Positions 1 through 64,000 of a stretch of 64,000 nt of DNA are shown piece by piece (the stretch's first letter is position 1; every line of letters begins with the position of its first letter). This DNA is from Thysanoteuthis rhombus (lineage: Eukaryota > Mollusca > Cephalopoda > Oegopsida > Thysanoteuthidae): contig OY735207.1 in assembly GCA_963457665.1 (NCBI GenBank), positions 61,897,888 through 61,961,887 of the forward strand. Reading direction: 5' to 3'. The position numbers were made by a program, and so were the translations under genes. The notes under the pieces were generated by a model. The model made no database searches, was not told the DNA's origin, and saw only the letters and a program-made list of their open reading frames with translations.

Positions 1-165
1 TTCTCTAATTTGCAAGCTTGCCTTTCTGGCTGTGTATGTATCACGTGTATAGGCTGCACCAATGGCGTTAGAAGGCTGAAAGTTTAATCATTCACTCCGT
101 GTGGCCCAAGAACGTTGGTCACCAGACGATTTCTGTTGAGTAACTAACCAGACCTGTTCGTGCAT
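1..165 (+). repeat. Dispersed repeat A, truncated copy
   Basis: It shares ggctgtgtatgtatcacgtg, ctgcaccaatggcgtt and aacgttggtcacca with the longer copies. The middle is deleted. It ends in gacctgttcgtgc followed by T-rich sequence and cgtag. Confidence 0.55.
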
Positions 166-179
166 TTCTATTTTCGTAG

Positions 180-315
180 GCATTCATTCATATTTACGAA
201 GGTCATCCAAGTCTGGCACAAGATCAGTGTAGAATAAGACTCAGCGAGGATTGAACTCACTACACTAGCGAATTGATCTGCAAAGTGAACTTTCTTACCA
301 TCACACCACAGAATG
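180..315 (-). mobile_element. tRNA-derived SINE relic
   Basis: The minus strand has an A-box-like GTGTGATGGTAAGAAAG and the B-box-like GAGTTCAATCCTCG at tRNA spacing, then a gtgccagacttggat tail also seen at 26690. Confidence 0.45.
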
Positions 316-420
316 CACCTTCAAGAATAGCTGAGTACATATTAATATATATATTGATTGGTGCCACATACATATCTATAGGGGATCTCCATGGTCTACG
401 CAAGTCTTAGATGGAACTGC

Positions 421-505
<85 letters not shown>

Positions 506-1624
506 CTAAGATACTGGTCTGGTGCCAGACAACAGTTGTGGAGCATCCACTGAGAAACGAACTCACTGAAAATTGCTTCCAAAATTAGTTTAGTAACCCT
601 CTCTCCTCGCCAAATGATCTATGCTTATATATATATATATATACAAATCCTGGGTTTAAAGGATGGAGTCAGCCTTGGGCAAGTCACACTCAATTTTTAA
701 ACTCTATTGCTGAAACTGGAGGTTTATTCCTCACGCTGGCCCCGATGCTGTAGAAGCTCATTCCAACAATCTCCGCTTGCGAAGCCATTCATTCATTCAT
801 TCATTCATACCGTATGACTTATAAAAGTTTTCAGTTTTAACACAACAGGGAAAATCTAATCAAGGTCAATGGTATCTCCTGAAAGAAAATTAGAATCAAC
901 GCCTCTTTTTTAATAATAATGGACACTTTTCCTGTTAATGTGTGCATGTACCAAGGTGAATGCGTACATATAAAATGTGCGTATGTATTTTTTTTAAATG
1001 TGTGTATGTGCATGTAGATAAGTATGTGTATGGGTGACGATCTATTTGTATGATTGACAAGTTTATACATGGCAACGCAAACGTTTATATACCAAAAGTG
1101 TAAATATGACAGAACAATTTTCTTTTTCTTTTTTTTTTTTCTTTACATCGCTAGATTAATTGTGTATAGTTGGGTTAGTCTTCCGCACAAACACAATCTT
1201 CGCCTTGTCTAGCAGAAGACTATCCTTGTGCACTGGAGATTTCTAGAAAGGATTGTAAAAAGAAGAGATTTCCAGATAGTATGTGCCATTTGTTAGGGTT
1301 TTTGCGAATGGAATCTTCCTTGCTTCTAAGGTAAGTAAAAAATATTGACATTCTTGAAGGAAACTGCGACGTGTACGCTTCTTTTTACCTATCTTAACCT
1401 TACGAACGACACTGACGTTCAAAAGTTGATGGGCTTCGATAAATGGAGCCGATGGAAAGACTTTGATCTCGGGAAACCAGTTGGTCAATGTAATTTGGGA
1501 TTCTAACACTTATTGCCAAAATCTTGAACCTTAAAATTCCAAACAAGGCTCTAGCTAGGAACCCTGACCCTAAATACTGTTCGTCTCAGAAAATAAAAGT
1601 AGAAATTGTCTGTTATTACAATCA
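315..1624. other. Upstream non-coding stretch
   Basis: Apart from the TA microsatellite I see low-complexity sequence and short ORFs without coding character. No exon with matching splice phase to the + gene is evident. Confidence 0.4.
422..503. repeat. (TA)n microsatellite
   Basis: About 82 bases of alternating TA. Confidence 0.95.
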
Positions 1625-2035
1625 TTAGAAACTGTCAACCAATACTGTCATTCAAACTATTGATAAAGGTTTCTTCAGTTTTCAAGTTAGTTGCTGGCCG
1701 GCTATGTATGTATGTATGTATGTATGTATGTATCACAAGTATAGGCCGCGCCAATGGAGCTAAAGAGCCTACAGTTTGAACATTCACTTCTTATGTCTAG
1801 AAAAGACTTTTCGTTTGTTTTTGTTTTTTTTTAATTTACCAAGTTAATGCTGGCTTCGTTTTTACCTGCTTGTTTTTTGAAAATTGCAACTTTTTTATTG
1901 ATCACTGCCCTACAAACAGCAAGAGACGTAACTTATTCATTGATCACCCTTTTTTCCAATCCTCTAAATTGATCACCCCAAAAGAGTTACTTGCAAACCG
2001 TGCGATTACCTACTGACGAATAATTATGGAAATCT
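1625..2035 (+). repeat. Dispersed repeat A, near full length
   Basis: The ordered blocks are aaactgtcaaccaatactg, ggtttcttcagttttcaag, gcgccaatggagcta, attgatcactgcc, gtaacttattcattgatcac and attgatcacccc. The same order recurs at 11836, 14080, 58393 and 60243. No ORF is present, so it is a non-autonomous family of unknown class. Confidence 0.65.
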
Positions 2036-2179
2036 ATTTATCATGTTTAACATAACAAAATTATATTCCTGCTGTGTCTCCAGGAGAGCCCACTACATAG
2101 AGATGCAAATGCCATGACTCGAACACGAGCAGCTAGTTAAAGGAACATTCTTATACATTGTGTTATAGAATCATGTTGT

Positions 2180-2545
2180 GTTGAGGTGCGAGTTGCTTAA
2201 CCGTTAGCAGCATGGTGAATGGAATCGGCGGGCCAGGTTCAAACTCTTTCAGAGTCAGTTTGTGTTAATTTTGCATCAATGCCCTTAGGAAAGATGTGAA
2301 TTCGTCTCTTCTTTCCCATCTATCTATCCCTGGTTGGCAACCAGACTAGGAGACTGAAAACTGATTCTAAACTATGGGGTAAAGCCTGTATCCAAACTGA
2401 TGTCAAATGTATCGCACTCTGCTTTCCCCTGAGCTATATCAGTGAGGCTGAGCGGGGGATACTGTCGACTGGATTGTGCATAATCTCCATATGCTCTACC
2501 AAGTCTTCAGCTCCGGAAAGATTACTTCAATGTGGTTCAATCTAC
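2180..2545 (+). mobile_element. tRNA-derived SINE
   Basis: The A-box-like gagttgcttaaccgttagca and B box ggttcaaactc lead a body (cccttaggaaagatgtgaat, ggttggcaaccagactagga) that is shared with 54405-54770. Confidence 0.5.
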
Positions 2546-3012
2546 TGAGACAGAAAACGACCTTCTTTTATTTCTTCTATAGAAATCAAGCCTTCATTCA
2601 GAGTGAAACGTTTCATATTTGTATTCATTCGCCCAGAAAATATTCATAATTATGTTATTAGGTATAAATCAAGCATGCGAGAAGAGGCGGGGTTGTTAAT
2701 TATATAGATTTTTTGTGTTTACAATGCGCTTCAGTATGCGATCAGTTTGAATTGGTTGGATGGCACCAAGACACCGCTCCTTTGAGGGGAGCGAAAACAG
2801 ACGGAATTGTTCATTTGTTTTCCGCATACGAAGAGAGAGATTCCCATTTGTCTGCAAAGAAACGGAGAAGACAATTCTTCCTTTGTTTGCTTTTGTGTAA
2901 TGACGAAATTATTTGAAATGTAAAAGCATGAATAAGTTCCGGTATCTTAACATAAACACCAATGAGCCATTATATCTAGAATAAATAATATCATATCCAA
3001 ATCTCTCCCAAT

Positions 3013-3015
<3 letters not shown>

Positions 3016-3089
<74 letters not shown>
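3016..3089. repeat. (TA)n microsatellite
   Basis: TA repeat with one TT interruption. Confidence 0.95.
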
Positions 3090-3090
<1 letters not shown>

Positions 3091-3351
3091 TTGCGTGTGT
3101 TTCTGTTAGAAATACATAATGCTCTATATTTTATGAAAGGATCATAAAATGTGAATAACAATAATTCAATGCAACAGAATATACATATATAGGTGTATGT
3201 GTGCGTATGTGCGTGACTGCGTGTGTGCATGTGTGTGTGTGTACAGGCATAGTACCCGTCAAAAATGGCAGTATTACTTGTGTATGGAACGGCACATCTG
3301 CCTAGGACCAGGGTACGCTCTGCCTAGAATGTTAAAAAAAACTCCATTATG

Positions 3352-3388
<37 letters not shown>

Positions 3389-3809
3389 TTTCTCGGCATC
3401 TACTTTGGACCAGCAATGGCCAGTTCCAAAGGTCGCCGAAATAAAGAAATGCAACTTCATTACATAACAAAAATACGTGGAATAATGAAAATACTTACTT
3501 CGAATCACTGTTAAGTAGTGCTACACGAGTGGGTTGTTCAAACATGTCTTTGAGATTTGAGAAACTGATTTTAAAACGGCATTTTGAAATTGTCAATCGT
3601 TCTTATTCTACATCCTCTCCCCCACCCCGCAGAAAACGACGGTTCAAACGTTTTTACTTATAAAACAGAAAAAAATGGTTTTCACCTATACCAATGCAAC
3701 AGTATATTTAAGTACACTAAACCCTGAATTTTGTTGGCTAACGAATTTAAATACGAACATTATTATGTGGAGTTTTTTTTCAAACTTTTTCTCTTCATCT
3801 TGGTTCATT

Positions 3810-3900
3810 TCTTGAATACAACGTTTCGACTGTTGTTCTCCACTGACGTCTTCAGGCGACAAATGAGTGTATTTTTGACCCCAGCCGCCTAAACAATTGT
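3810..3900 (-). mobile_element. Short Penelope-like end motif
   Basis: On the minus strand this reads CGCCTGAAGACGTCAGTG ... CAGTCGAAACGTTGTATT, the same layout as 23325-23362. No coding sequence is attached. Confidence 0.35.
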
Positions 3901-4599
3901 CTGGTACGTGCACATTCCATTGTCTAATTACAGGTGGCTTTGCAGACAGAAACAAACATTATTCTTGGGTACTTCATATTTTCATATGTTGCTTACGATA
4001 ATATATAAATAATCAGTGTCATGAATCAGAATTAACCAGTTTACATTCCATCTCATACAACCCACACCAAATGAATTGTTGAAATGGCCCTCGACCTCCG
4101 TAATCCCGAAAAGTGCATGAATAGACTGGCGGTAGAAGAGATTCTCCCCTGCCCACAAAACTACTTGAACCCGCGCAAGTAAGCTCAAGTGGCAACTCTG
4201 TAAGCCTTAAAACTACATTTCACCTTTTTCTGTTTTTTTGTTTGTTTTTTTATCGGTGTTTCAAATGTGCTGCTTCTGATCATTTGTTGTTCGTTTCACT
4301 CATTGAATAAGAATCCACGTATCAAAATGTAATTTTTCATAGAAGGATTATAGTAATTTGTTAACCTTATTCTAACGTGGCACAGGGTTAAGGGTGATGT
4401 ACTAGAAGAGAGCAATTATGTTGCGCCAATCAGCTGAGTGGTAGTGGCCTGTTTCCAGAATCTTTACCACTGATCACGGGCACCATTGGGAAACATGCAA
4501 TCATCAAAAATCATTTTTCCAAACTCCCGTGAGTGAGATTATATTACGTTGTTAGATATTAGATATCTTTTTTTGACAGCAAGATTAAGGATGATATAA

Positions 4600-5320
4600 A
4601 TAACGAAAAATGCTAAATATTCAAACTAAATATGATCCATTTGAAGGAATAATCCTTTTCCAGCGATCCTTAGATGATTGCGTAGCATCTCTAAAATATA
4701 CACTCGGTTTAGTGTTCACAAATGAAGGAAAGGTACGAATTATGGCTGTTTTATCATTGAACCTTTTATTGCGGATATTAAGTTGAAAATGCTTGAAAAC
4801 ATGATAATCTGTGGAAGAAATATCAGGTGAATATTGACGATGCTGCAAGACTCCGTATCCCTATCCTCTAAGCTTAGATACAGTCAGCTGGGAGGACCAT
4901 TTAATTAATTTCATATGGAACCCAATTCTTTATCCTTTCCCATCGCCTTGAGATGAAGAAGTATAGTTGCTGTTGAAGTCCTTAAATCTCTAAATTGTGC
5001 TTGAGCCGTTGTTGGCCTCTGTTGCCGGCAATTCTACATCATCAAGAACATGTTTGGGCTTCCCCTCGAGACTTATAACCAATATCCGTATTCTGACACC
5101 TAAACATATTGAACAAACGTTGAATGGTTTGCACTGTTAAGCGGTGTTCACTCCGAATGCTTTATTGACAATTATCAGCAGCTTGTGCAGCACTGAACCC
5201 TAATTTTACATCGTACTTGAAAACTAATTTAATTCGTAGGGTAGGCACAAAAGCGCTCAAAAACCTACAAACGCAATTACATTTGTTAATCTATCACTTT
5301 TTGCGTCATTCTCTATGATG
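4600..5320 (-). pseudogene. Degenerate mariner-family transposase
   Basis: Minus-strand 4848-4621 reads QYSPDISSTDYHVFKHFQ, then DRWKRIIPSNGSYL. This is the C-terminal end of mariner transposases (YSPDLxPxDYH, then RWxKCVxxNGxY). Higher coordinates hold fragments matching the N-terminal HTH region (KLGFSAAQAADNCQ) and the KNWVPYE motif, with stops and frame breaks. The catalytic core between them is missing, so this is an internally deleted dead copy. It ends about 150 bases before the first visible exon of the + gene. Confidence 0.7.
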
Positions 5321-5469
5321 TAAAGACAACGTAGCGGCCAAATTTTAGATTTTTGAAATATACGATACCCACTAAGACCTCAGACAACTAACAGCTGCTA
5401 TATCATGTCTGTCTTGTATTTTAATGTATTTTCAAAATCGTAAAATCTTGCCATTTTCTCCAATTCCAG

Positions 5470-22148
<16,679 letters not shown>

Positions 22149-22485
22149 ACGACCAATCAGAGATACACACGGAACTTGTATTTTTTTCATTCGGCCATTT
22201 CTGTACCATCTAAGATGAAAAACAAAGATATATATATATACTTTTTTTTTTTACTTGTATCAAGAATATGGCTAATTCTTTGGGGACCAGTAACAGACTT
22301 TTCAAGATCGGCGGAAGCTTGTGTTTGGATAAAATATTTATACTGATTCTCATTATAACAACAAAAATATATAAATCAAGCCTGGATGCTGCAGTGTCAA
22401 ACTCCATTCCAACTTCTATTTCGACTGAAGATGATTACTGCAACTTTTGTATTGTACATATAATAAACAAATTCTTAGGCATATA
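22149..22485 (+). other. 3' UTR of HHD-PDZ-PDZ gene
   Basis: This is non-coding sequence after the stop. It contains AATAAA at 22462-22467, followed about 25 bases later by the start of a tRNA-like repeat. The exact cleavage site is not determinable here. Confidence 0.5.
22462..22467 (+). promoter_or_regulatory. Poly(A) signal AATAAA
   Basis: A canonical hexamer lies 314 bases after the stop of the + strand gene. It is the first strong AATAAA on that strand. Confidence 0.55.
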
Positions 22486-22496
22486 AAACTTCCCAG

Positions 22497-22565
22497 TTTA
22501 GCTCACTTGGTAAGAGAGCTACCTTCCAATTACGTGGTTGTGATTTCATATGGAAAATGTAAATC
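22497..22565 (+). mobile_element. tRNA-like SINE head
   Basis: tagctcacttggtaagagagc is a good D-arm/A box. The B box (ggttgtgatttc) is degenerate. It starts just after the poly(A) signal of the + gene. Confidence 0.4.
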
Positions 22566-23031
22566 TTATATATAGTTTGGTTGAAGGTGACGTGATGGAC
22601 GAACATTGAAGAATTTACTCCCCTAAATTTTGTGAGGAGTGTTCTTGTTGTGGTTCTTGTTACAGGGGAAAACAAAGTCAACTCTAACTTGGATTAGAGC
22701 TTGATAATATTATTTTGCAAAAGTGCATATTGTCTCATGGAAAAACAGAATAAAATGAACTCTTCTTAAAAATTTTTTTTCAAAACTGTTTAGCTTCGAA
22801 AGAAAAAACTTGATGCTGTCGAGTTACAAAAAGAAGTTTACTCGAAATATGAAATGCGGTAAAAAAAAGTGATTGAATACGCATTTCAAACATGACTCTA
22901 ACTGTATGATCTTCCGTCAGTTGAACCTTGTACAGGTTTAACTAATTTTCTGATTGACCAGTCTTGTAAAATTAGAAAAAAATCATTTCATCTTATAAAT
23001 TTCTTCATCAACTGTTTAGTCTGGTACAAGG

Positions 23032-23195
23032 CCATAGGCTTTCAATACCCGGTGCTCCTAAGCGGTCACCCATATTCAAGTACTATCAGGTTCCTAAATG
23101 ATGGCTCATCTAAGTAGTGATCAAAATCAAAGTTGCTCAACTTCAGGCATCAGACAAGCATTGGTGCCTTCAACGTGTCTTTGATGAGTCTTCAA
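23032..23195 (-). pseudogene. 5S rRNA-derived pseudogene or SINE head
   Basis: On the minus strand the order CACGTTGAAGGCACC, CTTGTCTGATGCCTGAAGTT, GAGCAAC, GATAGTACTTGAATATGGG, TGACCGCTTAGGAGCACC and GGGTATTGAAAGCC follows animal 5S rRNA from its 5' third to its 3' end. A segment of about 40 bases inserted in the middle resembles the box C region itself (GATCACTACTTAGATGAGCC), so the internal promoter appears duplicated. It is too diverged to be a functional 5S gene. Confidence 0.65.
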
Positions 23196-23275
23196 CATTC
23201 GCCACGAATATAACTATAAGTGTAAGGCAACTAGCAAGAACCGAACTCGCTAATAAACGAACTAGTCTGCGATAT

Positions 23276-23430
23276 TATTTCCATTAATATTCGGACCATC
23301 CTCATCTTTGTTGTTTTTCATACAACGTTTCGGCTGTTGCACTCTACGGCCTTCGTCAGGTAACATCTGGGAGATTTCCGAATATCAATGGAAATAATAA
23401 TAATACCTCATCTCAAAAATTCCGAGATAT
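23276..23430 (-). mobile_element. 155 bp insertion with 15 bp target duplication, Penelope-like core
   Basis: The direct repeat actagtctgcgatat occurs at 23261-23275 and 23431-23445 and brackets the insert. Inside, 23274-23295 and 23377-23398 are inverted repeats (21 of 22 match). The loop carries, on -, CTGACGA ... GCCGAAACGTTG, the motif seen in other Penelope-like pieces here. Confidence 0.6.
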
Positions 23431-24234
23431 ACTAGTCTGCGATATGATCGTGCCAACCATTAATTACTCTAAAACAATGGTCATCAACCTTTAACTTCTT
23501 TTCAATAATTGAATTTTCAAATGTGTATAAACCAAAGTAGAAAATACACACTTGACTGAAAAAATAAGAACAAAGCTTACCGAGAAAAAAATAGATATAT
23601 GAATAATTACTGACTGAACAGAGTCTGTGTCATACAAATAACCAATAGGTTTATAATTAAAATGACAGAACGTTTGTTGATTTCTTTCTTCTATTAAAAA
23701 AAAAAACGTGTTGAAGAAATAAAATGAGACTTGTAAATGCTGTGAATGGGTCGTTTATGTAATGAAGAATTATTAAGTATGTAAAACTGTTACTTTGTTT
23801 CACGGATCCCCTGGAAAGGTTGTGCGGAACCCTGAGGCTCGATGGAACATAGTTTGAATGCCAATGCAGTGAAGTAGGCACCGTATATCTCAATCTTTTG
23901 GGGTTTAATTGGTTCTGACCTCAATTGCCGTGAATTAAAGTTTGTGGCGTGACAGACAATAAAACAAAGTGGAATTGAACACTGGAGAAATGTTCCTTCA
24001 AGAGATTACGTTCCACAAAATCAGGGACCAAGGGAAGCAATCATGTGATGCTGTTTATCGTATGATACTTATTTTATCATTTGACTATCGTTTCGATATC
24101 AGTGGTTGGGCAGAAGTCTGAGTAGCAATCTGTGCGTGAGTGTTTTTTTTTTTTTTTTGTTATTGTTGTTTTTTTTTAAGATGCAAGGGTAGTTGAACAC
24201 GAACAGCCAACCACGTAAATGGATGGGAAAAAAA

Positions 24235-24330
24235 TGAGCGTTGTGCAGGACTCGAACACACGTTCACCAGAAAGCAGTCATTATGCAAATCTGCTCTACC
24301 GACTGAGCAGAACCTGGTGGACGCTGGTTC
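24235..24330 (-). mobile_element. tRNA-derived SINE head, minus orientation
   Basis: On the minus strand it reads GCTCAGTCGGTAGAGCAG (A box, D arm) and GTGTTCGAGTCCTGCAC (B box), then CTCATTTTTTT. Anticodon and T stems are too mismatched for a working tRNA. Confidence 0.5.
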
Positions 24331-24475
24331 AAATCACGCATAATGCTCATTTCTTTATTCGTTTACTTGGCTGACTATTCGATTTCCGATTCCAGTGTGA
24401 GTCAAAATATGTTTCTTAATAAAATGTCTCTACAATTAACACATTCTGTCGGATATAGACCGGTCCAATCTAAAT

Positions 24476-24479
<4 letters not shown>

Positions 24480-24527
<48 letters not shown>
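24480..24527. repeat. (GT)n microsatellite
   Basis: 48 bases of GT. Confidence 0.95.
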
Positions 24528-24529
<2 letters not shown>

Positions 24530-24889
24530 TACGCACGCGCAGGCGCATGCGTAAATTGAAAACCAAACATGAGTATCTATTTGTGAAAGAATTCGTTATT
24601 TTCTATTGTTTCATCTCATTCTGTTGGTCCGATTTGGAGATGAGTTTCGATGCGTTGTCATCTTGAGTGTATAATCATAGAGTAACAGAGAAATATCTGT
24701 CTAGGCGTTGATTTATGGTGAATTTCCGGGGTGTAGGTGTTGTAGGGTCTGTTATTTATTGCTTTCTTAACCCTGGCTGACCGAGAAAGGATCTAAACAC
24801 TGGTAAGAATGGTTATTTGATATAGTGTCTTGTATCATGCTAAGAGGTTGGTATGTATGTGTGCGTATTTTCGCTGGTAGATGTTCATG

Positions 24890-25080
24890 TTCAAGTGTGT
24901 GTGTGTGTGTGTGTGTGTGTGAAGTATCTTTTAAATGTGAGTGTGTGTATGAGTGTGTGTGTGTATGCGTGTGTGTGATTGTATGAAGCATCTTTCAATT
25001 TTGAGTGTGTGAGTGTGTGAAATATCTTTCAAGTGTGAGTGTGTATATGAGAGTAAGTGTGTGAGTGTGCGAAGTACCTT

Positions 25081-25138
<58 letters not shown>

Positions 25139-25342
25139 AAGTGACGACAGTAGCGTTCACATTTCCCCACGTCGTTTTCGGTTATATATACGACATTTGG
25201 AATTTATACGTGAATAACATAGACAGGGAAATGATTTGATACAATTTCTTGAGTAGATAACGTCTTTTTGGTGCCATATTAAGTGGTTCGTGTGTGTGTG
25301 CGAGTGTGTTGGTGTATATATGAGTGTTAAGTATTTGTGTGC

Positions 25343-25393
<51 letters not shown>

Positions 25394-25470
25394 CATGATG
25401 CTAGTAGTTTTTATATTTTTCTCTGGACGATTTTGGTTATATGAACAACTTTTTGGTATTCTCTATCGAT
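24890..25470 (+). repeat. GT-rich tandem array with diverged duplicated units
   Basis: Four copies of gaagtatcttttaaatgtg-like units (24921, 24985, 25018, 25070) are embedded in GT repeats. Two longer segments (25137-25215 and 25385-25470) also look like old duplicates of each other. Confidence 0.7.
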
Positions 25471-25778
25471 GGTATAATGAAAATCGGAATTGAAATTACG
25501 AATAAATCCCCCAAAAATAGATCATAAAAAATAGCGAAGTTTCGTGCATTTTGAAAGACATTCTCGTATATGGATGACCAGAAGTGTATAATATTCTGAT
25601 GCCTATATCATTTTTAACATTATTATTTTGTTACGGGATGGATTATTTTTATCATTTTTAGATTACCTTGTAGTTGTATTATTCTTATGATTTTAGACAT
25701 AACCTTGGATTAGAGCCCATTTCGGTTTGTGTCCGAGCTTTCTGATCGGGCAATAGTTGGATATCATACAAACAAAGC

Positions 25779-25940
<162 letters not shown>

Positions 25941-25979
25941 GATAGTGATATAGACAGACGGAGAAAGAGGGGAGATGAA

Positions 25980-26400
25980 GGAACTTTTGAGTGGCAGTGT
26001 TCGTGTATAAAATTAAAAATAATGATGTGAACTGATTGTTACTTGAAGGACTTGCTTATGTGATGTGTTCTTTTTCTGATCGTCGGGTGGTTGAATATTG
26101 TTCGGGTGGTTTAATTTATTGTTGAGCCCTTTTAGTGATATGGTTTCTAGGTGAATTACCCAGCTGTCTTCGCGAGGTTGCAATATCTCGCTGTTTCTGA
26201 TGGGGATGTATTCCTCCATTTTTCTTTGATAATGAATTTAGCACCTCAAAGGAAATTATGGCCTATTAAACGAAAGTGTTATTCGACTGGTAATAGCTTA
26301 TTTGAGATTAATGTATTTATTCTGTCTATAATAGTTAAATCTGATATTAAATTATGATTCGGCCTACCCTACGGATTGTATATTATAGAGGGTGCATTCT
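25980..26400 (-). mobile_element. Penelope-like coding relic
   Basis: Minus-strand 26219-26013 reads EEYIPIRNSEILQPREDSW, then VIHLETISLKGLNNKLNHP. This fits the R-E-x-x-W-x-x-x-L-x-T-x-x-x-x-G-L-N pattern of Penelope-like proteins. It is flanked by a TA/GA/GACA microsatellite. Confidence 0.45.
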
Positions 26401-26835
26401 GGAAGATGAATAATAATTCTGCTTTTGCAATTCGAATTGCGGTAAATCTGAAAAGTCTTTTTTAGTTGTTGTTGTACTGGTGAGTCTGTTTATGGATAGT
26501 CGTGGTCACAACATTAAAGACATTATTTACTTACTCATCCTTATAAAAAATCGAAAAAGGTGTGACCGTGTAACTGTGGGCGAAATTTCCTCTTTCAGAA
26601 TGAATTACTACAAGCAAAACAGAGAAACCAGTGATTAAAGTAGATGTTTGTTAAAAGAATGATCAGTCAAGCACCTCACATTTGTGGCCTTGTGCCAGAC
26701 TGAGCTGAGCTTGGTAAATACTGATTCAAGCGCTTCGACATGAGGCAATGAATGGTTAACAACATAGTCTCATAAAAGATTACCACTGTAGTGAGTTCGA
26801 TCTTAATAAAGCTTAATAAATACATTTGAAAACAG

Positions 26836-27160
26836 GTCTAGTTAGTCCCTCAATAGAAACGTTCAGCTGGGTAACATCTATTGGCAACGCACCGTGTTGG
26901 GGGTGATCAATTAAAAAATGGAAAAGAGGTGTGATCAATGCATAAGTAGTTCCTTTTGTTGGGCATTGATCACGAGAATAACGTCCGAAATTCTCCAAAA
27001 ACAAGCGTGAACACTGTCGGAAAGAACTGATAGACTAATTTAGCATAAACTTACATCGTAAATTGAACCACCCTCCCACTAAAATCTATTGGGGAGGGGT
27101 GAAAAAAAAACTTCCTCAAGACATAAGGAGTAGATGTTTAGATTTTCATTCGCACCCCTC
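26836..27160 (-). repeat. Dispersed repeat A, minus orientation
   Basis: Reverse-complement blocks include caggtctagttagtccctca, gggggtgatcaatt, gggcattgatcac and agactaatttagcataaac. It lacks the gtttcttcagtttt end. Confidence 0.6.
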
Positions 27161-27365
27161 TAGAGGGGCTATTTGAACACCCTTCCTCGTAATTTCAATC
27201 GATTGAACATCCTCCCCTTTTAAGTAGTCCATAGGGATTAAAAATTATAAACTAGCTCAATTTAGGGAACGAGGAAAAATTTGGGGATTAATTTATTTTA
27301 TTAAGGAAGTGAAAGGAGATATTGCTCGCCCATCTAACTACATAACATGTTACAAGCTTTATTCT

Positions 27366-27700
27366 ATTGATAAAGTTGAAGAAGACGATAACTGAACAAC
27401 TGCAGCGTCAAAATTTGAGGCCTTATGAAAAAAATCCCTTCAAGGAATAGATATGGTCAGAATAAATTATGTTTATGACATCACTGGTGTTTTCCACCGG
27501 AAAACATCTAGAATAGAGTCAAAAAAACTTCTAGAAACTTCTAGATCATCCAGAATCTATGTGTTATTTTCAAGCTAGAGCCGTTGGAATAAAGCCCCCA
27601 AAAGCTCACAAGAACTTTTTTTACAAAAATTAAAAATCATTTTTAGAAGGGATCTAATGCCGATTTTCAAGTTAGAAGACAAAACGGTATGGCCAAGATC
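27366..27700 (+). repeat. Dispersed repeat B
   Basis: The blocks are ggaatagatatggtcagaat, gacatcactggtgttttcc, cttctagaaacttctagatc and gccgattttcaagttag. Confidence 0.55.
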
Positions 27701-28294
27701 ACTGGAACACACAAACATACATGCAGATATAAAAAGGGATAGAACCCCTCACCACTCACACTCATGGATATGTAAAATTTTAAATGCATAACCGCCAAAT
27801 CTGTCACGCCACATAAAATCTTGTCGGTATTCCTTTGAAAAGTCTACGGCTTCATTATGGACTTGTTGAAATCCATTTCATTATGATGAAAAAGGATATT
27901 CTAATATCTTCCCCATCGAAGCAAATTATTTGAAGATGTTTGCCCCCACCCCGTCTAAGGGAGGGGGTCCAAGTGGCCTGTCAAAGCAAACTTCGGCACA
28001 AGCCCGATTTCTAAAAGCACTCATTGCACGAATCGAACCCTTTGGCAACGGCTTCCTATTCTAAACATTTTTCCACAAATAACGCTTTCTCGAGAAGAAT
28101 ATAATTTGTCTGCTATTTGAGACTAAAACAGCAAATAAAATCTGTGAAGGAATGGTTTACAGAAGGAAGATCACAAAGGAAGACAGCTGTATGAACTCGT
28201 TTGTAAGAGAAAGTGCCTTTCATACGAGCTTTTCAATCGGTCAGACTTCTAATGAAAGCTGACGAAAGACAACGATATTTTTATGATTTATCTA

Positions 28295-28298
<4 letters not shown>

Positions 28299-28364
<66 letters not shown>
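28299..28364. repeat. (TA)n microsatellite
   Basis: 66 bases of TA. Confidence 0.95.
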
Positions 28365-28365
<1 letters not shown>

Positions 28366-28502
28366 TCCCCAAATTGAAAAAGTGGCAGAATAAAACAATT
28401 AAAATGCTGTGGATCAACCAGTTTATGCCTTTCACACGATAACATTTGAACAATCAATGTTCACTAGAAGATTAAATACAAATGCCGAGTGTGACTCAAA
28501 AA

Positions 28503-28973
28503 TTAAAGGGAGGTAATACTGTTATTTTAATGTGTCATCTTTCTTAATGATTCTGTCTTCATTCTTGACAATAGTTGTCTCCCCTTGTATGTTTTCCAAG
28601 ATAACTTTTGGTACATTGAAAAAATATTACACCCTTTATTTCTTATGTTCTCGTTGAAAGATGCCGCCAATATTTTTACACATCACTTTTTGATAATAAA
28701 GAAAATGATAGATTGCTATTATAGAATTGCTCTAGCATAATAGAGCATTTAAAATTCTTAATAAAATCGATTTTGACTCGGTATGATATATGAATTGGGA
28801 ATTATTTACTCTCCAAATACACGGCAAATCATTAACCTAAACTTTTGATACAAATCCATGAAAAATTATTGATGAAATCAGAACAAAGTCCACTGAAAGT
28901 ATTCAACGAAAAAAATTGCATCGTTAATTATTTTATCAGAAAAACGCAATAATCAAAGTTATCTCCCCTTGAA
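28503..28973. repeat. Element bounded by AAGGGAG motifs
   Basis: aaagggaggtaat near 28513 and ttatctcccctt near 28960 are inverted, with a third ttgtctcccctt at 28569. AAGGGAGATAA-type motifs are common in molluscan non-coding DNA. Single copies also lie at 30030, 32353 and 43697. Confidence 0.35.
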
Positions 28974-29082
28974 ATACTCCATAAACTCGTGTTCGCAGAA
29001 ATTTGTAATATGCAAACCGCAGGAAGAATCAAGTGATCAAAAACGGAGTTAATAATGAAGAAAACTAATTCATTTTTTCTTG

Positions 29083-29088
29083 TTTATT
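29083..29088 (-). promoter_or_regulatory. Poly(A) signal AATAAA after orphan terminal exon
   Basis: TTTATT on + equals AATAAA on -, about 40 bases past the TAG of the 29127-29198 candidate exon. Confidence 0.35.
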
Positions 29089-29126
29089 TTCATAACATTG
29101 TTTATCCACCCATCTCCCACTCTATA

Positions 29127-29198
29127 TAATACAACTTCTGAGAGCATTTAGGAATTCACTTTCCTCTTCATCAAGACCCAGCTTCATCTTGGCTCTGA
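29127..29198 (-). CDS. Orphan candidate terminal exon
   Basis: A strong acceptor (tttttttcag) is followed, in phase 2, by AKMKLGLDEEESEFLNALR and a TAG. AATAAA lies about 40 bases after the stop (29088-29083). In phase 0 it would instead read SQDEAGS and stop. Acceptor, acidic helical peptide, stop and poly(A) signal together suggest the last exon of a minus-strand transcript. Its phase-2 reading does not join directly to the 33400-33501 candidate. Confidence 0.4.
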
Positions 29199-30174
29199 AA
29201 AAAATTGTTATTGTACATGCGCTATATTTCAGATAGCTGCCTTTGAAAAAATTGGAAAGAAATAGGAGATTGAAGAAAATGTAGTTTTTAAAGACATGTT
29301 GAGGTACCTTAATGGGTGGGAACTGACACTAGTCTTTTTACATATTGTAAATATAACCAAAGACTATGGCGTTGATAAGAGGATACATATTAAACAATAT
29401 ATAGATGTGTGTGTGTGTGTGTATGTGTATGTTTAAGTGTATGTAAGTGTGAAAAAAATTGTTCCTAAAATCTCTATTCGTCGGACACTCTCCAGAGGAT
29501 GAAATGTCACTAAGGGCTCAAGAATAGTCGCCTGAACGAAACCGGATCTGGAATTAAGAAAAAAAAATAAATCGTTTAAAGACGTCATGGTCGATTCTCA
29601 ACATATCCGGATTCTTCAAATCTAGTAATTCTAATCACTTTCTCGCGTTCTATCCTCTCAGGAGTGCCAGCTTTTGGGGAACTATTTTGTTCAACATGTT
29701 TAACGTATACCCATGAAAATGACGGGATTATCCATGTATGGCTCGGCACTCAGCTATTTTTTTAGGTGATTTTTTTTTTCCAAAAAAATTCAAGTAACCT
29801 AATTCCAAGTTTTTTTTTTAAATTTCAACTCAAGCTGTGTTAATGACGATGAGACACAAAGTCTTGAAACATAATGTTACAAAAGTCATCTCTGGTATCG
29901 TGCAGCATGGAAAGAAACATTGGAAGAAAAGATATATTTTATTCAATTACAAAATAATTCCACACACTAATTCTTTTTTTCTTACATTTTAGATTTAAGC
30001 GACCAGAGTTTCTGTGGCTTATCCTTCATTGTTATCTCCCTCATTTTGTTACACCCCTTCAATTGTTTTTTAGTTGTGTTGATCTATTTCACATGGATCA
30101 ATCCATTATAACTTTGAGGTTGTAAAATAAATATAAAATTAAGCATACCAATTTTCATATGTGGCTTTTGTATG

Positions 30175-30176
<2 letters not shown>

Positions 30177-30222
<46 letters not shown>
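30177..30222. repeat. (TA)n microsatellite
   Basis: TA repeat just before a Penelope-like fragment. Confidence 0.95.
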
Positions 30223-30225
<3 letters not shown>

Positions 30226-30239
30226 TTTAATATGTATCC

Positions 30240-30740
30240 GCTAATTACGGTGTTTTTTTAATTCTGTGTCACCAAAAGATTTTACAAACAGCATGGTGCC
30301 AACATATAGAAATTGAAGATATGAAGATATGTGGATTAATCAACTCTCTCTCTCTCTCTCTCTCTTGGCAGACTCAGCACTAAACTTAACAACCCTAATC
30401 ACAACGATCTCTAATTCCCAAATCCCCTACTCATAGTTAGTCTGTACTCACCCACTTACTATTGTTTACACTATGGTTCTACCGAAGCCAAAAAACATCC
30501 CTCACTATTGATACACTCTCATTACCGTATCCATGACAACCAATGCTCCTTCTGAGCAGTACAACTTATAAAATACCCATAACTGTTGCTACTACTTCCA
30601 ATAGGATATCCAACCATACCAACATAAATTTTTCCACGGACAAAATATAGACTGGACACATCATTATGACCCCAAAAGAATCTTCTTTCTTGATTTCCAA
30701 TTTTGATTTCAAAGCAAAACATCTGATTCTAAATTTATTT
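30240..30740 (+). mobile_element. Penelope-like element fragment
   Basis: It is similar to 51500-51700 (tgaagatatgtggat, then acttaacaacccta and gatctctaattc). In the other copy this region encodes the HEDMWINKLKTLYPNG motif of the Penelope C-terminal region. A (TC)n tract interrupts it. Confidence 0.45.
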
Positions 30741-30877
30741 CCTACAGAAACCTTTCAACCACAGAAAGGCACACACAGAAATGGGAACCCCTTCTGAAAC
30801 ATGTATAGCATATTAATTAACAAAATAAAGCCTCGATATACTTTTACTCCTGAATCTGTCTTATTCCATATTGTTCA

Positions 30878-30882
<5 letters not shown>

Positions 30883-30927
<45 letters not shown>
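30883..30927. repeat. (TA)n microsatellite
   Basis: 45 bases of TA. Confidence 0.95.
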
Positions 30928-30929
<2 letters not shown>

Positions 30930-30932
<3 letters not shown>

Positions 30933-33399
30933 ATGTATACTGATGGTTTATGTCATTTACGTTGTCTAGGCCGACTGAAAATTTCACCGTTGTAATAACG
31001 AAAGATCGTTTCGAATACAGTTTCAAAACAATATAATGCAATTTATAATCATTCAGTCAAATATGATTATTTGTTTCTTCCAACGCGGACAGAGTAGATA
31101 TATGTCGGATATTAATATCTATCATTCACATCACACACGCACCATATGTACATATTATATATAATCAATACATTGGTATGGATCATGGTAAATCTGACAA
31201 TATCAGAGTGAAAAAACAATATCAGAATGTTTGCTGGGACAAATGATCTATTTCTACGTTCGCTTGTTACCGAGCTTTGTCAATATCTGATGTGTTATAA
31301 TAATCTGGTATTATTCATACGTAGATTTTGAGTTGTGTAAGGCAAGGGTAGTAGTTAATTGAGTGCATGGCTAGGCAGACCACGTGTATATCAAGTTTTG
31401 TGATGAAATGGTTATCAAGACCTTTGGTATGTCCACTTCCAAGATTTTGGAAGTTATTTATACAGCTGATTTTATCAGATGTCAGCTGTCCGTGATTGTG
31501 TGTGTAGATTAATTTAGAATTTGTGTAATGGGAGATTGAGGTCAAAATGTGAATTTATAACCGTTGGGTGCAGTGACCTGAGGTTAGAAAAAATATTTCC
31601 TTACAATTGCCTCAACTGGCGTAAATAGGAAGTGAACAACTACATCTGCTATCAAGTTGAGAATTACACACACGCATATATGATGATGGCTATCACCTCA
31701 TTTTTGATGATGACCAAATGACATTTGGCAGTTTCTGAGCAGCTCACTGACAATAGGATCCTAAATGTGAAACGAATTTCAAAATGAAATCTGAGATTAC
31801 TCGCAGAATGCCAGGTCTCTTTCCATAACAAGATATCAAATGGCCGAAGTCCTGATTTCCGAAATTCTACCGTTTTCTTTACTGGTTACGTCTACTAAAG
31901 AAATTGGAAGAGGTCTATGTGTCCATTCGGGTCAGTCCATCCACACGATATCTCCAAAAATTCTCAATTATTACAATGGAATTGTGCAGAGGGGTGGGCC
32001 CTGGAAGAAATGATCAATTTTGGGGCAAAGGTGAAAAACTTAATCAATAGAAAGGCAAGATTTAAATTCCAAAGGAAGTAACTCAATATTTCTTCTTTTC
32101 TCGGTGTTTTTTTGTTCGTTTTTTTTTTTGTTTTGTTTTGTTTTTTGTTGATATTTTGATTTAATTCAGTTTTTACTTAACATCCAGGGTTGGCAGAGAT
32201 ATGCTTTCTAGTTATCATAAGAACCATATCTCCTATCTTCAATCAATGATAGACAAACTCACTTACAAGTATCAGTTATAAGCACCAAGAACATCTGGCG
32301 CTATTTCACCTCTGCCACCTAAGTAGTCAACAAAGGAGACATTTGAAAAAAGAAACAAAGGGAGATAATGTTGACATTTCTCTCGATTTGAGAGAAAAAA
32401 GAAAAAGAAAACAAATCACACAACAAAAAGGTGGAAAATAATGAAAGGAGAATTGATATAAACGAAATCATTTCACACAAAAAAGACTTTAAATATTGAA
32501 AGAAAAATAGGAATCTGCGATTTTACCAAAAAGTAAAAGATATCATTTTTTCGATTTTATATAACTATAAAAAAAATAACATTCCGCACACAACCAAATA
32601 AAAGGGAGAAAATTATTTAAATGGAAAATAATGGAAGAAAAGTCGAAAGCTGAGGAATTGGAATTTAATTTGACGTGATATATTCCCGAGAAGAAGTTAA
32701 CACAAATGAAATGGCACAAAATCACTATTTCTTTCGATAATAATTTTGTACCCCTTTTCTTATGATGTGAAATGATTTTTTTATTGAAAGAAAGTCAGCA
32801 TTATTTCCCTTTATGGAAATTCTTCTGCGAACTTTTCCTCATTTTGGTTCATTTTCGAACGTTTCGACGGGGGAAAAGTGGTGTTTATTATATGAAACAA
32901 ATGAGGACTAAAGTCCGTATAAAATTCCATAAAAAAAGATGATGCTGACTTCTTTCGATTTTACAAAAAAATCCACAAAAAAAAAAAATCTACTTAATGA
33001 TATTCCTGAAAAAAATTCAGACAGAAATTAACCAAACATGTTGCAAGTGATTGGCACAGAAATATGAACCATAAATTCAATGAGATGTTCTCTATAAAGT
33101 GGAACCGTCATCACTGCCAGATCATGTGACTCTGAGAGGAAGATAATTTTAGGTAAGAAACATCTTACCGAGGGACACCAATCAAGTTTCAAGTGAATCT
33201 GACTTGAAATAAATGAAAAAATCATTTTTAAAACTAATTTCAAACCTTTAAGAATTTATACAATAATTCAATGTGCTTTCTGTACAAGGTTCACACTTCG
33301 CAAAAATTTTGCTGATTATATGTAAGCACAAGTATAGTTAACTTTCATTTCTTTGTACAGTTATGCACATTTTTTCAATTAATTTTCTTGTCTACATAC
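30930..33399. other. Intergenic stretch
   Basis: It contains repeat D and an old element relic around 31310-31560 whose minus frame has an HNHGQLTSDKI motif of unknown origin. There is no gene I can support. Confidence 0.35.
33040..33225 (+). repeat. Dispersed repeat D
   Basis: It shares tcaagtttcaagtgaatc and agataattttaggtaagaa with 42290-42390. There are two copies in the window. Confidence 0.4.
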
Positions 33400-33501
33400 A
33401 GCAGAGATGATGTCTGAATCCAATGAGTGTAGGTATTGTCCAAACGAACTTCTTGTTTCAGTCATACTCCTGGCCGTTATCAAGATCAGAGGTGTTAAAA
33501 T
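33400..33501 (-). CDS. Orphan candidate exon (34 codons, phase 0-0)
   Basis: The acceptor tttgtccttag and donor TCTGCT|gtatgt on the minus strand frame exactly 34 codons. These read ILTPLILITARSMTETRSS, then FGQYLHSLDSDIISA. The composition looks protein-coding. The + strand of the same interval is also open, so this is not certain. It could belong to an unrecognised minus-strand gene, or be an alternative exon joined in phase 0 to exon 7 of the PDZ-Roco-Death gene. I recognise no family. Confidence 0.35.
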
Positions 33502-36500
33502 CTAAGGACAAAAACTATGAATGTTACCAATCTAACAACAACTTGAGAAATCTGTGTGTCTGCATCACAATTAATTGACTAAATTAGCAACACTGAATTA
33601 TCTAAATTTAGATACAAAATATCTAAATTGGCAACACGGAAGAAAAGTAACCAAAATACTTCAAAGCCATAGTTTTATATGAAAGAAACTCATTTTACAT
33701 GACAATTATGGCAGGCTGCTCCACAGACTATTGTGTGATCCAGTTGCATGTTTTTCAAGGCCTGATACTAGATATCACTGATTGATATGAATCAAGAATT
33801 TTTTTTCAGAGAATTCTGGGTACTTTTACATCAATCTAACACATGCTAAATTAGAGGGTATATTCAAAGAATGAGATAAATTAAAATACACTTTATTAAC
33901 CACTTGGGACAAGATATTTAGCAAGAAATTTGGCCTTGGCCTTGACTACCGATTATGAATCAAATTGTGATTCAAAAAAATTTGTAAATGATAAAGGCAG
34001 TGAAAACAACGATTGTCCTGGAGCAGCTGACAAGATATTTCACCAACATAGCCAGGAAAAAAAAAGTGACAATTTTCACCAGGAGGTAAAATGAGTTAAA
34101 AAATCATATCTCAGTCTCAAGCAATTAATTTAGTATGGCACAAAGCTACAAGTATCTCAGCTGCAAGTGGTTAAATAAACACTTTTTGTTAAAAGATGAA
34201 AAAAGTACAAAGACTTATTTTCTTAATTAAATGATTTTTTTTATTTTGTATTTTTATTTTATTATTACAATAAAGAAATGTGGACAAGTTGAAAAGAGTC
34301 AAAGTTGCATAATGGATGATCAGCAAGAGAAAGATAAAAAGAGACTTCGAGGTTCCAAGTCACTCCCTGCTGTTATCACCAGCCATTGACACGCTCCCCC
34401 ACATCTCTTACCATGGCAATTTCTATATGCATCTTTTTTTTTCTTTTTTTTTTCTTTTAATCACACATATTACACATTGAGAGAAAAAAAAAAAAGGAAG
34501 GGGGCTAAGATGTGAAAATAAAATATGCATATATTTTTGTTATGTTTAGATCCATTCATTTTTTCTTTCTTCTTTCTCTGTCTCCAGTCCTCTCCACATT
34601 AGTGGTCAAATTTTTATGGTTTCTTTTTTCGTAATTTAAAAAATTATTTTTTATTTGAAAATGAAAAAAAAAAGATGAAAAATATTTCAGTATTATTTAC
34701 CCCAGACATAAAAAAAGATGCAATTAACATTAAAAATGGAGGGAAAAAAAAGTGTATATATTTTCTATATATACCTGTTTTACATCTGATAAGTTTCATT
34801 TTTCAATTAAAAAAAAAAAAAAAGGAAGATAAATTAATCCCATTTACATAAAGCAAAAGACGAATATTGTGGACAATATGAATTTACACTCTAAACACAA
34901 AAACCTATGAAAAAATAGTTTACATAGAGAAAATTGAATCACATAAAAATGACATGCATTTTTATAAAATTTACCTCCACAAACATTCAAAATAGCAAAA
35001 AACAATGAACATTTGTTTTAAATACCTATGACTATATTTTTAAATTGATTTACATCCAGAAAAAAAGTATGGAAATTAATATATCTAAAAGAAAATATAT
35101 TTGTAGGTTTCAATGAAAGTACACAATTCACAAATAAGAAAATTAGCTTCAAAATGAAAATGTCTGTACAAAATAACAGACTATTTCTTATGTCTAAATA
35201 AAATGGATACAAAACCAAGAAACTACAATTGAAAAGGCTAAAAAAAAATCTTCAATAAGACATTACTTCCTCTAATATTCTATTTCTTCTCTTTCTATTT
35301 TACCATTCATTGTTCTAAGAAGTCGATAACATTTTTTCTTCTTTTTATAAATTTTTAGATTTTTGCCAAGTACAAAGGCATAGGAGAGAGAAAATTACAC
35401 ACTTTATCAAGACACAAACAGGGAAAAAGTAAAAATACACATAAATTTTAGAATCAATCCATGGCTTCGGTTATCTTTTCTTCATTTTTTTTTTTTAAAT
35501 TTTCCAATTCTTTTTAACTACTTCTTCATTCAAAATAATGCCCAATTTTTTTTTATCAAAATGAAAATTGCATTTTTATTTTTTCAAAGGGGGTGTAAGC
35601 ATTTTTTTTATTTTACCCTATTCCAAATTGCTGGTACACGTCACTCAACATTTCTCAAAGTATAAAAATCAAAACAAAAACATCTCTGCAGATGAGCACA
35701 GAAAAATTTTTTTTTTTAAACTGCCCACAAGAACAATTTTTTTAATGAAGTAGAAATTAAGATGACATTTAACAGTTGCATCTTGTCATTAAGATGTAAT
35801 TCAAAGGTTGTTTTTTTTTCTATTTAATACTCTACCAATCAAAATGCATCCATGTGGCTTTTGGATAAGTATTTTGTAAAAGCTTCAGAATATTAATACT
35901 GTTAATATTTCATTTTTTTTTTTAAATTGTGTGCGCAAAATGATAAAATTGTTAGATAATCATCATCATGTAGAATAGAAAATCTTTCTAAATCTGAATA
36001 TCAGCTCAATGAATCAAAAGCTTGTACACCACCCCCTCAATATTTTTTCTCAATTTTTTGAGCATATGGAATCAAATGCAAATTATTCTGGGAATAAAAT
36101 TGATCCTTTAACAATCTTGCATTTGGTTTTTTAAAGGTTTTTTTTTTTTTTGTTGGGAATTCTTTTTCGTTTTTTTTCATTTCCAGCTTCAGATTAAAAA
36201 TGTTTAATCTGGACTGTTTGTTCAGGATGTAGATGCAAGATCTCCAACCTGAAAATGTAACTGTTTACAGTCACGAGCACCAAGGACGAACCTTGATGCT
36301 TAAAATGATAGTGATTCACAGGCGAAATACATGACAGTAGAGCCGAGACAAAAGAAAAAAAAAAAAAGAAAGAAATTTAGCAATCCACCCCTGCAATCAC
36401 TTCTTGAGACATAAGCCACCATTAATCAATAAGTTTGGCTTGAGTTATAGTAATGTTGCTTTGCTTGTATTTGTCTTTAATGACTAACATTACCACTGAC

Positions 36501-36566
36501 TTCTGCACTGCTTGCAGTACCACTGCAACTAGCACTACTGCTGCAACCCCCAGTATGACTGCTGCT
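33502..36566 (-). other. Homopolymer-rich region, possible long 3' UTR of the minus gene
   Basis: It is dense in A and T runs of 8-14 bases, more than elsewhere in the window, with almost no microsatellites or SINE copies. It lies directly downstream of the Death-domain stop. It may be 3' UTR. No ORF with coding character is present. Confidence 0.35.
36203..36208 (-). promoter_or_regulatory. Candidate poly(A) signal ATTAAA for the PDZ-Roco-Death gene
   Basis: ATTAAA on the minus strand lies about 360 bases after the stop. The next AATAAA on that strand is at 35580-35575. Either could be used. Confidence 0.3.
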
Positions 36567-36790
36567 TCAACTGCTGCTGTTGATGCTATTATTTCCAGCA
36601 CCAACACTGCCTCCAATGTAGTTGTCCAATATCCTGACCAAGTCCAAGCGATTAATTTCTATCAAAATGTTACGCAGGTCCAATATGGTGCAATTGGCAT
36701 CAGAGGCTGACCACTCCCATAGCAAGCTCTCACTTGGGTCCTTACAGTTTTCACACGAGTTCACATGAGTCAGAGACATGTTTAGGTGTG
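36567..36790 (-). CDS. Exon 9 of PDZ-Roco-Death gene: second half of Death domain, stop
   Basis: The acceptor is tttctaatag; 224 nt. It encodes THLNMSLTHVNSCENC, then DPSESLLWEWS, CTILDLRNILIEINRLDL and VRILDNYIGG. Helices 3-6 of a Death domain are clear. The tail SINSSS and the TGA lie in a GCT/AGC-rich stretch that could vary in length. Confidence 0.82.
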
Positions 36791-39700
36791 CTATTAGAAA
36801 AAAACAAAAAACAAACACAGGATTTAATAAAGACAAAAACAAGTGCTAATGACACAAACAATAATTTAATACAAAGAATAATTTGCTATGGCTGCATCTA
36901 AACGATCAGGATGTTATCTAGCTTTCTCACTAGCTGTTTAACAGATAATTCTCAATAGGAAAATTTCAATTTCTTGATTAAGCTGAATGTGTTTTGGGCC
37001 ATTTTTTTTTCTTTAAATAAATACTAACACAAAAATTCAGATCTTAGAAAACTTCTCAATCCTATAAAAACGATGGGGAAATTAAATTTCTTGCGAACAC
37101 ACTGTGGATATACTTCATATCTACTCTAAATAATCCCTAGCTCATGTAGAACAGCCATTCTTGACCTTTCTTTTTTAGTCTTCTCAAAAACTCTTCTTGA
37201 GTTTCAGGACTACCACAAACAAATAGATAGAAATTCATTTATTATTATTTGAGCCTATAAATGTGCTGTGGTACCCAAGATGACCATGAGGCCCCAGTTA
37301 AGAATGGCTGATGTAGATGATTATACTGAATACAACTTTTACTAAAGCTAAAGTTTATGCAGTTAGAAAGGCCTAGAAAAGCTGGGTGCTGATCTACATT
37401 CCAATTACGATTTACTTCCTATTCTGTTTCCAAAGGGGATTGGTTTATAGTAAATGCAAACTGTCCCAGCTGGAGTTGGAACTACCATTAACCATTGGGC
37501 TACCTTCATCTCCAAAAATTACTTGAATATAGAAATTAGGTGCTGCTTAGTGAGATTCTTTTTTTATCATTGTGTGACAAAGACAATATTTTCCATCCCA
37601 CTAAAAAAAGGCCATTCTGGTGGAAAGATGAACAACAAATATTCAGAAAATTCTTTCTCAAAATAAATTGAATTTGGTGAAGGCTTCAGAGGGGAAACCA
37701 ATAGAAAAAATTAAATGAAATAAAATATTGCTATAGCATTGATTTGGTGTTGCTTGCAAAATAAAGTCAATTTTGAAATGAGATGCCCCTTAATTAATAA
37801 AAGTTACAGAATGTGGGGTTTTGAGGTGAGTAGAAAACTTGACTTTGAAATGCAAAAGATAAAAAGATGAACACTTAAGATAGGAAACACCACAAAAGAC
37901 ACGTCTTCTGAACCATCATCCATCTAAAACAATATATAAAAAAGAAATAAGAAATGAACGAGAATTAAAGTCAATACTAACTTGCAATTTTCTTCCATCC
38001 ATGTTCTGGTCTTTCGTTCAAGCCATTACAGATACATTTTATCACGTTATAGTTTGCATTAAAAACTAAAGTTTCTTCCATTGATGGGGCTTGTTTTTTC
38101 TAAAAAACAAAATAAAATTTTTAAAAGATTTATGGAAAGAGAAAAGCATACTGCATGTATACAAATTTACTAGTACTATGCAAGAAATGTTTTTCTGGAT
38201 TTCCTCTCAAGACAATAATTACTTTTTACAATCATCAATCACTAATTCATCTTTTCATTGAAAAAAACTTATGCTTTTAGAAAATGTCATAACACAAAAG
38301 ATACTCTATTTCCCAACTGATAAGATGCTGAAAGCGATGAGACATGTGATATAGTTAGCAAGTATTTGGAGGAAAATATTCGAGGATAAAGTAGGTTACT
38401 GAATTAGCAAGTCCAATTCGCAGACTGTTGTGTCATTTTTCTCTCCATCACAGCTAATCATCACATTGTGGACATAATATCTCATACTTTCCAGAAAAAT
38501 ATAGCATCTTATCAGCCCAAGAGATACAATGTGATCAGTCATTATCATTCAACAAAATTAAATCTAATCACTTGCTCATCTTGCATTTATACATCAACGG
38601 TTTGTAAATGGATAAACTTTTCTCATAGAACAGAGGTGGGTCTAAATCCTAGGAGGGGAATTTATTCCATTTCAAAGTGTGTGCAAATGAATGAGCCTTA
38701 GGTGCTTATTTGAATGGTCACATCTCTGACACCTATTTTTCATAAAGGAATCAGCTTAATGGAATACATTGATAACAATTGATCAGAGAGGGGAGAAATA
38801 AATAAGAAAACACTTAACATATGATGCAGGGTCTACAACAGAGTGCCGTTTAAGAAATAAAAAGGCCGGGGGGGGGATCACTTCAAAAGAGTTTGAGAAC
38901 CACACCCAGAGGATAGAAACATGTTTTCTTTTACATTTACAATCAAAGCATATTTTATAGTAGAAGATGGATAACTGTTAGGATTTATTCATCACCACAA
39001 CAGCAAATATAACACAGGGTGGTGTTTAATTTTGGGCCCCCACATGCACAAGCATGAATAAAGGTAAAAATTAACCAGATGCCGTGGCTTGTGTCACAAA
39101 GATGTCAGGGTGACCCATGACCCTCCCCTTCAGCGGGTGGGGAGATGCTGTTCCCGAAAGGATCAGGCACATCTGCTTCAATTTAGTGCTCTGTCCAAGG
39201 ACAAGATAGAGCTAATGCCAACTGAAGTGTCAGGGATCAGGCTTGCCAAAAGGTATTCCATAAAAGTGACCTTGTACCAGACTTGGTTACAATCCTGATT
39301 TGCTTTTATAACAAACAGTAGAGGTATGAGCATCACAATAATGGGCTTCAGTGTCATCAAATATGCAGAATAGAGATTGTGTGATAAAATCCATCACAGC
39401 TCAAGTAAAGTTGTAAGGAAACAATACTCAACTTTTTATAGCTGTTTGTCAAAACCATCTGTTTTCATATCTATACAACGATCAAGTACTTTTCTCACCT
39501 TAGATTTTTCAGATAGACCCTTGTGGTATGGTTTTTCAAGATAGCGACATCTGATAACTGAGGGCCCACTATTTCTTTCATTTCCACAGTAAACACACAT
39601 GGGCCGATCGCAGCGTGGATGTTCCTTTAGGATATTCAAGGGGAAAACATGTTTGCAGACATTAGTAAGTTGCTTCCAGAATCTCATCAAAGTTGCACAG

Positions 39701-42700
39701 TGCTGTTCCTTGGTGAACTTATTCCTACAAGAGGAAAATAAAAAGAGAAGAAGGGTTAGAAAATTCTTAAAATTCTATCTTACCATATTAAACAACAGTA
39801 TCCATCAAAGGTGGTGAAAGATTGTAAGATGTTTGTGTGTTCCTGGCCATACTGCTTTGTCTACAGACTTGAAAATTGGCATCAGTACTCCAGTAAAAAA
39901 TGTGAAAAGCTTTTTTGGCCCTTATTTTGATAGCTGTATTTACAAGACCTAGATTCTCCATAATCTAAATGTTTCTAGATATTTTCTTACTCTATTTTAG
40001 ATGTTTTTCAATGGAAAATGCATGTGATGTCATAAACAGAATTTGTTCTGATCATATCTATTCCTTGATGAAATTTTTTTTACATGACTTCAAATTTTGA
40101 CGCCACAGTTGTTCAAATATTGTCAGTGATGACAAGTTGCTGTTCATTTTTGATGCACAAACTTGATTTATAAGATTCTATTCAAAAGTACAGGGAAAGA
40201 GAACAACATGCACTAACTGAATTTAATAAAAACTTTTGCCACTACCTTTGTGAAGAAGTGTTCAAGGCAAGGTTACTAATTAGAGGTAGTTGGTGGAGAC
40301 GAGTAGCATTTTTACCTTTCTTGACATTTTAAAAAAAAAAGGCAAAATACGCCAAAAATGCAGCTCATTTTTCTCCCATCTTCAATGTTAGAATTAACAA
40401 ACAAAAATATGCCAATTTTGACAATATTTTTTGTAAATGCCAGCAAATATGACAGCCATCACAGTTCAGAAATGATCTTTTCTAATAAAGTTATTTAAAA
40501 CTAAATGCTCCTAATGTTAACTAGTGAAAAAAAAAAAGAGTAAACATCTTGGCCAACTCAAGAGATTTTCATCTTTGCATTTAGAAGACATTAATGACAC
40601 CATAACTCAGTATATATCTGACACTTGATCTAACTTTCAGAAACTTTACTGACCATGATGTCATTGTCATAGATTTGCTTTACCATTCTTTCAACTGAGC
40701 AGTAGAATAGCTATACTTTCGCAACTGCACCACACATGGTATCCCATTGCAGACATCTCAAAAACTACGAGATCTCAAGAAATCAATAGAACGTTTGACA
40801 GCCTCAGTGAAACTAACAAACATTTTGGTAGTAGAGAAGACGATTAAACATTTTTTGCCACTCACCTTGTGGCTGAGATAGTAATATATTTTCCACTAGT
40901 ACCAGAGGTCAATGTTACTGGAGCCTGCTTGGTAGAAAAGATAGTTGCATGCTGTCTATCAATAAAAACCAGGATTCTAAATGCTGATTTTCTTGGCATG
41001 CATGATCTCTCTATTCTAAAGGATTGACCACAATCATTTTACCCACTGTCCCCATCACACCTAGCTTTGTCATGTACTACACTAAGCTTAGTAAATATTG
41101 ATGGCAAACAAACAGACAAAATCAAATCATGGTAGACTCAGAAGCAGAAATAAAAATAGCATATCTGGTTAGTCACTAAATAGAAACCATCTCATGGCCA
41201 ACATCTTTTGGCAGCTTACCATGTTGGGGTGATCAATCAAAAAAATTGGAAAAAGGGGTGGACAATGAATAAATTATTTCTCACTTTTTGTTGAGCAGTG
41301 ATCACTAAAAAGCTCGAATTTTCAAAAAACAGGCATGAACACTGCCAGACACAAACAAAAGAGCCAATTTAGCATAAACTAACATTGTTAATTGAACCCT
41401 CACTAAAAACCTATTTTAGGGATGAATTTTCAAAAAACAAAACAAAAAAAAAAAGTTTTTTTAAAAACATAAGGAGTAAAAATTAAAATTTTCAGTCCCC
41501 TAGCTCCTTTGGTGCAGCCTGTACTTATAATACATACAAACATAGATAGCCAGCCAAACCAACTTGAAAACTAAAGAAACTCATGTTGACATTTTTGAAA
41601 AGAGTAAAAGTCACAGAGAAAATGCAAACATACCTGGGAATAATTCTTATCTGCCTAATGAGTGGCCTGAACTCAAAGATGAAAAGGAATTTCTCAAAAA
41701 CCATGTGACACACACAGAGCTGTAACTTCTGGCTGAAATCCCAACCTTGTGAATTACCAAATTGGACGACCAGCTCAAGGAAGTCCGTCCACATAATGTT
41801 TGTAGTAAAATCGATATAAAGCACATAAGAAGTCTCAGGCAACTCATTTAACCTCAATGAGACATTCTGCTGAAGGAATGGTACGTAATAATTTTTGCTC
41901 AGACGATGACCGTGGCTCTTAAGGCCAAAGATTACTTTGTTTGACTCGAGTACAGACAGGATCTCTAAGGCATTTGATTCATGTGGCTGCAGATGTTTTA
42001 GGAGTAGGCTGTGATGAATCATGGTGGAAGCAATGATGAGACCCTGTTGTTGCTCCTGAATGTTACTGCTTCTGCCAGACAGGATCGGATAGGCCATTTG
42101 TGACATGCATGTAAGAAGAAATTCAATGTTGGCGGCAAAGTAGAGACTATTGTGGGTGTGTCTACTTGGATGCAAGGTAGACCGTATTGGCCGGTCCTTC
42201 AGGTCAACTGAAATTTAAAAGAAGGAAAGAACAATGAAAGATGCAACTGAGTTAAATAAGAACTGAAAGTTCAATGAGGCATCAACTATTAAGTTTAAAC
42301 ACCATTATTGTCAGATCTCATAAGTGAGAGATAATTTCAGGTGAGAAGCACCTTATCAAGTTTCAAGTGAATCGGTCTTAAAAAACAGCTGAAAGACAAT
42401 GCAAGAACAGACCAATAGAAGAACCGAACTTCTTATATAGAGGCTAGGGCACCTCTAAAAATAGTTTAATCACCTCAATTATGCTTGTGCGTGTATTTTA
42501 CACATAGACAAACATTAACTAATTCTTCTCTCTACAATATGTTAGGCCCATGTAAATCCCACATGCCAAATATTTTAATAAAAGCACCAAAAAAATATTC
42601 ACAGAGCAAAAATACATGAAAAATCTAATAAATGGGGAGGTCCTAATAGAAAAAAAAACATCAAAAAATGAATACAGGAGGGAGAGGGGCTTTTATTTGG

Positions 42701-45700
42701 CACACGAGAAGTACCCTCTAAATTTCTTTGCTATGGTCTGGAATGTCAAAGCCAACCGCGTGCAATGATATCTGTACCTCACATAAATGAATCACCATAG
42801 CCTGTGCATGTACCAGAATTGATTAGGTAAAAAATTATCTAAAAAAAAAAAGAAAAAAAAAAAGGAAAATGGCAAAAGATTTAGGCATTGTTGATCCAAA
42901 ATGTCTAAGAGAACCCAAAAAGCGATATTTTGAAAGAAAAAAAATGTTTTTATATGGTGCCTCATGCTCCACTCATGCAAATTTTCAAGCTTGTAGTCTC
43001 AAAAACGTGACAAAAACCACTCAAACAGGCCACTTGGCTAGTTGCTCGGGCAGGTCATTTGTGCTACTACCATTAGTCGATATTCACTACACTATGACTG
43101 ATAAAAGGTTGATTACTTTCTTGAAATTTACAAGTTTTATGATAATAATAACTCTACAGACAGGTCATTCTTTCTAAATAAAAATATCTAGTTTGATTTT
43201 TCAGCTAACTTTTTGTAACAGCATAAAATATTTCTATTTTATTCATATCATTCAATTGATTTTTCTAGATAATCCCATCTTCTCAGAGATTTTTTTCCCA
43301 GACATTTCATTCTCCAGCCTTCTCCAGGTGGAAATTATAGCCAGCATTGACACTGCACTGAAATTCCACTTGGAAACTGAGAATGAATTCGTTGGTATCT
43401 CATGAAATAAAAAAACAACAAAGGTGATGGGGATAATCTTAAAAATTCATTTAATATTTCCAAGTCATCTGAAAACTTCAAACATTTTGTTCTAATAATT
43501 TTTCCAGCAACTTAATGATCATCTGATGTTATATTCATTTATAAAAAGAAGAAGTTTTGACTGTTGTTTCTTTTTTAGAATTTTATATTCATTTTTTTAT
43601 ATATTTATCATTTTTTTGCAGTACAGATTGAATAAACTTTAAAAACTCATTCAAATAAGCAGTCATTTAAACAAGTTTTTAAAAAAACGATTCGATAAGG
43701 GAGATTATAAATGCATACATCTAGATTGCTCTCCCTTGAGCTTTACATGAGTAGATTAGACAAAAATGCTCACTACAAAGAAATATCTAGTTCCTATTCT
43801 TCCCACGTTAAGTCTCGACCTTGTGTCATATTTTGCTGTAGAGGGACAGGCCAAAGAAATATCTTGGCAACAACTACATTTTCAAGAATTTCAATTGAGT
43901 ACCAAAAAAAATTTCTATTTTGAGTTTCATAAATATTTAGTTCTTTTTTTTCGTGAAATTATTACTTCCATAACTATCAATATTATTAAAAGGCTGCTAG
44001 GGCCAACAAATAATTTTCATCACAACTGTTTCAAAAATACTAATAAAATGAGGCAAAAGTATCACATAATTAAAAGACATAATACAAATCAGTTTGGCAG
44101 GACAGGTAAGTTCCTTTTCTTGGTACTATATTGATAACTTTCATTATAAGTTCACCTTAGAGAAAAAACAAAGTGTGCTATCCTAGATTAAAAAAAATCA
44201 CAAATCAGTTGAGCATCTTAAAGTCTGACTACAAAAACTTGGTAACATCAAAAATCAGACTATTTTAAAGAATAAGATAATTATCAAATTTTGTACGTTT
44301 ATATTTATCAATATGTAAAATACCATTCTTCCTGTATGACAATGTTTGTAGCATGAACATCATTAATTGAATTAAAAAAATCTTTTTTTAAAAAGCCATT
44401 ACAAAAATTTCCAGCAAATATTTTTTTGGTAAAACCTAAAAGATAAGGTAATTTTTTGGAAGCAGTACAAAGATATTTTGAAATTTCATAAAATTAAACG
44501 AGCACTTTGTTATCATTAGGGTACTCTTGATTCAAGGTCATTCATGTAACTTTGTGGTTTTAATGACCTGACCCTATAGTACGTGAAAGTAGGCCTAGTC
44601 TACGCCACACCAAAAACCCTGGAATTTCAGAAACTCAGAACACCCTCAGTCCCGAGGTTGCCAAGTTTGTGATGCTCGACTGAACCTAATTGATATGAAT
44701 TGAGCATCTGAAAGGATTCAAGAAGACAGTTACATGAAGACTTACCTCCAATAAATTCTCTCATTTGTTTGAGGTCAGAAACCACATCTAAAGCACCCTT
44801 TTCTGTAAACATTTTAAACATCTCCTTCACTGACAAATACAAATTGGGTATGATATTGGTCTCTGTCTTTTTCCGTTCAGACAAAAAGCGTAAAGTTGCC
44901 TGATTAACTTGGAGGGGTTTTGTATTATGGACAATATCAAATATCGAGCTGAAATAGTTGTCGACTGCACAGTGGTTAGCGCTCCTTGGGACCTCCAGCA
45001 GCTTTGTCTGCCTGCTTTTGTTCAGTAAAGACTGATGGCTGGATGCATGGCTACATTGACCGGCACCATGCTGGCACACCACAAACAAGCGGACGATGGC
45101 GTCTTTTCCAATACATGTATGCACCGTATGCAAGATTCGGCTAACCTCCTCATTGTCATTCATCTTGTCACACTCTACCATCACCAGGAAAATACTGTCC
45201 TTTGTGAAACTGATATTCATACAATTATGAAAAAATGACTCATCAAAAACAGCCAGAAGTTCAATAATATCCTGTTGAACCTGGTCCCCGAGCAAAGAAC
45301 ATCCCGCTGACTGCCATCTTGTGGTCCAGGGGCTTACAGAAAATGTCTGATTACCAATACGGTGAACACAGCAGGCCTTGAAGGCAGTGGTCTTGATGGG
45401 TGGCAAATACTGGTGATTGTGATTGTATGCCAATCCTAGGAAATCGTATTTTACACCAAAGGAGTTGAAGTAGGTCCCGGCTCCACTTCCAACCATGAAT
45501 ACTCGACGGCTGGGATAAATAACCTTCTGAAGCAGTTCCCAACCACGTAAAAGTTCCTGTTCAAATTTCACTGGCCGTTGGATGATGACCGATATCTCCG
45601 AGTTGTTCCTCAAAATCCTTTCAATTTTTTCTCTCTAAAACAGATAAAGAGACATTGAAATAACAAGAATTCATACAAATACTAGTGTATCTAACATTTC

Positions 45701-46067
45701 CCAAGTTATAAGAGTTTTCATGTTTTCAGTGACTAATAATCTATCTGAATATCATTTTATAAGCCAAAAGCATTCAAAATCAGTTCTAATATATTGTTAG
45801 GATTACCAAATGTAAACAACAAATATTTCTACTGATTTCAAGTCTTTCCCCCAAGGGAGTGATTAATGTATATCTATTGTCAATGACAGTGTTCTACAGT
45901 GGCAAAATAGTCAGAACACCTAACAGAGAAAAGACGGTGAACTGATTCATCAGAGTTTATCAGATGACCAAAACATTTTGGCAGATAATTGAGTGTGAAA
46001 GTTGCTCGAGTGAACTCTTCCATATTGTCAATTATCATCATCTTGTCAGATTTTTTACATCAACTAA

Positions 46068-46133
<66 letters not shown>

Positions 46134-49100
46134 AGCTTTACAGCTTCAAACACAAAACATTAAAAAACATTTTCTTTTTAAATATGCATATATTTATTCA
46201 TTCATGCATTATATTACTTTGAAATGATCTCCCTTTATTAGAAGGTGAATGCATTTGGCTTAGACTGCATAGATAGAATTGACTGCTCTAATTGTTTGAT
46301 TCCTGCAGCAGCCTCATTTCTTTTAATTGTTCATTCTACTGTCCAAGCCTATTATACATTCACCATGTAATAGCAAGAGATCATTTCAAATAGAGTTTCA
46401 AAGTAATGTAATCATTTCCATTGGATTATATATATATATAAAACCACACAGTCCCTGTGCTAAAAGTTGCAAACAACTGCACTAGTATGACTCTCCTTCA
46501 AAGGGATGGTAGAACTCTACAGCCAGCTTAGGCATCTACCAGCCACGGAATGTTGACATCTGGTGTGGTTTAACCACAAGTCAGATTTATTTCTGCAAAG
46601 AAGCAATAAAACTCCAATATTTAGCTAAAGCGTCTTCCAGAAGGGCATTCCTGTTAAACCTACAAGCTAGGGGCCCTGCTCTTATTGCACCACTTCAGTG
46701 GCTTTTTTTTTTTTCCTTTTGAAGCTTGAACATTCTGAATTGTCATTCACAGTGTTCAACCTTCAAAACAAAAAAAAAACAAAACAGCATTGTAGCTCTG
46801 AAAAATTACAGAAATATCAACTTTTTAACATGGTTCATGGAACACTTATGTACAGCCACTCACATATTCTATACTAAAACAGAAAATGTACGTATTGAAA
46901 CTTGCTTTGCATAACCAAGGCAATCACCCAATAAGACCAAATTGCTCTATTTCAGTCCCGCTCCAATCCACTGGAATACTCTATGTGTGATTGGATGTGT
47001 GCACATGTGTGTATATATAGGAAAGATAGATATTAGGGTAATTTTCACTTTACAAAAATTATTTGAAGACATACCTCTACTATAAATTTGATATCTATTC
47101 ATAACTATCATCTCTTCAATAACATTGAAAAATATTACCAATGTTCTCCCAAATTACTAGTTTCTTTTTCAAGACTATCACAAATCGTAACATTCAAACC
47201 TAGCTCATTGCCTAAAAATGAATGAAATAGAATAACTAACCACGGAGTAATGTTGACAAGGAACCCCATTCAAAGACAAGATAAGGTCTCCTCGTTTCAG
47301 TTTGCCAATCGTTTGTCCTTGAACGTGAGTGACCAAACAGAACTGGAAAAAAAAAAAAATTAACGTTATGTTGACAGCAGATTGGAGGAAAAAGATTATG
47401 AATAAATAAAAAGTTATAATAATCACTCCAACTTTTGTTCGGAGAATCTAATCTCTCCTTTTTATCCTCAACATTGTCGACACAACATTTCGGATGATCC
47501 ATTCTCCAACCTGCATCAGGTGTATAATTCAAGATAAGAGACAAACAGGGCCTTTTTTTTTCAATCATACGCCTGACAAGGGTTGAAGAATGGATCAGCC
47601 GAAACATTGGGTTGATAACACAGAGGATGGAAAGAAGAGATTTGAAAGTCCAAACAGGGTTGTATAGTTAATGACTTTTCTCAAAGTTATAGACATCAAA
47701 ATGAACATTCCACTGAAACTATAGCAACCCTTAGCAGCTACAAGTTGTCAGAATGGCTCTTTAAATTGATCAAAATTTTTTTTTTCAGTAAATCTAATAA
47801 TCTATAACTATTTGTTAGTTTGCATACTTAGGCTTTTATTAACATGATAATACCATTATTTGTTTAGGTTATGGGGATTGATTTGGATTTTCAAAGAAAT
47901 TTCTTACTTTTATACGTTATTTAAATATTACTCATTATCTAATTCAACCATATAATGAGCTTATATGCAAATTTTTCTGTTTGTTTGTGCACAAATGGAT
48001 TGATCTCATTGGTTGATTTACCCTCCTATTATGGCATAACAGAAATTGCGCTGTAGAAACTCCAAGACTTTATGTCTGATCATCAAACTTTAAAAACAGT
48101 ATGAGAGATGAATTGAAATTTTTTTTTTTCAAATTTTCATCAGAAACAAATTACCTAATAAAATAGCTTTAGGCTTGTCAGTGCCAATCCATACATAAAT
48201 AACACCATCACTTAGGGCAGGTATATTGTAGTTCATAATGACAGATGTGAGCACAGTCACAGCTGTTATGGAAGGCTTAAGAAAAGCTGTTTCCCAATAG
48301 TGGTTGATGATGATTATAAATTCAATTGCATAAATAAAAATTAATTTTTCATGGATATTTTTATTCTAAAGGTTTTGTTTGTAAATAGAAATTCATACTT
48401 CCAATTTCTACACAAAAAAGGGGTTTCTAGTACCCTGAAGATCAAAACTTTTCAAACCTTTTACTGTGGTGACACACATTTTTAAAATAATTTTCTATGA
48501 GACACATTAACCAAGTTTTGTTTGCTGATCCAAATATATAATGTCATCCAAAGCAGTTCAACTAACTCATGTAAAGTATGTTATGAAAGATATACAAAAT
48601 TATTCTCATTTTCATGATTCACCAAGAGATTATTGGCGACATGCAGTTATGAAAGATCATCTATGATCTTCATGAAAAATAATGATAGAATTAAGGTAAA
48701 CACTATTTCGCAAACTAGTGTCTTTTTGTTGCCTTATATGAAACTATTGACAATATAAAGAAAAAAAATTTTCTTAAAAACAAGAAACAATACGAACCAT
48801 GCTGCAATCCATGGAGCTTTCTAAACTATTTGTCTGCAGGACCCAAAATATGTCAATGAAAGAAGAAAAAAGAAAAAAGATATGAGATTTTTTTCTTCAA
48901 AAGTGTATCTCTATTAAATAAATCGTCAAACATTGTTTGGATCAGTGGTAGCTGACAGTAACTGAACTACACACCAGTTACTTTGAACAAACCTTTCATT
49001 AACCTTTGCTTTGACATGAAAAAACCTACGGCAGTATTAAAACCAGCACAGAAAGGCTCCAAAAGTCATACAGAGGCTCTAAAAAGAATAATTCTTTCAT

Positions 49101-51096
49101 CAAAAAGTATAATCAAACGTATTCATCAGAAATAAACGCACTAATGAACTTAAATGTACGTCATCATTTTGAGCAACTTGAATTGGTAGTCAGTTGGGTA
49201 CATTGCATATACTGTTTGTCCGCTTGGATAGTGTAATGGTTAGCACATCTGCCTTGCACCCAAAAGGTTCTGGTTTCAATTGAGCAACTGGTGAGCAATG
49301 AGTTTGAAAACTCTTCATAAGGACAAATTTCCATGCACTCAGCAGTAAACTGAGTACACCCTAAGCTGTGTGATCCTGCATGGTCATAAAAAGTTGTAGG
49401 TACAAAATCAAGGTCTCAACCTGACTTGAGACTAGCAAGGATCACTAAGCTGACCAATGCAACAGAAACCGAGACTTTGTTGCCGGCTGTAATACTCCAT
49501 TAGGGGTTGTCTCTTAAGAGACCTGATGGTTAATCTATGGATGCCAGTAAAGTAAGAACACCAGATCTAGAAGTAGGCAAATGTCCTGTTTGCACCCCCC
49601 AGCAGACATCTACATCCTCATTCCACCCTCTTTTGATGTGGATCATACACAGGAGGAAAGAGTTCAATAGTTTGAAAAACTCCCAAAATTACAATGACTC
49701 ATCTCAGAATTACAGAGGGTTATATTAACAGATCATATATAGATATATAAACAAGGTTTAGTCTAAAGCAAATTTTATTGCTATGCAAAGAAGATAAATC
49801 TTTGCTTATTTGATTGAAGTTCCACCTCTATACAACAACACAACTATAGATCTTTTAAAGTCCAAAATAGAGGCCTATGAAAAGATACACCGTTGCAAAC
49901 AACCGAACCAAAAAAGGGTGTCCTTTTTAGCCAATAAACAAACAGAATCATTCACATTGTTTAGACAGTCATTTGGTGTGCAACATCTGGACAAAATTTT
50001 ATTGAAAGATATAGAGGATCAACAAAAAAAAGTGTCTGCTCAACAATAGCATAATGAAATAAGCAAAGATAAGGACTATAGTTGAGTAATCATACACAGA
50101 GGAAACTTTTTATTATAGTCACGGATAATATTACCAAACAGTTATTGTTATTAATAACAGTCAGTTCGGGAAAACTTTATTCAAAATGAATTGAAAATTC
50201 GAAAGAATTAAAAATAAATTTCATATCAATTTTTCAATAAATCTAAAGTTGTATAACAATAAACGTAAATTGTTCCTATTTTTATATCTTTTGCTTAATG
50301 TTATCAACCGGTTATTGTTATTGAAACAGCACTCCCTTGAAGAGATCACAAAGTAGCTTCCTCTGTATTAACAAATGCAATCAGACATTTTCTTGCCCAC
50401 ATCCTCCAAATCATTCATCATTCTTTTTAATTCCGCAACCCAAGATAGAAAGGTGAAAATCTAACTCACAGAGGACGGTATTATGTCATACTCAAAATTG
50501 AAAGATCCATCCTGTGACTTGCATAGTTTTATCTTCTTCGTTTTGTAGTCCCATTTGATTCGGTCAGGATACAGGAAGACTGCTTGCTGTAACGAGAGAG
50601 TTTCCATAATCGAACTCAGTGAGCCATTCGAGCGAGGTTGGCTCAGCTGAGGCAGAGGAAGTGACGACAACCGGAGAGACTGTCCATGAGGGAAAAACCG
50701 CCGACAATGGCTGGAACTCTGCTGCAACAGAGAATTCATGCTGCCAGTACTGTAGCTGCTACCGCTACTACAGTTGCTACTGCCTGCAAAACTGTCATCG
50801 TTGCAGTTCATCGTCATCACCTGGTCCTCATCATCCGAGCAGAGGCTGAGGCGTTCCCGAGCCTCCAGGAGAACTACCGTTCCAGTAGAGTTTCTCAGGA
50901 TATCTGTCACATCTGTCAACTTCTGCAAGTGGCGAATATCCTCACCATCAATTTTTGTGATGTACAGGCTTTTACGGAGTTCTTTAGACAAGCAGTTTTC
51001 TTTGACAATTGAGACTTTCACGTTAGACAGCTCAGACAGGTTTCCATTGTTGAATTTCTATGTAAGTTGAAAAAAAAGAAACAAATACATATATAA

Positions 51097-51128
<32 letters not shown>

Positions 51129-52163
51129 CACGCACACACACACAAACAAACACAATACAAATCAGGAATACAATATGATATAATATAATGCAACATCCGA
51201 TGTGTGATGGGTTTATTTCGTAAAGTGCTCAATACATTCAACATTAACATCAACATCACATTCAGTTAGAGTAGAACTATACATATACATATATAATTTG
51301 GACAAGCGGTATAACTGGCTAATTTGATATTAAACTCAACTATTACAGACATAGGATTATATCATAAACTAATCGTAGCCCACTTCCTGTAGAACTACAC
51401 TTTCGCACACCTGACCACAATTTTGCCAAAGACGCTAGTTATACCATTATAGAAAAAATAGAAAAAAAAATACTCCAATTGACATAACTAAAGTTCTAGA
51501 GAAACATGAAGATATGTGGATCAACAAACTCAAAACTCTGTATCCTAATGGATAAAACACTTAACTTAACAACCCTCATCACACAGATCTCTAATTCACA
51601 AAACTCCTACTAATAATATCCTCCCACCCACATCTAAGATACATTCAATACTGGAAGCTTCAAAGTCACCCAGACCCATACGAAAAATTCACCTAAGCCA
51701 GTTATACCACTTGTCCAAATCATAGCCAACACATTTTTGATAACTTGTAAGGTTGATACCTATGTAGCTCCTTGACCTCACCACCCCTCCATTTACACTA
51801 TCCCTAACATACCCCAAAAATCTAACTCCACATCACTTCCCTCCTACCCTGACACAGACTGCCCTCTCCAAGACCAACTGCTGCAGCTTAACCAAAGACT
51901 TCATAACTAGCTGGACTTTCTCTCACACAGCAGGATGTCTCCAGCAGCCTTTATAAAATATTTTACCCACAAGGTATAGCTCCTGGTAGTGAACTCTGGT
52001 TCCACATGGGAACTTTAAATCCTAAAAACACATACTTACACAGTGCACACCACTGAAGATGGGAAAAATTCCAAAACATGTCTGGACCATTAACATCTAA
52101 GGATTAATAAACCTTACCTCTGAGCACTTTACTCTAGAGTCTGTCTCACTCCTTACAGTTCAC

Positions 52164-52198
<35 letters not shown>

Positions 52199-53182
52199 AT
52201 TCTGCAGATATTCATCCATATCCCTAGATGGTTGAGAATGCAACCAAAAGTATTTTTCAACAAAAAAATATAAATTAAATAAGTTATTACCCTAACTCTA
52301 CTCTTCAAAAGCATTGGGGAAGTGCAACATGGGGAAGGATTCCTGGTACCAGGGCAAACCCATTTGTAAGAGTCAGATTCCATGACTTGTATAAAATCTT
52401 TTCAAACTTACATATGTTGTACAAAAATCATGAATCAATTGATTTCTCTGTTGCCTAGTTATGTTTTTGTTAGCTGCAAACAACATATCTTGGTATTTGG
52501 AGACCAAACATGGATATAAAAGATGCATGTCTTATGAGGTCATTACGATTCATCAAGTGTTACTGGTTATCATATGAGGTGCAATCCAAAAATTTGAGGA
52601 ATTTGAACAGTGCACATGAACTGAATGTAGACACAGTCATTTGATGCTACTTTTTGTGAGATCACTGTGTGTATATGCCTAATGTGACAACTTTAAAGGT
52701 GTTGGGTGGTGTAATTTTTTTAGAGTAGCACTTAGTACATGAAAAAATACTGGAAAAAAAAAAAGAAAAAAAAAGCATACTGATTCATGAATCACACATA
52801 GTACAATTTTATTTTAATATTGACAAGATAATATTTCATAGTAATCAAGGAACAATTGTAGATTACCTGGCACCTCACTACCTTAAACAGATGAAAATTC
52901 AGACAATGGGGGGATACTAAGTGTAGGCTTAAACATTCTCTTTTGCATTCACAAAGATCTCTCCTCTTTGGTTTCTGCTTACAAACATGTATACAAGTTA
53001 CGTTGCACCAAAAAGCACTCAAGACAAAACGTAGAGAAAACAAGTAAACTACTTACCTCAACTGCAATACTGAATCCTAGTTTGCCATCAGCGAGACGAG
53101 GCACTTCAATTTGGTAGGGTTCTGACCACAACCCTCTTGACTCTTCATTCCCCAATAAGCCATCAGTCTCTCCTATACCCAT
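36567..53182 (-). CDS. PDZ-PDZ-Roc-like-COR-Death domain protein (nine coding exons, complete)
   Basis: Join, in - order: 53182-53057, 51057-50470, 47342-47241, 45634-44746, 42207-41634, 40955-40866, 39724-39499, 38099-37982, 36790-36567. All introns are GT-AG on the minus strand, every phase matches, and 2937 nt give 978 residues plus stop. PDZ1 is about 25-108 (GKLGFSIAVE loop). A Ser-rich linker follows. PDZ2 is about 216-293 (KLKRGDLILSLNGVPC). A Roc-like region is about 310-500 (SIFLVMVECDK, then RLFVVCQHGAG) with no GxxxxGK[ST]. A COR-like region is about 533-850 (IIPNLYLSVKEMF; winged helix ALEILSVLESNKVIFGL then NYYVPFLQQ; Cys cluster 828-849). A Death domain is about 877-963 (GWKKIATHLNM, ESLLWEWS, LIEINRLDLVRILDNY). 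Family knowledge: Roc-COR plus Death occurs in DAPK1, and LRR/ankyrin Roco proteins are common. An N-terminal PDZ pair is new to me. A cytoplasmic scaffold role in Death-fold signalling is inference. Confidence 0.82.
37982..38099 (-). CDS. Exon 8 of PDZ-Roco-Death gene: first half of Death domain
   Basis: The acceptor is gttttttag and the donor GCAA|gttagt; 118 nt. It encodes KKQAPSMEETLVFNANYN, then ICNGLNERPEHGWKKIA. The L-N-x-x-x-x-x-GWKKIA signature is that of helices 1-2 of Death domains. Confidence 0.8.
38290..38540. repeat. Possible foldback element
   Basis: tgataagatgct (38318-38329) recurs inverted as agcatcttatca (38503-38514). Weaker complementarity extends outward. It lies in intron 7-8 of the minus gene. 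Confidence 0.35.
39499..39724 (-). CDS. Exon 7 of PDZ-Roco-Death gene: COR tail with Cys cluster
   Basis: The acceptor is ctcttgtag and the donor TCTAAG|gtgaga; 226 nt. It encodes LMRFWKQLTNVCKHVFP, then Cys828, Cys833, Cys836 and Cys849 (C-x4-C-x2-C-x12-C), a possible metal site like those after COR domains. The frame stays open to a TAA near 39436, so reading through the donor would give a shorter, Death-less protein. Splicing is preferred. Confidence 0.8.
39855..40125 (-). repeat. Dispersed repeat B, minus orientation
   Basis: This is the reverse complement of the 27366 copy: gacttgaaaattggcatc, tttctagatattttcttac and gatcatatctattccttgat. It lies in intron 6-7 of the PDZ-Roco-Death gene. 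Confidence 0.55.
40866..40955 (-). CDS. Exon 6 of PDZ-Roco-Death gene: COR C-lobe segment
   Basis: The acceptor is attgatag and the donor ACAAG|gtgagt. The 90 nt encode RQHATIFSTKQAPVTLTS and GKYITISATR. It is too short to be listed as an independent ORF. It is supported by both splice sites and by exact phase with its neighbours. Confidence 0.8.
41168..41560 (-). repeat. Dispersed repeat A, minus orientation
   Basis: The blocks ggttagtcactaaatagaaa, ttggggtgatcaatc, gcagtgatcacta and agccaatttagcataaacta appear in reverse order. It lies 74 bases past the donor of exon 5 of the PDZ-Roco-Death gene, in the same transcriptional direction. Confidence 0.6.
41634..42207 (-). CDS. Exon 5 of PDZ-Roco-Death gene: COR-like domain with winged helix
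   Basis: The acceptor is aaatttcag and the donor CCCAG|gtatgt; 574 nt. It encodes EQQQGLIIASTMIHHSLLL, then ALEILSVLESNKVIFGL and NYYVPFLQQN. This fits the COR winged-helix pattern in which a Leu-rich helix and a short hydrophobic strand precede Y-x-V-P-x-L. The beta-rich part that follows (SYVLYIDFT, KFLFIFEFRPLI) also fits. Confidence 0.85.
42290..42390 (+). repeat. Dispersed repeat D, short copy
   Basis: The blocks agataatttcaggtgagaag and tcaagtttcaagtgaatcgg match 33040-33225. Confidence 0.4.
42660..43070 (-). repeat. Dispersed repeat C
   Basis: The reverse complement matches 57060-57410: gaatcaccatagcctgtg, ttgttgatccaaaatg and gcaaattttcaagcttg. It is rich in A and T runs. Confidence 0.5.
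44746..45634 (-). CDS. Exon 4 of PDZ-Roco-Death gene: end of PDZ2 and Roc-like domain
   Basis: The acceptor is tgttttag and the donor GGAG|gtaagt; 889 nt. It opens with REKIERILRNNSEISVIIQR (PDZ2 alpha-B and last strand). The segment VFMVGSGAGTYFN sits where a P-loop would be but has no GK[ST]. DSIFLVMVECDK and RLFVVCQHG resemble Roc G3/G4-side strands with key residues replaced. IIPNLYLSVKEMF resembles the Roc-COR junction. Confidence 0.85.
46069..46130. repeat. (CA)n(TA)n microsatellite
   Basis: CA run then TA repeat in intron 3-4 of the PDZ-Roco-Death gene. Confidence 0.95.
47241..47342 (-). CDS. Exon 3 of PDZ-Roco-Death gene: core of PDZ2
   Basis: The acceptor is a T-run then ccag and the donor TCCGTG|gttagt. 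The 102 nt are in phase 0. It encodes FCLVTHVQGQTIGKLKRGD and LILSLNGVPCQHYSV, a clear PDZ core (G-K-L-K-R-G-D-L-I-L-S-L-N-G). Confidence 0.88.
47440..47640. repeat. Two facing Penelope-like end motifs
   Basis: 47455-47525 (-) and 47565-47620 (+) each contain CTGA ... GGAGAATGGATCA or GAAGAATGGATCA, then CCGAAATGTT or CCGAAACATT. They form an imperfect inverted pair in intron 2-3 of the PDZ-Roco-Death gene. Confidence 0.35.
49215..49560 (+). mobile_element. tRNA-derived SINE
   Basis: tggatagtgtaatggttagc (A box) and ggttctggtttcaattg (B box) form a tRNA-like head. A body of about 250 bp follows, ending near gtctcttaagagacctgatg. It lies in intron 2-3 of the PDZ-Roco-Death gene. Confidence 0.5.
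50120..50330. repeat. Short element with direct repeats
   Basis: ggataatattaccaaacagt...ttattgttatt and taatgttatcaaccggttat...tgttatt lie about 170 bases apart. A related sequence occurs at 17440-17475 (cagataatgttatcagtctg). Confidence 0.35.
50470..51057 (-). CDS. Exon 2 of PDZ-Roco-Death gene: rest of PDZ1, Ser-rich linker, start of PDZ2
   Basis: The acceptor is acttacatag and the donor TCCTCT|gtgagt. The 588 nt are in phase 0. It encodes LRKSLYITKIDGEDIRHL and TGTVVLLEARERL (PDZ1). An acidic start (CSDDED) and a linker dense in Ser, Gly and Asn follow, then LQQAVFLYPDRIKWDYK and KIKLCKSQDGSFNFEYD (PDZ2 strand and a degenerate loop SFNF). Confidence 0.85.
51101..51145. repeat. (TA)n(CA)n microsatellite
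   Basis: It lies about 45 bases from the exon 2 acceptor of the minus gene. Confidence 0.9.
51300..52165 (+). mobile_element. Penelope-like element, C-terminal coding relic and 3' region
   Basis: A broken frame gives KVLEKHEDMWINKLKTLYPN, like the W-x-x-x-L-x-T-x-x-P-x-G-L-N stretch of Penelope GIY-YIG regions. The 3' part contains CTGAAGATGGGAAAAAT ... AAAACATG. It lies in intron 1-2 of the PDZ-Roco-Death gene, antisense to it. Confidence 0.5.
52166..52196. repeat. (TA)n microsatellite
   Basis: It marks the 3' boundary of the 51300-52165 Penelope-like element. Confidence 0.9.
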
Positions 53183-53211
53183 AGCGCCCTGGAGCAGCCA
53201 CACTCATGGAG
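53057..53211 (-). CDS. Exon 1 (coding) of PDZ-Roco-Death gene: start codon and first PDZ strands
   Basis: The acceptor tctttag lies before 53211. Bases 53211-53183 are 5' UTR and the start ATG is 53182-53180. The in-frame TGA just upstream excludes an earlier start in this exon. It encodes MGIGETDGLLGNEESRG, then YQIEVPRLADGKLGFSIAVE, with donor GAG|gtaagt. A short uORF overlaps the start (see findings). Confidence 0.8.
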
Positions 53212-53519
53212 CTAAAGAGGGAAGGAGAGAAAAAAAAACAATTTAAATATTGTCTTCACAATTAAAATAGCGCAAATATGTGAGTCACTCTGTTATTGCA
53301 AAAATCTCAAAAATATTATTTCTGGTGTTAGTGATAAATTAGCTTTAAATACATCTGAAGAATATTAACTCAGCAGGTTTCAATAATGTAAGTTTTGTTG
53401 ATCAACTTCCTCTTTGCTGAAAATTTTTTTTTTTTTTAAATAATCCAGAACTTTACACCTCCTGAATTAAAACTTCAAATTTCTCAAAGTGAATAAAGAT
53501 CACTTGAATATTTGAAAGG

Positions 53520-53870
53520 AGATACGGAGTGGCATAATGGTTATTAGCACAGAAATTGGCGGACTGAGTTCCGAGGCTGCTTACATTGACTTCCCACTAG
53601 GGAAAGGCACGAATCCATTTCTTCCACCAGCTGAAGGTAGATAACAGGACAGTTGGAGCCCTTTAGCTCTGTAAGACGGTCCATCTCTAAGGACAGGTTA
53701 ATGAAAGAAAAACCCTACAGCTCAGTTGTCGCCATTGCTGGTCCCTAACCCACTTAGAGGAGGAGAGTTAGGCATGGATTTAGTAACTCGGCCCAGCAAA
53801 ATCTACTTGCTACTGAAACCCCAGCGGTGTGTTCTGCGCCCTATGCTCCACAAATAGTCAACAGGAATAA
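53520..53870 (+). mobile_element. tRNA-derived SINE
   Basis: ggagtggcataatggttatt resembles the 49215 head. The body cccactagggaaaggcacga resembles the 2180 family. It lies 300 bp upstream of the first coding exon of the minus gene. Confidence 0.45.
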
Positions 53871-54028
53871 TATATATTTATAGACAGTCAGATTAACCAT
53901 AATTAACACCAATCCACTGGTCATGTATATAAATATCATGACATTTAAGAAATTTTATTTTATGTTTCGCTATTGCAGCTTCATAAATTTTCCTAAATAT
54001 AATACTTTAATATTGTTGGATTTCTCTC

Positions 54029-54033
<5 letters not shown>

Positions 54034-54084
<51 letters not shown>
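54034..54084. repeat. (TA)n microsatellite
   Basis: 51 bases of TA in the 5' flank of the minus gene. Confidence 0.95.
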
Positions 54085-54087
<3 letters not shown>

Positions 54088-54404
54088 CGGTACTAATCCT
54101 TCATTTATACATGTCCAGTTAAATAAGACAGACAAAGAACATTTTTGTGAATTTTTACTTTTAAAGAAACCTGTCTGGTGTACTTGATATTTATAATAGG
54201 AATTTTTTTTTTATCTAAATGATTTACACAGTATACCTACTGAGATTTCTATAAGAACAGGTTTTATAGCTTCACGTAAACTACAGCTGAAGTTTATTTG
54301 GCTTTGTAACAAACATATCTCAATGATTTTTTTTTGGTAGTGCTAGTGGCCAAATTGTTTAACAAAATGAAGAATAGAAAATGGAGAACCAAATTCCAAC
54401 TGTA

Positions 54405-54790
54405 GCTGCAACATAATGAGTTCACTTCACATTAAAGCCCAAGGGAAAGACATATATCCATCTCTTCTCCCTCAAGCTGTGCATAAATACTAAGTCAGAC
54501 TGAGTTCTTTAGCCTTGGCTGGTAACCAGTCTAGGAGACAGACAATTGACTCCTAACCAACACATTATGGAGTGCAAAGAGCATGGTGTGACATAGAGGG
54601 CTTTGATCATCTACTGCATCCCGGTTATGTCTTGCCTCTGAACTCAGGCAAATATGGACGATAAAGTGAAGCTGACAGCATACACAACTCCTCCATCCCT
54701 ATAATCCAAGTCGAGCGCAAGTCATAGCTTTAGTCCTTGCAGTGCCCCACTCAGAACGGAAGCCATGATCATCCTTGATCACAAAGGATG
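54405..54790 (+). mobile_element. SINE body related to 2180-2545
   Basis: Shared blocks are cccaagggaaagacat and ggctggtaaccagtctagga, then an actcctaacc/attatggagt tail. The tRNA head is lost. Confidence 0.45.
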
Positions 54791-54799
54791 AAGATGATT

Positions 54800-57059
54800 A
54801 AATGTCATAAAATGATCTTCAAATTTGTTGTAATCATTCTAACTCTCACTTATCAGAATGAAGACTATTGAAATAAAAAGAGCCACACAAGTAGTTAAGA
54901 TTCAAAGTAAAATATACTGACAGTTCAGTAGTATCAAAAGTGGCACCTTTATGGACAACACAAGATAGAAATACTATTTTTTTCAATAACTGTTATAAAA
55001 GCATTACTTCTCAATCTTTTACAAGTTTTCTTTTTTAATGATTTGAAGGGCTTCATTTTAGAAAAATCAGTATTCTAGCATTCATTTAATTTCCTATCAA
55101 AAATTCTAAGACCCGGGTTCTGACCAACTTGCCAGTACAAAATTACCTGACATTTCCAAAATTTCTCTGACGATAGATACGTCAACAGAGGGATAATTGG
55201 TGGTCTCCTACCACCTGTTCTGTTACCCCTCGCCAGATTTTCATCAAAATATACTTTTTTTTAAAATTTTTTTAAAAACAACACATTGAAAATATGTCAT
55301 CAACCCGTAAGAGAAAATATGCTTAAATAAAAAAAATTAAAAAAAATTAAATTTTTTTTCAAATTTGCCTCCCTCCCACAATTAAGAAGTAGCTGTACTT
55401 AGTTTCTCCATTCCCTTTAAATTTCTCCACATTTAAGGGGAGAGAGAATTACTTCCCCCCACCCCCACAATATACTAAATTCCCGGACATCATTTTGAAC
55501 AATTTTTGAAAATCTCAAAAACTACCTGACAATTTGGTAAATTCCCTGACCTTGAGAATTTTATTATTTCCAACATCCTACCCTTATATAAAACTTCATA
55601 GAAATTCATTGAGTACCTTCGGAGATATTGAGTGAATTTACACAGAAGGATAGACGGAGAGAGGATACCAAATAAGTATACTTTATTATACTCCTGTGTT
55701 CAAATTTTTTCTGGTCAGCAGAAAGTTAATGAAGACGTAAAATACAAAAATGATGGGATTCTAAAACTACACAAATGTAGAACCTTGATGAGTTGCAATA
55801 TAACAGGAAAAGAATCAAGTTTTTGAGTAAGAGCTACCCACAATATTGTTTCATATTAATAAACAAGGACATTAGTCCAACAATGCGTCCATGTTCCATC
55901 TGCCATCACTACAATGCAATAAGTCTTTTAATTACATCCAGGCTGAAAATATTCAAATGAACAAAAACCTAACTCCCAAAAGAAAGAATGTCTGGTTTGA
56001 TCGTTCTGTTCTTTGAATGACAACAGAAAGTTTTTTTCTTTATTCTGATTAATGTAATTTCAAGTGGTCATGGAATCAGGGTCCAGTTCCACAATGTAGA
56101 TTCGTATCAAATAGAACCCCTCTAATAAAACATGAGTTTTGTTTTTTTGTTTGTTTGTTTTTTTTCGAGTTAGAGCTAGGTGAAAAGGCAGAGCCGAAAA
56201 AAATCCTTCTACAATGTGCAGAAATTGATTTAAAAAAAGATTTTGGGAGACAGACCGACCAACCTACCTGTTATAGAGATGCGTGTGGATGCATCGAAAA
56301 GTTTTTAAAAAAACAAAAAAAACACCACCAGTAATTCTGCGTAAGCACTAAACAGAACTGCATGAATCCCCAAGTGATATAACCAATTCCATTTACAGAT
56401 GCAGAATAGTTATCTTTTGTTTGCTCTAAGTTGAAGTAAGACACTCCATATCCTTTTAATCTCAGATTACAGCCTGTACATTTGATCGCGCCTAATCGGT
56501 GATTTTGAGTTTCCAGAAAAACAAGCTGAGAAAATTCGACGGCCACTCTATCATAGTTGATATTCACAAAAAAAACACCGGTTGACTTCTAGAATTAGTG
56601 CGATTGGCGTATGTTCATGATTTATGAAAAGAAAACATCTATTGTAAAAAAATTTAATGAACTATTTATTTATGATGAGATTTAGTATTTTAAAGTACAC
56701 ATTGTGTACAAGATTTAGGAGGAAGAAAAAAACATTTCAAGTACGATCATATGTGTACAGACACATACACACGTTCGTTAATTAAATAGAATAGCGTACA
56801 TGAAACAATTTTTCTTCATAAATCTTATTCGCGATGTATAAGGAAAAAAACAACACTCTAGAAAAAAATACTCACAAATGAAAAAGTGAGCCGAGATACA
56901 TGCACATATATGTGTACTTTACTCGCTAAATTCATCTCGTATTGTAAACTAAATCTTATCGTGAAGAAATAGTACATTTACCAATTCAACAATAGGGTTT
57001 TTTTTTTTCTTTTTCTTTTTTTTCATAAATCGTAACCATATCCCCATCGCATTGGTTTT
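54800..57059. other. 5' flank of the minus gene
   Basis: It is AT-rich with poly-T runs. The open minus frame at 56567-56271 (KCTGCNLRLKGYG) has no recognisable family. Confidence 0.4.
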
Positions 57060-57410
57060 AAAGAAGAAAAAAGTCTTTTTCGAAATAATGAACTATGAAA
57101 AAGAGGCCCACATCTGGTCATGTTGGGGGGGGGGGCGTTTCAACCTTGAAAATTTGCTTGAGTACATCACTCGGCACCAACTAAAATGCTTTTTTTTTTT
57201 TTTTTTGCTTTTGGGGGTCTCTATGGTAATTTTGGACCAGCAATACCCAAATATGGTGCTGGTATTTTTTTTAGATAATTTCAGATATAAAACTCATTTT
57301 TCAAGTTTAGGTAAAAGGTCTCTTTTTTTTTTTTTTCTAGAGACTTATTACTGGTACACGTGTGGGCTATGGTGATTCATTTATGCGAGGTAAGGATAAT
57401 TATTTAGGTT
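57060..57410 (+). repeat. Dispersed repeat C
   Basis: The blocks are aaccttgaaaatttgcttga, gggggtctctatggtaattt, tggaccagcaatacccaa and ggtgattcatttatgcgagg. It includes G11 and several T-runs. Confidence 0.55.
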
Positions 57411-57525
57411 TTGATAAATCCATTCACTTTGTGAATGTAGTACAAAGTGAATAGGAAAAATATGAATAAAAATCAAGTAAAAACAATAAGTATCTTCACA
57501 ATAATCCAACATGTTCTACACTTAC

Positions 57526-57600
57526 CTGAGAAAAGGTGAAGACTGAACAAGCGGAAATCTTGTGAACAAAATAAGGATAAGGGCAGCAAGAACTAATCTT
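57526..57600 (-). other. Candidate 5' UTR exon end of the minus gene
   Basis: The minus strand reads CACCTTTTCTCAG|gtaagtg, a strong donor 4.3 kb upstream of the first coding exon. That exon begins with an acceptor and so needs an upstream non-coding exon. A similar donor lies near 60996 (TTTTGAG|gtaagt). The choice between them is open. Confidence 0.25.
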
Positions 57601-58392
57601 CAAAAATGAAAATAACTTCAGCTGACTTAGATAATGCGGATAGTACAAAGTAATTTCACCTGCTAGTTTTGTTATTTTGCTTAAAAACCCTTGGGGGATA
57701 ATATATGAACCCCTAAATCCTTAATCGCACTAATACACACATTTGCAGTAAAGAAAAGGAAAAAAGAAAAAAAAAGTTTTGTCTCTAAAACCAGGCAGAA
57801 GGCAACAACCATTAAGTATTATAGGAAGGTAAGTATATACATTAGATAAAAGATGCTGCGTGGGACCATCACCAACCTTTAAATAAACACAGACCACTCA
57901 TGAATGCATGAACGAATGAATCTAAGCTATTAACAACAATATTTGGTAACACACTCCGTTAGTTAACCACCTGTTCAATGCAAGGACAGCTGATGTGTAG
58001 TACAAGCTTCAGTCAAGCGAATAAAAGATATTACCTCCTTTCCATAATAGTGATAACACAATTACATATTGAAAAACTACTACTAAATGCAACAACTATG
58101 ATAGTACAGAGGTAATACCTCAAGAACATTCTGATTAAAACCTGATCAAAGATAACAGCATCAGTACCAATTTCATAAGATCATTTTTTCTGTGATATTT
58201 CCCAGCATTTCTCTTGCTGCATATATGGCTGGCCTCTGATTAAAACCTGATTGAACTTAAAGATAAGAGCATATATTAACAGCTAACCCTAAGCCTCGGT
58301 ATGAATTTCACACGCATATCAAGTATTGGATCATTTTTTCAAAGAAATTTCCCTGCTTTTTTTTTCTCATGCATGCATATATTAGAAAATAT

Positions 58393-58745
58393 CAACCAAA
58401 ACGATCAACATAGGTTTCATCAGTTTTCCAGTCAGTCTAGCCGGCTGTGTATGTACACATCATACATACAGGCAGCACCAATAAAGTTAAGTTTTTAGGA
58501 GGGGGGCTCAATTTGCAATACAAGTTTCTGCTAAATAGATCTGCAAGTTTGTGTCTGGCAGCATTCACACTTGCTTGTTTTTTTTTAATCAGACTTTTCT
58601 TAGAGATCACTGCCCAACAAAATATGAGAAAAGTAATTTATTCATATTATTGATCACCCCTTTTTTTAATTGATCACCCTCAACACGGCATGCCGCCAAA
58701 AGATATTGGTCACATGATACTTTCTGTTGAGTGACTTACCAAACC
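58393..58745 (+). repeat. Dispersed repeat A
   Basis: It runs from atcaaccaaaacgatcaaca through gtcagtctagccggctgtgt to ttgagtgacttaccaaacct. Confidence 0.65.
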
Positions 58746-58749
58746 TGCA

Positions 58750-60240
58750 TATTTTTTTTATTTTCAATACATGTAAAGATATATATATATCATACATACA
58801 TACTTATTGATAATTATCACCCTGATGCCTCATATGTTAAAAAGAGTTGAGAAGTTATGTGATATTTGCCCAAGGATAACCTGAATCTGACATAAGTAAT
58901 CACTCAGATCAGTCATAAAGAAGCATAGCTTTTTACAAGATAACAAATCTTCAGTAATGTGGTAGGAAACTAGATCTCAGAAGAAAATAAGACTAAGAAG
59001 ATAAGCACCTTTCGCACACTGTCGCCTGAAGACTATACAAGAACATTCATTTTACTTTTCATCATAAGGTCCACACACCGGGCCTTAATGCTAGTGTTCT
59101 GTTAGAAGTTGTTCAGTAGACAGTTTACATCAAAACTAAAAAAAGGAATGTGCAAACAAATATATATATGTATATATTTTTTTCCACACCAAAACTTTAA
59201 TTCAACTGCTTTTTTAAGCACAATTTGATCAGCGAAGTTCATTTCCATTAACCAAGATCATCTTTAGAAAACTGTTTTTCTTAATTAAACCAGTCATTTC
59301 ATAATTTTGACATGTTTACATATTAAAGATTTAGTGCATATGCCTAAATAGACATGCAGGTAAGGGTAAATGTTTGAGTATGTTCATAAGAGTCAACAGA
59401 TAGATCTGTACTTGTCAGTTTGTTTATGTAATTGACTTCATTTTTGTACAAGTATATATACAGGTAATACCGCCAAAATTTATACATACCTCATGAGCGT
59501 ATTACTAAATAAATATTTTCCATTTACAGATGTTTGTGAACGGAGGAGTTACAACGTGAAGATGAAAAAGAAAACCAGTAACTGTGGAAATGTACTAAAT
59601 AGATCAGACTAATAGACAAACGGTTAACAAGGATATGTGGTAGAACTACCGCTCACTGCAACTCATCCAAACTCTATAACTGTCCATATTGAGCTACAGT
59701 AGACAGACCCCTAATCATATTGCCAAACACATTGGATGCACTGTAATATTTGCACAGTTTTTGTTTGTTGAAGTCTATTTATCTATAAATGCAGTAAAGC
59801 ATGTAAGTGTATATATAGAATCTGGTTTATATGTAAATGGAGTCAAACATGATAAATGTCAATAAAAAAAGGTGCAGTTACTTAGGTTTTTGTCTTGGCA
59901 ATATAAAAAAGGAGTGACCACTTAAATGGAACTTATCCACCTAAAATCCTACTCTCCTCTTCTTCCTTATTCAGTACACTTCAATGCAACCGACCAATGA
60001 GAAGATGTTATACAAAATCACTTTCCACATGCAATAGCCAAGTGTGATTTTAGAAGAAAAAGCAAATAAAAATGGTTTCCTTTATGGACAAGTTTAGAAT
60101 TACTTTATGTTTGGTTAACAACTAAAACAGAAAAAAATTGTGCCCTATAAATTCAGATAATTTATATTTCAAGTGATGAGTAATGTCAGTGTTGAATGGA
60201 TCATATATTTGCCTGATTTTGTGTGGGGAGTGTCAGATTT
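58750..60240. other. Non-coding stretch
   Basis: I see no gene and only short TA and T-rich runs. Confidence 0.4.
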
Positions 60241-60242
60241 AT

Positions 60243-60692
60243 ATTAGAAACAATCAACCAAGACTGTCAATATCAACATAGATTTCTTCAGTTCTTAAGA
60301 GTGGCCGGCTGGTTGATTGTATACAAGTGTGTGTGTGTGTGGTATATGAATGATGAGTATGTGTTACGGGTACTGGCTGCTATAATGGAGTTAAAGGGCT
60401 GAAATTTTCAACATTTACTCATGTTTCTTATTTTCTACCACAATAGGTTTTGAATGTGTGGGGGTCAATTTACAATGTAAGCTTATGTTATATTGTCCCT
60501 AGTTTGTGTCTGGAAGTGCTCACACTTGCCTTTTCCGAAAATTCAGACTTTTTTTTAGAGATCACCACCCAACAAAAGGCAAGAGAAGTAACTTATTCAT
60601 CATTTTTTCCTTTTCCCAATTTTAAATTTATCACCCCCAACATGGCGTGCTGCCAAATGGTGATGATCACATGATGGTTTCCATTGACCGAG
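60243..60692 (+). repeat. Dispersed repeat A with GT insertion
   Basis: It runs from tagaaacaatcaaccaagac to gatgatcacatgatggtttc. A (GT)n tract interrupts the ggctggttg block. Confidence 0.65.
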
Positions 60693-61784
60693 TAAAATTT
60701 CTTCTCAGGGAGTTTAAATGTTAGAAGACATGAAATCATACTTTTTATAAATACATAGTTAAATTTTTCCTTTTTTTTTTTTTAAATACATATCTTAAAA
60801 GATACACAAACATTTTCACCCATAATTTCAAAACCATTACTCCAAGTGCCTTTTTTTTTAATATCTTTGAAGTCTGTTTTTTGCTTTCGAGTACACTGAA
60901 TTGTCTCACTAATACTAAATAAAATAAAAAACCTACTTTTTTTTTTTTACTTAGTACAGGATATTGAAAGTTATCTTATACAGACAAGTTTTTACTTACC
61001 TCAAAAGATAGAACACTTTTTTTGGTACCTGTTTACCATTGAATTACTATGAAATTTTGGGTTCTGTAGAGATTTCATATTTAAAGTAACAAGGAAGAAA
61101 TATAATTAACACTTATAAAATACTAGACTTGTGAACTTGAATCTATGTTCAGAAATTAAGGCAGCTGTTCAGTGAAAAATTGTGTTATTGCCCCACCAAT
61201 AATCACCATTTCCCCTACCCCCAGTTGCAACAGAATATGAAAAAATGCAATTGTCAGCAGTTTTCCTGAAAGGAATAAACCTTGCGAAAAAGAAACAATA
61301 AGGTTTGGATCTGGTGTTATTTTCAAAGAAATTATAGAGCAATAAGTCTTCGTATCTTTCAAGATACCATGTTCTTCATTTTTTTCTTAGGTACATATAC
61401 TTGCATTTCCTGTATTTCAACTTTGGAGGAAATATTTAAGGTGTAGACTTTAAAAATATATAAACTGGTTATGTAAGAAAATGTTGACTTGAACCTGATT
61501 TGAATTGAAATAGAAAATTATTTACTCATCATATAATGTCTGTGTGTGTGAGTGTATAGACATGGTGTATGCATGTTAAGAAATACATTTACATGTATAT
61601 CTATAAAGACAGAATAACTAAGACATCCAAGTAAAAATATCACAGACTGTTAAAAAAATAAAATGTTAGAGCTAGTTTATAGTCACCATTGGAATGGAAA
61701 TCAGATTTTTTGTACATTAAGTACTGAAATACTTGATAAGTAAACGTTCTCACCAAACATTTATACTTAATTCAATGAGCTTTT

Positions 61785-61860
61785 ATCTGGTTGTTTTATG
61801 TTGTTCACATTTTGGCAGATTCATTCTACAGCCTTCTTCAGCAGTACTATCTGAATGTAA
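61785..61860 (-). repeat. Penelope-like end motif
   Basis: On the minus strand this reads CTGCTGAAGAAGGCTGTAGA ... ATCTGCCAAAATGTGAAC, a diverged member of the CTGANGA...GAAAC set. Confidence 0.3.
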
Positions 61861-61959
61861 TGGTGGTAAGCAGAGGATTTTTCTTTTCCAACCATAGTAA
61901 TATTTATGACATAGGATACAGGGAGGGGAGGGTTCTTTCCTTTCCTTGTTGAATGCTAA

Positions 61960-62130
61960 TAGGCAACATTCAGAAACATTTTTCTCAATTTTTTCAAAAA
62001 AATTATTTTGGGGGTCTCTATCGTTATTTTGGACCAACAATGCTTAAATCTTGTGCTGGTATTTTTTTTTTTTTTAGATAATCGTTCTGGTCTGTGCAGA
62101 CTACACTGATTCATTTATGCAAGGTTTGGA
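61960..62130 (+). repeat. Dispersed repeat C, 3' part
   Basis: It shares gggggtctctatcgttattt, tggaccaacaatgctta and gattcatttatgcaagg with 57060-57410. Confidence 0.55.
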
Positions 62131-62654
62131 TATACTTATTATTTTGACTTATGTCATTTGAATAAAATTTGAAAATTAGAAACTAGAAAGCAAGTTTTAT
62201 TATATGTATGTATAGTTCATAAAGAACATAAATAATTTTGAAAAATTAAACCAAATCTAAAACATTCCAGTTTGGCCAAGAGTATAGATCAAAGTTTGAG
62301 AGGCTTGAGGTTCCATTTCAAATACCAGATTACTTGAAGTTCAGTTCATCACCACTAATTCACACAAGAAAAAAACTAAGTCTAGATCAAACTGAAGTGT
62401 CCTCCTTCCAAGAAACTGTAAAACATACAGTATACAAATAGCCACAATGCCATTCCATAGTAATATTAAAGTATGACACAGTAACAATGTCTTGTTCAAG
62501 GTCTTAGTAATTATATAAAAAGTGACAAAAATCAATATTGAAAATTAAGCATAGATTTTTGTTTACACCATCTTATCACATGGTAGTGTTAATACGGTTG
62601 GTTGAGACTTAAGAATATGTTTCATTCATAGATTTATAATTAATATTAGATAAA

Positions 62655-62855
62655 CAGGTCTCGTTAGCAACTCAGTAGTAACTATCACATGACCAATATC
62701 TTTTGGCAGTTTCTTCTGAACATAAGGACTAGAGGTTTAAATTTTCAGCACCCTAGCTCCATTGATGTGGCCTATATTTGCTATACATACATAACCAGCT
62801 AGACTAACGTGAAAATTGAAGAAACCTAGGATGACAGTTTCTAATTTTAGTAGCA
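62655..62855 (-). repeat. Dispersed repeat A, internally deleted
   Basis: Both ends are present (aaacaggtctcgttagcaac and gaagaaacctaggatgac), but the central gatcac region is missing. This shortens it to about 200 bp. Confidence 0.6.
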
Positions 62856-62859
62856 GTCT

Positions 62860-64000
62860 ATTTCATTGCTGGCTAGGGTTTCAAGAGGGAAGGAAAAATA
62901 GATGACTTCTCCATTCTACACAAAATTTTCAAATCCTATTTTCTGTTTACATTCAATCTGATTGTCTATACTCTGCATAAAATCAGAAGTGTTCATTTTT
63001 TTCTTCTCCAAAAAGTAAAATGAAAGATTTAAATATAACCCATCAAATCATTAAGTTATGAGTTATGATTTGTAAAATGAATTCATGAATAAACCAACAT
63101 GATAGAAACTGGTTACAAGTTTAATCTCACGACTAATAAACTACATATTTGTTAACATTTTTCAGTTACCAGAAACAAAAATTGAAAAGCAGGTTTTTTG
63201 TTTGTTTTTTTTTTAAATAAACAAATTTTTTTTTTCTTAAAGAAAAAGAAAAAAAAGCTGATGGCAAGAAAAAACAGTCGAGCCGTAGCTGAATATTGTG
63301 TATATACACGAATATATTCAGAGCAAAGCTGATGGCACAGAGTTTTCCATTATCTATCAGGGTCTTTTGATTTAAAATGTAATGAAATCAGCATTTTTCC
63401 ACACGACAGTTTCTCAAGTTTTTTACTACATAAATTTATAGAGTATCAAATGGAAACTATTTTTTTTATTTTGTATTATGCAGACTCTGCACTAACATAT
63501 ATCCGAAAATGTTGAATGTTTATTAAATTTACATATACATTTTTCACAATATAAGTTTCGTCAAATCTATCTCCTCTCAAATAATGAAAGAATCTTTCCT
63601 TTGGAATGTGCAGCATACAACAGATATTCTGTAAGACTCAAAACAGCTAAGAATCATAACAAAATTGTCTAAAATCATGAAGATTTCAATGAATAATGAT
63701 AAAATCAGAAGTATATAATTTTTATTTGTAACACTATAGAGTAACTGTTGATAAGTGAATTATATTACAACTGCCTTATTGAGTTATACGTTATTAAGGG
63801 TTAGTGTAGAATCTGGGTTTATTTGAGCATGGGATCTTGGGGTATTTTCAAGAAGCTGCTCGCAACCTTGACAGAGGAAGACGCTTATTGTGGCCACTTT
63901 GAGATAGGGCCTTTTAGTTAACAATAATTGACTGGTAACATTAAACAAAGGAAATAAAAATTGGAACAATTTACATTCATTGATTTTAAGTTTAAATCCA
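62860..64000. other. Non-coding stretch at window end
   Basis: It is AT-rich with A and T runs. The short minus ORF at 63969-63784 has no family resemblance. Confidence 0.4.

Follow-up and report, generated by a model that had tools for sequence, protein, structure and literature searches.

In CARMA/CARD11 the domains follow the order CARD-coiled coil-PDZ-SH3-GUK, and UNC5, PIDD and the ankyrins have the arrangement ZU5-UPA-Death; we know of no PDZ domain in UNC5, PIDD or the ankyrins. In the GTP-binding P-loop the motif is GxxxxGK[ST]. The DAPK1 group, as it is described in excerpts of Roco reviews, has a kinase ahead of Roc-COR and a Death domain behind it, with no LRR, and an excerpted survey counts up to forty ROCO domain combinations in animals, among which PDZ may be included. 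According to the excerpts of two further papers, the sea-anemone protein NG3 combines kinase, Death, TIR, SH3 and Roc/COR (PMC5094078), and in Aplysia ROCO is present in MyD88-like, TLR and TIR proteins (PMC9334734).

The gene described here lies in a stretch of 64,000 nucleotides of the genome of Thysanoteuthis rhombus (hereafter the window), and from its sequence it looks like a real gene for a protein with two PDZ domains, a long core and a Death domain. The protein resembles CARMA/CARD11 in carrying PDZ and a death-fold domain on one scaffold, and differs from it in that the N-terminal CARD, the SH3 and the GUK of CARMA/CARD11 were not matched. With UNC5, PIDD and the ankyrins it shares a C-terminal Death domain behind a regulatory core, but unlike them it has no ZU5 match. 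It is like the DAPK1 group, as far as the review excerpts describe that group, in its C-terminal Death domain, in the lack of an LRR match and perhaps in a Roc-COR core, whereas it has PDZ domains and has neither a kinase or ankyrin match, nor the P-loop lysine, nor a detectable Roc or COR. NG3 and the Aplysia proteins likewise join Death with other adaptor modules in one protein, in lineage-limited combinations; in the excerpts of those papers, however, Roc/COR was found by domain search, TIR or kinase is carried and PDZ goes unmentioned. Since Death together with other modules, in some cases with Roc-COR, is known in invertebrates (sea anemones, Aplysia), the architecture is a variation on published combinations and not a new class of protein. 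A PDZ-Roc-COR-Death protein was not named among the matches listed in the open-access literature.

The gene occupies positions 53182 to 36567 of the window on the minus strand, exactly where the first-pass annotation had placed a multi-exon gene. Eight exons of 126, 588, 102, 889, 574, 226, 118 and 224 nt (5′ to 3′), joined by script, run in phase to a product of 948 amino acids followed by TGA; GT donors and AG acceptors were found at all seven introns, which are 1.2-3.1 kb in size and have the phases 0, 0, 0, 1, 2, 0 and 1. The in-phase joining that had been proposed was confirmed, and the nine exons and 978 residues given with it were not reproduced. When the other boundaries were kept fixed, three candidates for an extra in-phase exon of 87 nt were present in the seven introns, intron 1 contributing two and intron 3 the third; the nine-exon model was rejected, the candidate of intron 3 being such that it would disrupt PDZ2 and none of the three being convincing. 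The start of the protein is well placed, as there is an in-frame TGA seven codons upstream of the ATG, itself preceded by a pyrimidine-rich acceptor-like site, and this acceptor-like site makes a 5′ untranslated exon upstream of the ATG likely.

Exon 1 (53057..53182, minus strand as all the others) contains the ATG and residues 1-42, with the first strands of PDZ1 and a KLGF motif, which we take to be the PDZ binding loop. Exon 2 (50470..51057; residues 43-238) encodes the remainder of PDZ1, a Ser-rich linker and the start of PDZ2, whose middle is on exon 3 (47241..47342; residues 239-272), with a PDZ_6 match at residues 251-292. A single exon, exon 4 (44746..45634; residues 273-568), encodes both the last part of PDZ2 and the first half of the core, which by eye resembles Roc, so that PDZ2 and the core are tied together. 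Exon 5 (41634..42207) continues the core with a second portion that by eye resembles COR, and exon 6 (39499..39724) completes it with the Cys-rich stretch CDRPMCVYC. Exon 7 (37982..38099; residues 836-874) carries the first part of the Death domain and exon 8 (36567..36790) the rest of it, the C-terminal tail and the stop.

Domain matches cross three of the seven junctions, namely 1/2 (PDZ1, sub-threshold), 3/4 (PDZ2) and 7/8 (Death). The chance of open frames of 296, 196 and 190 codons was calculated as 1.9e-9, 1.7e-6 and 2.5e-6, respectively, from the stop rate of the introns of the same gene (0.066 per codon); these values are optimistic because the GC content of most exons (0.33-0.47) exceeds that of the introns (0.31-0.36). 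At least one stop is present in each non-coding frame of every exon, save for two in the 102-nt exon 3. The consistent phases, the length of the frames and the domain matches led us to reject both open frames arising by chance and a frame borne by a repeat. A search of the genome (an assembly of 2.73 Gb in 514 contigs) with the protein found no second copy: nine candidates were scored and gave eight matches, all eight being the exons of the gene itself.

The HMM search, which had been proposed as a check of the architecture, gave PDZ and Death matches above the Pfam cut-offs and none for Roc or COR. On the whole protein, Death was matched with an E value of 1e-8 at residues 857-932, above the curated cut-off, PDZ_6 with 1.8e-7 (31.2 bits, cut-off 27) and PDZ with 9e-6 (26.4 bits, cut-off 23.2), each of the two PDZ models covering two stretches when hits up to a permissive E of 10 were admitted. 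Scanned alone, PDZ1 was below cut-off, with PDZ_6 at 0.0038 (17.4 bits) and PDZ at 0.047 (14.5 bits; residues 26-105). In comparisons with PDB sequences, the Death region matched NRADD (0.0012), the PDZ2 region 2djt, an unnamed protein, at 0.019 and the PDZ domains of PTPN13, DLG4, syntenin and ZO-1 at 0.09 or above, and PDZ1 matched LIMK2 alone, at 1.1. The sequence matches thus make the Death and PDZ2 assignments firm and the PDZ1 assignment likely, so that the claim of a single protein with two PDZ domains at its N-terminus and Death at its C-terminus is supported, less firmly for PDZ1. One further Pfam family appeared on the whole protein, a bacterial Death-like model which at 0.014 did not reach the cut-off. 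Kinase, ankyrin repeats, LRR, ZU5 (up to E 10), SH3, GUK and CARD had no Pfam match on the whole protein, the missing N-terminal kinase and ankyrin repeats being judged on the N-terminus set by the in-frame upstream stop; NCBIfam (three exons) and PADLOC (two exons) gave no match.

Elsewhere in the window, exons of another PDZ gene lie on the plus strand at 5425-22145, with PDZ fragments near 6.3 kb (0.053), 11.0 kb (3.5e-8) and 15.6 kb (PDZ_6, 8e-6). It includes a stretch with a faint resemblance to harmonin-homology domains (CCM2_C 0.086 and USH1C_N 0.1, none at E 0.01), and we presume that it may be a relative of whirlin or PDZD7. Frames at 18584-20412, also on the plus strand, resemble by eye the remains of a non-LTR retroelement; Pfam scans of three of them at E 0.01 gave no match.

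The core of the protein with the Death domain (residues ~286-835) had been described as Roc-like and COR-like, and no significant test came out in support of this. Neither Roc (PF08477), on the whole protein, exon 4 and a 399-residue core, nor COR (PF16095 and PF25497; COR-A and COR-B), on the whole protein, the exons and the same core, had a Pfam match up to E 10, a limit at which the HMMER filters still remove most weak matches. As controls from the same genome, an LRR-type Roco (L019) gave Roc at 2e-9, COR-A at 7.3e-9 and COR-B at 1.6e-6, and a DAPK1-type exon gave COR-A at 4.8e-4 and COR-B at 8.3e-3, both below cut-off, together with Death at 1.8e-14. Scans of the genome with the COR-A model found seven other places (three above cut-off, one of the seven DAPK1-type), those with COR-B found two (one above cut-off), and neither picked up our locus.

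We also built a Roc-COR profile from eight sequences, three from the same genome and five bacterial ones taken from plasmids; a pattern search of the genome contigs collection yielded no Roco relatives, and viral contigs held no relatives of exons 4 and 5. With this profile the COR of DAPK1 scored 14.3 bits against 5.7 for its best shuffle, and the core scored -0.3 bits, under its best shuffles (2.8, 2.6, 2.0, 1.3 and 1.0; 200 made, 148 reported). The five bacterial sequences alone gave the core 3.8 bits, with two shuffles higher (5.2 and 4.1), and the profile without L022 gave 0.6 bits, with shuffles reaching 7.8. Semi-global alignment to the profiles, judged against 60 shuffles, gave z values of -1.1 and -0.7 for the core and 6.2 and 3.7 for DAPK1. 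Pairwise alignment of the core with four Roco sequences gave z values from -0.7 to 2.4, the best being equalled by 10 of 300 shuffles; this result is weak evidence, because the COR of DAPK1 likewise fails the pairwise test against three other Rocos. Against five pieces of the DAPK1-type gene of the genome no pairwise z exceeded 1.9, and the joined pieces gave 0.7; hhalign with the three Rocos of the same genome returned a probability of 0.05 of 100 (single-sequence query), and BLASTP of the whole protein against the DAPK1-type exon found nothing better than E 4. The best hits of three overlapping Roco profiles on the core were at 122-218, 329-398 and 121-168 (numbered from residue 286), within the band expected for Roc/COR. 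Among 2000 shuffles, 150, 92 and 8 scored at least as high as the core irrespective of the band, and 31, 17 and 4 did so inside it, in a comparison whose three profiles are not independent and whose band was drawn after earlier profile hits had been seen. This is a weak positional hint towards a degenerate Roc-COR core.

Read by eye, exon 4 shows in its second half the strand, helix, strand, helix order of a G domain (IFLVMVE, EEVSRILHTVHTCI, VRLFVVCQH). The P-loop position in the same exon reads GSGAGTYF (within VGSGAGTYF), without the lysine, whereas GxxxxGK[ST] is present in all eight Roco sequences of our profile. AlphaFold predictions from the single sequence were of low confidence, with a mean pLDDT of 34.2 for exon 4 alone and 38.6 for exon 5 alone and a pTM of 0.26 for both. 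A Roc-COR identity of the core is a reasonable guess, as yet unproven.

The link to DAPK1 drawn by the first-pass annotation gained no support from comparison within the genome. A separate DAPK1-type gene is present on a different contig (L029-L030, G000:C2:7977000-7996700), with Death and a sub-threshold COR by Pfam and, by eye, upstream ankyrin-like exons and a Roc with the intact P-loop GSTAVGKS. We aligned the Death domain of the PDZ-Death gene with 11 Death matches of the genome, a set that does not contain its own Death domain, which an intron interrupts. The highest z values belonged to L037 (9.8, a 66-residue frame) and L036 (8.4), followed by L041 (5.0), L040 (4.3), DAPK1 (4.0) and six others (3.6 to -1.1), in a noisy test that gives negative scores to two of these 11 genuine Death matches; a shorter stretch of the DAPK1 Death gave 5.1. 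Because the Death domain aligns better with L037 and L036 than with that of DAPK1, descent from DAPK1 is not indicated. The genome also holds a Roc-COR gene with LRR by eye and an open frame of 1064 residues (L019, L031 and L038; G000:C345:19715-20635 and 33629-33868), and a Death match lies about 13 kb downstream of its Roc-COR frame on the same strand.

Given that the searches revealed no catalytic domain and that the sequence lacks the P-loop lysine, the protein most likely works as an adaptor. The reading that we prefer, at a probability of about 0.55, is a PDZ-PDZ-Death adaptor with a non-catalytic core that is most likely a degenerate Roc-COR no longer binding GTP. In such an adaptor PDZ1, with its KLGF loop kept, would anchor the adaptor by binding a membrane protein at its C-terminus, the core, ~550 residues long, would serve as a non-catalytic spacer or dimeriser, presumably a degenerate Roc-COR that has lost GTP binding, and the Death domain would recruit a Death-fold partner; receptor anchoring would thereby become local assembly of a signalling complex. 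Evenly poised, in our judgement, is the more specific proposal of a further animal Roco type, made of two PDZ domains, a Roc-COR lacking the GTP-binding residues and a Death domain, in which a former GTPase switch would have become a static dimeriser.

The same PDZ-PDZ-Death adaptor could instead have a core of a different or undescribed kind, a scaffold unrelated to Roco proteins. We hold this to be possible and distinctly less probable: it would explain why Roc and COR gained no significant support in any test and why the guanine-binding motifs are missing by eye, and it agrees with the DAPK1 Death not being the nearest to that of the gene, but the positional hint from the three Roco profiles speaks against it, as does the predicted order of strands and helices, which together with the Cys-rich end of the core fits Roc-COR-A-COR-B by eye only. 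Improbable, in our opinion, is a Roco derived from DAPK1 that lost its kinase and ankyrin repeats, gained PDZ and kept GTP switching. The C-terminal Death domain and the lack of an LRR match are indeed those of the DAPK1 group in the review excerpts; the missing P-loop lysine and the better alignment of the Death domain with other Death stretches argue against it, and so does the similarity to the DAPK1-type Roc/COR pieces of the genome, which is not above chance in a test that the COR of DAPK1 itself fails against other Rocos. Least probable of all is that two adjacent genes, one with PDZ and one with Death, were wrongly joined, as introns of 1.2-3.1 kb might allow, since the end of PDZ2 and the core share exon 4, the phases are consistent through seven introns, and a break could only fall at junction 4/5 or later.

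In the preferred reading, that of an adaptor with a degenerate Roc-COR core, PDZ membrane anchoring would be joined directly to Death-fold assembly on a single polypeptide, and we know of no named protein in which the two are so combined. Should the core prove to be a Roc-COR that does not bind GTP, it would show that the module can act as a pure scaffold, with a bearing on the extent to which GTP switching and dimerisation are separable in LRRK2 and DAPK1.
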